Assembly: GCA_951812345.1 (NCBI GenBank)
Contig: OX638295.1
Location: 1,312,759-1,376,758 of the forward strand
Direction of reading: 5' to 3'
Source: Rhodothermales bacterium
Lineage (GTDB): Bacteria; Bacteroidota; Rhodothermia; Rhodothermales; VXPQ01
DNA length: 64,000 nucleotides
Position 1 is the first letter of the stretch. Each line of letters begins with the position of its first letter. Of this stretch, positions 1-64,000 are shown in pieces. The notes beneath the pieces were generated by a model, which was not told the origin of the DNA, did no database searches, and saw only the letters and a program-made list of their open reading frames with translations. A program made the position numbers and the translations under genes.

Positions 1-16
1 GAAAGGCGAAGGATAA

Positions 17-1360
17 TTGAAAGAGACGGCCATGCGCCCTTCTTTTTCTTGTCGGGCCGAAGATTCCCTCCGGATTTTTGGCGCAGGCGTAGGCGCTGTG
101 CAAGCGGATGCCCTGCTGGATGGCGCGGACTGGATGGCGGAGCTTTCCCGCCCTCTTGACGGGTACGACGAGATATTTGTGGTCGGCATGGGGAAAGCTT
201 CCATAGCAATGGCTGCGGCGCTGCAGACACACCCCTCTATTCTCGACAAACGCAAAACATCCGGATGGGTATCCGCTCCTTACGGATATACGCGGGAAGG
301 ATGGTTCGGCAGGCCGCCGGTCTCGGACGATCTGAAAATGAAAAACTTTGGCGTTATCGAGGCGGGCCATCCTTTGCCCGATAAGAACAGCGAGATGGCG
401 GGGAATTTCGCAATGGTCGGAGCGCAATGTCGCGGCCCCGACGATTTGCTTATCGTCCTTGCTTCGGGAGGCGGCTCTTCGCTGTGCGTTGCGTTCCCGG
501 CAGGCATTTCGCTGGAGGACGCCCGCGAAGCGTTTTACAGGCTGCTTGTCGCCGGAGCGGACATTCACGCCATAAACAAGGTGCGCCGGCGCATCTCGCA
601 TATTGGAGGCGGCGGTCTGGCCCAGGCGGCGGCGCCCGCCGAGGTGCTGACGCTGTGTCTTTCCGATGTGCCGGGCGACGATACGGAAAATATGTACGTT
701 ATCGGAGGCGGTCCAACCCTGCCCGATCCGTATACGGCGCAAGAGGCGCTGGATGTATTGAAACGGTACGGCGAGAAAGTCCCTGCCAGCGTTTGGCGAT
801 ATGTCGAGGAAAGCATCAGGCGTTCCGAACCGCCCGCACCGGAATCCGGACGGGTGCATGCCGTGCTGCTGGGAAGCGTGCGCACGGCGCTGGAGGCCGC
901 TGCCGCCGAAGCAAAGCAGTTAGGTTACCGTGTCGAGGTCGTTTCGTGTGAGATGTCCGGAGAGGCGCGGGAAGTCGGGGAGGCTATGGCCCGTCGCGCG
1001 CTGGCGCAGGAGCCCGGATGGTGCCTGTTATGGGGGGGCGAAACATTTGTGACGGTCCAGGGGGATGGTCTTGGAGGACGCAATCAGGAGCTTGCGCTTG
1101 CCGCCGCCATCCGTATGGCGGGGGAGGGGAAAGACGTAAGCCTTATGAGCGCGGGCACCGATGGGATAGACGGCCCTACGGATGCCGCCGGTGCGATAGC
1201 TACTCCGGATACGGTGGCCGAGGCGCGTCAGCGAGGCCTGGACCCGGAGGCGTTTCTGAAACGGAACGACGCCTACGGATTCTGGCGCCGGATGCCGGGA
1301 TTTCTACAGACAGGCCCAACCCATACGAACGTGATGGACATACAGATTGTCCTCACATAA
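17..1360 (+). CDS. Glycerate 2-kinase, MOFRL family
   Basis: Predicted to phosphorylate D-glycerate with ATP to 2-phosphoglycerate in the cytoplasm, feeding glyoxylate- or serine-derived carbon into lower glycolysis. The 447-aa length and two-domain layout fit the DUF4147/MOFRL glycerate kinase family. A Rossmann-like N-terminal part carries VGMGKAS (56-62), LASGGGSS (148-155) and SDVPGDD (216-222). The C-terminal MOFRL domain contains WGGET, the GGRNQEL motif and SAGTDGIDGPTDAAG. The TTG start at 17 is preceded by AAGGA at 9-13, only 3 nt away. ATG at 32 is an equally good start (442 aa). The gene stands alone and its stop codon lies a few bases before repeat copy A. The family assignment is firm; the physiological pathway is inferred. 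Confidence 0.92.
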   Translation: MKETAMRPSFSCRAEDSLRIFGAGVGAVQADALLDGADWMAELSRPLDGYDEIFVVGMGKASIAMAAALQTHPSILDKRKTSGWVSAPYGYTREGWFGRPPVSDDLKMKNFGVIEAGHPLPDKNSEMAGNFAMVGAQCRGPDDLLIVLASGGGSSLCVAFPAGISLEDAREAFYRLLVAGADIHAINKVRRRISHIGGGGLAQAAAPAEVLTLCLSDVPGDDTENMYVIGGGPTLPDPYTAQEALDVLKRYGEKVPASVWRYVEESIRRSEPPAPESGRVHAVLLGSVRTALEAAAAEAKQLGYRVEVVSCEMSGEAREVGEAMARRALAQEPGWCLLWGGETFVTVQGDGLGGRNQELALAAAIRMAGEGKDVSLMSAGTDGIDGPTDAAGAIATPDTVAEARQRGLDPEAFLKRNDAYGFWRRMPGFLQTGPTHTNVMDIQIVLT

Positions 1361-1365
1361 TTTAA

Positions 1366-1618
1366 GGATACTCTGACCAAAACCGCTTTGCTCAGCGCTT
1401 CACGTTCGTGCGTAAACGACATCATGGTTTCCTCGTTGCAATTTGCAAAAAACACTGAGGTTTCGGGCATCGCGGACGTGAAGCGCCCTTCGGGAGGCTG
1501 CGAGAAGCACGCTGGCCGCGTCATTCCTCATTGTGTGGGGCCTACCACACTGCTTCGTCATTCCTTGCCAGCCCACTTCTCACAACCTCTGAGATTTGCG
1601 GACTTAATCAGAGTATCC
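1366..1618 (+). mobile_element. 253-bp inverted-repeat element, copy A
   Basis: The copy begins GGATACTCTGACCAA and ends TTAATCAGAGTATCC, giving near-perfect 15-bp terminal inverted repeats. It is almost identical to the inner copy at 10386-10638, with the same length and only about half a dozen differences. A 96-nt hairpin lies at 1494-1589. One frame is open across the whole element (84 codons), but I do not regard it as a gene because other copies break it. Flanks are TTAA on the left and TTAG on the right, a 3/4 match for a 4-bp target duplication. It lies between the glycerate kinase gene and tRNA-Asp. Confidence 0.85.
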
Positions 1619-1684
1619 TTAGGGAGGAGAAAGCGCGTTGCGGCGCAAGCCGTGCGGTGGCGGCACGGAAAGACATGGCGTAAG

Positions 1685-1759
1685 CGGTCCGGACGGGACT
1701 CGAACCCGCGACCTCCTGCGTGACAGGCAGGCGTTCTAACCAAACTGAACTACCGGACC
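1685..1759 (-). tRNA. tRNA-Asp (GTC)
   Basis: Read on the minus strand the segment folds as a cloverleaf. The acceptor stem is GGTCCGG/CCGGACC, followed by a D arm starting at TAGTTCAG. The anticodon stem CCTGC/GCAGG has loop CTGTCAC, so the anticodon is GTC. The T arm is GCGGG-TTCGAGT-CCCGT. A G discriminator follows, as expected for tRNA-Asp, and CCA is not encoded. Confidence 0.95.
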
Positions 1760-2127
1760 AATACGGTACGGTCGCTGTACCCTGAGAATGTGCAACGGTT
1801 CCGTCTTTACGGGAATTGCACAGAGGCGCTGGGACTGGTTTCTGTTTTGGTGCGAGATGCTGTTTGGGTCCGGCGGTGCACTGTTTTTTTACCTGATCGA
1901 TGCACAACTTGACGCGAGTAGACATATGGCCGAACCGGCACCGTCCCTCGGATGAAGGACGGCGCCCGGCCCGGCACTACGCAGCACATCTCGCCGGATG
2001 TGTGCTATTAGACACATACGGCAGCATTATATAACCTCGTAACGAAAAAAAACGCCATCCGGCGATTTCATCGTGCCGCTGTTCCAGAAACCGTTATGCC
2101 GAAAGGGACGTACAAGGCGCCCTTTCC
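1760..2127. other. Intergenic region between two tRNA genes
   Basis: I see no credible gene in these 368 bases. Open frames here are short and overlap the tRNA flanks on the opposite strand. A small inverted repeat, CCGTCC/GGACGG, lies near 1945-1966 without a following T-run. The stretch presumably holds the promoters of the two oppositely oriented tRNA genes, but no clear -35/-10 pair stands out. Confidence 0.5.
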
Positions 2128-2200
<73 letters not shown>

Positions 2201-2381
2201 CTGTTCACTTCTCAATGCGCCGCCACAGGCACGTCCGTGCAAGAGCGCCCAGGCCCGGATGTCTCCCGCATTCGGGCGATATCCTTAACAATATCGTTAA
2301 AATATTCCATTGAATTGAATCGGCGGCGCTAATCCCCGAACTTAATAGCGAGCCTCCTGCACAACTTGCTGGATTCGGCCA

Positions 2382-3596
2382 ATGCCTGATCTCGAAGAGA
2401 AAGAAAACAGAAAGAAAACCATGGTCGCCGCACCGATCCGCACATTATTCGGAATCACGTTACTTATATCGTTTTTTGCAGGCGACGCCACAGGGCAAAC
2501 CGTGAAAATCGGCGGGCTGGCCTACGTGGATTATTTTTACCGGCCCGGCGATGACGATAAGAATGTTTTATGGCAAAGGCCCAAGGATAATCTGTGGGAT
2601 AGCGGACGCGATGAAACCGTCAATGACGCGCTCCACGGGTTTACTTATCGGAGACTGTATCTGACGACCGATGCGGCGATCTCCGAGCGTTTCAAGGCCC
2701 GCTTTCGTCTGGAAGCCAGCGATAACAAAGTCGGTAGCGGTGGGCCGGTCCCTTTCGTGAAAGATATGTGGGTTGATTGGAACTACACCGGTGCTCATTC
2801 CGCCAGGTTAGGCGTCATGCCGCCTCCCGCGTTTCAGCTATCGGAGGGTGTTTGGGGATTTCGCAGTCTGGAAAAGACCATTCTCGATGTGCAGGGGGTC
2901 AACTCGTCCCGCGATTTCGGAATCAGGTTCGATGGCCCCATCCCGATACGCAACGATCTTGTTCGCTACGCGGTGATGCTGGCCAACGGGAACGGGAATC
3001 GTGCAGACGACGACAAATACAAGAAGGGATATGCCCGAATTTCCATCCACCCGTCCGACAAACTGGTCTTCTCGGTGGGGGCGGATTACGAGAAGTATCT
3101 GGACGATTTTATCATAGAGGGGGATATCGTTATATCTCGCCCGTACCGTAAAATGCGGACATCCGTGTTTGGGGGATACGAAGGGGGCATTGTCCGATTC
3201 GGTTTGGAAGCCTTCCTTTATGCGTTGAAGTTTGAGGAGGAGCAGACGTATATCGTACGAAGCGAAAATGCGGATGGATTTATAGAAACGTCTGCTTATG
3301 AGCCGCTCAACCGACTATCCGGTATCAGTGTATTCGGATCGATCAGGGTCAATCCGCAGGTGGAATTCGTAGGTCGGCTCGATCTGACGAAGAACAATGG
3401 CGAATTCGGACAAATCGATCCCCTGCTTAACGAAACGTTCGTATTGGCGGGAATGGCTTTTGCACCCCATGAAAACATTCGCATCATTCCTAACCTGTGG
3501 TGGTTCGTCTCGGATGCACAGTGGGAGGAGGTTCCGGAGGTCTCGGGCAAACAAAAGAACAGAATGGGGCGCGTCACGATCGAGGCGTCGTTTTAG
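2382..3596 (+). CDS. Outer-membrane porin-like beta-barrel protein
   Basis: A 404-aa exported protein with the alternating aromatic/polar strands and final phenylalanine (EASF) of outer-membrane barrels. It resembles the OprP/OprO-like phosphate-selective porin superfamily in pattern (GGLAYVDYFYRP near the mature N terminus, then repeated strands such as RLYLTTDAAISERFKARFRL). The likely start is ATG at 2421, which gives a compact signal peptide (MVAAPIRTLFGITLL...GDATGQ). The ATG at 2382 adds 13 charged residues. Neither start has a strong Shine-Dalgarno sequence. It is a single gene facing nadK. Solute specificity cannot be read from the sequence. Confidence 0.75.
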   Translation: MPDLEEKENRKKTMVAAPIRTLFGITLLISFFAGDATGQTVKIGGLAYVDYFYRPGDDDKNVLWQRPKDNLWDSGRDETVNDALHGFTYRRLYLTTDAAISERFKARFRLEASDNKVGSGGPVPFVKDMWVDWNYTGAHSARLGVMPPPAFQLSEGVWGFRSLEKTILDVQGVNSSRDFGIRFDGPIPIRNDLVRYAVMLANGNGNRADDDKYKKGYARISIHPSDKLVFSVGADYEKYLDDFIIEGDIVISRPYRKMRTSVFGGYEGGIVRFGLEAFLYALKFEEEQTYIVRSENADGFIETSAYEPLNRLSGISVFGSIRVNPQVEFVGRLDLTKNNGEFGQIDPLLNETFVLAGMAFAPHENIRIIPNLWWFVSDAQWEEVPEVSGKQKNRMGRVTIEASF

Positions 3597-3782
3597 CGCC
3601 GCTGCCCTGTACGGATGATTTTTCAGGCGCCCGGCTTGTTTCGAGTTGGCGCGCAATGTCCGGAAATCCGTTTTTCTTCTGGAACGAGTTCACGTCCGAC
3701 ACCCTGGATGGGATACGCAACGACCCGGCAGGCTTAGCTCCTCGCACGCCGGTCTGGCTTTCGGGAAGCCCTGAAGGCCTTC

Positions 3783-4670
3783 TTAATCTCTTCCCCGGGC
3801 ACCCCACATGAGTTTGGAGCGGAGCGTCTGGAAGTAGTGCTGTTCGGGCAGTTTGACAAGGCGCACCCGATGGTTTGCCCTGGCGAACCGGAAGGCTGCG
3901 GGGCGTTCGTCGCGGTCGAAGGATTGGCTGTTCCCGTCGAAGCCCAGCACATACGGCGTGTCGCTGCTCAATACCTCGGCTTCGATAACCGAATCGGCGG
4001 ACAGGACGATGGGGCGTACCGTGAGGCTGTGCGGCGCAAGCGGGGAGAGAATAAACACCTCGCTTCCGGGAACGACAATCGGGCCGCCTACGGACATCGA
4101 GTATGCCGTCGATCCGGTCGGCGTGGCGACGATCAGGCCATCGGCCCAGTAGTCGTTCAGGTGTACGCCGTCCACGGTCACGCGGATCGATATGAGTCCC
4201 GCCGATCCGCTGCGCTCCAGCGCGAATTCGTTGAGCGCCCAGTATTCCCGGTCGCCGCCCGGGCTTGTCACCTGGACGCTCAAAGGAAGGCGCTCCTCGA
4301 TCCGATAGACGCCTTCCTCGAGGGATCGAATCGTGTCCCGGACCTGCGTTACCTCGATATCGGCCAGAAAGCCCAGCCGTCCGATATTTATCCCGAGAAT
4401 GGGTGTTCCGTATGTGCCTGCTTCCTGGGCACTGTTCAAAAGGGTGCCGTCGCCGCCGAACGACAGGATGATGTCCGATTCTTTCGCCAGATCACTGGTG
4501 GCGCAGGATCCGCACAGCGCGGCATCCAGCAGTTCTCGCTCTCTCAGGCCGTTGGCCAGGTCACTATTCAACTTGAAGGAGAGCCCCTCGCGCTTCAGCC
4601 AGGTAACCAGTTCTGCGACCGGCTCCCAGAGGCGTTTTTTTTTCGTGTTGCCTGTAATGCCGTATGTCAT
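3783..4670 (-). CDS. nadK: NAD kinase
   Basis: Phosphorylates NAD to NADP using ATP or inorganic polyphosphate; a cytoplasmic housekeeping enzyme. The 295-aa protein carries the diagnostic GGDGT motif at residues 72-76 and the following INIGRLGFL. The substrate-binding NEFALER segment and ATPTGSTAYSMSVGGPIV are also present. I chose the ATG at 4670 (MTYGITGN...), which places the first beta strand as in other NadK proteins. An in-frame extension to 4739 adds 23 unrelated residues. It is convergent with the porin gene and divergent from comM, so it is probably monocistronic. Confidence 0.95.
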   Translation of the reverse strand: MTYGITGNTKKKRLWEPVAELVTWLKREGLSFKLNSDLANGLRERELLDAALCGSCATSDLAKESDIILSFGGDGTLLNSAQEAGTYGTPILGINIGRLGFLADIEVTQVRDTIRSLEEGVYRIEERLPLSVQVTSPGGDREYWALNEFALERSGSAGLISIRVTVDGVHLNDYWADGLIVATPTGSTAYSMSVGGPIVVPGSEVFILSPLAPHSLTVRPIVLSADSVIEAEVLSSDTPYVLGFDGNSQSFDRDERPAAFRFARANHRVRLVKLPEQHYFQTLRSKLMWGARGRD

Positions 4671-4859
4671 TGATTTATTCGCTTGTGCGGACAGTATCCA
4701 CAGAGAGCTGCAAGGGGCGTTCGCGGGGTGATGGGCCATGAATCTGTCATGGAACTCTCCAAAAGTACGGAATATGCGGTTTGCAGGTTATGCCTGCCCG
4801 TTTTTCGTGTCTATAGACGGGTTCGTCGTATCTCGCCCATCAAATCATGACCCGCTTCC

Positions 4860-6398
4860 ATGCTTTCGCGCGTTTGGAGCGCCGCTACGTGTGGCATAGA
4901 TGCTCTTCCCGTCGAAATCGAAACAAGCATTTCGACGGGATTGCCGAGTTATGCCGTGGTGGGCTTGCCGGACGGAGCGGTTCGGGAGAGTCGTGATCGT
5001 ATATACGCTGCTTTCCAGAACACGGGCATCCCGTTGCCTCACGGAAAGATCACCATTAACCTTGCTCCGGCCGATTTCAGGAAGGAAGGGGCGGCGTTCG
5101 ATCTTCCGATCGCGCTGGGATTACTCGCGGCTCATATGCAGGATGCGAAGCACGAAGCGCTTGCGACGACATGCGTTCTTGGAGAACTGGCGCTGAACGG
5201 CGATGTGCGCCCGATCCGGGGGGTGTTGCCTATGGTGATACGGGCCAGGAGGGAGGGCATAAAATCGGTGATCGTACCTTCCGGAAACGCTCGGGAAGCC
5301 TCTCTGGTCGACGATATGGAGGTGCTTCCTTTGGCCAATATCCGCGAAGGACATGCTTTCCTCAAGCAAGCGCCCGGCGGGCCGGTTCCATTCAGGGAAA
5401 ATACCTCTCGGCTTGTTCACGAATCCCAGCGGGACGACTGCGACTTTTCGGATGTTCGGGGGCAGGAGGACGTAAAACGGGCGCTTGAGGTGGCTGCTGC
5501 GGGCGGGCACAATGCGATGATGGTGGGACCTCCGGGTGCAGGGAAGACCATGCTGGCTCGCAGGATTGCGACCATACTTCCCCCGCTGAGCCGGGAAGAA
5601 GCCCTGGAAACGACGCAGATTCATTCGGTCGGCGGGATATTGAACGAACGGGGCGTGGTGACGATGCGTCCGTTTCGCGCTCCCCATCACACCATTTCGG
5701 ACGCCGGCTTGTGTGGCGGGGGCAGCAATCCCATGCCGGGAGAAATTTCTCTGGCGCACAACGGCGTACTGTTCCTGGACGAGTTACCGGAATTCAAGCG
5801 GCAGGCGCTCGAAGTGCTGCGACAGCCCCTCGAAGAAGGGAAAATCACGATCAGCCGGGCTCGCATTACGGTGGCGTATCCTGCCCGGTTTATGCTTATC
5901 GCCAGCATGAATCCATGTCCATGCGGGATGCAGCACAGCCTGAACGGGAACTGCGTATGCACCCCGGCGCAGATTCAGCGGTATCTTGGAAAAATCAGCG
6001 GTCCTCTCATGGATCGCATTGACCTGCATCTCGAAGTACTGCCGGTACCGTTCGATACATTGTCTGATCGAGGCGAGGCCGAATCATCGGAGGCTGTGCG
6101 CCGCCGCGTCCTGGCTGCGCGGGATATACAGCGCAAGCGGTTCAAGGGCTTGCCGCACAATGCTCACTGCAATGCCCAGATGTCGATGCGGCTCGTCCGA
6201 AAACATTGTTCGCTGGACGCAACGGGAGAAAATCTTCTAAAAACGGTTATTCAACGGCTGGGTCTTAGCGCGCGGGCGTATGGTCGCATACTCAAGGTGG
6301 CTCGCACCATTGCGGATATGGCGGCATCTCAAGCGATCCGTCCCGAACATCTTGCAGAGGCGATCCAGTACCGGGTGCTTGACCGGCGACCCTATTGA
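4860..6398 (+). CDS. comM: YifB/ComM-family Mg-chelatase-like AAA+ ATPase
   Basis: A 512-aa AAA+ protein of the YifB/ComM family. ComM is a branch-migration helicase aiding recombination of DNA taken up during transformation; competence in this organism is not shown. The N-terminal domain has the typical GLPSYAVVGLPDGAVRESR and INLAPADFRKEG. It is followed by Walker A GPPGAGKT (about residue 222), Walker B LFLDELPEF and a CPCG/CVC cysteine pair (MNPCPCGM...NGNCVC). The C-terminal helical domain ends in IQYRVLDRR, a normal family end, so the protein is not truncated. The stop codon TGA at 6396-6398 overlaps the beginning of truncated repeat copy B. Confidence 0.94.
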   Translation: MLSRVWSAATCGIDALPVEIETSISTGLPSYAVVGLPDGAVRESRDRIYAAFQNTGIPLPHGKITINLAPADFRKEGAAFDLPIALGLLAAHMQDAKHEALATTCVLGELALNGDVRPIRGVLPMVIRARREGIKSVIVPSGNAREASLVDDMEVLPLANIREGHAFLKQAPGGPVPFRENTSRLVHESQRDDCDFSDVRGQEDVKRALEVAAAGGHNAMMVGPPGAGKTMLARRIATILPPLSREEALETTQIHSVGGILNERGVVTMRPFRAPHHTISDAGLCGGGSNPMPGEISLAHNGVLFLDELPEFKRQALEVLRQPLEEGKITISRARITVAYPARFMLIASMNPCPCGMQHSLNGNCVCTPAQIQRYLGKISGPLMDRIDLHLEVLPVPFDTLSDRGEAESSEAVRRRVLAARDIQRKRFKGLPHNAHCNAQMSMRLVRKHCSLDATGENLLKTVIQRLGLSARAYGRILKVARTIADMAASQAIRPEHLAEAIQYRVLDRRPY

Positions 6399-6534
6399 AG
6401 CGCCCTTCGGGAGACAGAGGGGGGCACGCTGACCGCATCATTCCTCATTATGCGGGGGGCAGGCCGCACTGCTTCGTCATTCCATGCCAGCGCATCCCTC
6501 TCAGCCTCTGAACTTTGCGGACTTCAGAGTATCC
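6397..6534 (+). repeat. Truncated inverted-repeat element, copy B
   Basis: This keeps only the right half of the 253-bp element: GAAGCGCCCTTCGGG, the hairpin region (6411-6508) and the right end CAGAGTATCC at 6525-6534. The left terminal repeat is missing. The hairpin tip has changed from TGTGG/CCACA in other copies to TGCGG/CCGCA, keeping pairing. Two extra bases break the open frame seen elsewhere. It lies between the convergent comM and DUF5686 genes and touches both stop codons. Confidence 0.8.
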
Positions 6535-8943
6535 TTATAAGAACCGCTTCACGCTGACGCCGATATTATGATCGGGTTTGTCGAGCCTGCGAGAATAACC
6601 GATCTGCAGGATGCCGAAAATGCCGTTCAGCGCAACGGTTATTTCATGGTGCATGCCCTGCGAGGAAAGATGCAGGTTGGGTCGTTCGACGCGAGGGGAG
6701 GACGATATCCAGGTCCGGGCATGGGCTCCGCCGACGATAATGCCATAGCCTCGCTGCGCCAGCCCCTGCAGCCCCAGCATTTCGAAGGGCGTTGTCTGAA
6801 AGTTGTGTTCCCAGAAGAATCCGGCATACCGGTCTCCTTCGTACGGGCGCCCGACCAGCGTACGCAGTGTGCCGAAGACCATGCCGTTCCCAAAGGCGCC
6901 GTCTATGATTCCAAATCGCTGAACGGGCAGACTTCCTTGGTGGGTACCTGCCGTCAGATGGACAGACAGCACGTTCGGAAAAAGCCTGCGCGAGAAAAAG
7001 GTCGGGAAGGTCCATTGGATATTCGTGGCGACGCGCAGGTAGTCCTCGTAGACGTTTTCATCGTCGCCCGTCTCTATTTCCAGTTCGGCGTATCGTCCCC
7101 CGCCCAACAGCATGGTCATTATGTCTGCCGGGTCGCCATAACGAACGGTCACGGAGGCAGATCGTAGTTCCTTATTCGAGACCGGTGGATTCGGGCGCGG
7201 CTTGCCCGATTTGGCGAGAAGATCGTAGGCGGTGACCGCTTCGACCGATTCGGGGATTTCGCGTTGGACGGCAAGCGTGATTCGCAAGCGGTTCCGATCG
7301 TAGCCCCCGGAGATACCCACTCGCCGGTTATGAAGATAGTCGAAATAATCTCCGCCCCCGAAAAGACTGTACATGGAAGCGTACATGGCGCCGTACTGGT
7401 GCGACCGTATCCGGGGCTCGACTCCGTAGAAGTACGATGCGCCGATGAAGCCGTGTCGTTCCGGCCCGAGCCGGATTTCGCCCGAAATATCGTACGACCA
7501 TGGATCTTCCGGTTCACGGCTCCAGCCGCCGCCGCCCTTCACGTACAGTCGTTCCGATTCGTGTTTCATGGACAAACCTCCGTGGAATCCTTCCACGCGG
7601 TTGAAACGAAAACGGGGTTGCACCCACTCGGTCCCGGTAATGAATCCGGAGATGAAACCCGGTTCTTCCGTTTCGCCGTCTTCGTTTGTCTGTGCGTCTG
7701 TCTGGCCGGGGAGTCGCATCAACAACCCGGTCGGCTCGAAAGCCTTTCCGAACGTCATGGTGCTGTCTATTCCGGCGTACGCTACCCGCTCCGGTTCCTC
7801 GAACGGCACGGCAATGCCTTCGCGATCCAGCAGCGTGTCGGCGGCAACGGCTTCCTGGTCTACGCCGAGATATTTGCCCTCGGCGTACAGCGAATCCGGC
7901 AGAACCGCTTCCATCCGGTAATCGGTGATTCGCGAGACTTGCCGGACCTTGAAGGTCGGAAAGGTCAGGAGGGGGCCGAAGGATATGTCGATGCCCAGGT
8001 CGGATCGAAAATCGACGGGGAGCCATGCGCTTCCATCGAAAGAATCGTATTGCTGGTAGAGCGTGGCGTCTATGCCGGTGACCGGAGGCGGAAACAGAAA
8101 GGCCTCTCCCGGCTCCAGCGCGACCTCAAGCAGGGCGCACTCGTCGGAAAGGACCGCAATTTCCCCGACAAATCCGGTGTTCAGCCGGCTTTTCGGCGCA
8201 ACCGTAATGTCATACACAAGACGTTCGTCTATAAGGCGCGTGCCCTGGAGGGAGAAACGGTATGTGTCGAGCGCATCCGGATGCGTTACGCCTACAAAAT
8301 TGTATCCCGCCAGCCGTATATCGTCGTCGTAGAGATTGGCCATAAGCAGCGCTGCCGGTAAGTAATCGGTCAGTTCTATGCCCAGGTTCGAGGTTTGGCG
8401 CCGCGATTTGACCAGTTCGCGCATCCCTTGCTCCTTGTCCCAGAAGACGTCGCTGAGCGTTTCGACGATGGCGACGATACTGGTGTCGTTCGACACGGTG
8501 AACCGGGTATAAGCTTCCGAGGCGTACGACGAAAGCAAGGCCCTGCGCTCCTGTTTCCGGTCGATGACGCAGCGCATGATTCCGATAGCAGGGTTCTCGT
8601 CCGTAACGACGAGTTCGGGCATTTGGTAGGTGGTCGGCTGCATGCGGACTTCGATCTGTTCCACGGACCGGTCCGCAATGGCGTACCGCTGCGATTCGTA
8701 GCCGATGTACCGGAACGCGAGTTCGGCGGGCGTCTCCTCGATGGCTATTTCAAAGACGCCGTCCGCATTGGTGATAGTGCCCCGATACGTTCCTTCGATC
8801 CGTATGTTGGCGGACGGCAGGGATTCTCCCGTCTGCGCGTCAAGGACCTGTCCGCGTACGATGTGTACGGGCGCCTGGGCATGGCCGACCCGGACGCTGG
8901 ACACTCCTGCCAGCATGGTAATGAAAATCAGTTTGCGGAGCAT
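6535..8943 (-). CDS. DUF5686-type outer-membrane protein with CarboxypepD_reg-like domain
   Basis: An 802-aa exported protein. After a signal peptide (MLRKLIFITMLAGVSSVRVGHAQ) comes a carboxypeptidase-regulatory-like beta-sandwich, residues about 28-105, with VRGQVLDAQTGESLPSANI and FRYIGYESQ. The DUF5686 region follows (EAYTRF...SDVFWDKEQGMRELVKSRRQTSNLG) and then a predicted C-terminal barrel ending RFL. This architecture is characteristic of Bacteroidota outer membranes; its molecular function is not established. It is last in a minus-strand run after exbB-exbD, suggesting an envelope role. Its TAA stop directly abuts the end of repeat copy B. Confidence 0.85.
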   Translation of the reverse strand: MLRKLIFITMLAGVSSVRVGHAQAPVHIVRGQVLDAQTGESLPSANIRIEGTYRGTITNADGVFEIAIEETPAELAFRYIGYESQRYAIADRSVEQIEVRMQPTTYQMPELVVTDENPAIGIMRCVIDRKQERRALLSSYASEAYTRFTVSNDTSIVAIVETLSDVFWDKEQGMRELVKSRRQTSNLGIELTDYLPAALLMANLYDDDIRLAGYNFVGVTHPDALDTYRFSLQGTRLIDERLVYDITVAPKSRLNTGFVGEIAVLSDECALLEVALEPGEAFLFPPPVTGIDATLYQQYDSFDGSAWLPVDFRSDLGIDISFGPLLTFPTFKVRQVSRITDYRMEAVLPDSLYAEGKYLGVDQEAVAADTLLDREGIAVPFEEPERVAYAGIDSTMTFGKAFEPTGLLMRLPGQTDAQTNEDGETEEPGFISGFITGTEWVQPRFRFNRVEGFHGGLSMKHESERLYVKGGGGWSREPEDPWSYDISGEIRLGPERHGFIGASYFYGVEPRIRSHQYGAMYASMYSLFGGGDYFDYLHNRRVGISGGYDRNRLRITLAVQREIPESVEAVTAYDLLAKSGKPRPNPPVSNKELRSASVTVRYGDPADIMTMLLGGGRYAELEIETGDDENVYEDYLRVATNIQWTFPTFFSRRLFPNVLSVHLTAGTHQGSLPVQRFGIIDGAFGNGMVFGTLRTLVGRPYEGDRYAGFFWEHNFQTTPFEMLGLQGLAQRGYGIIVGGAHARTWISSSPRVERPNLHLSSQGMHHEITVALNGIFGILQIGYSRRLDKPDHNIGVSVKRFL

Positions 8944-9053
8944 AGGGAGGATGGAGTAAAAACAGGTCGAAGGCCGGCAAGCGTGTGTGCTTGTGCAGCG
9001 ATTAGAGCAAAAAACATGCCGCCTGCGAGATCACGCCCGCAGAACAGGCAAGA

Positions 9054-9455
9054 TCAAGGCCGGCCGCGTTCCGTGGCCATGAGCACGCGCAGATCCAGGG
9101 CGCGCCCGAGGTTCGCCACAAGTGCGAACTGCGCCACGGTTGCTTCTTCGTCGGCCCGCAGGACCAGGGCCGTTCGATCCCCTTTCGCTTCACGCAGGGC
9201 GTCCGCCAGTTGCTCGCGCTGGACCGGATTCTGGTTCACGTAATATTGTCCATCCGCGGTAATGGCTACCGAGACGTACTGGTCGTCCATCGGGGCAGAG
9301 GTTTCGGCCTGCGGCAGATTCACCTGAATGCCGAATTGGGGAATGAAATTCGACGTCAGAAGGAAAAAGACAAGCAAGAGCAACACGATATCCGTGAGTC
9401 CTGCCAGACTGTACGTTGCAAGCGGTTTGTTATTGCTGGAGAAGTTGAAGTTCAT
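9054..9455 (-). CDS. exbD: ExbD/TolR-family biopolymer transport protein
   Basis: A 133-aa protein with one N-terminal transmembrane helix (LTDIVLLLLVFFLLTSNFIP) that includes the conserved membrane aspartate needed for proton-coupled energisation. A periplasmic domain with QVNLPQAE and LVLRADEEATV follows. With ExbB it forms the proton-driven motor that powers TonB- or Tol-type systems. It lies 98 bp downstream of exbB on the same strand. No tonB or tolB gene is in the window, so ExbD versus TolR is not decided. Confidence 0.93.
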   Translation of the reverse strand: MNFNFSSNNKPLATYSLAGLTDIVLLLLVFFLLTSNFIPQFGIQVNLPQAETSAPMDDQYVSVAITADGQYYVNQNPVQREQLADALREAKGDRTALVLRADEEATVAQFALVANLGRALDLRVLMATERGRP

Positions 9456-9553
9456 GGTCCCTGAGTATGTCGGGCTTGGTTAACGGCCTGCTCCTGCGAA
9501 ATCAAGGCGTGGGATGCATGGGCAGTACCGTATTGAGGGCGTCGCCTGCCGGC

Positions 9554-10270
9554 TTATTTTTTCGGCGGCGCAGGTTCCTGCAACAGGTCGATGAAATCGG
9601 TGGCCGACCTTTCCATGTCGTTTACGAGCCGCCGGATTTTCGACAGGAGAAAATTGTAGAAGAAAAAAGCGAGGATACCGACAATAAGCCCTGCTGCCGT
9701 CGTCAGCAAGGCTTCCCATATGCCGCCGGCCAACACGCTCGGATTGACGTTGCCCTGGAGGGCCTGAATTTCCTGAAAAGCCTGAATCATTCCGGTTACC
9801 GTTCCGAGAAACCCCAGCATCGGCGCGATGCCTGCTATGCTTGCAAGGAGTTCGGTGCGTTTTTCGAGCTCGAAGGTTTCGTGCTTGCCCTGTGCCTGAA
9901 CGGCATCCTGAATTTCGGATATGGGTCGTCCCAAACGCTCCAGCCCGTGGCGAAGAATGCGTGCGACGGGTTTCTCTCGGGATTCGCAGTACCCCATGGC
10001 GCCTTTGACGTCCCCGTCCTGGACATAGTCGCGTACGCGCCGGGTCAGCGGCTCCGGATCGATTTTTGCCTTGCGGATCGTGACGAGCCGTTCGACGAAC
10101 AGGTAGATGGCGACAAAGGAAAGAAGGAAGATCGGAATCATGATCCACCCGCCCAGTATGAGGGTGTCCAGCAGGCTGATCTGTTCCGGTCCGGCGGCCT
10201 GTGACAGATTCGCCAGGGTGTCGGCAGGCAAGGTAACGGATTGGGGTTGTAACAGGGTAGAATTCGTCAT
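9554..10270 (-). CDS. exbB: ExbB/TolQ/MotA-family proton channel protein
   Basis: A 238-aa inner-membrane protein with three predicted helices. The first is [23 protein letters not shown]. The pair [22 protein letters not shown] and [23 protein letters not shown] is the classical MotA/TolQ/ExbB signature. It partners with the downstream exbD as a proton-motive-force motor. The large cytoplasmic loop between helices 1 and 2 has the expected size. Repeat copies lie directly upstream (10348-10720), separating it from the SPOR gene, so the operon is interrupted by mobile DNA. Confidence 0.94.
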
Positions 10271-10347
10271 CGGGTGTACGACAAATGGAGTCGATGGAAG
10301 GTGTAGTGGAGGAATATGCCGGTTTCATGCCGGTCGGGTCAATATAT

Positions 10348-10690
10348 GGATACTCTGATCAAAACCGCTTCGTTCAGTGCTTTAAGGATACTCTGACCAA
10401 AACCGCTTCGCTCAGCGCTTCACGTTCGTGCGTAAACGACATCATGGTTCCCTCGTTGCAATTTGCGAAAAACACTGAGGTTTCGGGCATCGCGGATGTG
10501 AAGCGCCCTTCGGGAGGCTGCGAGAAGCACGCTGGCCGCGTCATTCCTCATTGTGTGGGGCCTACCACACTGCTTCGTCATTCCTTGCCAGCCCACTTCT
10601 CGCAACCTCTGAGCTTTGCGGACTTAATCAGAGTATCCTTCACGTTCGCAACGCGCCCTTCGGGGGGTTGTGGGCGTGATCGGAGTATCC
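10348..10690 (+). mobile_element. Split outer element carrying a nested copy (10386-10638)
   Basis: The left part (10348-10380, GGATACTCTGATCAAAACC...CAGTGCTT) and the right part (from about 10639, CACGTTCGCAACG...GATCGGAGTATCC, ending 10690) belong to one shorter family member. When the inner copy is removed, the two halves join as CAGTGCTT-CACGTTCG. That matches the uninterrupted sequence CAGCGCTTCACGTTCG of copy A. The outer copy lacks the long hairpin. Its flanks are ATAT and ATAA. Confidence 0.78.
10386..10638 (+). mobile_element. 253-bp inverted-repeat element, copy C (inner, nested)
   Basis: Full-length copy with ends GGATACTCTGACCAA and TTAATCAGAGTATCC. The hairpin at 10514-10609 has arms GAGGCTGCGAGAAG and CTTCTCGCAACCTC, which pair at 13 of 14 positions. 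Inner hairpins are GCTGGC/GCCAGC and GTGTGG/CCACAC. The same frame as in copy A is open from end to end. It sits inside another family member, so it arrived later. The right flank is TTCA and the left flank TTAA, a plausible diverged 4-bp duplication. Confidence 0.87.
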
Positions 10691-10705
10691 ATAAAATTTC
10701 GGTTG

Positions 10706-10720
10706 TTAATCAGAGCATCC
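10706..10720 (+). repeat. Solitary terminal repeat of the element
   Basis: TTAATCAGAGCATCC differs by one base from the element's right end. No hairpin or left end belongs to it. It sits 15 bp after the outer split copy and directly against the TAA stop codon (complement of 10721-10723) of the SPOR-domain gene. Confidence 0.65.
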
Positions 10721-11575
10721 TTAAATACGGAAAACCCAGGCGTCCCGGGGTAATTCGCCTCCTGCCAGTGCATCCCGCGTGAGGGCGGCCTCTTCGAGAA
10801 GGTCGAATTGCCCGACGCCTACCCGGTATCGGGTGGCGCCGTCCTGCATATCAGTGAGGATAATCACCCGGAATCCCTGCTCGCGCCAGCCCTGGGCTGC
10901 GTTCCGGGCGAGATCTTCGCTTGTTTCCGAGACGACGACGATCGTATAGCCCCCGAGAGCCTGGTCAATATCTTCGCCGCCTCGCAGCAGTTCAGGACGA
11001 GCTGCGAGGGCGTCGTTCGTGACGGGAGAGACAAGGGCGGGGGAGATTTCGGACTCGCCGGGCAGCGTATCTTCGGGAGCGCTGAAATCGCCGGCCACAG
11101 ATTCTTCCGAGGCGCTGGCGGAAATATCCGGTTTGGCAGGATCTGCGGTTCGATCGGACAACATGAACCAGGCGCCTGCGGCGATTATTCCCACGATAAC
11201 GATCATGCCGATTCCGGGCAGCACGTGTTCCTGCGAACGTTCTCGCCTGCGCTTGCGACTGGCATGGGGCATGCTTCTACCCGGCCTGCGGCCATGTCGA
11301 GCCTGCCCCGTTTCGCTACCCTGCGCCGGTTGCGTAAGCGTAATAATATCCAGGCCGGCAAATGGCGCATTGACAATTTCGGCCAGACCGGGATCAGGCT
11401 CGAAAACAAGGCCCGCGCCGCGATCCTGGAAGATGCCGGTTCCCGGGAGCCGCGCCGTCTTGCCCTGGGCCGTTTTTTGACGAATGCGCTGCAGGACCTC
11501 TTCTAACAGAGGGGCCACCGCTTCGGGCGAAGACCCGAGACGCCGCGCGATCTCATGGGTGAGGTCCATATCCAT
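10721..11575 (-). CDS. Membrane protein with HU-like N-terminal domain and C-terminal SPOR domain
   Basis: A 284-aa protein. Residues about 1-80 resemble a degenerate HU/IHF-like fold (LTHEIARRLGSSPEAVAPLLEEVLQRIRQ, LPGTGIF, LAEIVNAPFAG). A basic linker (RKRRRERSQ), one transmembrane helix (VLPGIGMIVIVGIIAAGAWFML) and an acidic linker follow. The C-terminal SPOR-like domain (GGYTIVVVSETSEDLARNAA...YRVGVGQF) is of the type that binds denuded peptidoglycan at division sites. This architecture is known in Bacteroidota, where the HU-like part may bind another protein rather than DNA. It starts 12 bp after the small HU-like gene. The domain calls are by eye. Confidence 0.72.
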   Translation of the reverse strand: MDMDLTHEIARRLGSSPEAVAPLLEEVLQRIRQKTAQGKTARLPGTGIFQDRGAGLVFEPDPGLAEIVNAPFAGLDIITLTQPAQGSETGQARHGRRPGRSMPHASRKRRRERSQEHVLPGIGMIVIVGIIAAGAWFMLSDRTADPAKPDISASASEESVAGDFSAPEDTLPGESEISPALVSPVTNDALAARPELLRGGEDIDQALGGYTIVVVSETSEDLARNAAQGWREQGFRVIILTDMQDGATRYRVGVGQFDLLEEAALTRDALAGGELPRDAWVFRI

Positions 11576-11587
11576 CCCCGCGCTCCA

Positions 11588-11815
11588 TTACGCCTCTGGC
11601 GTGAATCTGATTTCGTTCCGAGGGGGGGTGAACTCCATGTCGCCCTGCTTCGCGCGCATGCGCGTTGCTGCATGGTGTACGATGCGAAAGCTTCCCAGGC
11701 CGGGTACCTGTATGTCTTGGCGGGCCGCCAACGTTTCCCTGACGATTTCCGCCAGCGCATGTTCGACCTGATTCCGGGCATCGTTTTGAGACATGGCGGC
11801 GCTCCGGCTTACCAT
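11588..11815 (-). CDS. Small HU/IHF-like DNA-binding-fold protein
   Basis: A 75-aa protein (MVSRSAAMSQNDARN...RFTPEA). It shows the HU-type helical N terminus (QVEHALAEIVRETLAARQDIQVPGLGSF) followed by the beta arm region (GDMEFTPPRNEIRFTPEA). HU-family proteins are about 90 aa, so this one is short. The ATG at 11815 overlaps the stop codon of the upstream barrel gene (ATGGTAA), implying translational coupling. A second ATG at 11794 gives 68 aa. Its place next to a HU-like/SPOR membrane protein suggests an envelope partner rather than a chromosomal architectural protein, but that is inference. Confidence 0.7.
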   Translation of the reverse strand: MVSRSAAMSQNDARNQVEHALAEIVRETLAARQDIQVPGLGSFRIVHHAATRMRAKQGDMEFTPPRNEIRFTPEA

Positions 11816-13866
11816 TGCGTTCGGGCGCCGAGCGATATGCCGAACGGGGTCCGGTCGTAATGCTCCCAGCGCGCCGAACTTCCGGCAACGAGGTTGTCCA
11901 GGCGAAGCAATACCCCGATGCGCCGGGTGATCGGGTAGAGGGCGCTGACGTCTACGTCGAAGTAGCCGTCGAGTTTGTGCGCCCCCCCGGCGGTAACGTG
12001 CCGCGCGCCCTCGTAGTCCAGCGTGGTTTGCAGGAAGCCCCTGCCATTTCGGAATGACCACGAAAGGCCGCCGCGTCCCGTAACCGGACCGAAATAGGGA
12101 ATATCCGTGTCGTCTTCCTTCAGTTGCCCGTTCCGGAACGTGAGTCCTGCGGCGATGCTCAATCCTGCCGGAAGATGGACGGACAGGTCTCCGCCTGCGT
12201 AGGCAATGGTTGCCGCGGCATACCGGGCCGCTATCATGCCCTGGGCGTATCCGCGGGATTCGTCGATCCCGGCCGCCTCGAAATAGCGATAATTAGAAGC
12301 ATTGGCGTAGCCGCCATGCACGTCAATCCCGACTACGTTAATCTGCATGCGTCCGCCCACCCGCATGTCGAGGGTGTAGACGGTTGGTTGTACGGTCGGG
12401 CGATCCACGAGAAACGGATTTTCCCGGTACATGGACGCGGTGGAGCGATGTTCCGCGCGCGCATCGTTGCGTGCATAGAGTTGCAGCGCCGGCAACAGCC
12501 GGAAATCGAGGTGGACTTCCGGCGCGATCCAGGAAGAGGACGTCGAATCGTTGTCGGCAAATGTCATGAAGCGCATGCCTCCCATGGCGTGAAGCCGCGG
12601 GCCAACATGGATACGGGCTCCGGCCCCTGCGTCCAGCATCGAAACGCCGCTTGTTTCTTCCGTGTCGAAACCGAGTTGCGTGTAGCGTACGCCTCCCGCA
12701 AGTTCGCTGTCGTTCGTTACAGGAAGCGCCAGTTCGCTTTCCAGCACCCAGGCCGATTCGTTGCGGGCAAATGCGTCGTTTCCGGCTTCAGATTCCGGCC
12801 GGGTTGCATTCGTTTCCCAGGAATGTACGCTATAACGCGCGCGGGCGCTGAAATCCACGCGCGTCGTGGCGTTCGTTTTGATCCATATTGCGCCGCCGCC
12901 GCCTTGCGCTGTACGCAGCGGGGCCATCCGCAAGCCGAATATGCGTCCCCCGGCGCTCGGCAGGGCGCCATACATACGCCGGGCGTTCACAAGACCATCC
13001 AGATCCAGGCCGAATGAAACGGGTTTTGTCTTGTGTTGCAGACCGATCAGCGCCTCGAACGTATTGAAGGATGCCGAGGCGTCTACGAGCGTGTCGGCGG
13101 CGGCGTGTCCTTTGCTGCCCGCATAATCGAGGCGCGCATGGAACGCCGTATTGCGGGATAACGGCAACTCGGTGCGCAGCCGGATCACCCGCCCCAGATA
13201 CCGCCCGGCGGCGGCTTCCGCCATACCCCGGCCGGGTGCGCCGCTGCTGAGGGATGCTATGGGGTCCGGATCCAGAGCAGCCAGTGGGCTCTCTGGAAGA
13301 TCGGCGCTTTTCTGTTTATAGACTTCTGCATAAGGCCTCCGGTCCGCCGGAACGGAAGCTACGCGCGGCGGCGGGTTGAACCCGATCAGTGGTTGTCTCT
13401 GGAGCGATGGCAACGAGATATCCAGTCCCGTCCGGATTTCCACGACCCGCGGCGTAATATCGGGAAGTACAGGGGCTGGTTCTTCCGTATCCTGTGCATA
13501 GACGGGTAAGGCGGTACATACGCCTATTACCAGTGCGAGCAAACTGGTTGTGTATACGTGTCGCGCGGGGGATATGTTACGGAATGTGTCCGTATGCGTA
13601 CCCGCGCCCCCATGAACGCAGGTTCCACGGCGGGCGAAAAGCCGCCCGTATATGTCGGAGAAGCGTATATAGGATACTCTGATTAAGTCCGCAAAGCTCA
13701 GAGGCTGAGAGGAGTGCGCTGGCAAGGAATGACGAAGCAGTGTGGCCGGCCCCACACAATGAGCAATGACGCAGCCAGCGTGCTCCTCTCTGCCTCCCGA
13801 AGGGCGCGTCACATCCGCACTGCCCCTAATCCGCAGCGTTTCCGCTAATTTCAACGATGGAATCAT
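11809..13866 (-). CDS. Outer-membrane beta-barrel protein; N terminus runs into repeat copy D
   Basis: The mature protein (from QDTEEPAPVLPDITPRVVEIR onward) is about 580 aa with many amphipathic strands, ending in SLGARTQW. It looks like a TonB-receptor-type or related barrel without a clear plug domain. A hydrophobic signal segment (TSLLALVIGVCTALPVYAQ) precedes it but has no in-frame ATG or GTG. The only in-frame ATG (13866) lies inside repeat copy D, so the first 65 or so residues are repeat-encoded. An out-of-frame ATG near 13613 could be the original start if one indel occurred. It is coupled to the downstream HU-like gene. Barrel call moderate; start unresolved. Confidence 0.65.
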   Translation of the reverse strand: MIPSLKLAETLRIRGSADVTRPSGGREEHAGCVIAHCVGPATLLRHSLPAHSSQPLSFADLIRVSYIRFSDIYGRLFARRGTCVHGGAGTHTDTFRNISPARHVYTTSLLALVIGVCTALPVYAQDTEEPAPVLPDITPRVVEIRTGLDISLPSLQRQPLIGFNPPPRVASVPADRRPYAEVYKQKSADLPESPLAALDPDPIASLSSGAPGRGMAEAAAGRYLGRVIRLRTELPLSRNTAFHARLDYAGSKGHAAADTLVDASASFNTFEALIGLQHKTKPVSFGLDLDGLVNARRMYGALPSAGGRIFGLRMAPLRTAQGGGGAIWIKTNATTRVDFSARARYSVHSWETNATRPESEAGNDAFARNESAWVLESELALPVTNDSELAGGVRYTQLGFDTEETSGVSMLDAGAGARIHVGPRLHAMGGMRFMTFADNDSTSSSWIAPEVHLDFRLLPALQLYARNDARAEHRSTASMYRENPFLVDRPTVQPTVYTLDMRVGGRMQINVVGIDVHGGYANASNYRYFEAAGIDESRGYAQGMIAARYAAATIAYAGGDLSVHLPAGLSIAAGLTFRNGQLKEDDTDIPYFGPVTGRGGLSWSFRNGRGFLQTTLDYEGARHVTAGGAHKLDGYFDVDVSALYPITRRIGVLLRLDNLVAGSSARWEHYDRTPFGISLGARTQW

Positions 13867-13924
13867 GATAACCTGTACTCGCGAACGTGACGTGCTGAGC
13901 GAAGTGGTTTTGATCAGAGTATCC
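13672..13924 (-). mobile_element. 253-bp inverted-repeat element, copy D
   Basis: Opposite orientation to copies A and C and again exactly 253 bp, with ends GGATACTCTGATTAA and TTTTGATCAGAGTATCC. The hairpin is at 13701-13796. In element orientation its arms are GAGGCAGAGAGGAG and CTCCTCTCAGCCTC, which differ from copy C by paired changes. One frame is open across it and continues into the barrel protein gene. Flanks are TATA and TAAT, a weak 2/4 match. It sits between the TPR gene and the barrel gene of the same transcriptional run. Confidence 0.86.
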
Positions 13925-13935
13925 TAATACAACGG

Positions 13936-16900
13936 TTAAAGCGTTCCTTTTTCCTGTTCAGCGACTGCCGCATGGGGGGTTCCTCCGAATTCGCTGATCA
14001 CAAGGTCATACATGCTGGCGGCTTCTCCCATCTCCCCAAGTGCGTAAAAGGTGCGCGCCTGTTCCAGATAGCCGCGAGCGACCCATTCGTTGAATCCGAG
14101 GAACAGCACAGGCAGGCGCCCGAACTCCTCCAGGGCCTGTTCAGCCTGTCCTGTTTCTCTCAATAGCACACCGAGACGATACAGTGCTTCTGCGCCTGTT
14201 TCATCCCGGCTGTTGCGTGCCACATGTCGGTACAGGGGTTCGGCATCCCCGTAGCGCCCGGCTTCCTGATGTACACGGGCAAGGCCAAGGTATGCCGGGT
14301 ACGTTTCCACGGCATCGGGTGCCGCATCGATGGCGTCTTGCAGTAATTGTTCCGCTTCTTCCGAACGATCCAATTGCAGCAGGGCCATACCCTGACCGTA
14401 TCTGGCTTCTGCTACAAGGCGCTGGTCCCCGTCGCTGTCGGATTCGAGATACCGAAAAACATCAAGTGCTTCCAGCGGGCGTTCGCTTTGCAGGTAGATG
14501 GCGCCAAGCCGCCGCGATGCGTCCGGAAAGCGTTCGCTGCCGGTGTATTCCTCTATAACCTGTACAAAATGGGGGATGGCCTCTTCAGGCTGGTCACGTT
14601 CTTCGAAGATCGTTCCGAGATAATAATGGGCCTCCGAGCGCAAGTATTCGCTGCTGCCTTGCTGGATAAAGTCAAGCAGCCCGGTGAGAGCTTCGTCCGT
14701 TTGCCCGCTTTGCAAGTTGATTTCGGCCAGCCGGAACCGGAGTTCATCGATGACCGGCGAATCCGGATTCTGCTCAGCAAATTCGTCGAGAAACGCCGCA
14801 GCCGCTTCTGTGTCGCCGGTGGAAAGCAGGGAAATCTGGATGCCGGCCGCAGCATCGGAAACGTATGTACTGCCGGCATACTCTTCGAGCACGACACGAT
14901 AGGCACTTACGGCCTCTTCGGCGCGTCCGGCATTGAACAGGGCATCCCCGATACCATACTGCGCTTTCGCAGCCAGCGGGTCCCTGGGCCAGGTTCTGAG
15001 CAGCGCGTTGTATTCCTCGATGGCCTGGTCGTAATCCTGATTCCTGAAGAAGAGATGCCCAAGGCTGTAGCGGGCTTCCTGGGCCCACTGACTGCCCGGA
15101 TGAAATTCCAGTAATTCCCGGAATGCGCTTACGGCTTCGTAGGCTTCACCCGCGTGGTCGAAGGCTTGTGCAATCTGGTACAGTGCGTAGTCGCCCCCCT
15201 GATTTCCAACGAGGCGGTACGTACGAATCGCATTTGTGTATTGCTTTAATGCATAGTGGCTATCAGCAAGGCGCAGAAGGGCATCCGTCCGATACGAAAC
15301 AAATCCATCTTCATCGGAGGTTCGGTGGCGGTCCAGGAATACCTGATACGCTTGCACTGCTTCTCCGTACTGGCTGCGGCGGAAATGTGTCCAGCCGAGT
15401 GCGTACCAGGCCGCCGTAACGTGTTTCCCTTCAGGAACGTCCTGGATGTACTGCGTGAAGAGTTCTTCCGCGCGGCCCATGTTATCCAGTTGATAGATGC
15501 TTTCGGCGGCCCAGAACAAGGCTTCCTGGCCACGGTCCGATCGGGGTGACTGGTCATGGATATCCAGGAATCCAAGCATTGCTTCCCGGTACGATGCGCT
15601 ACGGTACGATAGCCAGGCGCGCTGAAAGCGTACTTCTTCTCGCAGGCGTTCGGAAGCGGCGCCTGCATTGACGGCCCGGTCGAAATGGCTGAAGGCATCC
15701 TCGAAATTGCCCAGTGCGATGGCCGCATTGGCCCGGTAGTACGCTGCTTCTCCGGCAAGGTCGTGCACCGGCCAGGTTTCCTGCAGTACGCCAAAGACGC
15801 GATAGGCGTCGTCCCAGCGATGTTGCCGGTAATACAGGACAGCGAGTTCGAAATGGGCATGGGGCGCCAGTTCATGCTCCGGCCATTGCGACAAAAAGTT
15901 TTCAAGGAGCGCAATCGCGGCAAGGGGCTCGAGAGCAAGGTCCTGGTTGATTGCTTCGTAGTACGTGGCGCGGGCGGCCAGTTCGTCGTCGTGGTCGCTG
16001 CGGACTTCTGCGAATCGTTCGGCGGCCCACTGGTGTACGCCCTCGAAATAGTAATTCCATCCAAGGCCATAGATCGCACGCCGTTGGTAGGCGCTCCCGG
16101 GATAGCGCTCGAGGAAGCGCCGGTAGTGGACGATGGCCTGCTCGCTGTCGCGCAATTGATTGAGGGATTCCGCCTGCAGGAAGAGCGCACGTTCCCGCCC
16201 GGTTTCGTCCAGACCGCCGATCCGCCTTTCGATTTCGGACAATACCCGATCGTAATCACCGAGTTCATAGTACACTTCGGCCAGCGCCAGCCCGATATTC
16301 CGTACATGGGGCGATTCCGGATAGCGCGCGGCAAGAAGTTCAAGGGCCTCGGCGGCCTCGTCGTAGCGCGCTAGCCCGATTTGGGTATATCCGCTTGCAT
16401 ACAGGGCAACGGGGGCATACTCGGTTTCCCGGTACTCGTCTGCAGCCTGCTGAAAATACCCGAGGGCTTCTTCGTTCCGGTCAAGATACCGCGCCGAAGC
16501 CCCCATGCGGTACAGGGTTTTTGCTGCAATGTCCGGCTTTGGATTGTCCTCGAGCAGGTTCGAGAATACGCCAAGCGCCTGATCGTATTGCTCGCTCAGG
16601 TAGAAAAAGTTACCCAGAGCCAAACGGGATTTTGAAGCAAGGGGGTGCCCGGGGTATTCTATTTCCAGTCGTTCGAAGAGGGCGATCGCTTCGTCGTGAA
16701 ATCCGAGAGCCAGATGTGCTTCGGCTTCATAATACAGGGCGTCGATCGCATGGAGATGATCGGGATGACTCCTCCGGAAGCCGGAAAAGGCCTGGATCGC
16801 CTCGCGGTACAGATCCGTTGTGTACAGGGCGTGCGCCTCGACAAAGGTACGCTCTGCCCGCTCCGGGGCGGAACCGGGCGTATCCTGCCCCAATGCATCT

Positions 16901-16962
16901 CCCGCAGGCCCGGTACACAGGAAAAGAAGCGCCGTAACGAGGAGCGTCAGGAGATAACGCAT
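13936..16962 (-). CDS. Large periplasmic tetratricopeptide-repeat protein
   Basis: A 1008-aa exported protein with signal peptide MRYLLTLLVTALLFLC...GDALGQ. It is followed almost entirely by about 25 TPR-like helical pairs (for example YEAEAHLALGFHDEAIALFERLEIEYPGHPL and YGIGDALFNAGRAEEAVSAYRVVLEEY). The repeats are of the BamD/YbgF class, often found in envelope scaffolds. It heads a minus-strand run with a barrel, HU-like/SPOR proteins and exbBD. This suggests a scaffold in an energised envelope or division complex; the role is inferred from repeats and context. No catalytic motif is visible. Confidence 0.85.
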   Translation of the reverse strand: MRYLLTLLVTALLFLCTGPAGDALGQDTPGSAPERAERTFVEAHALYTTDLYREAIQAFSGFRRSHPDHLHAIDALYYEAEAHLALGFHDEAIALFERLEIEYPGHPLASKSRLALGNFFYLSEQYDQALGVFSNLLEDNPKPDIAAKTLYRMGASARYLDRNEEALGYFQQAADEYRETEYAPVALYASGYTQIGLARYDEAAEALELLAARYPESPHVRNIGLALAEVYYELGDYDRVLSEIERRIGGLDETGRERALFLQAESLNQLRDSEQAIVHYRRFLERYPGSAYQRRAIYGLGWNYYFEGVHQWAAERFAEVRSDHDDELAARATYYEAINQDLALEPLAAIALLENFLSQWPEHELAPHAHFELAVLYYRQHRWDDAYRVFGVLQETWPVHDLAGEAAYYRANAAIALGNFEDAFSHFDRAVNAGAASERLREEVRFQRAWLSYRSASYREAMLGFLDIHDQSPRSDRGQEALFWAAESIYQLDNMGRAEELFTQYIQDVPEGKHVTAAWYALGWTHFRRSQYGEAVQAYQVFLDRHRTSDEDGFVSYRTDALLRLADSHYALKQYTNAIRTYRLVGNQGGDYALYQIAQAFDHAGEAYEAVSAFRELLEFHPGSQWAQEARYSLGHLFFRNQDYDQAIEEYNALLRTWPRDPLAAKAQYGIGDALFNAGRAEEAVSAYRVVLEEYAGSTYVSDAAAGIQISLLSTGDTEAAAAFLDEFAEQNPDSPVIDELRFRLAEINLQSGQTDEALTGLLDFIQQGSSEYLRSEAHYYLGTIFEERDQPEEAIPHFVQVIEEYTGSERFPDASRRLGAIYLQSERPLEALDVFRYLESDSDGDQRLVAEARYGQGMALLQLDRSEEAEQLLQDAIDAAPDAVETYPAYLGLARVHQEAGRYGDAEPLYRHVARNSRDETGAEALYRLGVLLRETGQAEQALEEFGRLPVLFLGFNEWVARGYLEQARTFYALGEMGEAASMYDLVISEFGGTPHAAVAEQEKGTL

Positions 16963-17206
16963 ACAGGTGAGAGCAATCTATCGCTTTGCGGTTGCCGCGA
17001 AGGAAGCGGCCGGCGATGACAAGGCAAGGAAAAACATGGGAAAACGCTGCTGCACCGTACCAACCAACCGCCGAATATGTTGCAGCAAAGCAGATGTTTT
17101 TGGATAATATCCGGGCGGGTATGGAAAAAAAACATTTTTGGTGCGTGTAACCCCGTTGGTAATGCACTGTCCTGCGAATTATTGACCGGGTAACCGGTTT
17201 TGTACT

Positions 17207-17515
17207 ATGCCAGCTCAAAAGTCTTCGAAAAGCAAACCGGATCAACCGACGTCTCCAGTCGACCCACTCAACGAGGAGCCGGCGGATTCCAACGACGAAC
17301 CGATGACCCCCGAGGAACAGGCGCAACTCGAGGATGCGGAGCACATGGTGACAGAAGCTTACGAGCAGCTTCTCCGTACGGCGTCTCGCGTTTCGGAGTA
17401 CGCCAACGAAACGTGCGGTTCAGTGCGCACGTACGCAAAAAAACATCCCGGAAGTGCGCTGCTGGTTTCCTTTCTGGCCGGCGTTGTTCTGGGGGCGCTC
17501 ACGTCGAGGAGATAA
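17207..17515 (+). CDS. Small DUF883/ElaB-like membrane-anchored protein
   Basis: A 102-aa protein with an acidic, proline-rich N terminus and an amphipathic helical middle (DAEHMVTEAYEQLLRTASRVSEYANET). A single glycine-containing C-terminal helix (GSALLVSFLAGVVLGALTSRR) follows. This matches the pattern of the ElaB/YqjD/DUF883 group, tail-anchored inner-membrane proteins that bind ribosomes or are stress-linked in enterobacteria. Its TAA stop overlaps the ATG of the cytochrome gene by one base (TAATG), so the two are co-translated. The function here is unknown. Confidence 0.72.
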   Translation: MPAQKSSKSKPDQPTSPVDPLNEEPADSNDEPMTPEEQAQLEDAEHMVTEAYEQLLRTASRVSEYANETCGSVRTYAKKHPGSALLVSFLAGVVLGALTSRR

Positions 17516-19641
17516 TGCACGGGCCGCCGATTCGGCCGCACATCGTCTTTACCCTGCTGGCCGTTCTGACAGGATGTGCCACCGGAGAGACGCCGCACCG
17601 GGGAGCCGCCTCGTCACAGGGAGCGCCCGGGGTAGAGTATGCAGGCGACGAAGCGTGTGCATCCTGCCACGAGGAGCATTATCTGTCGTATCACAGGACC
17701 GGAATGGGCCGGTCCATGTCCAGGTTTGATGCGGCCTCTGCTCCGGAAATGCTGCCGGGTCCGCCGGTTTACCACGAAGCCTCGGATTTCTACTACGAGG
17801 CTTTTGTACATGCGGATACGCTGTTCCAGCGCGAGTACCGTCTCGATGCGTCGGGACAAACGACGTACGAGCGGGTGCATCCTGTCGACTGGGTGATCGG
17901 CTCCGGCAATCACACGCGCTCGTATCTGGCGAATGTGAACGGGCATCTGACGGAGATGCCTCTTACCTGGTATGTCGAGCGCGGTCGATGGGATATGAGC
18001 CCTTCCTACGATCAGGAAAACCTGCGTTTCAGTCGGCCTGTCGTGGCGGAATGCATGGCTTGTCACAACGGGTTTTCTGACCACAGCCGGTTCACGTTCG
18101 ATCATTACCGGGACGTATCCGACGGAATTACGTGCGAACGCTGTCATGGGCCGGGCGGCGCGCATATCGATCTCCGGTTGGCGGGTCTTGGGCCGGAGGC
18201 AGGCAATCCGGATTCCTCCATCGTTCATCCGGCCCGGTTATCTCGCGGTGATCAACTGTCCGTGTGTCGCCAGTGCCATCTTTCGGGCACCACCGTGTTC
18301 AAAGCCGGGGAAACGCCTTCCACCTACCGACCGGGTATCTCCCTCGAAGCCAATCGCAGCATATTCGTTACGGCTGGACAGATCGACGATCCGGAACGTT
18401 TCGGTATTGCGAGCCATGCCCTCCGCCTCGAAAAAAGCGCCTGTTTTCAGGAAAGCGATATGACCTGCACGACGTGCCACGACCCGCATGTTTCCGTTGC
18501 CGAACTCGGAAGCACTCACTTCAATGCGGTATGTGCAGGATGTCATGCTTCGGGCGAGTCAGAGGGGCAAGTCGGCGTGTGTGGACGCGAAAGCGCGCAT
18601 ACCGAGGCGGAGGCTATGACCGGGGACTGTATCGCGTGCCATCTTCGTTCGAGCGGCGCGAGTGACATCCCGCACGTTACGTTTACGGATCACTGGATAC
18701 GCCGCGAACTGCCGCCTGCGGTCGCTCCGGAGGATATTGAGCGGGTGTTCATACGTCCCGACCCTTTCCGGCTTGTGCGGGCAACGGCGCCTCCCGGTGA
18801 AGCGGATCAGGGGCTTGCATTGCTTGAAGAGGCAGCCGCCTATTTTGCGTTTTATGACCAGATTCATGCCCTGCCGCTGTATCTCGATTCGGTGATCGTC
18901 AAGGTGGAGGCCGGCTTCCTGGCCGGGGCCGATCATGCCGAGGCCCGTCTTGCTCTTGGGAGGGCCCTGCTCGAACAGGGGCGGGTGGACGAAGCGGTGG
19001 CGACGCTTACGGAAGCGGTTTCAGTGTATCCGGAGGATGTTCCTGTCTGGTATTGGCTGGGGGTGGCTCTGCTGCGCGCCGACCGCCCGGGGGAAGCAGT
19101 AAACTCGCTCCGGCGCACCGTGGAAATGCAGCCGGTGTTTACGGAGGGCCATCTGAAACTTGCAGAAGCGTTTTATGCAGCCGCCCGCTTTACGGAAGCC
19201 GAATCGGCATGGCTGGCGGGGCTGGCTGAAGATCCGGTGCATCATCCGGCTTCCTGGAACGATCTCGGATTTCTATATTTGCAAACGGGGCGATTGGAGG
19301 AGGCAGGGCGGTTATTCGACCGGGCGCTCGCCCTGGACCCCGATCTTGTTCGCGCGCTGGTTAATGCAGCCAGCGTCCATATACAGAAGCAGGACTGGGA
19401 GGGGGCGATACAGCTTTTGGACCGGGCGATTGATGTGCAGCCGGATTTTGCGCCCGCCCTCGGCAATCTTTCCGTCGCATACGGGGAACTTGGGCGCACG
19501 GACGAAGCTATTCGCACATTGCGTACGTTGCTTCGATACCATCCGGGCGATCTCCGCGCTCAGGCATTGCTGGATCAATTTCTTGCCCCTGAAACGGGGG
19601 GCGATGCTGCAGGAAGCACACCGTTACCGGAAGGATTATAG
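17515..19641 (+). CDS. Heptahaem c-type cytochrome lipoprotein with C-terminal TPR domain
   Basis: A 708-aa protein with a lipoprotein signal (VFTLLAVLTGC lipobox). Seven CXXCH haem sites lie between residues 48 and 376: CASCH, CMACH, CERCH, CRQCH, CTTCH, CAGCH and CIACH. The first part resembles the cytochrome c554/c3-like multihaem class. From about residue 460 to the end there are at least six TPR units (ALGRALLEQGRVDEAVATLTEAV, LGVALLRADRPGEAVNSLRRTV). It is probably an electron carrier or redox sensor anchored at the membrane surface; no partner oxidoreductase is nearby. The upstream reading frame is open but the TAATG overlap fixes the start. The TAG stop is fused to a solitary repeat end. 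Confidence 0.85.
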   Translation: MHGPPIRPHIVFTLLAVLTGCATGETPHRGAASSQGAPGVEYAGDEACASCHEEHYLSYHRTGMGRSMSRFDAASAPEMLPGPPVYHEASDFYYEAFVHADTLFQREYRLDASGQTTYERVHPVDWVIGSGNHTRSYLANVNGHLTEMPLTWYVERGRWDMSPSYDQENLRFSRPVVAECMACHNGFSDHSRFTFDHYRDVSDGITCERCHGPGGAHIDLRLAGLGPEAGNPDSSIVHPARLSRGDQLSVCRQCHLSGTTVFKAGETPSTYRPGISLEANRSIFVTAGQIDDPERFGIASHALRLEKSACFQESDMTCTTCHDPHVSVAELGSTHFNAVCAGCHASGESEGQVGVCGRESAHTEAEAMTGDCIACHLRSSGASDIPHVTFTDHWIRRELPPAVAPEDIERVFIRPDPFRLVRATAPPGEADQGLALLEEAAAYFAFYDQIHALPLYLDSVIVKVEAGFLAGADHAEARLALGRALLEQGRVDEAVATLTEAVSVYPEDVPVWYWLGVALLRADRPGEAVNSLRRTVEMQPVFTEGHLKLAEAFYAAARFTEAESAWLAGLAEDPVHHPASWNDLGFLYLQTGRLEEAGRLFDRALALDPDLVRALVNAASVHIQKQDWEGAIQLLDRAIDVQPDFAPALGNLSVAYGELGRTDEAIRTLRTLLRYHPGDLRAQALLDQFLAPETGGDAAGSTPLPEGL

Positions 19642-19654
19642 GATACTCTGATTA
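19641..19654 (+). repeat. Solitary terminal repeat of the element
   Basis: GGATACTCTGATTA, the left end of the 253-bp family, starts on the last base of the TAG stop codon of the cytochrome gene. No hairpin or right end follows before the next gene starts at 19676. Confidence 0.65.
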
Positions 19655-19675
19655 CATACTCCATATCTGTGCATC

Positions 19676-20671
19676 ATGAAGAGCAGGCTCAAAATGTTTT
19701 CCTATCGGGAGTTTGCGCTCGGAATGGCGTTATCCATGCTGTTGTTCGCGTGCGCCGGTCCGGACGAATCGGGCCTTCCTGATTCATTCATACGCCTGTC
19801 CGTTGACCAGTCTGAGCCGCGTCGTTTCCTGCAATACTATTTTGGTGGGTACGTAGCGCCGCAAGCCGCCGATCCTTTCGAAGCGGGCCTGCTCCATGAT
19901 TTTTCCGGGCGTTTTTATCTTGATCTTGATGTGTTCGCACAGCACCGGCCCTCTATTTCCGAACAACTCCGCGACGCTGATGGCAACAGACGCATCGAGT
20001 GGGAGGAACTGGAGGCATTTATCGACCGCTCCTATAACCAGGCGCGCGGGGCTCCGCTTTCCCTTGATGCTTTTGCCGACAGCGCGGGCTTCGCCCCCGA
20101 TTCCGCCTGGATGCAGGTCGCCTTACATGGGGTCATGACGACCGCGCAGCGGCGCATTTATGTGCGCGAGGAAGCTGTGCGCACCGCGCTCCGCAGTGCG
20201 GCGGAAGGAGATGGCCGCATTCTGTACCCTGGGGGTACGATCTTTTTTGGCGAGCATTACCTGGACGATGCGCTGGTCGAAACCACCGTGATGCGTAAGC
20301 GTGCAGACGGATTCTGGGATTTTTTCGTATATGGAGAGGATGGTGCGCTGGCGCGGGGAACGTCCACACCGCCCCGGGCGCTGAAATCCCCGGTGCAGTG
20401 TGTGGGATGCCATTTCGGTAACAAGGTGTTCGAGCCCGGAAAAAGTTTTCCGGCAATGGCCCCGCCAGGGCCGCATGGCCCGAGACAAGTGTATGTCCCC
20501 GACGAATTCCGGGATGCGGAGGTCGTGTTGCGGTTCGATGAACATCGCCGTCGCGCAGACACGGTATTGGGCTTGTACGGCACCCTTTTTGTGTCGAAAC
20601 TAAGAGCCCGGCAACGCGCCGGGACACTTGATCCCGCGGATGCGGCCCTGCTTGAGGCGCTCAACTTGTAA
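19676..20671 (+). CDS. Monohaem c-type lipoprotein with EF-hand loop, P460-like
   Basis: A 331-aa protein with a lipoprotein signal (LSMLLFAC). An EF-hand calcium-binding loop lies at residues 100-111 (DADGNRRIEWEE). A C-terminal region has WDFFVYGEDG and a single haem site CVGCH at 242-246. That spacing of an aromatic strand before CXXCH resembles cytochrome P460/cytochrome c' beta proteins, which are known to act on hydroxylamine or NO; the activity here is only a suggestion. It lies 34 bp after the heptahaem cytochrome gene and may share its transcript. The stop codon precedes repeat copy E by 8 bp. Confidence 0.7.
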   Translation: MKSRLKMFSYREFALGMALSMLLFACAGPDESGLPDSFIRLSVDQSEPRRFLQYYFGGYVAPQAADPFEAGLLHDFSGRFYLDLDVFAQHRPSISEQLRDADGNRRIEWEELEAFIDRSYNQARGAPLSLDAFADSAGFAPDSAWMQVALHGVMTTAQRRIYVREEAVRTALRSAAEGDGRILYPGGTIFFGEHYLDDALVETTVMRKRADGFWDFFVYGEDGALARGTSTPPRALKSPVQCVGCHFGNKVFEPGKSFPAMAPPGPHGPRQVYVPDEFRDAEVVLRFDEHRRRADTVLGLYGTLFVSKLRARQRAGTLDPADAALLEALNL

Positions 20672-20679
20672 TTATTCGA

Positions 20680-20934
20680 GGATACTCTGATTAAATCCGC
20701 AAAGTTCAGAGGCTGAAAGGGGTGCGCTGGCAAGGAATGACGAAGCGATGTGGCAGGCCCCACATAATGAGGAATGACACGGCCAGCGTGCCCCTCTCTG
20801 CCTCCCGAAGGGCGCATCACGCCCGCCGACGCCCCGAATCTGCGGTGTTTCCCACTAATTTCAATGATGCAAATACAATATCTTTTACGCACGAGCGTGA
20901 AGCGCTGATCAAAGTGGATTTGATCAGAGTATCC
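20680..20934 (-). mobile_element. 255-bp inverted-repeat element, copy E
   Basis: Ends are GGATACTCTGATTAA and TTTGATCAGAGTATCC. The hairpin occupies 20709-20804 (96 nt). In element orientation its arms are GAGGCAGAGAGGGG and CCCCTTTCAGCCTC, and the tip is ATGTGG/CCACAT instead of GTGTGG/CCACAC. Both arms and tip therefore differ from copy C by compensating changes. It is two bases longer than A, C and D, which shifts the internal frame. Flanks are TCGA and TCTA (3/4). Confidence 0.86.
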
Positions 20935-20953
20935 TCTACTATACGTCCGGCTT

Positions 20954-21319
20954 ATGGCGAACGGAACGGTCAAACTGGTCAATGCGGTATTCTATGCGCA
21001 CCATGGAGTGATGCAGGAAGAGCATCGCATAGGGGGGCGCTACGAAGTGGATGTGTCGATGGCGCTCGATTTCGAGGAGGCGGCGCAAACCGACGATCTG
21101 GCCCATACCGTGGACTACGAACGCGTGTACCAGTTGGTGCAGGAGATCGTTTTACGCAACCGGTTCTACCTGATCGAAAAACTGGCCTTTCTCATTGCGC
21201 ACGAGATTAGCGAGGCATATTCCAATCTGGAGTCCGTTGAAGTAACGGTACGTAAACGCAACCCTCCGGTAGGCGGCACCGCCGATTACGCAGAGGCTTC
21301 GTACCGCCTGCCTACCTGA
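20954..21319 (+). CDS. folB: Dihydroneopterin aldolase
   Basis: A 121-aa protein of the FolB family, which cleaves 7,8-dihydroneopterin to 6-hydroxymethyl-dihydropterin and glycolaldehyde in folate synthesis. Recognisable segments are VFYAHHGVMQEEHRIGGRYEVDV with the pterin-binding glutamate, TVDYERVYQLV, LIEKLAFLIAHEI and the C-terminal VTVRKRNPPVGG with the catalytic lysine. The length is normal for the family. The start lies 20 bp after repeat copy E, so its promoter must be in or beyond the repeat. Confidence 0.93.
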   Translation: MANGTVKLVNAVFYAHHGVMQEEHRIGGRYEVDVSMALDFEEAAQTDDLAHTVDYERVYQLVQEIVLRNRFYLIEKLAFLIAHEISEAYSNLESVEVTVRKRNPPVGGTADYAEASYRLPT

Positions 21320-21347
21320 CCGGAGCGCGCCATCCTGACCTCGCGCC

Positions 21348-22085
21348 CTACCTCCCGATCACCGTCTCCATCAGGAAATCGTGCAGCAGGTTGTCTACCT
21401 CGGTGGTCTCGGCGAGGTCTTCCTGAAGGGCATGGAAGGTCTCTTCATCGGCCAGTTCGGGATAATTTCCCCGGTATCTGTAGAACCGTTCGCGCATCCG
21501 GCTCGCATCGAGTTCACTGTGAAATTGCGTTCCGTAGATCGGCAGGTCGCCCATACGAAAGGCCTGATTGCCCTGCGTTTCGGAGACGACCAGTTCTACG
21601 GCTCCGGGGGGAAGTTCGCTTACCCGGTCGTGATGTCCCATATTTGCAAGAAAACGTTCGGGAAAGTTGCCGAACACAGGATCCTGCTTTCCCGCTTCGG
21701 TCAGCATCATGGGGCCGCATCCTATTTCCGCAAGATCGGAGTCGTGAATGACACGGCCTCCGAGGGCCCGGGCGATGACCTGATGCCCCCAGCACGATCC
21801 GAAGGTGGGTATGCCGCGGTCGGCAATCCGGCGGATAAGGTCGATAAGGGCTGGCATCCAGGAATAAGACCTGGTCGCCGAGTATTCCCCGGCGCCGCCG
21901 ATCATGACCACATCCGCATGGTTCAGCATATCCGGGTCAAGCGGATCGGCCTGGACCTTTACCGCAGCGATCTGATCGGCGTGCACACGGCAGTGCTCGC
22001 GGAAGCAATCCTGTTCCTGCATACGGATATCTTCCGTGTTGCGGGCCTGAATGAGAAGGATGCGGATATCTGCTAATGCGGGCAT
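21348..22085 (-). CDS. Class I glutamine amidotransferase-like protein
   Basis: A 245-aa protein with the class I GATase catalytic triad: Cys98 in FGSCWGHQ, His189 and Glu191 in YGTQFHSEL. It is a stand-alone amidotransferase domain of the type annotated as GMP-synthase-like glutamine amidotransferase; no synthetase domain is attached and the acceptor is unknown. I start at ATG 22085 (MPALADIRILLIQ), which begins the first core strand. The longer frame to 22274 overlaps maf and is spurious. It lies 4 bp after maf, so lnt-maf-amidotransferase probably form one transcript. Confidence 0.87.
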   Translation of the reverse strand: MPALADIRILLIQARNTEDIRMQEQDCFREHCRVHADQIAAVKVQADPLDPDMLNHADVVMIGGAGEYSATRSYSWMPALIDLIRRIADRGIPTFGSCWGHQVIARALGGRVIHDSDLAEIGCGPMMLTEAGKQDPVFGNFPERFLANMGHHDRVSELPPGAVELVVSETQGNQAFRMGDLPIYGTQFHSELDASRMRERFYRYRGNYPELADEETFHALQEDLAETTEVDNLLHDFLMETVIGR

Positions 22086-22089
22086 GGAG

Positions 22090-22695
22090 TTATCCTGCGT
22101 AATGCTCTGCAAGCAAGTCGGGGAAGCGCTCATTGAGTATGCGATAGAATCGGTGAAGGGGCAATCCGACAACATTGTAGTAGTCTCCGTCGATACGCCG
22201 CACGAAGAACGGCCCGCGGTTATCCTGAATGCCGTAGGCGCCGGCCTTGTCGAGGGGCGACCCCGACGCCACATAGTCGGTTATCTCGGCAGCACATAAG
22301 GTATGAAATGTTACGTCGGTGCGCTCCGAAGCGTGTACGGTCCGGTTCGACGGAGGATGAAGGAGAGCAATTCCCGTGTATACGGAATGCGTGGCGCCAC
22401 TGAGGCGCTTGAGCATCCGTTCGGCCTCGGCAGGGCTGTCCGGCTTGCCCAGCATATCTCCCGCCAGCACGACCACGGTATCCGCGCCCAGCGTAAGCGC
22501 ATCGGGATGCTGGGCCGCCACATGGCGCGCTTTCCGGAGCGCAAGGACCTGAACCATGTCTTCGGGGGGCATATCCGGATCGAGTTGTTCAGTAACGTAA
22601 CTTGGACACACCTCGAAACGTATACCCATATTCCGGAGCAGCTGCTGGCGGCGCTCCGAGACCGAAGCCAGCACGAGAGGGGCCTGCAAGATCAT
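22090..22695 (-). CDS. maf: Maf-family nucleoside triphosphate pyrophosphatase
   Basis: A 201-aa protein of the Maf/YhdE family, which hydrolyses non-canonical or pyrimidine nucleoside triphosphates to monophosphates. It has the N-terminal LASVSERRQQLL motif, the central LGADTVV motif and the DKAGAYGIQ motif. The ATG at 22695 overlaps the lnt stop codon (ATGA), so the two are translationally coupled. A longer in-frame extension to 23181 lies inside lnt and is rejected. Confidence 0.93.
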   Translation of the reverse strand: MILQAPLVLASVSERRQQLLRNMGIRFEVCPSYVTEQLDPDMPPEDMVQVLALRKARHVAAQHPDALTLGADTVVVLAGDMLGKPDSPAEAERMLKRLSGATHSVYTGIALLHPPSNRTVHASERTDVTFHTLCAAEITDYVASGSPLDKAGAYGIQDNRGPFFVRRIDGDYYNVVGLPLHRFYRILNERFPDLLAEHYAG

Positions 22696-24278
22696 CTGCG
22701 GGGGCGTACGAATGCCATGAACGACAATATGAGGGCGATAACGCCCGCTACGGGAGAAACGATGTCCCCCCATCGCATATAAGGCGTCGGGCTTGTCGCC
22801 GGTTCTATGCGTACGATGGCGACACGCCGTTCCATCCAACCGATATGTGTCTCGATTGCTCCATCCGGCCGTATGGATGCGGTACTGCCCGATACGGATG
22901 TCTGCACAAACGGGTGTCCCGTTTCGATGGCGCGAAGCCGGTTGAACGCCAGATGCTGACGGTACCCGAACGAATTTTTCCACCAGCCGTCTTGCGTGAT
23001 CGCAATCAGGAATTGCGCTCCGTCTCTGGCGTACTCCCGGGCCGTGTCGTCGAAGAGGGTTTCGAAACAAATCAGCACGCCGAACGGAATTCCGTCGAGA
23101 TCCATGTGCGCGGGGGACGTTCCCGGCACGTAGCCGGCCACGCCGCCTGCGGGAATGGCAAGGCGCCGCATCCGGGGCCACCTGTTCTCGAAAGGAACGC
23201 CTTCGGCAAAGGGCACAAGCCTGCGCTTTCGGTATACCGCATCCGGTTTGCCGGGTCGTACGTATCGGGCGGCATTAAACCAGGACCTTGCGGCGTGGTC
23301 GGAGTCTTCGCCCGGCGCCTCGTCGATCGCTCCCGTCAGGAGCGGTATGCCGCGAGCTTCCACGCGGCGGCGGACCAACCTCCGAAGCGATTCGTTTCCG
23401 GGCGGCAGGGCCGTTTCCGGCCATATGGCAAGGTCGATGGTATCCGGGTCCAATGCATCGTACATCGCCAGTAGCGTGCGGACGGCCTCCGTATCGTCGA
23501 AATCCGCCCATGCTCCGGCGGAAATCCCCGGTTGTATGAGCGCGATGGTGCGGGGTTGGCCGGTTTCGCGAGGCACGCCCGGGGGAAGAAACGCGGCGAT
23601 CAAACCCGCGCCGACGACAGCGCCCGACACGACCACTGGACTCTTGCTGCGCAAAAGGCGAAGTACCGGGCTGCTTCGCCCATAATTTTTACGGGCCGAT
23701 CTCCTCATGGACAGGAGGATCGTGGCTCCGAGCACATTTGCAGCAAGCACGAACGCGGTCAGAAGCGGTGCGCCGCCGAAGCGGGCCAGTTGATTGAAGG
23801 GGGGAAATTCGGCCTGCGAATGGCCAAGCAGGGCCCAGGGGAGGGCAAGGGGGCCTCGTCGCAGACTCCATTCCATGAGGATGAAAAGGGCGGTCAGCAG
23901 CGCGAGTGCAGCATGGTTTCCGAGGCGCCGCCGACATGCAGACGATATCCCGAACGGCACGGCCATCCACAGGGGAATCGTAATCATCGCCGGGAGGGAC
24001 AGGAGAGCCGTATTCAAGTTATGGTGGAAGAGCGGCCACTGGAACGCAACAAGGAACGTAATGAGGAAGGCGCCGCTTGCATCCATATACATTTTCCGCG
24101 CCGAGGGCTGCTCCGTCCACAGGATCAGTAGTGGAACGAGCGCTCCCCATGCCAGCACGGGAAAGGGAAACGGCGGAAAACCGAGGGCGAGGAGCACGCC
24201 TGTCGATGCGGCAAGCGCCTTCCGGCGAAAGCGGGAAGGCGAGGGGTCGGATACATTGGCGGAAGACGCCCGGCGCAT
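22692..24278 (-). CDS. lnt: Apolipoprotein N-acyltransferase
   Basis: A 528-aa inner-membrane enzyme that transfers the third acyl chain to the N terminus of lipoproteins. The N-terminal half has about six hydrophobic helices. The C-terminal nitrilase-like domain carries the catalytic glutamate in LAIWPETALPP, the lysine region in YRKRRLVPFAEGVPFENR and the nucleophilic cysteine in GVLICFETLFDD. A last transmembrane helix ends at FVRPRR. I chose ATG 24278 (MRRASSANVSD). The upstream extension to 24362 is basic and less likely. Several lipoproteins in this window would be its substrates. Confidence 0.94.
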   Translation of the reverse strand: MRRASSANVSDPSPSRFRRKALAASTGVLLALGFPPFPFPVLAWGALVPLLILWTEQPSARKMYMDASGAFLITFLVAFQWPLFHHNLNTALLSLPAMITIPLWMAVPFGISSACRRRLGNHAALALLTALFILMEWSLRRGPLALPWALLGHSQAEFPPFNQLARFGGAPLLTAFVLAANVLGATILLSMRRSARKNYGRSSPVLRLLRSKSPVVVSGAVVGAGLIAAFLPPGVPRETGQPRTIALIQPGISAGAWADFDDTEAVRTLLAMYDALDPDTIDLAIWPETALPPGNESLRRLVRRRVEARGIPLLTGAIDEAPGEDSDHAARSWFNAARYVRPGKPDAVYRKRRLVPFAEGVPFENRWPRMRRLAIPAGGVAGYVPGTSPAHMDLDGIPFGVLICFETLFDDTAREYARDGAQFLIAITQDGWWKNSFGYRQHLAFNRLRAIETGHPFVQTSVSGSTASIRPDGAIETHIGWMERRVAIVRIEPATSPTPYMRWGDIVSPVAGVIALILSFMAFVRPRR

Positions 24279-24486
24279 CGGGAGTTGTTGATTTTTTGAA
24301 GGGGAGAAGGCCTTGCGTTTGCAGGGGCGGTTCGATTTCCAGGCGGGCGTACATCCGGGCAACTAATGAAAATAAGATATGGATATTACGCGGGACTCGG
24401 TATAGCACAGGATATAAGCAGTGCGCCGCTCCGCGCCGTATATTCTTCTCTGCGTCTACTTCCCCGGATTAATTTTTCAGTGCATC

Positions 24487-25989
24487 ATGCCCGGACATTC
24501 GGATACGGAGCAACGTTTCACGAGCCGCCTCGGACTATTGCTGAGCGTGCTTGGCATTGCCGTGGGCACAGGCAACATCTGGCGGTTTCCGCGCATCGCC
24601 GCGCAGAATGGAGGGGCGGAAGGCGCCGGCGCTTTCCTGATCGCCTGGGTTGTATTCCTGTTCATATGGAGTATTCCGCTGATCATTGCGGAATATGCGC
24701 TCGGGCGGCATGGGCGGAAGGGCGTCGTGGGGTCGTTCATCAAGACGGCGGGCAAGCGATTTGCATGGATGGGCGCCTTCGTGGCCTTCGTGACTACGGC
24801 CATCATGTTCTATTATTCCGTGGTGGCGGGCTGGTGCGTGTATTACTTACTGACCTCGGTCGGCCAGCCGTTGCCCATGGATCTGCAAGGCGCGACGGCG
24901 GTGTGGGAGGGTTTCCAGTCCGGAGGATTGCCGCTGTTGTTTCATGCCTTGGCTATGGGCGGCGGCGTGTTCATTGTGGTGAAAGGCATTTCGGGGATCG
25001 AGCGCGTGAACAAGGTGCTCATTCCCGTATTGTTCCTGATCGTTCTCATTTCCGTGCTGCGTGCGGTAACGTTACCCGGCGCAGGACAGGGGCTGACCTT
25101 CCTGTTTACACCACAGCTCGATTTACTGACCCGCCCGTCCCTGTGGCTGGAGGCGCTCACCCAGAATGCATGGGATACGGGCGCGGGATGGGGGCTTATT
25201 CTGACATACGGCGCCTATATGCAGCGGAAGCACGGCGTTGTAAAGAATGCATTCATCACCGGTATAGGGAATAATATCGTTTCCCTTCTGGCCGCCATCA
25301 TGATTTTCGGGACGGTTTTCGCCGTACTGGGCGCCGAAATGTCCCGCCCTGAAGTGCTTGAGGTGATGAAGTCCAGCGGCCCGGCCTCCACCGGCCTGAC
25401 CTTTATCTGGATGCCTCAGTTGTTTGCCAGTATGCCTTTTGGACGGGGCATGGCTATGCTTTTCTTTCTCGGGCTGTCATTTGCGGCATTCAGCTCGTTG
25501 ATTTCGATGATTGAACTGGCAACGCGTGTGCTGGTCGACGCGGGATTGCAGCGCAAACAGGCCATTGCCTGCGTAGGCATTTTTGGATTCGTGCTCGGCG
25601 TGCCGTCTGCTCTGTATCTCGATTTCCTGGGGAATCAGGATTTTGTCTGGGGGGTAGCACTCATGATTTCCGGGGCATTTGTAGCGTTTGCCGTGGTTCG
25701 ATACGGAGCCGGCGATTTTGCCCGCAACGTTGTTTCGGGCGGGGAGGGGGACTGGTCCGTAGGCAAGGGATGGACCTTCCTGATTCGCTTTGCCGTGCCG
25801 GTGCAAGCGGTGATATTGCTTGTGTGGTGGCTGTATCTGTCCGCTGCGGAGTATGCCCCCGATACCTGGTATAATCCGTTCGATGCGTACAGCGTGATGA
25901 CCTGCTTTGTGCAGTGGGGCGCTGTGGCGGTGCTTTTCGTACTGATGAACCGTTTTCTGGTCCGCCGTACGATGCCCACGGGAGGATAG
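24487..25989 (+). CDS. Sodium-dependent neurotransmitter:sodium symporter (NSS/SNF) family transporter
   Basis: A 500-aa LeuT-fold transporter with about 11-12 helices. Helix 1 carries the family signature GIAVGTGNIWRFPRIAAQNGGAEGAGAF with the unwound substrate/sodium site. Helix 6 (NAWDTGAGWGLILTYGAYM) and helix 8 (LGLSFAAFSSLISMIEL) are also typical. Substrates of bacterial members are usually amino acids; the exact one cannot be read here. I chose ATG 24487 (MPGHSDTEQRFTSR) because it precedes the conserved start of helix 1. The frame stays open to 24421. It is divergent from lnt. Confidence 0.92.
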   Translation: MPGHSDTEQRFTSRLGLLLSVLGIAVGTGNIWRFPRIAAQNGGAEGAGAFLIAWVVFLFIWSIPLIIAEYALGRHGRKGVVGSFIKTAGKRFAWMGAFVAFVTTAIMFYYSVVAGWCVYYLLTSVGQPLPMDLQGATAVWEGFQSGGLPLLFHALAMGGGVFIVVKGISGIERVNKVLIPVLFLIVLISVLRAVTLPGAGQGLTFLFTPQLDLLTRPSLWLEALTQNAWDTGAGWGLILTYGAYMQRKHGVVKNAFITGIGNNIVSLLAAIMIFGTVFAVLGAEMSRPEVLEVMKSSGPASTGLTFIWMPQLFASMPFGRGMAMLFFLGLSFAAFSSLISMIELATRVLVDAGLQRKQAIACVGIFGFVLGVPSALYLDFLGNQDFVWGVALMISGAFVAFAVVRYGAGDFARNVVSGGEGDWSVGKGWTFLIRFAVPVQAVILLVWWLYLSAAEYAPDTWYNPFDAYSVMTCFVQWGAVAVLFVLMNRFLVRRTMPTGG

Positions 25990-26057
25990 GAACGCCCAGG
26001 AGCGCAGGAACGCTCTGACAGATGGTTTGCACATACGCTTGCCGGAATGCGTATTTC

Positions 26058-27128
26058 ATGACGATCGACGATGTAATCCGGGGTTTTACCAGTCTCAAGG
26101 TTCCCGCCGCTTTTGACGAGATGGCTGAGACGGTGCTTGCACACCAGTATGCACACAATCCCGTTTACCGCCGTTATTTCAAAGCCATTTATCCTCAATG
26201 GAGTGAGGCGCTTGCCGGGTCGAAAAACACTGCCGGTCAAAAATCCCGGGACCCTTCCGGCCCGATAGAGGCTGTCCATCTTCCGACAGCCCGCCACCCC
26301 GTTTTTTTGCCCGTTGAGGCTTTCAAACAGGTTCCCGTCACCACGTTCTCGCCGGAGGAGGCGGAAAAAGTGTTTGAGAGCAGTGGAACCGAAAGCGGCG
26401 TACGCAGCCGGCATTACATCCGGGATCTGTCGATCTACGAGCGGGCGATTTCCGTGCACTTTGCCCGTGAATTCGGAACGGGACCGTTCCTGTTCGCTTC
26501 ATGCCTTCCCGGATATATCGAGCAGGGTAGCGCTTCGTCGCTGCTGTACATGGTGGATTTTCTGATGCGCCGGTTCGGGGTGGAGGGGAGCGGATCGGTA
26601 CTGGCCGCTCCGGAGCGTTTGCACCATCTTTCGGATCGGAGCCGAAGCGAGGGAGTTCCGCTCATCGTATTCGGTGCGGCATTCGGCTTGGTCGACCTGC
26701 TGGAATCCGCACCGTATTGCCTGCCCCCAAATGCGTTAGTGATCGAAACGGGCGGTATGAAGACCCATCGCCGCGAAATCGCGCGCGCAACCTTGCACCG
26801 GCGCCTTGGGGAGGGTTTTGGCGGAGCATCCATTTGCAGCGAATACGGCATGTGCGAACTTCTCAGCTCGTGTTACTCCCGCCAGGGGGGTGTTTTCTAT
26901 CCCCCTCCCTGGATGCGTTTCCGGGTGGTGGATCCGGTCTATCCCTTCGAGTCCCTGGAAGAAGGCAGCGAAGGCGCGCTGGCCTTGCTGGATCTCGCGA
27001 ACGTACATTCCGCTTCCGCAGTGCTGACGCAGGACCGCGCCGTGCAGCGCGGCGACGGCTTCGAAGTGCTTGGACGGCTGGGAAACGCCGAACTCCGGGG
27101 ATGCAACTTTCTTCTGGAAAATGTTTGA
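26058..27128 (+). CDS. LuxE/PaaK-like acyl-protein synthetase-related protein
   Basis: A 356-aa protein similar in pattern to the LuxE acyl-protein synthetase domain of the adenylate-forming superfamily. It has the AMP-site-like EKVFESSGTESGVRSRHYI, LFASCLPGYIEQGSASSLLYMVDFLMRRFG and a C-terminal EYGMCELLSSCYS. In luminous bacteria LuxE activates fatty acids for LuxC reduction; related pairs occur in non-luminous Bacteroidota with unclear roles. ATG 26058 (MTIDDVIRGF) is preferred; ATG 26022 is possible. Its stop overlaps the next gene by 8 bp (ATGTTTGA), so the two products very likely act together. Confidence 0.8.
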   Translation: MTIDDVIRGFTSLKVPAAFDEMAETVLAHQYAHNPVYRRYFKAIYPQWSEALAGSKNTAGQKSRDPSGPIEAVHLPTARHPVFLPVEAFKQVPVTTFSPEEAEKVFESSGTESGVRSRHYIRDLSIYERAISVHFAREFGTGPFLFASCLPGYIEQGSASSLLYMVDFLMRRFGVEGSGSVLAAPERLHHLSDRSRSEGVPLIVFGAAFGLVDLLESAPYCLPPNALVIETGGMKTHRREIARATLHRRLGEGFGGASICSEYGMCELLSSCYSRQGGVFYPPPWMRFRVVDPVYPFESLEEGSEGALALLDLANVHSASAVLTQDRAVQRGDGFEVLGRLGNAELRGCNFLLENV

Positions 27129-28209
27129 CCGGCGCAAACTCATCAGGGCGGTGGCGGCAGCGGCCGATGCCTGGACGGATCCCGATTACGATCCGAGGAC
27201 GGTCGCTGTGAAGGAGACGCTGGAAGCCCCCAACGCCTTTACGGAGGAGGCGGTGGCGTTTGCGGTGAACCAGCAGATGTCCCTGCTTACGGAAGAGGCG
27301 TTGGAGGCATGGATCGGGGGGCGAAGCGCCTCTTCTCCCTGCACGGTGGGCGTACTGAATGCAGGCAATATTCCGCTCGTGGGGTTGCAGGATTTTCTGG
27401 CGGTACTATTGACCGGGCATCGCTACCTCGGAAGCGTTTCGTCGAAGTCCCCGGCATTGTTGCCGGCCTTCGTTGCCGATCTTTGCCGGTTCGCACCGGA
27501 TATTGCAGCCAACTTCGCCCTCCTTCCCGAACTGTTGACCGGCGCCGATGCGCTTATCGCTACCGGTTCGGACGAAACGATCGCCTGGTTGCACGACGGG
27601 GCCCGGGACCTGGCGCCAGACGACGCACAGGACGAAACGACAGGCAAGGCGCACGACATTCCTCCGGTCCGCTGCCTGTTCCGGGGGCATTCCTTTGCGG
27701 TGGGCGTACTCGACGGCAAGGAGCGGGCCGATACCTACGAACGTCTTGCGGAAGACGTACTATTGCACGAGGGGTTCGGTTGCCGCAATGTCGCCGTGAT
27801 ATGGGCGCCTCGCGGCCATGCTCCGGATGGCCTGCTGGAGGCTATGGCGGGGTTCCGAGGGGTTTTCCCGGCGCACGGCAGGACAGCGGGGCGGCTTGCT
27901 ATGCAGCGGGCTTTACTGGAAGCGGTTGGCGCTTCTCACGCCTACGGAGAAGGGCTCGAATTTCTGGTCAGCCGGGGCGAACCGGAAGCCCAGTCGCCCG
28001 GTCATCTGCGCTGGGTCGAATACGATGATATTGCCGATGTCAATGACTGGGTGGGCAAACAGCCTGTGCAACTCATGGTCGCGAAGCCCAGGTTTCAAAA
28101 GCGGCTGGAGTTCGGGGGCTTGCTCCTTGTTCCCGGCGAAGCGCAGCGGCCCGCGCTCGATTGGCGACCCGACGGCATCGACACGGTGGATTTTCTGTCG
28201 GGCTTATGA
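27121..28209 (+). CDS. LuxC-like acyl-CoA/acyl-protein reductase
   Basis: A 362-aa protein of the acyl-CoA reductase (LuxC) family within the aldehyde dehydrogenase superfamily. It reduces activated fatty acyl groups to aldehydes with NADPH. Visible segments are VGVLNAGNIPLVGLQDFLAVLLTGH (nucleotide-binding region), LIATGSDETI, and FGCRNVAVIW with candidate nucleophile Cys221. ATG 27121 lies inside the last codons of the LuxE-like gene, implying translational coupling. No luxAB luciferase is present, so a role in lipid or pigment aldehyde formation is more likely than light emission; that is inference. Confidence 0.83.
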   Translation: MFDRRKLIRAVAAAADAWTDPDYDPRTVAVKETLEAPNAFTEEAVAFAVNQQMSLLTEEALEAWIGGRSASSPCTVGVLNAGNIPLVGLQDFLAVLLTGHRYLGSVSSKSPALLPAFVADLCRFAPDIAANFALLPELLTGADALIATGSDETIAWLHDGARDLAPDDAQDETTGKAHDIPPVRCLFRGHSFAVGVLDGKERADTYERLAEDVLLHEGFGCRNVAVIWAPRGHAPDGLLEAMAGFRGVFPAHGRTAGRLAMQRALLEAVGASHAYGEGLEFLVSRGEPEAQSPGHLRWVEYDDIADVNDWVGKQPVQLMVAKPRFQKRLEFGGLLLVPGEAQRPALDWRPDGIDTVDFLSGL

Positions 28210-28221
28210 AGAGGCGGATGG

Positions 28222-28488
28222 CTATCTCGTATCTGCCACCGCTCGTTCCACTTCCGGCATGATGTCCCCCCAGTCGGCCTCGGGGGTTTTTGTGACGGTC
28301 AGGAAGCGGGGCATAATGAAGACATTGACAATGCCCCCGATGCGAAACAGGCGTTTCCCCAAAGCGTGTCCGGCCGCTTCTTCCGCGGAATTAAATGATT
28401 CCATCCCTTCTGGAATGAATGTGCCCTTGCGGAGCGTACACTTGAGGCTGTTCGGATTCGGGGTGGGGGAAATGTCGAGTTGCGGCAT
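28222..28488 (-). CDS. Nfu/NifU N-terminal domain protein
   Basis: An 88-aa stand-alone Nfu_N domain. It shows the typical PTPNPNSLKC start, RKGTFIPEGMESFNSAEEAAGHALGKRLF and IGGIVNVFIMPRFLTVTK. In larger Nfu proteins this domain precedes the CXXC iron-sulfur scaffold domain, which is absent here. It may bind client proteins in Fe-S maturation, but its separate role is unknown. ATG 28488 is chosen because it begins the conserved motif. It is convergent with the LuxC-like gene, with 12 bp between the stops. Confidence 0.85.
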   Translation of the reverse strand: MPQLDISPTPNPNSLKCTLRKGTFIPEGMESFNSAEEAAGHALGKRLFRIGGIVNVFIMPRFLTVTKTPEADWGDIMPEVERAVADTR

Positions 28489-28573
28489 GAGAAAACCGTA
28501 TCGTCGAAATCGGGTATAAATGAGGATACCCGCGGATGTGTGGGCGCCCCAAAATAATGAATCCTGGCCGGAC

Positions 28574-29071
28574 ATGGAGCCGCAACATACTCCAGAGCAA
28601 CATAAAGCTGCAGCGGGTGAGAACGGTGCGGCAGGTAAAGCGGGCAAGGACCATAATGCGGGAGGCAAAGTACACCGCATCGGCAACGAAACACGCGGTC
28701 TCCTTGAAGATTTCACATCCTGGATTGAATTGCGATTGCGTCTGATCCAACTGGACGTACAGGGCTACATCCGGCAGAAGATAGATGAAGCCACCCTCAA
28801 GGCCGCGCTCATTATCGCAAGTCTGGTTTCAGGATTGTTCATGCTCATTACGCTGGCGTTGTTTGCAGGCTGGGCATTGGGGCACCCGGCCTGGGGGTTT
28901 CTCGTAGTGACCGGCTTGCTTCTTCTATGGACCGGCATATTGTATGCGCGAAATCGCCGGGTACATGCCCGTAAACTGGACGGTACGGACATCTCGCGTC
29001 TATCGGGGGAAGCATCCCGGACCACATCGAACAACGATAAACATTCTTCCGACGAGGAAGCCGGTGGGTGA
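28574..29071 (+). CDS. Phage-holin-family (DUF1469-like) small membrane protein
   Basis: A 165-aa protein with a charged N-terminal region and an amphipathic helix (LLEDFTSWIELRLRLIQLDV). Two transmembrane helices follow (ALIIASLVSGLFMLITLALFAGW and WGFLVVTGLLLLWTGILYA) and then a basic/acidic tail. The pattern matches the YqjE/DUF1469 'holin superfamily' membrane proteins, which are usually chromosomal and not phage lysis genes. It pairs with the downstream DUF883-like gene, as yqjE pairs with yqjD in enterobacteria. ATG 28574 is preferred over the frame start at 28520. Confidence 0.75.
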   Translation: MEPQHTPEQHKAAAGENGAAGKAGKDHNAGGKVHRIGNETRGLLEDFTSWIELRLRLIQLDVQGYIRQKIDEATLKAALIIASLVSGLFMLITLALFAGWALGHPAWGFLVVTGLLLLWTGILYARNRRVHARKLDGTDISRLSGEASRTTSNNDKHSSDEEAGG

Positions 29072-29120
29072 TCACGCAGGACATACGGTATCTTCTCGTG
29101 TGAGGGAGGCATTTTCTCAC

Positions 29121-29573
29121 ATGGGAGAACAGGAAGACAGGACTGCGCTGCAAAGACAGCTTGCGGATACGCAGGCGTCCATACAAGGGCGGATCAAACG
29201 GATCGAGAACGAGGTCGGTTCGGCGCCTAAAGCGGTCTGGGCAGGCGCGAAGAAGCATCCCGCAGTCGGTGTGCTGGCGGCCGTGGCGGCAGGACTTCTG
29301 GTCGGGAAAATGATTTCCCGGAAGCGGCGCCGTGAAGCGCCAGGAACACAGGCGCCCGGTATGTCCGGCCTGCCCGCTGCGTCGGGCGCCCCCGGCGGCT
29401 TGCGTTATCTGTTCTGGGTCACACTCCTGCAAACGGGGATCGGGCTGGCTGCGGACTTTGCGGCAAATTTTCTTACAGGGCGATCTGGCGTTGCATTGCG
29501 GACATTCCGGGAAAAACGAGAGGACGAGGCATTGAGAAAAGGCGTGCCGCGCAATGAAGGTGGAAAAACATAG
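29121..29573 (+). CDS. DUF883/YqjD-like small membrane protein
   Basis: A 150-aa protein with a coiled-coil-like N terminus (EDRTALQRQLADTQASIQGRIKRIENEVGS). A hydrophobic helix before a basic stretch (HPAVGVLAAVAAGLLVGKMISRKRRR) follows, then a second weakly hydrophobic segment. It is similar in layout to the tail-anchored protein at 17207-17515. The ATG at 29121 follows GAGGGAGG at 29102-29109, which decides the start for me. A GTG at 29064 overlapping the previous stop is an alternative. Function unknown. Confidence 0.65.
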   Translation: MGEQEDRTALQRQLADTQASIQGRIKRIENEVGSAPKAVWAGAKKHPAVGVLAAVAAGLLVGKMISRKRRREAPGTQAPGMSGLPAASGAPGGLRYLFWVTLLQTGIGLAADFAANFLTGRSGVALRTFREKREDEALRKGVPRNEGGKT

Positions 29574-29687
29574 GGTTCGCCGCAGCAAGAAGACATTCCG
29601 GCTCTGTCGTAGTCTCTCCTATTTGTTATCTCATTATATCCGGTGGCCGGAGATCATGCCAATCGCTGCCCCGGAGTAGATAATATT

Positions 29688-30341
29688 ATGCGTATAGTGC
29701 TTTTCGGAGCTCCCGGTACAGGTAAAGGGACGCAGGCGTCATTACTCGCCGAGCGCCGGAATTGGCGTCACATATCTACAGGCGCCATGTTCCGGGACGC
29801 CATCCGGGCCCGTACTCCGCATGGCAGAATGGCTCAGGAGTATGTTCGGCGAGGCTGGCTGGTGCCCGACGAATTTGCCCGGGATATGGCCGAAGAAGCG
29901 TTGCTGGAGATTGGCCTGGATCGTTTTGTGTTGGATGGGTATCCCCGTACCGTTGTGCAGGCGGAATGGCTTTCGAAGTTCCTTGAAGCCCACAACGCCC
30001 CGCTCAACCTGGTTGTCGCCATGGAATTATGCATAAACGACATAATAGAGAGGCTTTCTATGCGAAGAATGCATAGACTGACAGGGGAGCATTATCATCT
30101 CACGTTCAAGCCTCCGCCGGCGGATATCGATCCCGATTTGATCGTGCAGCGGCAGGATGACCATCCGGATGCTATTCGGAACCGGATCGAGGGATACTGG
30201 GAGGCCACCAGACCAGTGGTGGATTATTACCGGGAGCAGGGAATCATTGTCGATATCGACGCCGGCGGAGAACTCGAGGAGGTCTATGCACGCATCGAAG
30301 ACGCGATTGCACAGGCTGCGTTCGGTGCAGAAACCGTGTGA
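29688..30341 (+). CDS. adk: Adenylate kinase
   Basis: A 217-aa enzyme interconverting AMP + ATP and 2 ADP. The P-loop GAPGTGKGT is at residues 7-15, the AMP-binding ISTGAMFRDAI follows, and DGYPRT is at 83-88. The LID region (RRMHRLTGEHYHLTFKPPP) lacks the four zinc-binding cysteines of some homologues. It ends in RQDDHPDAIRNRIEGY. The start at 29688 is the first codon of the P-loop strand. The stop TGA overlaps a GTG start of the next gene. Confidence 0.96.
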   Translation: MRIVLFGAPGTGKGTQASLLAERRNWRHISTGAMFRDAIRARTPHGRMAQEYVRRGWLVPDEFARDMAEEALLEIGLDRFVLDGYPRTVVQAEWLSKFLEAHNAPLNLVVAMELCINDIIERLSMRRMHRLTGEHYHLTFKPPPADIDPDLIVQRQDDHPDAIRNRIEGYWEATRPVVDYYREQGIIVDIDAGGELEEVYARIEDAIAQAAFGAETV

Positions 30342-31420
30342 CCGTCATGTCATCGAATAACAGCAAACAGATCGTTTCCGACGTCTCCGCGGTTGAGGAA
30401 GAGGTGCAAGCCCTCCGGGAACGTGTAGAATCCGTTTTGTCTGCGTTGGCAGCGGGCCGCTCGGCCCAGGCAGGTGCTGCATCCGTACTGATCCCTGCAG
30501 AGCCGGAAGTGATGTACGAACCGGTCCGGTATGTGCTGGCTTCCAGCGGCAAGCGGCTCCGGCCCATCCTGCTATTGTTGTCCGCCCGCATTTTCGGTGG
30601 GGATGATGACCATGTGCTTCCTGCCGCATTGGCCGTTGAGATTTTTCACAATTTCACGTTGGTCCATGACGACATCATGGATTCTGCGAACGAGCGGCGA
30701 GGTCGGCCATCGGTACACGCAAAGTGGGACGAAAGCACCGCGATTCTTTGCGGGGATTACCTGATGGGATTATCGTATGCCTTACTCGCCCAGGCGAAGC
30801 CCTGCGCCGATGCTCCTTGCTGGAATCCGGTGGCGGTCATCGGGCATTTTCAGGATATGCTGGGCCTTTTATGTGAAGGGCAGGCGCTGGACGAGGTCTT
30901 CGAACAGCGAACGGACGTGTCCGTCCGGGAGTACCTTTCAATGGTAGACCGGAAGACCGGGGCCTTGCTTCAGGCGTCGCTGGAGATCGGCGGGATGCTG
31001 GGCGGAGCGAATGAGACGCATCTGAAACATTTGCGGACCATCGGAAGGCATGCAGGGCGGGCATTCCAGATACGTGACGATCTTCTGGATATAACGGCGG
31101 AAGATATCCGTTGGGGCAAGATGAAAGGGGGCGATCTCATCGAAGGAAAGCGTACATACATTCTGTTACGCGCCATTGAGCGGACTCATGGTGCGGATCG
31201 CCGGTGGTTCGAACGCATCGTCCAGGGGACGGGCCTGCCGGCCGACCAGGTGGACGAGGCGCGTGAACGGATGCAACAGGCGGGCGTGATCGATGAGGCC
31301 CAGGCTGCCGTACGACGCCACACTGAAGAGGCGCTTCATGCGACACGCCATCTTCCGGATGTTCCGTCCTCGGTAACCCTGCGCGGGTTGTTGCAACGTA
31401 TGCAGGAGCGGATGCATTGA
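30338..31420 (+). CDS. Polyprenyl (farnesyl/geranylgeranyl-type) diphosphate synthase
   Basis: A 360-aa trans-isoprenyl diphosphate synthase that condenses isopentenyl diphosphate with allylic primers for quinone, carrier-lipid or carotenoid synthesis. The first aspartate-rich motif DDIMD is at residues 111-115 after FHNFTLVH. The GKRLRP substrate motif is at 71-76 and the second aspartate motif is DDLLD near residue 248. Phe at position -5 from the first motif suggests a short product (C15-C20), as in related enzymes, but that is indirect. The start is GTG 30338 overlapping the adk stop, or ATG 30347. It ends just before a solitary repeat end. Confidence 0.92.
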   Translation: MTVMSSNNSKQIVSDVSAVEEEVQALRERVESVLSALAAGRSAQAGAASVLIPAEPEVMYEPVRYVLASSGKRLRPILLLLSARIFGGDDDHVLPAALAVEIFHNFTLVHDDIMDSANERRGRPSVHAKWDESTAILCGDYLMGLSYALLAQAKPCADAPCWNPVAVIGHFQDMLGLLCEGQALDEVFEQRTDVSVREYLSMVDRKTGALLQASLEIGGMLGGANETHLKHLRTIGRHAGRAFQIRDDLLDITAEDIRWGKMKGGDLIEGKRTYILLRAIERTHGADRRWFERIVQGTGLPADQVDEARERMQQAGVIDEAQAAVRRHTEEALHATRHLPDVPSSVTLRGLLQRMQERMH

Positions 31421-31421
31421 T

Positions 31422-31435
31422 GGATACTCTGACTA
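31422..31435 (+). repeat. Solitary terminal repeat of the element
   Basis: GGATACTCTGACTA matches the left end of the 253-bp family and starts 1 bp after the stop of the polyprenyl synthase gene. It lies 9 bp before the complete copy F, as a tandem second end. Confidence 0.65.
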
Positions 31436-31444
31436 AGAATAATG

Positions 31445-31686
31445 GGATACTCTGACCAAAACCGCTTCGCTCAGCGCGTCACGTTCGCGCGGATAGGACA
31501 TCATGATTCCATCGTTGAACATTGCGAATTCGAGGCGTTGCGGACATGACGCGCCCTTCGGGAGGCTGCGAGAAGCACGCTGGCTGCGTCATTCCTCATT
31601 ATGTGGGGCCTGCCACACTGCTTCGTCATTTCTTGCCAGCGCACTTCTCGCAACCTCTGAGCTTTGCGGACTTAATCAGAGTATCC
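31445..31686 (+). mobile_element. 242-bp inverted-repeat element, copy F
   Basis: Ends are GGATACTCTGACCAA and TTAATCAGAGTATCC, with the 96-nt hairpin at 31562-31657. The left half is about 11 bp shorter than in A, C and D. It is bounded by AATG on both sides (31441-31444 being the left one), a clean 4-bp target duplication. The right-hand AATG supplies the ATG start codon of ptsH, so any ptsH leader and promoter must be carried by this element or lie beyond it. Confidence 0.87.
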
Positions 31687-31687
31687 A

Positions 31688-31957
31688 ATGATAACGAAAG
31701 AAGTAACCGTTATGAACCGGGCCGGTATACACACACGACCGGCATCCATGATTGTCCGTGCAGCAGCGAAGTTTCAGGCGGATTTTTTCATTCGCAAGGA
31801 CGAGTTCGAAATCAACGGCAAGAGCATTATAGGAGTGATGACACTGGCAGCTGAACAAGGGGCTTGCCTGACGCTTGTCTTCAAGGGAGAAGACGAAAAC
31901 GAGGCGGCAGGGGCTATTGCGCGCCTGTTTGAAAGCGGTTTCGGGGAGGAGTTATGA
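31688..31957 (+). CDS. ptsH: HPr phosphocarrier protein
   Basis: An 89-aa PTS phosphocarrier. The active-site His15 lies in AGIHTRPAS and the regulatory Ser46 site in GKSIIGVM, so both the PEP-dependent and the HPr-kinase-type sites are present. The start at 31688 is needed for the first beta strand (KEVTVMN); the ATG at 31712 is too late. There is no Shine-Dalgarno sequence because the repeat element ends 1 bp before the ATG. It overlaps ptsI by 4 bp. No PTS permease is in the window, so the pair may serve regulation or a permease elsewhere. Confidence 0.95.
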   Translation: MITKEVTVMNRAGIHTRPASMIVRAAAKFQADFFIRKDEFEINGKSIIGVMTLAAEQGACLTLVFKGEDENEAAGAIARLFESGFGEEL

Positions 31958-33723
31958 ACCTTGTCGATACAACCACTGAGCATGTTGTAGAAGGAATCGG
32001 CGTTGCTCCGGGCATCGCGATCGGCCCGGCGTATCTCTATGCGCGTGCGGCGTTCGAGATAGAGGACCGGCGCATTGCCTCCGAGAATCTGGAGGGGGAG
32101 CTCGTCCGTTTCGAGCAAGCTGTGTCGAGGTCCGAGCGGGATCTGCGGAAGATCGCGGCGGTGGCGCGCGAAAAACTTGGAGAAAGCAGCGCGGACATTT
32201 TTGTGGCGCAGGCGCTCATGTTGCGCGATGCGGCCTTTTACGAAGCCGTTGTCGAACATATCCGCAGCGACCGGATGAGCGCGGATTATGCTGCGCATGT
32301 GGTGATGAGCCACCACCGGCAGTTGCTCGAAGCCGGAGAGAGCGAATACCTTCGCGAGCGCGCCAACGACATGCTCGACCTGCAGGACCGGGTCGTTCGG
32401 CACCTGCGCCGGGGCAAAATCCTTTCCACGATTGACGCCGAGTCGATCGTGGTTGCCGAGAGTCTTACCGCAGCGGACATTGTCCTGTTCAGTCAACGGG
32501 CGATTCTTGGCACGGCATTGGATTATGGGGGAGCGACCTCGCATGTTTCGCTCATGGCGCGCGCCCTCGGGCTTCCGGCCATCGTCGGCATGCATGGCGT
32601 AACGGAGCAGGTCGCTTCCGGAGATATGCTGGTGCTTGACGGGCTGACAGGCCGCGTGGTCATCAATCCGACAGAAGACACGCTGGCGTTCTATCGGGAT
32701 CGCCAGAAGCGCTACCGGCAATTACAGAAAGAACAGAAGAAGATCGTTTCACTGCCCGCGCAAACTTTTGATGGGCACAACGTGCGCCTGATGGCCAATC
32801 TCGAGTTCATGGAAGAATTGGAACTCGTCGAGGAGTATGGTGCAGAAGGCGTGGGCCTCTTCCGTACGGAAGTGCTTTTTCTGATGCGAAAGCGTGTGTC
32901 TCTGTCCGAGGAAGAGCAGTTCAAGGCGTATCGCCGCATTGTCGAATCGGTTGCCCCCCATCCCACCACGTTTCGTATGCTTGATTTCGGGGGAGACAAA
33001 ATGCTCCCGCTTGGTCACCGCGAACATAATCCGTTTCTCGGATGGCGGGGTGTGCGCGTGCTGCTCGACAAACCGGAGATGCTGCATCCACAGTTGCGAG
33101 CTATCGTACGTGCAAGCCATTTCGGGCCGCTTCGTATCCTGCTGCCGATGGTAACCGAACTGAACGAGGTGTATGCTTTCAAGGAGCGTCTCGGCACAGT
33201 ATATGAGGAATTTGCGCGGGAAGGCCTGGAGTACGATCCCGATATTCCGGTTGGTATCATGGTCGAGGTGCCCTCGGTAGCGATCAAGGCTACCAGATTC
33301 GCCAGAGAAGTCGATTTTTTCTCGATAGGTACAAACGACCTCACACAGTATACCCTTGCTGTGGATCGCGGCAACGATCTGGTAGCGGACAAGTACCAGG
33401 AACTTGATCCGGCCATTTTGCAACTTATCCGGCAAACCGTCGAAGCGGCGCATGCCTGCGGCATCGGAGTCAGCGTATGCGGGGAACTGGCTGCCCGTGC
33501 GGTTGCCACACCGATTCTTCTGGGGCTGGGAATCGACGAGCTGTCGGCTTCCCCCATCTACCTTCCGGAGGTCAAGCGCGTACTCCGGTCCATCCGTATG
33601 GAAGAGGCCCGGGCACTGGCTGATCAGGCTCTGCAGGCACGCGATGCCCATGAAGTGACATCCCTTCTCGAGGTCTGGCTTCGCGAACACGACTGCGACG
33701 TGGCGAGCATGTTAGAGGCGTAA
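31954..33723 (+). CDS. ptsI: PTS enzyme I (phosphoenolpyruvate-protein phosphotransferase)
   Basis: A 589-aa enzyme that autophosphorylates from PEP and passes phosphate to HPr. It has the N-terminal HPr-binding helical domain and the phosphohistidine domain with GGATSHVSLMARALGLPAIVG (His197). The PEP-binding TIM barrel carries GLFRTEVLFL, FRMLDFGGDK, GIMVEVPSVA, FSIGTNDLTQYTLAVDRGN and the active-site cysteine in VSVCGELA. The length is typical. The ATG overlaps the ptsH stop (ATGA), a standard ptsHI operon. Confidence 0.97.
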   Translation: MNLVDTTTEHVVEGIGVAPGIAIGPAYLYARAAFEIEDRRIASENLEGELVRFEQAVSRSERDLRKIAAVAREKLGESSADIFVAQALMLRDAAFYEAVVEHIRSDRMSADYAAHVVMSHHRQLLEAGESEYLRERANDMLDLQDRVVRHLRRGKILSTIDAESIVVAESLTAADIVLFSQRAILGTALDYGGATSHVSLMARALGLPAIVGMHGVTEQVASGDMLVLDGLTGRVVINPTEDTLAFYRDRQKRYRQLQKEQKKIVSLPAQTFDGHNVRLMANLEFMEELELVEEYGAEGVGLFRTEVLFLMRKRVSLSEEEQFKAYRRIVESVAPHPTTFRMLDFGGDKMLPLGHREHNPFLGWRGVRVLLDKPEMLHPQLRAIVRASHFGPLRILLPMVTELNEVYAFKERLGTVYEEFAREGLEYDPDIPVGIMVEVPSVAIKATRFAREVDFFSIGTNDLTQYTLAVDRGNDLVADKYQELDPAILQLIRQTVEAAHACGIGVSVCGELAARAVATPILLGLGIDELSASPIYLPEVKRVLRSIRMEEARALADQALQARDAHEVTSLLEVWLREHDCDVASMLEA

Positions 33724-33734
33724 CAGGCAAGCCG

Positions 33735-33757
33735 GGATGGATTTCCCCCATCTTTTG
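33735..33757 (+). terminator. Possible weak terminator after ptsI
   Basis: GATGG and CCATC can pair around a short loop and are followed by TTTT. The stem is only 5 bp, so this is a weak candidate, placed where the ptsHI transcript should end. Confidence 0.3.
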
Positions 33758-33854
33758 TGGTAATCCGGGAACGCTTGCGTAATTTTTTTGTGTTACGCTT
33801 ATACCCGGACCGTATTACATTCCGGTTTTCCTCTCTTACCGGTCGCTTCGATTC

Positions 33855-36839
33855 ATGCTCTGCCTTCGACTGCGACATTTTGCGCTTGCTGTGCTTTGGT
33901 GCGCAGTTGCTCTTCCTGCCACAGGGCAGTACACCTCCCATTTCGGGCGCAACAAGATCCAATACGAGAATTTCGACTGGCACATCCTCAAAACGGAGCA
34001 TTTCGACATTTACCACTACGAGGAAATGCAGGAGCTGGCTGAGTATGGCGCCGCTTTTGCCGAGGAAGCCTATGAGGAATTACAGAACCGGTTCAATTTC
34101 TCGCTCACGCACCGTCCGCCGCTTATTTTTTATTCATCGAACCTGCACTTCAAGCAAACGAACATTACCCCGGGCTTTATTCCCGACGGCGTAGGCGGTT
34201 TTTTTGAATTTCTGAAAGGTCGTGTCGTCATTCCGGCCAACGGGAACGTGCACCAGTTTCGCCGGGTCATTCGGCACGAACTCGTGCATGTGTTCACCTA
34301 TGCAAAGGTGCTGCGCGTCATTCGGGACCACCGCGTTCCACCGGAGCGCTTCCTTCCGCTCTGGTTTACCGAAGGCCTTGCGGAATACTGGTCCGGCACC
34401 CCCGATGCGTCGCACGAGATGATCATGCGGGACGCCGTGTATTCCAACTATCTTGTTCCGCTTTCGAACATCTATCGCATCAGCGGTACGTTTCTCATGT
34501 ACAAGCAGGGGGAAGCGCTGTGTCGTTTCCTGGCCGAAACATGGGGAGAAGAAAAGCTGCTTCGGCTCATGGAGAACTTCTGGAAGGATCGTGATTTTCG
34601 CCATGTGCTGGAGGTCACGTTTCTCGAGGATTTTCACGAAATAGACCGGAAGTGGCAGGAATGGCTCCGGGAGCGGTATTTCCAGGAAATAGACGGTCTT
34701 GAGCTTGCGTCCCTCGAGGCGGGAGGAGTGGCTACCGAGGGGTTCAATGCCAAGCCGACTTTTTATCGTTTTCCGGACGGTTCGCGTAAAGTGTATTTCG
34801 TGGGTAATCTGACCGGCTACAGCAATGTGTACCAGGTGGAGATCGATTCGCTGTTTCGTCCGCTTGGAGAGCCTGAGATACTTATCCGGGGCGAACGGAC
34901 GGACAATTTCGAGGCGCTGCATGTATTTGAAAGCCGGATGGGAATTTCCGGGGACGGGAAACTCGCTTTCGTCACGAAAAGCGGCGAAACGGATGTTATT
35001 CATGTGTACGATCTGGTTGCGAACACCCTGCTTGCCACGTACGGTTTCGATGGCCTGGTGGCCGTGCATTCCCCGGCATGGAGTCCCGACGGGAACCGCC
35101 TCGTGTTTTCTTCCATCACGGCGAGCGGTTTCAGCGACTTGTTCGTCTATGACATCGCTGCGGGCCAATTGCACCGGCTGACGCATGACAGTTACGATGA
35201 TCTTGATCCCTCCTGGAGTCCTGACGGGCGTCGGATCGCATTCTCCTCGGATCGTACAACAACAGGCAAGCACAACGCCTATAATATCTTTGCGTACGAC
35301 CTCGACGAGGGTATGATCGGGTATGTGACGTTCGGTGAACGGCTGGATCATTCTCCGCGCTGGAGCCCGGACGGACGGCAAGTCGTGTTTACGAGCGCTG
35401 TACAGGACGCGGACGGGCGGTACGGTGCGCAGAACATATGGACAGCGGAAGCCCCGCCGGATGCTTCCCCCGAAATGGCTTCTTTCGGGTCTGGCGCCAT
35501 AGCTTTCCAGTCTGATGTAGCGGCTGACCGCGCATCTTCCGGACGCCGCCTTCGCCGGCTTACCAACCTGACCACTTCCGCGTTCGATCCGGTGTGGACC
35601 AAGGAAGGCCACCTTCTTTTTACCGGATTCGAGCACATGCGCTTTTCCATTCGCAGTTTGCCTGCCGCGGATTCGCTATGGGCGCACCCGCGGAGTGAGG
35701 AAATCGTCGATCCGACAAAGGCGGAAGAGCCATGGACATTTGCCCGCATCGGTCTCCAGGACAGCGAGGAGTCTGTCCGGTACAGGAAACAGTTCACGCT
35801 CGATCTGGCGCAGACGATCGTAAGCCAGAATCCTGTTTGGGGCACTCAGGGCGGCGCCGCGCTGGCGTTTTCTGACCTGATGGGGGACGATAAGTGGTTC
35901 CTGACAGTCTACAACAATGCGCGCGGTAGCAGCGATTTTCTGAACAGCCTGAATGTGGCGATTGCCCGCCAGCAGCTGCACCGCCGGACCAATATTGCGT
36001 ATGGCCTCTACCGTTTTGCGGGATTGCGTTACGATATTACCGACCCGGACGCAGCGCGCGAATTTCCAACGCTGTGGGAAACGATCTATGGCGGATACGG
36101 ACTCATCAGTTACCCGATTTCCATGTTTCGGAGGGTCGAGGCGAGTACATCCTTGAGCTGGGACGACAAGTCTATTCCCTGGGCGCAGGTGGACAGGCAG
36201 GCCCTGCTCATATCGAATTCCGTGTCGCTCGTGCATGATAATGTGCTCTGGGGCATGAACGGTCCGATAGAAGGGTATCGGGGCAGCGTGATGACTGCCT
36301 GGACAACCGATGTACTCTATTCCAACGTGAGCTATCTCACGTTTGCAGGAGATGTTCGCCACTACTGGCGGCTGCACCGCTACATTACGTTTGCCTCACG
36401 CGGTATGGGCAGGATGAACACGGGGCGAGAAGCCCGGTTGTTTTTCATGGGCGGTAGCTGGGACTTGCGCGGATTCCCCCTTTTCAGCGTGCGCGGACAG
36501 AAAATGTGGTTCACCTCCCACGAACTGCGCTTTCCTATTCTGCTTGCCCCCTGGCTGAGTTTGCCGGTGCTGGCGCCGCTCGGTGTCGCAAACCTGCACG
36601 GCGCTTTTTTCTTCGATGCGGCCCATGCATGGAATGCCTCGTATCATGAACCGGGCTTGTCGGACCGGCTCCGCAGACAGCTGAATATCGGCGAGACGGT
36701 AGGTGCGATCGGAGGAGGTCTGCGACTGAATCTCTTCGGTGGCCTGGTGCTGCGTTACGATGTGGGATACCGGTATCGGGACGGTTTCCAGTATCGGGAG
36801 CGCTTTTTCAAGCAGTTCTTCTTTGGTTGGGATTTTTAG
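33855..36839 (+). CDS. Exported peptidase-MA-like / WD40-like propeller / beta-barrel protein
   Basis: A 994-aa protein with a signal peptide ending at ATGQ. Residues about 25-290 form a gluzincin-type metallopeptidase-like domain: HELVH at 141-145 and a following FTEGLAEY supply the two histidines and the third ligand glutamate. Residues about 300-600 carry PD40/TolB-like propeller repeats (SPAWSPDGNRLVF, DPSWSPDGRRIAF, SPRWSPDGRQVVF). The C-terminal 300 residues look like an outer-membrane barrel of the BamA/Omp85 surface-antigen type, ending FFGWDF. I expect an outer-membrane-anchored protease or assembly factor; substrate unknown. It lies 16 bp upstream of a BamB-like gene. Confidence 0.8.
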   Translation: MLCLRLRHFALAVLWCAVALPATGQYTSHFGRNKIQYENFDWHILKTEHFDIYHYEEMQELAEYGAAFAEEAYEELQNRFNFSLTHRPPLIFYSSNLHFKQTNITPGFIPDGVGGFFEFLKGRVVIPANGNVHQFRRVIRHELVHVFTYAKVLRVIRDHRVPPERFLPLWFTEGLAEYWSGTPDASHEMIMRDAVYSNYLVPLSNIYRISGTFLMYKQGEALCRFLAETWGEEKLLRLMENFWKDRDFRHVLEVTFLEDFHEIDRKWQEWLRERYFQEIDGLELASLEAGGVATEGFNAKPTFYRFPDGSRKVYFVGNLTGYSNVYQVEIDSLFRPLGEPEILIRGERTDNFEALHVFESRMGISGDGKLAFVTKSGETDVIHVYDLVANTLLATYGFDGLVAVHSPAWSPDGNRLVFSSITASGFSDLFVYDIAAGQLHRLTHDSYDDLDPSWSPDGRRIAFSSDRTTTGKHNAYNIFAYDLDEGMIGYVTFGERLDHSPRWSPDGRQVVFTSAVQDADGRYGAQNIWTAEAPPDASPEMASFGSGAIAFQSDVAADRASSGRRLRRLTNLTTSAFDPVWTKEGHLLFTGFEHMRFSIRSLPAADSLWAHPRSEEIVDPTKAEEPWTFARIGLQDSEESVRYRKQFTLDLAQTIVSQNPVWGTQGGAALAFSDLMGDDKWFLTVYNNARGSSDFLNSLNVAIARQQLHRRTNIAYGLYRFAGLRYDITDPDAAREFPTLWETIYGGYGLISYPISMFRRVEASTSLSWDDKSIPWAQVDRQALLISNSVSLVHDNVLWGMNGPIEGYRGSVMTAWTTDVLYSNVSYLTFAGDVRHYWRLHRYITFASRGMGRMNTGREARLFFMGGSWDLRGFPLFSVRGQKMWFTSHELRFPILLAPWLSLPVLAPLGVANLHGAFFFDAAHAWNASYHEPGLSDRLRRQLNIGETVGAIGGGLRLNLFGGLVLRYDVGYRYRDGFQYRERFFKQFFFGWDF

Positions 36840-36855
36840 GAACGGGAATTTGTCG

Positions 36856-38112
36856 ATGGCGAGTATTTTTCGAAGTAGCCGGGTTTCCGGGCGCCTTGCG
36901 CTTCTTGCCGCGGTGATCGGGGGTATGTCCGGATGCTCAACCCTTCGTATGGATCCGCAACATATTATGGACCCCGTGTGGCCTGTGGAGGGGGGGGATA
37001 CCTTCCGATCCAATGCCGTGCCCGATCAGGTCGATCCTCCTTTGCAACAGCGCTGGAGATTCAATGCCCAGGCAGGTTTTGGCCCTGTTTCCCCGCTTGT
37101 TCTGGGGGATGCGATTCTTGTGGCTACTCGCAAGGGGGAAGTGCATGCCGTTGATCTGGAATCGGGAAAGCGGTTCGGGCGCGATGAATTCGGAGATGCC
37201 ATCGAGGGCACCCCGGCCTATGCGGACGGTGTGCTCGTCGTGCCGGTAGCCTGGGGAGGCAGAGCGGTGCGCGCCAGTGATCTGCTGACCGGAGACCGGT
37301 TATGGCGGACCGGCGATATTCCTGTCAGTTCAGGGCTTACGGTATGGGGCGATTTTGTGCTTGCCGGAGATGTGGAAGGATATGTCCGAGCCTGGCGATT
37401 GGAGGACGGGGAGGAGGCATGGTCGGTGCAGCTGGACGAACGGGCGGGTATCTACTCGACGCCCGTATTGATTGGCGATACCCTTGTCGTAGCGAGTGAT
37501 CGCGGAAGGGTGGCCGCACTGGATCCGTCAGACGGATCGCTTTTCTGGTCGGCGGATGCAGGCGCCCCGGTTCAGGTTTCTCTGGCTGCTACGGAAGATA
37601 TGGTGTTTGTTGCAACGACACGGGGCAGCCTGCGGGCGCTCGATACGCGCAGCGGCGGTTTGCGCTGGGCATACGATGTAACGAACGGGGAGGAAGGCGA
37701 GTATGTTGCCGACCAGGGCGGCCTGGCGATGCGGCGAGGGAGTTTTGCCCCTCCTCAGAAGTATCTTTCGGCGCCTGCGGCAGGGGCGCGTGACCTGGTG
37801 TTCGGCGCATCCGACGGCATCGTCCGGTCCCTGGATATAGAGGATGGGTCGCTCAACTGGGAAGCGAATGCTTCCGCTGCGGTTTCGGCCCCGCCGGTCA
37901 TTACCGCCGAAACCGTCTATGTAGGCACCATGGGGGGCCTTCTGATGGGTTTCGATCGGCACGACGGCAGCCTGATATGGAATACGGAACTGGACGGGCG
38001 CATAAAATCCGCTTTTGCGCTCAAGGAGTCGCTGTTGATTGTGCTGGCGGAGCCTCGTTATGTGTATGCGTACGAACCGGACCCGGGGGACGATGAGACG
38101 GAAGGCGAGTAA
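36856..38112 (+). CDS. PQQ-like beta-propeller lipoprotein (BamB-like)
   Basis: A 418-aa lipoprotein (lipobox GMSGC). It has repeated PQQ-propeller blades, for example GDAILVATRKGEVHAVDLESGKRFG, GDTLVVASDRGRVAALDPSDGSLFWSA and TVYVGTMGGLLMGFDRHDGSLIWN. BamB uses this fold to scaffold the BAM complex, but in Bacteroidota similar lipoproteins are diverse. Its position 16 bp after the peptidase/barrel gene suggests joint function at the outer membrane. ATG 36856 gives a proper lipoprotein signal; the frame upstream overlaps the preceding gene. Confidence 0.82.
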   Translation: MASIFRSSRVSGRLALLAAVIGGMSGCSTLRMDPQHIMDPVWPVEGGDTFRSNAVPDQVDPPLQQRWRFNAQAGFGPVSPLVLGDAILVATRKGEVHAVDLESGKRFGRDEFGDAIEGTPAYADGVLVVPVAWGGRAVRASDLLTGDRLWRTGDIPVSSGLTVWGDFVLAGDVEGYVRAWRLEDGEEAWSVQLDERAGIYSTPVLIGDTLVVASDRGRVAALDPSDGSLFWSADAGAPVQVSLAATEDMVFVATTRGSLRALDTRSGGLRWAYDVTNGEEGEYVADQGGLAMRRGSFAPPQKYLSAPAAGARDLVFGASDGIVRSLDIEDGSLNWEANASAAVSAPPVITAETVYVGTMGGLLMGFDRHDGSLIWNTELDGRIKSAFALKESLLIVLAEPRYVYAYEPDPGDDETEGE

Positions 38113-38941
38113 ATCGGGAAGAGCGTGGCGTGCAGGGCGGTTGCTGCATATCCATCGAGCGCTTTTGGGCGCCTTGCTGTGTACGGCGCTTGCCCATGCG
38201 CCGGCGCGGGCGCAGGAGGCAGGCGGCGGGGATGGCCCGGCGTATGTGCATATCGACACGAACTTCCCCGAGGCGCTGGTTTTTGCGGACAGCCTGCTGG
38301 TAGGGGGCGCATCGAGTATGCTTCTGGCTGTGCCGTCCGCCAGTCGTTCCATTCGTCTTACCGCGCCGAACCCGGACGCCTGGTCGATCGCTCCGATTAC
38401 CCGGCCACTGGATGTGGTTGCAGGCGATACGGCTCGCGTGGTCATGCGCTTTCCGTACCATTACCGGATCGAATCGGAGCCGTTCGGGGCCGATGTGCTC
38501 ATCGAGCACCTTGAAGAGAGCCATTATATCGGCGTTACGCCGTTATTGCACCGGTCGGTGGATCCGCTGGAAGAAAGTATTCTGGTGCGGCGAGTGGGGT
38601 ATATCTCCCAGCGCATACAGCCGGGGAAAGCCGTATGGAACCGCCATGTGGTGCATCTGGAGCCGATCAACGAACAGGATACGGCGCCCCAACTGTATTT
38701 AAATCCGCCTCGCGCACATCGCGCATGGATCGATTATGCGGCGCTGGGAACGGCGCTTGTTTCGGGTGCCCTCGCGGTACATTACAAGTTCAAAGCCGAC
38801 GATCTGGCCGACGAGTATGAGCGGACCCGTAACGAAGCGCTGACGCCGCGCATCGAGACGCAAGATTTTCGCGCGGCGGTGGCCTTTGGCGTCATGCAGG
38901 GAGGGGTGGCGGTTTTTGCGTTGCGGTTGGTGTTGAGGTAG
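38093..38941 (+). CDS. Exported protein with PEGA-like repeats and a C-terminal membrane segment
   Basis: A 282-aa protein I do not recognise by family. After a basic N terminus and signal (ALLGALLCTALAHAPARAQ) come PEGA-like short beta units: AYVHIDTNFPEALVFADSLLVGGAS and YRIESEPFGADVLIEHLEESHYIGVTP. A conserved-looking region with VGYISQRI follows, and near the end a hydrophobic segment (WIDYAALGTALVSGALAVHY). The ATG at 38093 overlaps the last 20 bp of the BamB-like gene, so it belongs to that operon. PEGA domains are often surface or carbohydrate associated; function not established. Confidence 0.65.
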   Translation: MRRKASKSGRAWRAGRLLHIHRALLGALLCTALAHAPARAQEAGGGDGPAYVHIDTNFPEALVFADSLLVGGASSMLLAVPSASRSIRLTAPNPDAWSIAPITRPLDVVAGDTARVVMRFPYHYRIESEPFGADVLIEHLEESHYIGVTPLLHRSVDPLEESILVRRVGYISQRIQPGKAVWNRHVVHLEPINEQDTAPQLYLNPPRAHRAWIDYAALGTALVSGALAVHYKFKADDLADEYERTRNEALTPRIETQDFRAAVAFGVMQGGVAVFALRLVLR

Positions 38942-38997
38942 GGGCTGAAGCTGCCGCAAGATTCACATCATTAACGTAATACTCACCAGCAACTTCC

Positions 38998-39906
38998 TCA
39001 CGTTACCGCAAAGCGCCGCGCGACGAGGATAGAGAGGGGCAGGAGCGCAAGCACGATAAGCCCCGCGATCCAGGTTCCGAATCCCGCGGCAAGCGTTGCG
39101 TCGAGGGCCACCAGCGCGAGCACGCCTGCCTTGACGGCACGGCGTATGAGCGCCGGGGACGGATCGGCGGCGGCGCGCCGGAACGAGGGAAATACGAGGA
39201 AGGCGAAGAAGAGCAGAAAAGGCAGCGCGTCCAGCAGTCTGTACTCGGATCGGAAGCCGAGGGCAAGCAGCGCTGCGCATACGACGCCTGCAACGAGCAT
39301 GGCGAGCAGGATGGGGCGTTTGCTGCCGCCATGCACCTCGCCCCGGCTGATTACAACGATGGCGCCAACATATGCGACGGGCACGAGCGCAAGGAACCAC
39401 AGGGTGGCAGGCATGCCCGGCACGGCGCTGGCGCCCAGCAGCAGATTTCCGCCGCGGCACAGCCCCATAATGACCGGCCCCGCTATAGCGTGATGTTTAC
39501 CGGCGGCGTCATAGCCGAGGGCGCAGCAGGCCACGGCCACGGCAATGAAGAAAGACGGAAGGCCGACACAGGCCGCCGCCGCAATCCCCGCAACAAGCAG
39601 AACGCTTCCGAAGACAGCGGCTTGCACCCGTGTGGCGCGACCGCCTGGAATAGGTCGTTCCGGGCGTTCCTTTGCGTCCAGGTCTGCGTCGAACACATCG
39701 TTGAAGACCACGCCGCCCGCATACAGCCCCGCCGTGGCAAGCAGAAGGAATACGAGCTCCTCGACCGGCGCGTTGCTCTGACCGAATAACAGGCCCGTCA
39801 TGGCGCCGGCGGCGGCGAAACCGGCAAGAATGTCCGCGAACGCCGTGATGACGTTAGCCGGCCGGGCCAGTTCCAGGAATGCTCGTATGCGGCGGGCGGC
39901 GGTCAT
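38998..39906 (-). CDS. UbiA-family prenyltransferase
   Basis: A 302-aa polytopic membrane protein with about nine helices. The first metal-binding motif is NDVFDADLDAKERPERPIPGG (residues 69-89), and a second weaker motif YDAAGKH follows. UbiA enzymes attach prenyl chains to aromatic or other acceptors. The general pattern also resembles the EboC-type UbiA proteins of Bacteroidota and cyanobacteria, but no other ebo genes are beside it. It lies 6 bp downstream of the TonB-receptor gene on the same strand. Confidence 0.88.
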   Translation of the reverse strand: MTAARRIRAFLELARPANVITAFADILAGFAAAGAMTGLLFGQSNAPVEELVFLLLATAGLYAGGVVFNDVFDADLDAKERPERPIPGGRATRVQAAVFGSVLLVAGIAAAACVGLPSFFIAVAVACCALGYDAAGKHHAIAGPVIMGLCRGGNLLLGASAVPGMPATLWFLALVPVAYVGAIVVISRGEVHGGSKRPILLAMLVAGVVCAALLALGFRSEYRLLDALPFLLFFAFLVFPSFRRAAADPSPALIRRAVKAGVLALVALDATLAAGFGTWIAGLIVLALLPLSILVARRFAVT

Positions 39907-39912
39907 TTTGCC

Positions 39913-41958
39913 TTAAAACCCTGCGATGGACGTGAAGCGCGCTGCAACGGAGAGGTGAAATTCCATATAAAATACGGCGCCTGCGGGGTGAAAGCGCACC
40001 GGGTCGTTGAGCAGGTTGCGGAGGCCCATCGAGATATTCAGATGATCTCCGGCCATGCGTTTCGAAGCGGTCAGGTCCACGAGAAAGCGCTCGGGCAGGC
40101 GCCAGGGCCAGACTTCTGCGGCTTCGATGGAGGCCTCCCGGTATTCGGGCCAGCTTGTGGCCGAAGCGTATCGCACGAGGGCCGACAGGTTGAAGCGATC
40201 CGCCACTGCTAATGTGGTGATGGCGGCGATGCGTAGCCGGGGGATGCGTTCGCCGTAGGCAAGCCAGAGCGGGCCGTCGCGCCGGACCGCCTCGAACGTA
40301 CCGGAAATGCGCTGGTGCAGCGCGGGCGAGAGGCGAAAAGCCATCGTGCCGGATATGCCCGCCGCATGACCGCCTGCCCCCTGGAAGAGCCGTGTCGCAG
40401 TGTTGAAGCTGCTCTCGTCGCCGTCCCATGCAATCGCGTATTCCGGCAGGATATCGTTCCAGAAGCCCCGGTAAAAAAGGAATACGCTGCCGGATACGCC
40501 GGACGGTCCCTGACGTATCCATCCCGCGTCGACGGTCGCACGGCGCGGAAGCGGTTTTTCGTCGATTCCCGTCCCCCTGAACGTACTGTAAGGCAGCCGA
40601 TAGCCCCGCTCCTGCCATAGCCACAGGTTTCGGGCGTCGGGGGGAGCGGCCCCGTACGATCCGGCGAGTCGGAAGCGCTGCTTTGCTCCGGGCTGCATTT
40701 CCATGGAGGCGTACGCCACGGCCCCGCTGCGTCCCTCTCGTCGGATCCACTCCATAACGAGGCGCGTGCGGCCACGCTGGCCTATACGCGCATCCAATCC
40801 CCCGAAAAGCCGCAGATCGAAGAGGTTTGCATCGCTAAGGAGTCGGGATGTCTGCCCTGTCTGCCCGCGCAAGGTTCGTGCGTGTCCGCCGATGCGGAGC
40901 ATACGTACGTGGGCGTCCGCTTCCGCCACGAATTGGCGCTGCGTCCAATCCAGGTCGGTATCTTCCCGATTCGGCCGCAGTTCGAGGGCGTCGCGGCTCG
41001 AAGAAACCGCATACCGTACTACCCCGTCGCCTCGCAGCGGCAGCGTGCCCGCTGCGCCGAGAAGAGCGATCCGGTGTGTCGTGGGGATTTCAAATCCCGT
41101 TTCCGGAAAAAACGCTATGTCTCCGGTGTGCGAAATCCCCGCCAGTATGCGCTGATTCCGGGGATGGGGTCCGAAGGCTCCCGAGAACCCGAGCGCCTGA
41201 GTCCGGATGTGTGTCTGTGTGCCCGGTATGTAATACAGCCGCCGTGCCCGGTCATGAAGCGCTGCGTCCGTTACGTGGAGTTCGTCGAGACGTCCGCTTG
41301 CATGCCCCTGCCATGTTTTCTTGCCGACAGACATGCTTGCCGTCTGGACAGGTCCGATGCGGTCGATGTTGATGGTTTCCGGGAGCGTGTAGCGGAACGG
41401 ACCGGGATCGTTGATCTCGTTTCCTACCGCGACGCCCGCCTCCATCGACAGCCCGAATTTCGGTTTTTGCGTGTAGATGCGGAGGGCGCCCGCATGAAGA
41501 AATGCCGATTCCTCCATATCCGTGCCCGATACGATTTCAATGCAGGCGAGATCGGACAGGGAGACGGGCAGCGCGTTGAGCCGATTTCTTCCCAACACGC
41601 GGGAGGCTACGGGGATATCGTCGATATACAGGTTCCAGCGCGCCGTACCCTCCGGAAAGCCCGGAGGGGCGGTTTGCCAGTGATAGCCCTCCAGGCCGGC
41701 AGTATGCCAGAGCGTGGAAAGCGCCAGCACGTCGGCAAGGCGAGAGAAACCGTGCCGGAGGATGTCTTCGCGCGTGATAACCTCTTTGCCGATATCCGGG
41801 ACGCAGGCGGTCTGCTCGTCAGGCTGTCCGTAGGCGGGGAGTGCGAGCGCCAGCGTCTGCCACAGGCACAGCACGGCGAAAAAGTATTGCGCGCATTGTC
41901 CGGATCGCTCCGGACAGGATGGGTATTCGGAAGCGCCTTGTTCCGTTGCTTTCCCCAT
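39913..41958 (-). CDS. TonB-dependent receptor-like outer-membrane protein
   Basis: A 681-aa exported protein. After a signal region (FAVLCLWQTLALALPAYGQ) there is a plug-like domain (EVITREDILRHGFSRLADVLALSTLW, WNLYIDDIPVASRVLG, LACIEIVSGTD). About twenty barrel strands follow. The last strands (RNLLNDPVRFHPAGAVFYMEFHLSVAARFTSIAGF) match the usual TonB-receptor C terminus. No carboxypeptidase-like N-terminal domain is present. The ligand is unknown. The initiating ATG is uncertain because the predicted signal starts late. Confidence 0.78.
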   Translation of the reverse strand: MGKATEQGASEYPSCPERSGQCAQYFFAVLCLWQTLALALPAYGQPDEQTACVPDIGKEVITREDILRHGFSRLADVLALSTLWHTAGLEGYHWQTAPPGFPEGTARWNLYIDDIPVASRVLGRNRLNALPVSLSDLACIEIVSGTDMEESAFLHAGALRIYTQKPKFGLSMEAGVAVGNEINDPGPFRYTLPETINIDRIGPVQTASMSVGKKTWQGHASGRLDELHVTDAALHDRARRLYYIPGTQTHIRTQALGFSGAFGPHPRNQRILAGISHTGDIAFFPETGFEIPTTHRIALLGAAGTLPLRGDGVVRYAVSSSRDALELRPNREDTDLDWTQRQFVAEADAHVRMLRIGGHARTLRGQTGQTSRLLSDANLFDLRLFGGLDARIGQRGRTRLVMEWIRREGRSGAVAYASMEMQPGAKQRFRLAGSYGAAPPDARNLWLWQERGYRLPYSTFRGTGIDEKPLPRRATVDAGWIRQGPSGVSGSVFLFYRGFWNDILPEYAIAWDGDESSFNTATRLFQGAGGHAAGISGTMAFRLSPALHQRISGTFEAVRRDGPLWLAYGERIPRLRIAAITTLAVADRFNLSALVRYASATSWPEYREASIEAAEVWPWRLPERFLVDLTASKRMAGDHLNISMGLRNLLNDPVRFHPAGAVFYMEFHLSVAARFTSIAGF

Positions 41959-41967
41959 GGCCGGTTC

Positions 41968-42564
41968 TTATTTCAGGATGGCGCGCAGCCAGTCCGGGTT
42001 CCGAAACCGCAGGCCGATCCCGCCTGTCAGGCCCGCAGTGTCCAACCTCGGGAGCGTATACGTCCGCATCATGTGTCCTTCGACGAACAGGCGTACGGTC
42101 TGCGAGAGATGCAGGTCGATCCGGGAAACGAGCGCGAGGGAAAACTCTTTTTCTTCTTCGTCTCCCACTTCTTCCTCGAACAGCATATGGTAGATGCCCG
42201 TACGCATGCCCGCGTACCAGGAAAAAGCGCGGGGGGCCGTATACCCGACGCCCCACCCTGCAAAGGTAAACAAGGCGTCGAAGGAAGGGGTCTCCCGGCG
42301 CACCGCCGAGTAGCGGTGCAGAGCCACCCCTGTCTCCACTTCACCGACATAGAATGGAGTGGCTGCGGCGAATGTGATTCCGGAGGCCTTCTGCCAGTGC
42401 ATGTAGGAAGCATTGTGCCGGACAGCCGGCGTGATGCTGCCGCGCAAGGCAATGTGCGAGAAGGGTTCTCGCGTTTCCTGGGCGCATGCCGTCGAAGCGA
42501 GGCATCCTGCCGTTAGGCATACGGCAATAAGGACAGGAAACACCCGTGTCGAGCAGGTACTCAC
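41968..42564 (-). CDS. Small exported outer-membrane beta-barrel protein, unknown function
   Basis: A 198-aa protein with signal peptide (VFPVLIAVCLTAGCLASTACAQ) and about eight amphipathic strands ending in RNPDWLRAILK. It could be an 8-stranded OmpA/OmpX-like or acyloxyacyl-hydrolase-like barrel. GTG at 42564 overlaps the TGA of the upstream Wzi-like gene (GTGA), so it is translationally coupled. No catalytic residues are recognised. Its context is capsule or surface assembly. Confidence 0.62.
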   Translation of the reverse strand: MSTCSTRVFPVLIAVCLTAGCLASTACAQETREPFSHIALRGSITPAVRHNASYMHWQKASGITFAAATPFYVGEVETGVALHRYSAVRRETPSFDALFTFAGWGVGYTAPRAFSWYAGMRTGIYHMLFEEEVGDEEEKEFSLALVSRIDLHLSQTVRLFVEGHMMRTYTLPRLDTAGLTGGIGLRFRNPDWLRAILK

Positions 42565-44213
42565 AGGGATAAGGAAATGCGCTTTGCCCCGCCGAATCGC
42601 GCCATGGCGGAAAGCGTGACGGTGAAAACCGTACGGTCGTTGCCGGTGTGGTGCGCTTCGTTCCGGATGAAAGCAGGGCCTATATCGATCTGACCCCACC
42701 AGGAGGCGCCACGCTGGGCGCGAAAACGCAGCCCAGGGCGCACGACCTGTTCGGTAACGCCGTCGAGAATAAATTCCACCGCATCGGCTGCGAACGGATA
42801 GGGATCGTGTATGTCCGCGGTACCCTGAAAGAGTACGTCGAGGCGAGGAGACACGGCCAGATCGAGTTCCCCGCGCCCGGTATAGAAGGTGGCGTATGCG
42901 GATGCATGGATATAGTCGTTGTACGGCGCTCCGATACCTCGAAGCAGGTGCGTATAACGGCCTTCCGGCTGGTGGGCGTTGTAGGTGCGTGCAGCCACAG
43001 CGGTCCATGCCGTTCCCAGATCGGCGCGGGCGAGGCCGGCGTACGTGAGGCTGCCGCTCAGCGCAATGGAAGAGGGTTCGCCTGACTGGTTCAGCAGATC
43101 CGCATCGTCAAGCAGCACCTGCCCCTGGAAGGTCCATGTTCCGTACTGCGCCCAAGCCATGCCGGCCAGCAACCCGTTGTTTTCGTCGTTCTTGGGCCGT
43201 CCGTCGACGGCAAGGGCATGGAGCGTGAGCGGATTGAAGAATTTGAGCGAAAGTCCGGCTGACGAACCAGACCAGACCGTGGATTCCATCAGGGAAATCG
43301 CCAGGTTTCGGGAAGGGCGCCAGTCGAGGCGATGGGCGGACAGGTAGCGTCGTATGCTGCCGGACCGGACGCTATCCGCTCCGGCGGTTCCCGTGAACCG
43401 TCCGTCGCCCGTCATGCTGTCAAGTTCGCCCACGATGCTCCGGAGCGCGAGCCTGTTTCCGCCAATGCGCACATAGATCCGGTCAAAATCCACCGGGTTT
43501 TGGCTCATCAGGAGCGCAGTTTCCCCATAGGGACCCCAGTGCTGCGCCAGCCGTCCGGCGTAGACCGACGCGTAGCGGGTCCCCAAACCGATGTATGCCT
43601 CTTCGTTGCGCGAAACAAGCCGGTTGGCGGCTTCGAGCGCGTCGGGATCGTACCGGTACCAGGCGTCGAAGCGTATGCCGCCCTGCGCCACCAGCGGCCC
43701 ATGCTCCAGAAACACCCGGATAGCCGTTTGCGGGTATACATGCAGGCCAGCGACCTGCAAGGGCACATCGCTGTCCGGCGCCGGGCGCAGCGGATCGAGA
43801 CGCTGCGTCGAGGAAGCGCGTACGCCTGGCTGAACCATGACGCCTACCTGAGGGCCCCTTTCGTCTTGCGAGATTCCGTATTCCTCGTGCAATCGTTCGG
43901 CCCAGCGCCGGATCGGCTTCGGAAGTGCTTCGATCTCCAGCGATTTCAGGGCGGAAGCAATCTCGCCGCCCGTATAGGGCAGCGCCGTCGGATGCAGCGA
44001 GGTCAGGTATCCGCGGGCCTGCAAGCGATGGATATATTCGTAGGCCCAGTGATCGACAGGCACGGGCCGATTGGACCCCGGCGCAGCATGCTGCGCCCGG
44101 ACGGATGGTACGCACGCAGGCCCCGCTCCAAGGAGCAGAACGAGTGCCGACGCAAGAAGCGGGCGGCACAGGCTACGAAGCATCGGCATGACGGCGGATC
44201 GAACGGATTGCAT
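42561..44213 (-). CDS. Wzi-like capsule-assembly outer-membrane protein
   Basis: A 550-aa exported barrel protein. After the signal (LLASALVLLLGAGPACVPSVRAQ) comes VPVDHWAYEYIHRLQARGYL and PYTGGEIASALKSL, the N-terminal pattern I associate with Bacteroidota 'capsule assembly Wzi' proteins. A barrel follows with YAGRLAQHWGPYGETALLMSQNPVDFDRIYVRIGG and SLKFFNPLTLHAL. Wzi anchors K30 capsule in E. coli. The divergent neighbour is a polyprenyl-phosphate sugar transferase, which supports a surface-polysaccharide role. ATG 44213 directly touches a solitary repeat end, so the real start may be ATG 44189 or 44183. Confidence 0.7.
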   Translation of the reverse strand: MQSVRSAVMPMLRSLCRPLLASALVLLLGAGPACVPSVRAQHAAPGSNRPVPVDHWAYEYIHRLQARGYLTSLHPTALPYTGGEIASALKSLEIEALPKPIRRWAERLHEEYGISQDERGPQVGVMVQPGVRASSTQRLDPLRPAPDSDVPLQVAGLHVYPQTAIRVFLEHGPLVAQGGIRFDAWYRYDPDALEAANRLVSRNEEAYIGLGTRYASVYAGRLAQHWGPYGETALLMSQNPVDFDRIYVRIGGNRLALRSIVGELDSMTGDGRFTGTAGADSVRSGSIRRYLSAHRLDWRPSRNLAISLMESTVWSGSSAGLSLKFFNPLTLHALAVDGRPKNDENNGLLAGMAWAQYGTWTFQGQVLLDDADLLNQSGEPSSIALSGSLTYAGLARADLGTAWTAVAARTYNAHQPEGRYTHLLRGIGAPYNDYIHASAYATFYTGRGELDLAVSPRLDVLFQGTADIHDPYPFAADAVEFILDGVTEQVVRPGLRFRAQRGASWWGQIDIGPAFIRNEAHHTGNDRTVFTVTLSAMARFGGAKRISLSL

Positions 44214-44226
44214 GATCAGAGTATCC
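44214..44226 (-). repeat. Solitary terminal repeat of the element
   Basis: GATCAGAGTATCC, the end of the 253-bp family, lies directly upstream of the first ATG of the Wzi-like gene. It is in the divergent promoter region shared with the sugar-transferase gene. No hairpin or second end is nearby. Confidence 0.6.
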
Positions 44227-44273
44227 CAAGATACGGCGCGCATGAAACCATTTCGGGGGCCTTTCATGTAAGA

Positions 44274-45845
44274 ATGCCCGTCATGCGAACAGGCTGGCCG
44301 GCGGCAAGGGGCGATACAGGCTTTCCACTCCTTGCATACCGGTATCCGAATTTTCCCCGATTATCTTTTTTCCGACGGATTTTCTCACGCGTCGTGTCGC
44401 GCAGAACCGAACTCATATCCCTGATTCTGGCCGATTTTCTGGCTTTCGGCGTGGCCAGCATACTCCTCTATATGGGCCGGTTTCAATGGGAATGGTTCGG
44501 CACGGAATACGCGGAACCTCCCTGGATGTTTGTGCCCATTACCGCGCTGGCCATCTACTGGTTCTGCCTTTTCCTGTTTTTCGGCATGTACCGCGAGCGG
44601 TATGCAGATAGCCGGTTCGACGAATTGGTTTCCGTGGGAAAGGTGGTATCGGCGGGGGTACTTGTCCTTGTTTTTGCGATTTTTATAGACACGCTGGAGC
44701 CGGGCGCCACCCGAAGCCTTATTTTCTTCTACTGGGTTGTGACGGTATCGCTTGTGGCGTGCGGCCGGGTGATCGTGCGCTCGGTGCAGAAGGCGTTGCT
44801 TGTGCGCGGACGGGGGATGCACAAGGCGCTGGTGGTAGGATGGACGGACCGGGTGGAACAACTTTATGGCGAGGTGGCCCGGTATCCGGAGGCCGGACTT
44901 CAGATCGTGGGCGCGATTCGCATGCGCCGCGACGAGCCGGACCCTTCGGAAGGTGATGGGGCCATGTCGTACTCGATCGCAAACGGCGACGACGCCTTTG
45001 CACAAGCGGCTGACGATACCGATGTGCATTCGATCGATGCGTTGCCCGGGCTCATTGACCGGCTTGGGGTGCAGGATGTGCTGATTGCGCTGGGATCGGA
45101 AGATCACGGTCCCCTTATCGATGTGCTCCGCCTGTGCGACGGGAAGCCGGTTTCTCTCAAACTGGTGCCCGACTTTTACACACTCATTGGGGGCATGGCG
45201 CGCACCGAGCATATCTACGGCCTGCCTCTTATTGAAGTATTACCTGAACCTATGCCTCCTTGGGAAAAGAGCACCAAGCGACTCATAGACCTTACCGTAG
45301 CGTCCGTTGTGCTGATTGCCGGGCTTCCTTTCTGGATCGCCCTGGGGTTGATGGTACGCCTGACCTCCCCGGGGCCTGCTATCTACCGGCAACGCCGTGT
45401 CGGACAACAGGGCAAGGATTTCACAATGTGCAAGTTTCGCACGATGCGCCGCGATGCGGAAGCCGGGACCGGGCCGGTCTGGGCGCAGGAAGACGATCCC
45501 CGGTATACGCCTCCGGGCCGGTGGCTACGGAAAACGCGCCTGGACGAGATTCCCCAGTTATGGAACGTGCTGAAAGGGGAAATGAGTCTGGTGGGTCCTC
45601 GTCCGGAACGACCCTACTTCGTGGAAAAACTGGCGACGGAAATTCCGCTTTACAACCGGCGCCACCGCGTCAAGCCGGGCATTACGGGATGGGCCCAGGT
45701 GAAGTGGAAATACGATACAAGTCTTGAAGATGTGCGGCAGAAGGTTCGTTACGACCTTTTCTACATCGAGAACGTAAGCCTCCGCATGGATTTCAAGATC
45801 CTGTTCCGCACGATCCGAACGGCTATTCTCGGCAAGGGCCAATAA
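44274..45845 (+). CDS. Undecaprenyl-phosphate sugar-1-phosphate transferase (WcaJ/WbaP-like)
   Basis: A 523-aa polyisoprenyl-phosphate hexose-1-phosphate transferase that starts an exopolysaccharide, capsule or O-antigen repeat unit. The N-terminal half has four or five helices. A Rossmann-like middle domain follows (MHKALVVGWTDRVEQLYGEV). The catalytic C-terminal domain starts at STKRLIDLTVASVVLIAGLPFW and includes CKFRTMRRDAE, TRLDEIPQLWNVLKGEMSLVGPRPERPYF and VKPGITGWAQV. ATG 44274 or 44283 are possible starts. Divergent from the Wzi-like gene. Confidence 0.92.
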   Translation: MPVMRTGWPAARGDTGFPLLAYRYPNFPRLSFFRRIFSRVVSRRTELISLILADFLAFGVASILLYMGRFQWEWFGTEYAEPPWMFVPITALAIYWFCLFLFFGMYRERYADSRFDELVSVGKVVSAGVLVLVFAIFIDTLEPGATRSLIFFYWVVTVSLVACGRVIVRSVQKALLVRGRGMHKALVVGWTDRVEQLYGEVARYPEAGLQIVGAIRMRRDEPDPSEGDGAMSYSIANGDDAFAQAADDTDVHSIDALPGLIDRLGVQDVLIALGSEDHGPLIDVLRLCDGKPVSLKLVPDFYTLIGGMARTEHIYGLPLIEVLPEPMPPWEKSTKRLIDLTVASVVLIAGLPFWIALGLMVRLTSPGPAIYRQRRVGQQGKDFTMCKFRTMRRDAEAGTGPVWAQEDDPRYTPPGRWLRKTRLDEIPQLWNVLKGEMSLVGPRPERPYFVEKLATEIPLYNRRHRVKPGITGWAQVKWKYDTSLEDVRQKVRYDLFYIENVSLRMDFKILFRTIRTAILGKGQ

Positions 45846-45850
45846 CCGGC

Positions 45851-47842
45851 ATGGCGCACGCTGTCGCGCAACAGGACGATTTCCTGGCGATCTACGAGCA
45901 ATTGTACGTTCCCAGGGCGATTGAGGAAAAAATGCTCCGGCTGATCCGGCAGGGGCGTCTTTCGAAGTGGTTCAGCGGGTACGGGCAGGAGGCCATTGCA
46001 ACAGGATGCGCGCTTGGCCTCGAGGAGCGGGATTATATTCTGCCGATGCACCGCAACACAGGCGTATGGACTACCCGCGGCATCCCTTTGCGACCCCTTT
46101 TCTGCCAACTCATGGGACGGGAGGGGGGCTTTACGAAGGGGCGCGACCGTACGTATCATTTCGGGCTTCCCGAGCGGCGTATCGTGGGAATGATTTCCCA
46201 CATGGCTGCGATGCTGCCGGTGGCGTGCGGCCTCGGACTTGCCGCGCAGCTGCACGGAGAACGCTTCGTGGCGTTGTGTTTTGCGGGAGACGGGGCCACG
46301 CGCGAGGGCGATTTTCACGAAGCGCTGAGCCTGGCGGGCATATGGAAACTGCCGGTGCTCTTCGTGGTCGAGAACAATGGATACGGCCTTTCGACGCCGG
46401 TGGAGGAGGCAGTGCCGATCGGGGACATTGCCGACGCGGCCGCCGGATACGGGATGTCCGGCGCGGTGGTGGACGGCAACAACATCCTCGAAGTGATCCG
46501 GGCGGTGCGGCAGGCTGCGGACCGGGCGCGCGACGGCGGCGGCCCGTCTCTTCTCGAAATGAAAACCTTCCGGATGCGGGGCCATGAGGAGGCCTCCGGT
46601 ACGGCCTACGTTCCCCAAGAGTTATTCGCCGAGTGGGCGACGCGGGACCCTCTGGAGCGGCTTGCGCGTCAGGCGCTGGACGCAGGGTGCGCTACCGGAG
46701 ATGAATTAGAAGCGATCCGGGTGCGCATTGCCCGGCAGATAGAGGAGGATATCGAATATGCCTTGACTCGGCCTGCACCCGAAAGCGCGCTCGAAACGGA
46801 ACGCGCCGGCGTGTTCGCCCCTGCGGCTCCTCTTCGCGAGAAATTGCCCGAAACCGACAGGGGGGCCGGCGTATCGAAGCGGTATATTGACGCCGTTTCG
46901 GAGGGGCTCCGGCAGGCTATGGAGGAAGACGCCTCCGTCCTGCTGTTAGGGCAGGATATCGCCGAATACGGGGGCGTATTCAAGGTTACGAAGGGCTTTC
47001 CAGAGGCATTCGGATCCGACCGCGTGCGGAATACCCCCATTATCGAAAGCGGGGCCGTCGGGGCCTGCATGGGACTGGCGATAGAGGGCTTCCGGCCCGT
47101 TCTGGAAATACAATACGCGGATTTCATCGCCTGCGGATTCAACCAGATCGTCAACAATCTGGCTACCACCCACTACCGGTGGGGGCAATCCTTGCCGGTC
47201 ACCATACGCGCGCCCATAGGAGGCGGTATCGGTGCGGGTCCTTTTCATTCGCAATCGAACGAGGCCTGGTTTTGCCACATACCCGGTCTGAAAGTAGTGT
47301 TTCCGGCTACGCCGTACGACGCCAAGGGACTGTTGATGCGGGCTATCCGGGACCCGAATCCCGTCCTTTTCCTGGAGCACAAGCGCCTTTATCGCTCTGT
47401 GAAAGGATTAGTCCCCGATGCGCCGTACGAGATTCCGTTCGGCAAGGCGCGTATTGCCCGGGAGGGGACGGCAGCCACCATCGTAACGTGGGGAGGAGGC
47501 GTGCATTGGGCGCTCGAAGCAGCAGAACAGTGGGTCGGGCGGGGATACGAACTTGAAGTAGTGGATCTGCGTACGCTCGTGCCCTGGGATATGGAGACGG
47601 TGCTGGGGTCGGTGCGAAAAACGAACCGGGCGCTGGTGTTTCATGAAGCGCCGGTGCAAGGAGGATTCGGCGGGGAGGTGGCTTCCCGCATTGCCGAGGA
47701 GGCATTCGGGCAACTCGATGCTCCGCCGGTACGGGTCGGTGCGGAAAATATGCCGATTCCGTTTTCCATCCGTCTCGAAGAAACCCTATATTCCGCTCGC
47801 GCAAAGCTGGACGAAGCGTTGCACAGCCTATTGGCGTATTAA
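45851..47842 (+). CDS. Fused E1 alpha-beta 2-oxoacid dehydrogenase (pyruvate/branched-chain type)
   Basis: A 663-aa single-chain E1 component. Residues about 1-330 are the alpha part with GYGQEAIATGCA and the thiamine-diphosphate motif GDGATREGDFHEAL...VENN. Residues about 345-663 are the beta part with LLGQDIAEYGGVFKVTKGF, NTPIIESGAVGACMGLAIEG, EIQYADFI and HEAPVQGGFGGEVA. It decarboxylates a 2-oxo acid and acylates the E2 lipoyl domain. The fusion is common in Bacteroidota. Pyruvate versus branched-chain substrate is not decided. E2/E3 genes are not adjacent. It starts 5 bp after the sugar-transferase stop. Confidence 0.92.
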   Translation: MAHAVAQQDDFLAIYEQLYVPRAIEEKMLRLIRQGRLSKWFSGYGQEAIATGCALGLEERDYILPMHRNTGVWTTRGIPLRPLFCQLMGREGGFTKGRDRTYHFGLPERRIVGMISHMAAMLPVACGLGLAAQLHGERFVALCFAGDGATREGDFHEALSLAGIWKLPVLFVVENNGYGLSTPVEEAVPIGDIADAAAGYGMSGAVVDGNNILEVIRAVRQAADRARDGGGPSLLEMKTFRMRGHEEASGTAYVPQELFAEWATRDPLERLARQALDAGCATGDELEAIRVRIARQIEEDIEYALTRPAPESALETERAGVFAPAAPLREKLPETDRGAGVSKRYIDAVSEGLRQAMEEDASVLLLGQDIAEYGGVFKVTKGFPEAFGSDRVRNTPIIESGAVGACMGLAIEGFRPVLEIQYADFIACGFNQIVNNLATTHYRWGQSLPVTIRAPIGGGIGAGPFHSQSNEAWFCHIPGLKVVFPATPYDAKGLLMRAIRDPNPVLFLEHKRLYRSVKGLVPDAPYEIPFGKARIAREGTAATIVTWGGGVHWALEAAEQWVGRGYELEVVDLRTLVPWDMETVLGSVRKTNRALVFHEAPVQGGFGGEVASRIAEEAFGQLDAPPVRVGAENMPIPFSIRLEETLYSARAKLDEALHSLLAY

Positions 47843-47910
47843 AACAACCAGTCCGCCGGCGCTCCCCGCAGCTTACCACCATCAAAACCATCAGAACATT
47901 CCATCCGGAC

Positions 47911-48393
47911 ATGACGGACAGCACGACGAACATGCCTCAGAAAGGAGAAGCGGCCCCCGACTTCGAGGGATCGGCGCAGGGCGGCCAACGCGTGCGCCTC
48001 AGCGAATTGCGAGGCCGCAAGGTAGCCCTGTATTTCTACCCGAAAGACGACACGCCGGGCTGCACGAAACAGGCCTGCAACCTGCGCGACGGCCACCAGA
48101 CCCTGCTGAACGAGGGAATCGTTGTGATCGGCGTGTCTCCCGACGACGAAGCATCCCACGCGAAATTCGCCGGGAAGTACGACGTACCGTTTCCGCTGCT
48201 TGCCGATCCGGACAAAGACATTATCGGGCGATACGGCGTGTGGGGCGAAAAGAATCTCTACGGCAAGAAAACGATGGGGCTCAAGCGCACGACCTTTCTT
48301 ATCGACGAGGAGGGACGCATCGTCCATGTGTTCAAGCGCCCGAAAGTCGCCGAGCACACGCATGAAATCATGGAGAAATTCAATCTTGCGTAA
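47911..48393 (+). CDS. bcp: Thioredoxin-dependent peroxiredoxin, Bcp/PrxQ type
   Basis: A 160-aa peroxidase that reduces hydroperoxides using thioredoxin. The peroxidatic Cys51 and resolving Cys56 lie in TPGCTKQAC, the five-residue spacing of PrxQ proteins. YFYPKDDTPGCT and FLIDEEGRIVHVF are typical. An ATG within the frame at 47932 is an alternative start. Its last 14 bp overlap the 3' end of the convergent lipoprotein gene. Confidence 0.95.
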   Translation: MTDSTTNMPQKGEAAPDFEGSAQGGQRVRLSELRGRKVALYFYPKDDTPGCTKQACNLRDGHQTLLNEGIVVIGVSPDDEASHAKFAGKYDVPFPLLADPDKDIIGRYGVWGEKNLYGKKTMGLKRTTFLIDEEGRIVHVFKRPKVAEHTHEIMEKFNLA

Positions 48394-48823
48394 TATCCCA
48401 GCGCAGCACGAACGGCGTATCCGCATGGGGGTTCAGGAGATGAATTTCAGGAGCTTCCAGCACGTCTCCCGGAAGGGGCACTACGATCCGGTCATGCAAA
48501 TATGCTTCGCAGGTATCGCCGCCGTTGTCGTGGCGGAGCAGGATCGCTGCGGCCCGGCCCGTCACCCGGGCGCGCGGCTCGAACGTATGCTCGGCGCAGC
48601 CTCCCGCATAAGCGACCAGCACCGAAAGCGAATCCGAGACGATGGCCGGCGGCTCGTCCGGGGAATTGGGCGAAAGGTTGGTGAGAATCTCGTACGGATC
48701 GCCGAACCGGTCGGGATCGGGAGGGGCGGACGGCGCCTTGCATCCTGCCCATGCGCCGATAAGAACAACGCAGAGGCCTGCAAGGACCCCGTTGCGCGCC
48801 ATTTGCCGAACCCTATGCTTCAT
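48380..48823 (-). CDS. Small lipoprotein of unknown function
   Basis: A 147-aa protein with a lipoprotein signal (LAGLCVVLIGAWAGC lipobox), a proline-rich linker, and a small beta-rich domain containing two further cysteines (YAGGCAEHTFEP and GGDTCEAYL) that could form a disulphide. I do not recognise the family. It is divergent from gatB with 5 bp between start codons and convergent with bcp. The coding reading is supported by the signal sequence and the tight fit between neighbours. Confidence 0.65.
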   Translation of the reverse strand: MKHRVRQMARNGVLAGLCVVLIGAWAGCKAPSAPPDPDRFGDPYEILTNLSPNSPDEPPAIVSDSLSVLVAYAGGCAEHTFEPRARVTGRAAAILLRHDNGGDTCEAYLHDRIVVPLPGDVLEAPEIHLLNPHADTPFVLRWDITQD

Positions 48824-48828
48824 TGATC

Positions 48829-50322
48829 ATGCCGCGCGTTACGTACGAGCCGGTTATCGGCCTGGAAGTGCATTGCCGGCTTCTTACCGATTCCAAAGCG
48901 TTCAGTTCTGATTCCGCCCGGTTCGGCGCCGGTCCGAATGTGCATGTGGATCCGGTCAGTCTCGGCCACCCCGGCACGCTCCCCGTGCTGAACCGTCGGA
49001 TGGTCGATTACACCCTGCGCATGGGGTTGGCCACGCATTGCCGGATTGCGCCCCGCTCCGTACTGGCCCGCAAGCATTACTTTTATCCCGACCTGCCGAA
49101 GGGCTACCAGATCTCGCAGTACGAGACGCCCATTTGCGCCGGGGGGCACGTGGATATCGTTTTGCAGGAAAAGGATGCGCCGCCCGTAACCAGGCGCATA
49201 GGGCTGACGCGTATTCACATGGAAGAGGATGCCGGGCGGTCCATACACGACCAGGATCCGTACGACACGCTCCTCGACTACAATCGCTGCGGAACGCCGC
49301 TCATCGAGATCGTTTCCGAACCGGACCTTCGCTCGCCCCGCGAAGCCTACCTGTACATGCGAAAAATCCGCCAGATCGTGCGGTATCTTGGCATTTCCGA
49401 CGGCAACATGGAGGAGGGATCGCTTCGCTGCGACGCGAACGTGTCGATCCGGCCCCAAGGGAGCAAGAAGCTCTGCGAGCGCACCGAAATCAAGAATATG
49501 AACTCGTTCCGGAACGTGGAACGGGCCCTCGACTACGAAATCGGCCGGCAGATCCGGCTGGTCCAGGGCGGCGGGAAGGTCGTGCGGCAAACCCTGCTCT
49601 GGGATGCGGACCGGCAGGAGACCCGGCCCATGCGTTCCAAGGAAGAAGCGCACGATTACCGGTATTTCCCGGATCCCGATCTGGCGCCGGTTTTCGTAAC
49701 GGACGAGGAACTCGGCCGTATTCGCGCCGAACTTCCGGAAATGCCGGAGGCGCGTAGCGCCCGTTTCCGGGATGCGTGGGGATTGCCCGCCTACGATGCG
49801 GCCATCCTGACCGAAGAGCGCGAACTGGCCGACTATTTTGAGGAAACCTTGACGGCGTTGGGGGCGGAAGGAAGCGGCAAGGAAACGAATGGCCCCGCGA
49901 AAAGCGTCTCCAACATGATCATGGGCGATGTGCTCCGCGTGCTCAAGGAGACCGCAACGTCCGTGGATGAACTGCCCATTCGCCCTCCGCGTCTTGCCGC
50001 GCTTGTCCGGCTGCGTCTCGAAGACCGGATATCCTCTACGGCGGCCCAGGAAATTTTCGAAGCCATGCTCCAGCGGGAAGACGCCCCGGAGGCTATTGCG
50101 GAGGAACAGGACCTCATTCAGGTGTCCGACATCGGCTCTCTTGCGCCCGTCGTGGAAAGCGTCCTCGATGATCATCCGCAACAGGTGGCGGCGTATCTTG
50201 GAGGCAAGGAGGGCCTTATCGGGTATTTCATCGGACAGGCGATGCGGCGGTTCGAGGGTTCGCCCGATCCCAAACTTGTGCGCAAACTGCTGGTCGAGGG
50301 CCTTGAAACCCGCCGGGAGTAG
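48829..50322 (+). CDS. gatB: Aspartyl/glutamyl-tRNA amidotransferase subunit B
   Basis: A 497-aa subunit of the GatCAB complex, which converts Glu-tRNA(Gln) and Asp-tRNA(Asn) to the amidated forms. The family start YEPVIGLEVHCRLLT is present. So are YFYPDLPKGYQISQYETPIC, HMEEDAGRSIHD, DYNRCGTPLIEIVSEPD, KNMNSFRNVERALDYEI and YRYFPDPDL. The C-terminal YqeY-like tail ends QAMRRFEGSPDPKLVRKLL. ATG 48829 is the proper start. gatA and gatC are not in the window. Confidence 0.96.
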   Translation: MPRVTYEPVIGLEVHCRLLTDSKAFSSDSARFGAGPNVHVDPVSLGHPGTLPVLNRRMVDYTLRMGLATHCRIAPRSVLARKHYFYPDLPKGYQISQYETPICAGGHVDIVLQEKDAPPVTRRIGLTRIHMEEDAGRSIHDQDPYDTLLDYNRCGTPLIEIVSEPDLRSPREAYLYMRKIRQIVRYLGISDGNMEEGSLRCDANVSIRPQGSKKLCERTEIKNMNSFRNVERALDYEIGRQIRLVQGGGKVVRQTLLWDADRQETRPMRSKEEAHDYRYFPDPDLAPVFVTDEELGRIRAELPEMPEARSARFRDAWGLPAYDAAILTEERELADYFEETLTALGAEGSGKETNGPAKSVSNMIMGDVLRVLKETATSVDELPIRPPRLAALVRLRLEDRISSTAAQEIFEAMLQREDAPEAIAEEQDLIQVSDIGSLAPVVESVLDDHPQQVAAYLGGKEGLIGYFIGQAMRRFEGSPDPKLVRKLLVEGLETRRE

Positions 50323-50418
50323 GTTCCTGCTTCCCGCGCCGTATCCGGGCTTCCCGCGCTTTGTCCGCCAGCCCTTCGCGCCGATCTTTTTTTTCCATCC
50401 AACCATACGCTAAAACCC

Positions 50419-51162
50419 ATGCTTGTTGCCGGTAACTGGAAAATGCACACGGATATAGATGCGGCGCGCACACTTGCGCGCGATGTTGCGGATTCGGTGG
50501 GAGACCCCGGAGATGTGACGGTCGTCGTGTGCCCGCCTTTCGTGAGCCTGTCCGCCGTGGCCGAGGAGATTGCCGGTACGCCGGTGGCCCTCGGCGCGCA
50601 GAATATGCACGCAGAGGATGCAGGCGCCTTTACCGGCGAGGTGTCGGCCCCGATGCTGACGTCGGCGGGATGCCGGTATGTGATTCTGGGGCATTCCGAG
50701 CGCCGGCAGTATTTCGGGGAGACGGACGAGGGGGTATGCGCGAAAATAGCCCAGGCGCATGCTCACGGCCTTATCCCTATCGTGTGCGTTGGCGAGACGC
50801 TGGAAGAGCGCAAGGGGGGCAGGGCCGAAGAGGTCGTGGGGGGGCAGCTGGTGCACAGCTTACGCGGTGTGACGCCGGATAACCCCGACCGACTGGTGAT
50901 TGCCTATGAACCGGTCTGGGCGATCGGCACGGGCGAAACGGCCACGCCCGATCAGGCGCAGGAAATGCATGCTTTCATCCGGGGACGGCTGAACGAACAA
51001 TTCGGAGAAAAGACGGGCCGCGCCCTGCATATTCTGTACGGAGGGAGCGTCAAACCGGGCAACGCCGCCGAGCTGTTCGGGCGGGCGGATGTGGACGGCG
51101 GACTGATTGGCGGCGCCAGCCTGAAGGGGGAGGACTTTGCGGCGATTGTAAGGGCGGGGTAG
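50419..51162 (+). CDS. tpiA: Triose-phosphate isomerase
   Basis: A 247-aa glycolytic TIM-barrel enzyme interconverting dihydroxyacetone phosphate and glyceraldehyde 3-phosphate. Catalytic residues are visible: Lys8 in AGNWKMH, His92 in ILGHSERR and Glu164 in AYEPVWAIGTG. The phosphate-binding ILYGGSVKPGN and DGGLIGGASL follow. The length is typical. It is transcribed in the same direction as gatB with a 96-bp gap. Confidence 0.97.
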   Translation: MLVAGNWKMHTDIDAARTLARDVADSVGDPGDVTVVVCPPFVSLSAVAEEIAGTPVALGAQNMHAEDAGAFTGEVSAPMLTSAGCRYVILGHSERRQYFGETDEGVCAKIAQAHAHGLIPIVCVGETLEERKGGRAEEVVGGQLVHSLRGVTPDNPDRLVIAYEPVWAIGTGETATPDQAQEMHAFIRGRLNEQFGEKTGRALHILYGGSVKPGNAAELFGRADVDGGLIGGASLKGEDFAAIVRAG

Positions 51163-51170
51163 GGGGTGTC

Positions 51171-51215
51171 GGGCAGGCCCTTTCGGCGGTGCCCCGGAGT
51201 GTGTTTTTCTCGAGT
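51171..51215 (+). terminator. Possible terminator after tpiA
   Basis: GGGCA at 51171-51175 can pair with TGCCC at 51190-51194, with a CC/GG pairing inside the loop. A TTTTT run follows about 9 nt downstream. The distance to the T-run makes it a weak candidate. Confidence 0.3.
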
Positions 51216-51258
51216 ATTCACTCGGTATTTCGGATTACAAAAAAAATTTCACGATTTC

Positions 51259-51287
51259 TTGACAAAGAACAAGCAGGCGTTTATACT
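51259..51287 (+). promoter_or_regulatory. Sigma70-type promoter of the carbohydrate-uptake operon
   Basis: TTGACA at 51259-51264 and TATACT at 51282-51287 are separated by exactly 17 bp, an almost perfect match to the sigma70 consensus. Transcription would start near 51294, leaving a leader of about 125 nt that contains the palindromic site at 51339-51352 before the receptor start codon. Confidence 0.7.
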
Positions 51288-51338
51288 AAGCATAGAGTAG
51301 CGCTTTAAAAGTGCCTCGGTGTTTTTTTTGACCCAAAA

Positions 51339-51352
51339 TGATAACCTTAACA
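51339..51352. promoter_or_regulatory. Predicted LacI-family operator (site 1)
   Basis: TGATAACCTTAACA is a near-palindrome that matches the reverse complement of the site at 63242-63255 at 13 of 14 positions. Both sites continue into ATTTTTC, so 17 of 20 bases agree in the forward alignment. It fits the LacI-type pattern TGTTAA-NN-TTAACA. It lies in the leader of the receptor gene, about 45 bp after the predicted start of transcription, and the LacI regulator at 61913-62911 is in the same locus. Confidence 0.6.
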
Positions 51353-51418
51353 TTTTTCCTTTCCGCGTGGCCCCCGACGGTTTTCGCGGTTCATGCACCA
51401 CACGACGCAAGGTTGATC

Positions 51419-54400
51419 ATGATCAGGAGATACGCTTCTTCGCTTCTCGTCCTTGGAGGTCTGCTTCTCTCTACAAGTCTCGTCCATGCGCAGACGGGTA
51501 AGATAGCAGGTACCATCACCGACGCAGTCACGGGAGAACCCTTGGCCGGAGCAAATGTGGTGGTTGAGGGCACTCGGTTGGGGGCTGCCGCCGACGCCGA
51601 GGGCAACTACTTCATTTTGCAGGTGCCCCCGGGTACGCATGCCGTACAGTCGACCATGATTGGTTTTGCAACAGTGACGCAGACCGATGTGCGGGTCTAC
51701 ATTAATCAGACGGCCCCGCTGAATTTTTCGCTTTCCCCCTCTACGGTACAAGCAGAAGAGGTGGTGGTGGTTGCGGAGCGTCCGCCTGTAGAGGTGGATC
51801 TCACGGGCAGCAAACAGCGCATGAGCGGTGAGGAGCTTGATAACAGTTGGGTGAAGACGCTCTCCGAAGCGCTTCTGATTCAGACGGGAACGAACATCCA
51901 CGGCGGTATTCGCGGGGGCTTTGGACTCGAGGACAGCTATTACATTGACGGGCTCAGCCTGCGCGACAATGTTTCAGGGGGCAACTTTGCGGGCGTCAAC
52001 ACCACGGCCATCGCGGAACTGGAGGTCCTTACCGGTGGCTGGAACGCAGAGTACGGGCGCGCGATGGGTTCGGTAATCAACATCGTCACGCGTTCTTCTT
52101 CAGACCGCATTCGCGGCACGGTACGTTCCCGATATCGCCCCGCGGGACAATATCATTGGGGTCGGAATATTTACAGCCAGGACAATTATGAATGGAAGGT
52201 GATGGCTACGCTCGACTACTGGACAGAGAACACCGGGGGAGGCGAGTGGGCCATGCGAACCCCGCAGGAGCGCCTCGATGCGTGGACGAATTTCATCACG
52301 GGGGATCTTTTCGGGGACGTTTCGCGGCGCATGCAGGATTATGCCGAGCGCTCTACCTGGGAGGGCGAGGGAACGTTCTATGGGCCGATCACGGAAGACC
52401 TGGGGTTTCTTGCTTCGGCGAAGTACGTGCGAAGCGCACCGAATTTCCCGGCTTTTCTGGAGTATTCTCAGGATTGGAATTACCAGGGCAAGCTGCATTA
52501 CCGTCTCGGCTCCCGAAATCGGTTTGAGCTTTCAGGCCTTTACCAGGGTTTCGACAACACGGATAGCCCGCGGTTGAGTTACTGGTCCAGTGAAGATGCA
52601 TTCGTTTCGGGGTTCTGGGGCCCTCCGCCGTACTACCACTCCGGTTATTCCACGTTCAAGTACTGGCCCTACGGCACCTCGAACATCTTTCAGGTTCCGA
52701 CGCCGCCGGAATACATGCGGATGCGGAGTGGACAACTGGCCTGGACGCACGTATTCAATCCTTCATCTTTTCTTGACGCCCAGGTGAGCTATACCACCAT
52801 GCGTCTGGATCGGGACAACTTCGGCCAACTCGAGGACAGCGGTTTCTATGATCCCGAGTCAGAGGAGTTTGGCACCCGCTGGGACGAGACAATGATTCCG
52901 GGCAACCCGCTGTTTCTGCTGCCTCCCATTTTTCACCGCCGTCACCCGGGCATTTTTCAACTCAAGGTGCGCTCAGAGGCCGCTGTAGCCAAGGTGGACT
53001 ACACGAATCAGGTAAGCCAGGAGATTCAATTGAAGGCCGGCGTATTCTTCTCCCCACAGTACGTGTCGAAGACCTTCAAGGCTGGAGCTATGCCGGGCGC
53101 CGTCTATTCCAATTTGGCGACGAAGCCTGATTTCAAGCCGTGGGACGCGGCAGCCTACGTGCAGGGCAAGGTGGAGTTGAACGGCATGGTGGTCAACGCA
53201 GGGCTGCGTTTCGACGCCTTTGACGCGAACACGAAAGTAGCCCCCTCGATATTCGATCCGGGCGTGTTCGACGAGGGCGGCGTGGTCACCTACGATGCGG
53301 AAACGCACGGCGTGGAAACCAGTCCCCGGGCCGTGATTTCACCACGTTTCGGCATATCCCATCCGATCACGGAGCTGACCGTGCTGCACTTCTCCTACGG
53401 TCACTTCAACCAGCGTCCGGCATGGCAACTGATCGGTGGTGGCCCGACGATTTTTCACATCACGTCGAGCTCGGAAGGCGCCCCGGATGCTTCACCTGCA
53501 GATGCGTTCGGGTTCTATCATCCTAACACTAACACGGCCAACCCGGAGCTCACCTTCGAGAAGATCATTCAGTACGAGATTGGCTTCGACCAGCATATTC
53601 CCCGGTTGGCTAATCTCGATTTAACCGCCTATTACAAGGACGGCAAGGGTCTGACTTCTCTCGGAGTGAGCCAGGGGCGGGTCGATTTTGTGGGATTCGG
53701 AGCGGGCGGCAACCTTTTCGGCCTCGGAGGTTCGGTGAACACCGAAGTGTATACCGACCCGGTGGCCACCCTTGGGTTCGCGCCGGGAGGCGGCCGTAGC
53801 CGGGTAACGACCAACGGTGGCTTCGTCGATGTGAGAGGCCTCGAAGCTTCCATCGAGACGCTCTTTTTGCGGAACGCACGCCTGAAGCTTGTTTTCAACC
53901 GCTCTTTCGTACGCTCCGGCCAGTACGGTTTCAGACAGATATTCGTCGAGCAGAATGGCGAGCCCGTACGGCCAAACCGGTTGCACGGCGTGAGCCTGAG
54001 AGACCGGGGGACCTCCGGGCAGAACAACGACCAATGGAACCCGACTACGAGCTTCAAGGCAACCCTGAACTTGTTCTCGCCGGAACAGTTCGGCCCTGGC
54101 CTTGGAAGTTTTTACCCGTTGGGCAACTGGTACGTGAACCTCTATTACAGCTTCGCCAGCGGCCACCGCTACACCTATCACTCCCCGGGGGATTTCTCGA
54201 CCGAGCCCAATAACAGGCGGTGGAAACCCTACCACAACACAAACCTGCGTATCTCGAAAGCCATTGGCCTGATTGGCTCTTCGGAGATTGAGTTCAGCGT
54301 AGACGTTCATAACGTGCTCAATACCAACCGCATCAGGTTCCCCACCTCACAGGATGCCTTGGCCGTTTACCACGAAGAAGATCAACTCCCGGTGAATCCA

Positions 54401-54487
54401 ACAACGGGAGAAGAAAGCGAATGGGACTGGTACGATCTCGTCCAGCTTCCCCGGCAGGTGTTTTTCGGGGTACAATTGAGCTTTTAA
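51419..54487 (+). CDS. TonB-dependent receptor with CarboxypepD_reg-like domain
   Basis: A 1022-aa outer-membrane receptor. The signal peptide MIRRYASSLLVLGGLL...VHAQ is followed by a carboxypeptidase-regulatory-like domain (about 27-110: GKIAGTITDAVTGEPLAGANVVVEG...MIGFATVTQTDV). A TonB-box-like EEVVVVAERP, a plug domain (about 125-225: GFGLEDSYYIDGLSLRDNV, ELEVLTGGWNAEYGRAMGSVINIVTR) and a 22-strand barrel ending VFFGVQLSF come next. It lacks a SusD partner, so it is not a SusCD pair. It heads an operon with a sorted secreted protein and a PorV-like barrel. The role is probably uptake of an oligosaccharide; substrate inferred from neighbours only. Confidence 0.9.
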   Translation: MIRRYASSLLVLGGLLLSTSLVHAQTGKIAGTITDAVTGEPLAGANVVVEGTRLGAAADAEGNYFILQVPPGTHAVQSTMIGFATVTQTDVRVYINQTAPLNFSLSPSTVQAEEVVVVAERPPVEVDLTGSKQRMSGEELDNSWVKTLSEALLIQTGTNIHGGIRGGFGLEDSYYIDGLSLRDNVSGGNFAGVNTTAIAELEVLTGGWNAEYGRAMGSVINIVTRSSSDRIRGTVRSRYRPAGQYHWGRNIYSQDNYEWKVMATLDYWTENTGGGEWAMRTPQERLDAWTNFITGDLFGDVSRRMQDYAERSTWEGEGTFYGPITEDLGFLASAKYVRSAPNFPAFLEYSQDWNYQGKLHYRLGSRNRFELSGLYQGFDNTDSPRLSYWSSEDAFVSGFWGPPPYYHSGYSTFKYWPYGTSNIFQVPTPPEYMRMRSGQLAWTHVFNPSSFLDAQVSYTTMRLDRDNFGQLEDSGFYDPESEEFGTRWDETMIPGNPLFLLPPIFHRRHPGIFQLKVRSEAAVAKVDYTNQVSQEIQLKAGVFFSPQYVSKTFKAGAMPGAVYSNLATKPDFKPWDAAAYVQGKVELNGMVVNAGLRFDAFDANTKVAPSIFDPGVFDEGGVVTYDAETHGVETSPRAVISPRFGISHPITELTVLHFSYGHFNQRPAWQLIGGGPTIFHITSSSEGAPDASPADAFGFYHPNTNTANPELTFEKIIQYEIGFDQHIPRLANLDLTAYYKDGKGLTSLGVSQGRVDFVGFGAGGNLFGLGGSVNTEVYTDPVATLGFAPGGGRSRVTTNGGFVDVRGLEASIETLFLRNARLKLVFNRSFVRSGQYGFRQIFVEQNGEPVRPNRLHGVSLRDRGTSGQNNDQWNPTTSFKATLNLFSPEQFGPGLGSFYPLGNWYVNLYYSFASGHRYTYHSPGDFSTEPNNRRWKPYHNTNLRISKAIGLIGSSEIEFSVDVHNVLNTNRIRFPTSQDALAVYHEEDQLPVNPTTGEESEWDWYDLVQLPRQVFFGVQLSF

Positions 54488-54533
54488 TCGCCCAGGAAGC
54501 AAATTTTTTTCAGCCTAACCGGAGCCCAGACCG

Positions 54534-56519
54534 ATGAGCATAACGACACGGCAAGTCTCCTTTTTCACAGCCTTCGTGGTAGGCGCTGTCCTGGCTGCGT
54601 TCCCCGCCCCGGTCGCTGCACAGAACATTACTGACCACCAACTCACGCGGGGCAAGTTCTGGACCATTGTCAGTGAAGCAGTTCCCAACCCAGCCGCCTG
54701 GCGGTCCGCCTACCCGGGCTACTTCGAGGCCCCTACGAGTTGGTTCAACACCTTCGAAAACTGGGTCGCTCTTGTCGACGGGGACTTGATCGTTGCCGGT
54801 CCGCCCACCTTCAACGTCGTCGGGCACACGTTGGTGAAGAACTACAACTTCAGCCAAAGCGCGCAGGAAGCCGAGGAGTATTCCTTCGATGTGGTCACTT
54901 CCATTGATCCGTCAGCAGCCGGCGTGCCGACTATCCCCTTGCGGGTATCCCGAAAGAGGATGGTCTGGAGCCTGCCGCAGTACGACGACTTCATCATACA
55001 GCGCGAGGTGTACACGAACGAGGGCAGCACCACCATCCAGGACTGGTATCACGCCGTTACCTACAGCATAAATATCGCTACGGGCGTGCCGTATGCGACT
55101 CCGTTCGATGACGAATACGTCTGGGATGCCTCCTTCAGCAATTTTCGGGAAGAACAGGGGAACTTCGTGTTTTACGACGACACTGCCATGCCGCCGAACC
55201 AGAACCCCGTGGCCTATAGCATCTCCCCCGGCGACGTCACGGGCGACCGGGGAGACCCGGGCAATATCACCATCCAGAATTCGATTGATCGCAGGCTCTA
55301 TTCGCCCCAGATATTCACCGACAACATCGTGGATGTGACGCCTAACAAGCTCGGTGAGAAGACGGTCTATCAAGGAATCTATCACCGGATTCTGAATGAG
55401 AACCCGGGCGCGCCCGACGAAGAGTTCTGGCAGCCCACGAACAGGGACCCGGACTATGTTCTCACGCGCATGACCCCTGAGCAGCCGCGGATGAGCTGGC
55501 GCGAGGCGAACGCTGACGCGTCCACCGTCGATGGCAATATCTATGAGCGCCTTGGCGCCTTCAACCTGGGCATTGGCCCCTATGACATTGCTCCCGGAGA
55601 TTCCGTCGAACTGATCCGGGTGATCGCGCTCGGGGAGATGGACCGCAACGTTACCGAGCGGGGTGGCCTGGAGGCCACGCAGAACTACCTTGAGGCGGGA
55701 ATGGCCAATCTGAAGGAGAACTGGGCAGCCGCTCTGGGGATCGTAGAGGCCTGGCAACGCACCGGGGACTGGAACGCCGGCGTCACCGCCTATCCGCCGC
55801 CTACCGTCGGCGACGCTCCTTTCGCCAGCAACGACGACATGATCCAGGTCGAGCTGTTCGCCGATCCCGAGACGGGCACGCAGGGGTTCGATATTACCTT
55901 CACGGCCGTGCCGAACGGCTACGTTGATCCGATTAAGGGACGCAACGATTGGGCCGGGTACAAAATATACCAGTCTGAGTCGCGCATAGAAGGCCCTTGG
56001 GAGGAAGTGGCAAACATTTCCCGGGATCAGGCCGCCGGGTTGACGACCGGCAATAAGGTCACCTACCGCCTTGCAACGAAATCGGGTATTCCGTATCGCT
56101 ACTGGGTGACTTCCTATGACGAAGATGGGCTGGAGAGTGGGTTTACGGCCTACACCTATGACGCGCTGGCCGCCAAGCCAGCGCCAAGCAACGACCTGTC
56201 GCAGGTACTGGTTATCCCTAATCCTTTCCGGCAGGTCAGTGGTCTTTCCGATCCCTCCGAAGAAAAGAGAATCAGCTTTCTGAACATTCCCGGGATGTGC
56301 ACCATCCGCATTTTCAACGTCGCTGGAGAGCTGATTCGGGCTATTGAGCACAACGACGGTTTCGGGGAGGCAGCCTGGGGGAGCACGCGCGAAGGCGACT
56401 ATCTGCTGACCCGCTTCTTTCAAAACGTGCAGCCCGGTGTGTACATCTACCACATCGAGTCGCATGTGCCCGGCCACGAAGGAGAGACGCGCATGGGCAA
56501 GTTCATCATCATCAAGTGA
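54534..56519 (+). CDS. Secreted protein with type IX-like C-terminal sorting domain
   Basis: A 661-aa exported protein. The signal is FFTAFVVGAVLAAFPAPVAAQ. The large central part (residues about 30-540) is unknown and contains a fibronectin-like stretch (FDITFTAVPN...DWAGYKIYQSESRIEGPWEEVANI...YRYWVTSYDEDGLESG). The last 90 residues (VLVIPNPFRQV...ISFLNIPGMCTIRIFNVAGELIR...VQPGVYIYHIES...GKFIIIK) match the C-terminal sorting domains handled by the type IX pathway. It lies 46 bp after the receptor and 53 bp before a PorV-like gene. It is probably a surface ligand-binding partner of the receptor. Confidence 0.78.
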   Translation: MSITTRQVSFFTAFVVGAVLAAFPAPVAAQNITDHQLTRGKFWTIVSEAVPNPAAWRSAYPGYFEAPTSWFNTFENWVALVDGDLIVAGPPTFNVVGHTLVKNYNFSQSAQEAEEYSFDVVTSIDPSAAGVPTIPLRVSRKRMVWSLPQYDDFIIQREVYTNEGSTTIQDWYHAVTYSINIATGVPYATPFDDEYVWDASFSNFREEQGNFVFYDDTAMPPNQNPVAYSISPGDVTGDRGDPGNITIQNSIDRRLYSPQIFTDNIVDVTPNKLGEKTVYQGIYHRILNENPGAPDEEFWQPTNRDPDYVLTRMTPEQPRMSWREANADASTVDGNIYERLGAFNLGIGPYDIAPGDSVELIRVIALGEMDRNVTERGGLEATQNYLEAGMANLKENWAAALGIVEAWQRTGDWNAGVTAYPPPTVGDAPFASNDDMIQVELFADPETGTQGFDITFTAVPNGYVDPIKGRNDWAGYKIYQSESRIEGPWEEVANISRDQAAGLTTGNKVTYRLATKSGIPYRYWVTSYDEDGLESGFTAYTYDALAAKPAPSNDLSQVLVIPNPFRQVSGLSDPSEEKRISFLNIPGMCTIRIFNVAGELIRAIEHNDGFGEAAWGSTREGDYLLTRFFQNVQPGVYIYHIESHVPGHEGETRMGKFIIIK

Positions 56520-56572
56520 GTAAAATCTTAACGTCTTCCGAACGCTGAGAATTTCTACCGGGGGTAGCCAAG

Positions 56573-57616
56573 ATGAAAAAATATGCCTTACTCGCCTGTG
56601 CATCGATCCTGTTTCTGGCGGTGCATCCGGCCCATGGGCAACTCGAGCCTGACGTGGGCATTGGTGTCGAATCGCCCGCTTTTCAGCGGGTCGGCCAATC
56701 CGGTTTTCAGTTTTTGAAGCTGCCCACAAGTGCGCGCCAAGCGGGCATTGGCGGCATCCTGTCTTCCGCAGGCTATGCGGACGCCGCCACGGTATTCACC
56801 AATCCGGCTTCGATCGTGAACGTTGAGAATTTCAATGTGGCGATTTCTCACGTGCAATGGTTCGCCGACATTGCTTATCAGAGCGCCGCCGCCCTCAAGC
56901 ACTTTGAGGGCATAGGCGCCGTAGGCGTTCACGTCTTCTACCTCGATTACGGAGACATGCCGAGGACCGAAAACCGCCCCATTCTGGACCAGGGGGTGCC
57001 TACCGGGCGATCGGAGGTGCTCACCGGCCTGGGCACGGTTTCCGCCCATAATCTGGTGGCGGGGGTCAGCTACGCCCGCCGCATCACGGACCGCCTTTAT
57101 TTTGGCGCCAACGCCAAATACATTTCCGAGACGCTCGATGATGCTAACGTCGGCGCCTGGGCCGTCGATGTGGGTACGGTCTTTTACACGGGCCTTCGCA
57201 GTCTTCGTGTAACCATGGTTGGCAAAAATATCGGTCCCGACACCCAAATCGCCGAGTTCGACGACCGCATAGGCTACGAACCCGCCAACGTGCGGATGCC
57301 TGTGAATTTCAGTTTAGGCCTTGCCTACGATGTGATCGAGGCCGGGGAGGCCGGCCCGCATGCCTGGACCTTCGCCGCCGAGTTCGTTCATCCGAACGAC
57401 GGCCCTGAAAAGGTGAACACAGGGACGGAGTATGTCTTTCGGGACCTGCTTGCGCTACGGGCAGGATACCGGTTCAATTACGACGAGGAAGGCCTCACCT
57501 TTGGGGGCGGCCTGAAAGTTACCACCAGCGCCGGGGGCATCGCCGTCAACTATGCATGGTGGGACTTCGGCGTTCTCGGATCCACCCATATGTTCTCGCT
57601 GTCCTTCGGACGGTAG
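56573..57616 (+). CDS. PorV/PorQ-family (UPF0164) outer-membrane barrel protein
   Basis: A 347-aa exported barrel protein with signal MKKYALLACASILFLAVHPAHG. It has the PorV-type start FQFLKLPTSARQAGIGGILSSAGYADAATVFTNPASI, a repeated hydrophobic strand pattern and the final strand STHMFSLSFGR. PorV shuttles type IX cargo to surface attachment; family members in operons with receptors may have dedicated cargo. The gene directly follows a protein with a sorting-type C terminus, which fits such a pairing. A Shine-Dalgarno-like GGGGG lies upstream of the ATG. Confidence 0.87.
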   Translation: MKKYALLACASILFLAVHPAHGQLEPDVGIGVESPAFQRVGQSGFQFLKLPTSARQAGIGGILSSAGYADAATVFTNPASIVNVENFNVAISHVQWFADIAYQSAAALKHFEGIGAVGVHVFYLDYGDMPRTENRPILDQGVPTGRSEVLTGLGTVSAHNLVAGVSYARRITDRLYFGANAKYISETLDDANVGAWAVDVGTVFYTGLRSLRVTMVGKNIGPDTQIAEFDDRIGYEPANVRMPVNFSLGLAYDVIEAGEAGPHAWTFAAEFVHPNDGPEKVNTGTEYVFRDLLALRAGYRFNYDEEGLTFGGGLKVTTSAGGIAVNYAWWDFGVLGSTHMFSLSFGR

Positions 57617-57658
57617 GGCTCCTGTCCTCAAGACACCGCCAACCAACTCCGAGCACGT

Positions 57659-60400
57659 ATGGAACCGACCCCACCGGCGAACGCATCTCGCGCCGCCGCG
57701 CGACCGGGGCGTTGGCGTACAGTGGAGCCTCGATGGCGAAGTATCGCTGCCGTCCTTCTTCTTGCCGCCACGGTATTTGGCGGATCTGCTCAACGGGCGG
57801 CGTCTCAGACCGACCCGGTCACAGCGCGTGAGGTCGACGGTTACGTCGAGATCGACAACGGTCTCGTCAAAGCCCGATTCACGCCGGGACCCGAAGGCGT
57901 CGATCAGGCCTTTTTTGCCGCGCAGGCCGGGCAATGGGTGCTTGTGGCCGAGGCGTTTCGTCCTCCCAACCCGCGCCCGCACACCACCACCGCACTGTAC
58001 CTGGATCGCTCCAACGAACAGGGTCGGGCCCTGAGTATTGCGGAGGAATACCGCGTGATCGTCCCCGAAGTACTTCGTACGGTGCAGGTGAGCCAGGAAA
58101 CTCCCGAGGAAGTACGGGTGGTGCTTACCGGGGAAACCCCTATGGCGCGCGTCGAGCAGATCGTGAGCCTGCAACGGGGAAGAAACATCATCCACGTCGA
58201 CGTGCGGGGGGTACTCCGGGGCGATCCGCCGCAATTGGAATATCTGTTTTCCCCATTTGCCTTCGCTGAGGCGGGATCCCCGGATTTCAGCCATGCGCCG
58301 GCCTACAAGCGATCTCCCGGCGATGTCATTGGCGATCGCGCCTTCTTTGCGCCCGCGGCCATCGTGCAGACCGGGAGCGTGTTTGCGGCCCTGATACCCG
58401 ATCTTGACCAGATCAACGAGCACATTGTATATGGACAACACGCGCGACCTCAAAAGCATCCCTGGATTTTCGGCGTTCCTATCGATTCGTCCAGGATATC
58501 CATGCCGGCCGTGTTGGATCTGGAACTTGCCTCCGGGATGACGAATCACCCGCTGCTGGCGTATGGCGTCATGGACGCGATCACGGAGCAGCATGTCTAC
58601 TGGCGTCATGAAAACGCGGGTGGAACCCTCGTTCGTACGCTTTCCGACAACGAGGTGCGTTACGGGATGGATCTCATCCTGGACGCCGAAGCCTCGCCTT
58701 ACCGGGGATACCAAAGAGCGGCTACTTTTCTCTGGGACCGTTACGGGAGGCACTACTTCCAGCGCCCACGCCCCCAGGCGATGCCGTTCGCCGAGTATGC
58801 CTCGATTTCGTATCCGGCATCTTTGGCCTATAAAGGTTTTACCGTCGAGTTTCAAGACGGGAAACCTGTCATGGTCCACCGGGACCCTGAAGGACCGGAT
58901 ACCTGGAATTCCTGGCAACAGTGGGAAATGGAGGGTCAGCCGGTCGGGGCGCTGCGGCTCACGGCGCCGCAGTGGTTTCATCTGACATACAATACAGCCT
59001 GGTGGAATAACGTGGCGGATGCCACCGGATTCTATTATTGGGGCGAGCGGCTTGGAGACCCCTCACTCATCGACAAAGCCCGCCGCATGGTCAACCTGGC
59101 TCTCATGGCGCCGCAGCATGAGGGTTTGTTTCCCTCCCTCTACGATCTGAACGAGAAGCGTTGGATAGGCAGCCTCTGGCGGTTTCCGACCGAGGGGTAC
59201 GATCCGGACGAAACACGGACGTACTGGAACTGGGAAGAGGGGGACTATCAGACGGCATCGGCCAGTGTGACTGCGGGCTATCTGATGGAGGTCTATCGTC
59301 TCTATCAGAAAGACCCGCGTATTCTGGATTACGTCCAGCGGTATGGCGACTTTCTTATAGCACATATGCAGCCCGAAGGCAGTGTGCCCGCCTGGTTCAC
59401 CGAGCATCTCGAACCTCGTCCAAGCATGCGCTGGAACGCCGATGGCGGAGCGCATGCGTGGGTACTCAGCGAACTTTATCGTGCTACCGGTGAAGAGAAA
59501 TTCCTGCAAGCAGCCAAACGTGCCGCACAGTTTCTGATAGATGACGTAATGCCTCAACAAAAATGGGTGGATTTCGAGGCGCTTTACTCCTGTGCCGTCA
59601 AGGCCGAGACCTTCTTCGATCCGCGGACAGGCCAGCCGCCGCGCAACGCCATGTCGATGTCGTGGGCCTTGCAGGGTTTTGTTTCGCTCTATGACGTAAC
59701 CGGGGAATCGCATTACCTTGAAGCGGCCGAGGCCATTGCGGACTATGCCAGTTTTCTGCAAACGGTGTGGGCGCCGCACTATATCATTACGGCGTATCCC
59801 TTCGGGGGCTTCTCTTCACAGATCGGCGATGCCGAATGGCTGGATCAGCGTGACCACCGGTTCGCCGGAATACTTGTCCGACTCGGGTTGCTTACCGGGC
59901 GGCAGGACCTGGTCGAGCGAGGGGTGGCAGCCGCCCGTTCCTCGCTTGCACTGCTTACCTTTCCCCGGCATGTCGAGAACGGGATATACAATGCTCCGAC
60001 GTTTCCACTGGGGCTGGGGCCGGAGAACATCGATCATGAAGGGTTTCCCCAGACCCCACTCCGCTCCGGGCCGAGCTGGGCTGAGGTAGGCGGACTGGCT
60101 GCTGCCGCCGACGTACTGCGTCAACTCGGCGGCCTCTACGTCAACGTGGAGCGGGATATGGCCGTGGCGGTTGATGGAATTGCAGCCCGAAGTTATTCCC
60201 TTGACGGACGGACGCTCCGGGTGAACGTCGAAAAGCTGCTTACCGTGTTGCCGGTACCCTACGACGAGCCGTATGAGGTGCTCCTGAAGGTCGAAGGGTT
60301 ACCGGATGACGGCTCTTATACGCTGGTTGTGGGCGACGAAGCGCCCCTTGAAAGGTCGGCGGCGGAACTGGTCCGCTATCCGCTGAAAATTCGTCCATGA
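57659..60400 (+). CDS. Large exported protein, probable six-hairpin (alpha/alpha) carbohydrate-active enzyme
   Basis: A 913-aa protein I cannot place in a named family. A late signal region (WRSIAAVLLLAATVFGGSAQRAASQ) precedes a beta-sandwich-like part (about 60-330; VDGYVEIDNGLVKARFTPGPEGVDQ). A long helical region follows (about 400-820) with the paired helices and aromatic motifs of (alpha/alpha)6 glycosidases and epimerases: WWNNVADATGFYYWGERLGDP, WNWEEGDYQTASASVTAGYLMEVY and MRWNADGGAHAWVLSELYRATGEEKFL. A small beta domain ends it. It is the likely catabolic enzyme of the locus. Candidate acids are abundant, but I cannot assign a catalytic pair. A GTG start within the N terminus is possible. 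Confidence 0.62.
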   Translation: MEPTPPANASRAAARPGRWRTVEPRWRSIAAVLLLAATVFGGSAQRAASQTDPVTAREVDGYVEIDNGLVKARFTPGPEGVDQAFFAAQAGQWVLVAEAFRPPNPRPHTTTALYLDRSNEQGRALSIAEEYRVIVPEVLRTVQVSQETPEEVRVVLTGETPMARVEQIVSLQRGRNIIHVDVRGVLRGDPPQLEYLFSPFAFAEAGSPDFSHAPAYKRSPGDVIGDRAFFAPAAIVQTGSVFAALIPDLDQINEHIVYGQHARPQKHPWIFGVPIDSSRISMPAVLDLELASGMTNHPLLAYGVMDAITEQHVYWRHENAGGTLVRTLSDNEVRYGMDLILDAEASPYRGYQRAATFLWDRYGRHYFQRPRPQAMPFAEYASISYPASLAYKGFTVEFQDGKPVMVHRDPEGPDTWNSWQQWEMEGQPVGALRLTAPQWFHLTYNTAWWNNVADATGFYYWGERLGDPSLIDKARRMVNLALMAPQHEGLFPSLYDLNEKRWIGSLWRFPTEGYDPDETRTYWNWEEGDYQTASASVTAGYLMEVYRLYQKDPRILDYVQRYGDFLIAHMQPEGSVPAWFTEHLEPRPSMRWNADGGAHAWVLSELYRATGEEKFLQAAKRAAQFLIDDVMPQQKWVDFEALYSCAVKAETFFDPRTGQPPRNAMSMSWALQGFVSLYDVTGESHYLEAAEAIADYASFLQTVWAPHYIITAYPFGGFSSQIGDAEWLDQRDHRFAGILVRLGLLTGRQDLVERGVAAARSSLALLTFPRHVENGIYNAPTFPLGLGPENIDHEGFPQTPLRSGPSWAEVGGLAAAADVLRQLGGLYVNVERDMAVAVDGIAARSYSLDGRTLRVNVEKLLTVLPVPYDEPYEVLLKVEGLPDDGSYTLVVGDEAPLERSAAELVRYPLKIRP

Positions 60401-60456
60401 TACGCACGGTGGTCAGATGCATACGCCCCCTGTCGCGCGCGAGGGAGGGGGAGCAT

Positions 60457-60476
60457 CACCTGTTCGGTGTTTTTTT
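60457..60476 (+). terminator. Possible terminator before the DUF6786-like gene
   Basis: CACC-TGTTC-GGTG is followed at once by TTTTTTT. The stem is short (4 bp), but the position just after the end of the 913-aa protein gene is sensible. This would separate the lipoprotein gene into its own unit. Confidence 0.35.
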
Positions 60477-60595
60477 ATCGTATCATCCTAATGGCGCCGT
60501 GCGGAGTGCATTGTGAAAAGACGGCTGACCCCAGGGGCTTTTGTGCGTCAATGTGGAAGACATGCTGGTTTCTTTGACGAAAAAGAGGATTACCT

Positions 60596-61837
60596 ATGAA
60601 GAAGGTCATCATGGGAAGCATAGTACTTGCAGTACTCTCGATATCCTGCAACCGGTCGGATGATACGAGGACAAACACCGTGACGGAGATCGTGACCTTT
60701 GGGGAGGATCTTGCTTTTCTCAACGAGCATACCGAGGTGGTCGTGTTGTCTGATGAAGCAGGGCAGGCCCAGGTCGTGGTCAGCCCGGCCATGCAAGGAC
60801 GTGTCCTGACGAGTACTGCTGCCGGTAGCGATGGAATGAGCTACGGCTGGATCAATCGGGAGCTTATTGCCTCGGGCGAGCGGCAGGAACACATCAATGT
60901 GTTTGGTGGCGAAGATCGCTTCTGGTTGGGGCCCGAAGGCGGACAGTTCTCCATCTTTTTCGAGGGAGGCGACCCGTTCGAAATGGAACACTGGTACGTG
61001 CCGCCCGCCATAGACTGGGATCCCTTCCTCGTGGTGGCGCAGGAGCGTGACCGGATTGTTTTCGAGAAAGCAATGCGCCTGACAAACTATTCCGGCACGA
61101 CGTTCGATCTTGAGGTGGACCGTGAGGTTCGGCTGTCAGGTCGGGCTGAGGTCGCAGAAGGGTTAGGTGTGGCGCTGGATACCACCGTCCAGGTTATCAC
61201 CTTCGAATCCGTCAACACCATCACTAACGCGGGTGATGAGGCCTGGACCAAAGAAGGAGGCCTCTTGTCGATCTGGATTCTCGGTATGTTCACCCCTTCT
61301 CCGGCGACAACGGTCGTCATTCCTTATCGGTCCGGAGATGAGCAGGCGCTGGGCCCCATCGTCAACGCGGCCTATTTTGGCGAACCGCCTCCGGACCGGC
61401 TGATCATCGAAGACGATGTGATCTATTTCAGCGGCGACGGCGAATATCGCAGCAAGATCGGCCTGACCAGCAAGCGAAGCAAGTCCGTGTTCGGGAGCTA
61501 CGATGCGGACAACCGCGTACTCACGCTGGTCCAATATACGATGTCGGAGACGGCAACGGACTATGTAAACTCGATGTGGGAAATCCAGGAGGACCCCTAC
61601 GCAGGCGATATCATAAACAGTTACAACGATGGGCCGCCCGAGCCGGGCGCTGAACCGCTCGGACCCTTCTATGAACTCGAAAGCTCTTCCCCGGCTGTGG
61701 CGCTGGCGCCCGGGGAATCCCTGACGCACATGCACCGTACGATCCATTTGCAAGGGAACGAAGAAGCGCTCGATCGGATCGCTGTGGAGACCCTCGGAAA
61801 AACACTGAACGAGATACGCAGCGCGTTTGCGCCGTAG
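60596..61837 (+). CDS. Exported lipoprotein, DUF6786-like
   Basis: A 413-aa lipoprotein (lipobox VLSISC). It has a beta-rich body resembling the galactose-mutarotase-like supersandwich fold: GRVLTSTAAGSDGMSYGWINRELIASG, GGEDRFWLGPEGGQFSIFF and LTNYSGTTFDLEVDREVRL. I recall this pattern from the uncharacterised DUF6786 family of Bacteroidota. The assignment is from memory and should be checked. It may bind or modify a sugar released by the neighbouring enzyme. An AGAGGA Shine-Dalgarno-like sequence precedes the ATG. Confidence 0.6.
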   Translation: MKKVIMGSIVLAVLSISCNRSDDTRTNTVTEIVTFGEDLAFLNEHTEVVVLSDEAGQAQVVVSPAMQGRVLTSTAAGSDGMSYGWINRELIASGERQEHINVFGGEDRFWLGPEGGQFSIFFEGGDPFEMEHWYVPPAIDWDPFLVVAQERDRIVFEKAMRLTNYSGTTFDLEVDREVRLSGRAEVAEGLGVALDTTVQVITFESVNTITNAGDEAWTKEGGLLSIWILGMFTPSPATTVVIPYRSGDEQALGPIVNAAYFGEPPPDRLIIEDDVIYFSGDGEYRSKIGLTSKRSKSVFGSYDADNRVLTLVQYTMSETATDYVNSMWEIQEDPYAGDIINSYNDGPPEPGAEPLGPFYELESSSPAVALAPGESLTHMHRTIHLQGNEEALDRIAVETLGKTLNEIRSAFAP

Positions 61838-61912
61838 GGCCGGTACCGCAGAAACGTTCTTTCGTGATTTTCTGCAGTGCAGACTCCTCGGAGTTCTATC
61901 TGCGTCTTCTCG

Positions 61913-62911
61913 TTATGCGCCAGGGGCAAGGGACGAGCACCGTACGATCATTTTCGTAGGCAACGCACAATGGCGCGAGGGGCCGTCGAAGCCCTGCATC
62001 CGTTCGAGGAGCAGGTCCATGGCAAGGGACCCCATTTCGTAAGCCGGTTGCGCGACGACGGTCAGAAAAGGATTGATTTGCGCAGCGATTTCGATATCGT
62101 CGAAACAGGCCACTGCCATGTCCTCCGGAACACGCAACCCATGGCGTCTCAGGCTAACCAGTACTCCCACCGCCACGTGGTTGTTTGCGGCGATAATGGC
62201 CTGAGGAAGCAAGTTCTTCTCGAACAGTTGTTCCGTAATCTCCTCGCCGCTTTGGCGGCTCGTACGTCCCGGATATACGTGAGGAACGAGGCTGGCTTCC
62301 TTCATGGCGCGAAGGTATCCGGCCTGGCGTTCTTCCAGAGAAGAAACCCCGGGCCAGCCACCCACGAGGACAATGTCCCGGAACCCCTGCTCGACGAGAT
62401 GACCGGTCAGATGGAGGGCTCCGGTGAATGTATCGCCCCATACCGCATCGGTGTCGATTTCCTCCACGGTGCGGTCGATCAACACCACCGGGATGCCGTG
62501 GTGGTGAAGCATATCGAGGTGGTGGTCGTTTCCCGGGGCGGAAGAAATTAGCACGCCATCCACGCGGCGCGAGATGAGAACGTCCAGATAACGGCGTTCT
62601 TTCTCCAGCGATTCATCGGAGTTGCCGAGAATGAGGGCGTATCCGTGTTGTTGCGCCCTGTCTTCTACTCCTCGGGCTACCGTGGTGTAAAACGAGTTGG
62701 TAATGTCGGACAGAATCAGGGCAATGGCGTTCGTGCAGCCGTTGACAAGGCTGCGGGCTGCCGCATTGGGGACATACTTAAGCTTTTCGATAGCGGCGCG
62801 CACTTTTCTGTGCGTGGCAGGCGCAAGCATGTCGGGTTGGTTAAAGTAGCGTGAGACGGTCATCGCACTGACACCCGCCTGGCTGGCGACATCCAGAATT
62901 GTGTTCATCAA
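61913..62911 (-). CDS. LacI-family transcriptional regulator
   Basis: A 332-aa repressor. The N-terminal helix-turn-helix is at residues about 4-26 (ILDVASQAGVSAMTVSRYFNQ). The hinge with KLKYVPNAAARSLV and a periplasmic-binding-protein-like sugar domain (IALILSDITNSFYTTVARGVEDRAQQHGYALIL...VDGVLIS...VLIDR...AACFDDI-type segments) follow. ATG 62911 or 62908 starts it. It is divergent from the isomerase gene and convergent with the DUF6786-like gene. It very likely controls the surrounding locus through the TGTTAA-NN-TTAACA sites. Effector sugar unknown. Confidence 0.93.
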   Translation of the reverse strand: MMNTILDVASQAGVSAMTVSRYFNQPDMLAPATHRKVRAAIEKLKYVPNAAARSLVNGCTNAIALILSDITNSFYTTVARGVEDRAQQHGYALILGNSDESLEKERRYLDVLISRRVDGVLISSAPGNDHHLDMLHHHGIPVVLIDRTVEEIDTDAVWGDTFTGALHLTGHLVEQGFRDIVLVGGWPGVSSLEERQAGYLRAMKEASLVPHVYPGRTSRQSGEEITEQLFEKNLLPQAIIAANNHVAVGVLVSLRRHGLRVPEDMAVACFDDIEIAAQINPFLTVVAQPAYEMGSLAMDLLLERMQGFDGPSRHCALPTKMIVRCSSLAPGA

Positions 62912-63198
62912 ACTTCGCGGTCGATCAAAGGAATTAAGGGGCGCGGATAAGGAATTAAGGGGCGCGGATCAGGAACCCGCACCGGTAAACCACTTTTTCA
63001 TGATTTCCTGATGGTGCAGGTTCCCGGGACATCCGTTTCGATGCACCTTGCCTTGCACTGAATATGCGCGATTTATTGACGACGGCCAAATCGTCGTGCA
63101 TTTCTTCGGTTTTTTGGCGCCGGTTCCTCGGCGAGGAATAGTTTCGGCAAGCTCTGTGCGAGGCCGTCAGGGCATTAGGCTGTCCATCATCGATTAAC

Positions 63199-63227
63199 TT
63201 GACATGGTGGGCCTGAATCGCTACCTT
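63199..63227 (+). promoter_or_regulatory. Predicted promoter of the isomerase gene
   Basis: TTGACA at 63199-63204 and TACCTT at 63222-63227 are 17 bp apart. The predicted start of transcription is near 63234, so the palindromic site at 63242-63255 would lie about 8 to 21 bases inside the transcript, a classical repressor position. Confidence 0.55.
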
Positions 63228-63241
63228 TCCTGGAGTAATGA

Positions 63242-63255
63242 TGTTAAGGTTAACA
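63242..63255. promoter_or_regulatory. Predicted LacI-family operator (site 2)
   Basis: TGTTAAGGTTAACA is a 14-bp palindrome except for the two central bases. It is followed by TTTTTC, as is site 1. It fits LacI-family operators and lies just downstream of the isomerase promoter and upstream of the divergent regulator gene. Confidence 0.65.
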
Positions 63256-63302
63256 TTTTTCATTGAATTTTCCGGCGCTCCGCGGAAAGAAAGAAGAAGC
63301 TT

Positions 63303-64000
63303 GTGACCACGAACGACGTTACGCTTATTGCTAATGGGGATCTGCGCCTCGCAGCCAATCAGAGATGCTGGCCTGAGCAGCAGAAAGTCGAACGGGCAAT
63401 CATGCGAGCCATCGAAGCGGAAGGGTATCAGGTAGTACGCGCCCACGAGGAACTTCCCCACAAGAAGCATGGCTTCATTGACAGTCAGAAGCACGGCCGG
63501 GCAGTCTTTCGGCAAATCGATCCTGACAAGCCTCTGGTGATTGCATTTGCGGCGTGGCAGTACTCGCATCACGTCCTGCCCGGTTTGTTGACCCATCGCG
63601 GGCCGATTCTGACCGTAGCCAACTGGAGCGGAACCTGGCCCGGTCTCGTCGGCATGCTTAACATGAACGGTTGCCTGACCAAGGCCGGCGTACCTTACAG
63701 CACACTCTGGAGCGACGATTTCACGGACGAGAAGTTCAGGCAGGGGCTTTGCGCCTGGCTCGGAACGGATAGCGTAGAACACGATCTGAGCCACGTGCTT
63801 CCCGCGTCTGAACTGGATTTTCCGGATGCGGAGTGGGAGCTTGGCCGACGACTGGCCGGAGAGCTTCGACGGGACAAGGCTATCATGGGGGTTTTTGACG
63901 AGGGATGCATGGGGATGTATAATGCGATCATTCCCGACGAACTGTTGCACCCGGTCGGAATTTTCAAAGAACGCCTTAGCCAAAGTGCTCTCTACTACGA
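63303..64000 (+). CDS. L-fucose/L-arabinose isomerase-family protein (5' part, cut by window end)
   Basis: The frame starting at GTG 63303 stays open to the window end (232 complete codons). It reads as an L-fucose/L-arabinose-type isomerase N terminus: [59 protein letters not shown] and [18 protein letters not shown]. These enzymes convert aldoses to ketoses in sugar catabolism. AAGAAG lies just upstream of the GTG. The promoter and operator upstream suggest control by the adjacent LacI-type regulator. The precise sugar cannot be read from this fragment. Confidence 0.75.

Follow-up and report, generated by a model that had tools for sequence, protein, structure and literature searches.

An IS5-type MITE very probably closed the native start codon of an outer-membrane barrel gene in a Rhodothermales bacterium

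Prokaryotic MITEs are described in PMC10969869 as forming stable folds and lying mainly between genes, with in-frame fusions to coding sequences found chiefly among the Rickettsia palindromic elements. BrickBuilt of Porphyromonas gingivalis, according to PMC4596501, is a MITE that has IS5-family terminal repeats and no transposase inside, and PMC10969869 reports it as intergenic; for the Correia element of Neisseria the latter gives promoter and RNase III roles as demonstrated. Here we describe an element of this kind that lies at the very start of a gene for an exported protein.

The stretch of DNA that was analysed (the window; 64,000 nucleotides) belongs to a 2.82 Mb genome in a single contig, whose nearest named relative is OX638293.1 (Rhodothermales bacterium MAG). 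A preliminary description of it had observed that in the open reading frame of a barrel protein neither ATG nor GTG occurs from the signal segment up to an adjacent repeat, and that the open frame of the repeat reads straight into that segment; both observations hold in the sequence. The features relevant here are the following.

1366-1618, plus strand: further copy of the MITE; its flanks meet without the copy in G003
10348-10690, strand not given: another MITE, which encloses a full copy (10386-10638)
11809-13866, minus strand: barrel open reading frame of 685 aa, open from the repeat into the barrel with no stop between
11809-13542, minus strand: barrel gene, counted from TTG 13542 in the hydrophobic signal segment up to the stop; a plug-less, TonB-receptor-like barrel (dN/dS 0.18-0.21)
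13540-13542, minus strand: TTG in the hydrophobic segment, the first start-type codon downstream of the element and the second candidate start
13543-13671, minus strand: former N-terminal leader, 43 codons between the element and the hydrophobic segment, with no start codon
13672-13924, minus strand: IS5-type MITE of 253 bp, with inverted ends GGATACTCTGAT...ATCAGAGTATCC and a predicted three-armed fold
13864-13866, minus strand: ATG within the element that shares the barrel's frame and may serve as a substitute start
13930-13932, minus strand: TTG where the relatives have their ATG, followed by TAT and then by TAG at the element edge
13936-16962, minus strand: upstream TPR-repeat gene, whose stop lies 3 nt before the former barrel start
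20680-20934, minus strand: further copy of the MITE; the site is empty in G003 and G004
31445-31686, plus strand: further, shorter copy of the MITE (242 bp)

The barrel protein gives a weak Pfam match to the TonB receptor barrel (E 0.00014, under the curated cut-off). In its AlphaFold2 model (mean pLDDT 77.6) about 100 low-confidence residues precede the barrel, and a plug-like domain is not visible; among known structures it comes closest to BtuB and further TonB-dependent receptors (8-14% identity, TM about 0.6). A candidate signal-peptidase site, judged by eye, follows VYA; use of this site would keep anything encoded by the element out of the mature protein.

In the three relatives with the closest barrel genes (G003, G004 and G005) the ATG of the gene is found 3 nt past the TPR stop and the gap is empty, and in the more distant G001 and G002 an ATG lies in the same TPR-barrel junction. 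The window junction reads TAA CCG TTG TAT TAG, where the last letter is the first of the element's core; since TTG occupies the place of the relatives' ATG and is followed by TAT and then, at the element edge, by TAG, the native start is closed. Past the element the gene resumes at TAT ATA CGC in the relatives' frame, which places the insertion about two codons into the barrel gene. Alignments flanking the element end at adjoining bases in G003 and within about 10 bases in G004; an extra base blurs the exact target duplication at this site, and the insertion is known from one assembly. The comparison of N termini with orthologues that the preliminary description had proposed thus supports a loss of the normal start through the repeat. 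We conclude that a non-autonomous IS5-type MITE very probably inserted here and closed the native start, and that the barrel frame stayed intact, its protein probably being made from a substitute start. On this account the MITE inserted two codons into the gene, within a tight junction; the native start is shut, with TTG, TAT and TAG where the relatives begin; the barrel part remains an intact, conserved frame; the protein would still be made, from a substitute start; and signal peptidase would cleave off the element-encoded residues, leaving the mature barrel unaltered. With near relatives for comparison, the locus documents how mobile DNA can part a conserved gene from its start and yet spare the gene itself.

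The mature barrel has a dN/dS of 0.18-0.21 in all six pairs of four genomes. Of changes specific to the window genome, counted as nonsynonymous to synonymous, the leader has 13:1 and the mature part 25:37 (Fisher p = 0.0006 between the two; two of the 13 nonsynonymous leader changes share one codon adjoining the element), and the hydrophobic segment has 0:2, indicating that the leader was freed while the hydrophobic segment and the barrel stayed constrained. The same comparison in G003 gives 6:3 versus 27:35 (p = 0.29), and the leaders of G000 and G003, compared directly, do not differ significantly (p = 0.26). As read from these sequences, the leader's lost constraint fits an old start that is no longer used. 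The closed native start, the unconstrained leader on the window branch and the lack of a classical start outside the element would also be expected of a young pseudogene, whose expression ended with the insertion and whose decay has yet to show; we regard this as unlikely, because the frame is intact and the mature part (25:37) and hydrophobic segment (0:2) show ordinary constraint, though this constraint partly predates the insertion. Dating the insertion by the terminal branch (0.065) was attempted and dropped, because only one substitution of the window copy is rare among the other copies.

The TPR-barrel gap of G001 holds, just before the ATG, the palindrome AAGGATATCCTT (L035, G001:C28:95248-95259), which looks like the element's two ends joined together; the six genomes have this 12-mer at just two places, and controls gave 0. 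It may be the trace of an independent or ancestral insertion, perhaps left behind by a copy that was deleted almost completely. Together with the frequency of ATG codons 0-6 nt from a copy edge (18 of 54 frames), it would agree with an element that stood in the junction ancestrally and that the relatives lost, an ATG that followed it having been removed by a later change; this history is, however, improbable, for it requires several precise losses and no such footprint is present in G002, G003, G004 or G005. Hardly credible is the frameshift that the preliminary description had offered, a single-base event splitting an original ATG near 13613 from the barrel gene: an out-of-frame ATG does stand at 13613, but the same CATGG (as CATGGG or CATGGA) lies out of frame inside the longer N terminus of G003, G004 and G005 and hence is not the original start, the leader frame is open in all genomes compared, and the relatives start upstream, 3 nt past the TPR stop, where the element sits, which makes insertion the cause.

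If the native start was closed by insertion, translation has to begin elsewhere, or else little protein is made. The repeat contains five in-frame start codons (ATG 13866, TTG 13854, GTG 13812, GTG 13755 and TTG 13725), and none is found between the repeat edge (13672) and TTG 13542. The most likely substitute, which we favour tentatively, is ATG 13866, the very kind of start inside the element that had been envisaged. It would add 65 element codons, in agreement with the earlier estimate of about 65 residues before the signal, but 43 more follow, so that 108 residues would precede the hydrophobic segment. An extension of this length ahead of a signal segment is unusual, and the codon sits in the predicted stable fold. 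What brings ATG 13866 into frame is a one-base deletion in the window copy, which is not seen in 25 of the 29 nearest copies; in 10 of 100 copies, the window's included, the farthest in-frame ATG stands at this place, with 65 or 66 codons between it and the right end. That no stop interrupts the element argues only weakly for function (P = 0.07 at 6.5% decay, and more if decay is less), and no promoter-like site was found when this copy was searched for one. TTG 13542, 129 nt from the element and at the hydrophobic segment's base, is a more doubtful candidate, and a protein started there would have no basic n-region. It is unlikely that the barrel protein is now hardly made, and somewhat more unlikely that another non-ATG codon serves as the start.

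A fuller account, more tentative than the choice of codon, is that the element supplies both the start and a 65-codon leader following the one-base deletion, with the old start decayed and the old leader freed. If this is true, a structured non-coding MITE would have been co-opted as the 5' end of an exported protein. Should translation start there, the element-encoded residues precede the signal and therefore should be absent from the mature protein. The locus allows the replacement of a start codon in an exported protein to be put to the test. It is also a warning to annotators, as the 685-aa gene model has its start within mobile DNA.

The element itself is 253 bp long with 12-bp inverted ends, which differ from the ends of the Correia element, and has no transposase-sized frame within it. 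There are 42 matches to it in the genome (40 scored of 267 candidates) and at least 40 full copies; the 12-mer ends, allowing one mismatch or fewer, occur 188 and 212 times in this genome, against 1 and 1 for the reversed control. Among the 114 genomes examined it is found in all six of the genus and in none of the 108 others of the order. For comparisons among copies, 112 BLAST rows gave 101 full-length copies and, after removal of one exact duplicate (L063), a set of 100, which takes in orthologous copies. Exact 4-bp direct duplications flank 26 of these 100 (7.0 in shuffled pairings), and at empty sites the duplication lengths vary; the target duplication of IS5 is YTAR, about 4 bp. Complementarity of the two flanking bases exceeds expectation (92 versus 62.2 and 72 versus 38.7 in 100 copies). 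At L020 and L023, as at 10348-10690 in the window, a full copy is nested in another copy, at the same inner place.

A likely source of the ends was found in the same genome. The DDE_Tnp_1 domain occurs in four of the six genus genomes, at nine loci, and at three of these, all in the window's own genome, the MITE end lies 185-195 bp downstream of the domain; at the other six the end is absent even with up to two mismatches. One of the three, L147:1175-1840, is a 666-bp IS5-type relic that has the MITE's end on both sides and an internally deleted transposase. The relic pieces match DUF772 and DDE_Tnp_1, their identity to annotated IS5 family transposases reaches about 49%, and all three transposase relics are broken. 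Because these IS5-family relics carry the same ends, we assign the repeat to the IS5-type MITEs, and by their shared terminal repeat the relics point to the MITE's parent. Two other origins were considered and rejected: IS630/mariner, guessed from the TA at both ends (DDE_3 is present in none of the six genomes, and the flanks are often AA...TT), and REP/RAYT (Y1_Tnp transposase is present in none of the six). The MITE was not found in the phage or plasmid records searched, nor did viral contigs, searched with one exact 19-mer, give a match. In the literature searched we found no description of this MITE family, of MITEs in Rhodothermales or of an IS5-family MITE insertion affecting start or stop codons; as far as this search extends, the MITE is a new family of a known kind of element.

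The three arms of the predicted fold have a minimum free energy of -110.4 kcal/mol (z -5.1 versus 200 shuffles), and 20 of the 83 pairs vary on both sides (95 cells versus 46.9 shuffled, in 40 copies). When the partner is slid, pairing drops from 89% to at most 44%, a comparison that favours the fold because the structure was derived from one of the compared sequences; one of the five pairing measures is contrary (53 further pair types observed, 56.9 shuffled). Core lengths of the copies range from 239 to 257, indels among them do not stay in multiples of three, and only 22 of 100 copies are open for at least 76 codons in the frame leading into the barrel gene. The pairing evidence and the indels together indicate that the palindromic structure, not a reading frame, is conserved. 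At gathering score Rfam detected nothing in the window but two tRNAs; at the element it gave two weak matches below that score, and a known structured RNA family was rejected for it.

Placement was counted on the 40 own-genome copies only, namely the 40 scored of 267 candidates. None lies in a called gene; all are intergenic. Of the outward coding frames examined across the copies, 48 of 54 have a start codon within 60 nt, and 18 of 54 have an ATG within 6 nt of the element edge. Five of the six frames that have no start within 60 nt are antisense shadows of higher-scoring genes, and the remaining one is the barrel gene. L085 in G001 was considered as a second displaced gene and rejected, because its GTG start, which precedes the same point by 30-31 codons, is shared by five of five orthologues. 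Start displacement is a rare position for a MITE of a known kind. At L009, L010, L016 and L130 the last 11 to 62 nt of genes lie inside the element, which gives them short element-encoded C-terminal tails. The preliminary description had likened the repeat to the Rickettsia palindromic elements, but a family selected to insert peptides in frame into proteins is highly improbable here: the element is read through in frame at the barrel gene, yet 0 of 40 own-genome copies lie in genes despite a coding fraction of 0.89 in the window, and copy lengths vary off multiples of three, with structure and not frame conserved and the frame open in 22 of 100.

Several copies are shared between G000 and G003. 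The same-site pairs L004/L077, L006/L067, L010/L106, L012/L120 and L013/L119 are 98-100% identical, with flanks mostly near 90%; these pairs come from similarity-ranked lists, so that the sampling favours near-identical ones, and five 20-kb syntenic stretches together with the window contained no other convincing shared copy. Around the copy L002/L063 the two genomes agree at 96-100% per 50 bases over at least 1.4 kb (about 90% elsewhere), which we read as a possible recent exchange or mix-up. The syntenic G003 region holds, at 28041-28286, a copy that is absent from the window at 24382, and TAAGATA-like sequence on both sides of it suggests a longer duplication there.

Set against the known systems, the window MITE shares features with each. 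Like the Rickettsia palindromic elements it has an open frame able to join a host frame, but close to half of those elements are described as in-frame insertions inside genes (PMC10969869), whereas for the window MITE 0 of 40 copies lie within genes. With the Correia element, as portrayed there, it has in common a high copy number, a position often near gene starts and transcript hairpins (PMC10969869). The window relics resemble the IS5 family in their DDE_Tnp_1 and DUF772 transposase domains, which lie beside the MITE's terminal repeat; this genome, however, has only broken relics, and the MITE interior is unrelated to them. BrickBuilt is likewise short, non-autonomous and intergenic, with IS5-family ends and no internal transposase; it has 19 copies and an internal minisatellite, whereas the window MITE is present in at least 40 full copies, is predicted to fold into three arms and, in one copy, has closed the start of a gene.
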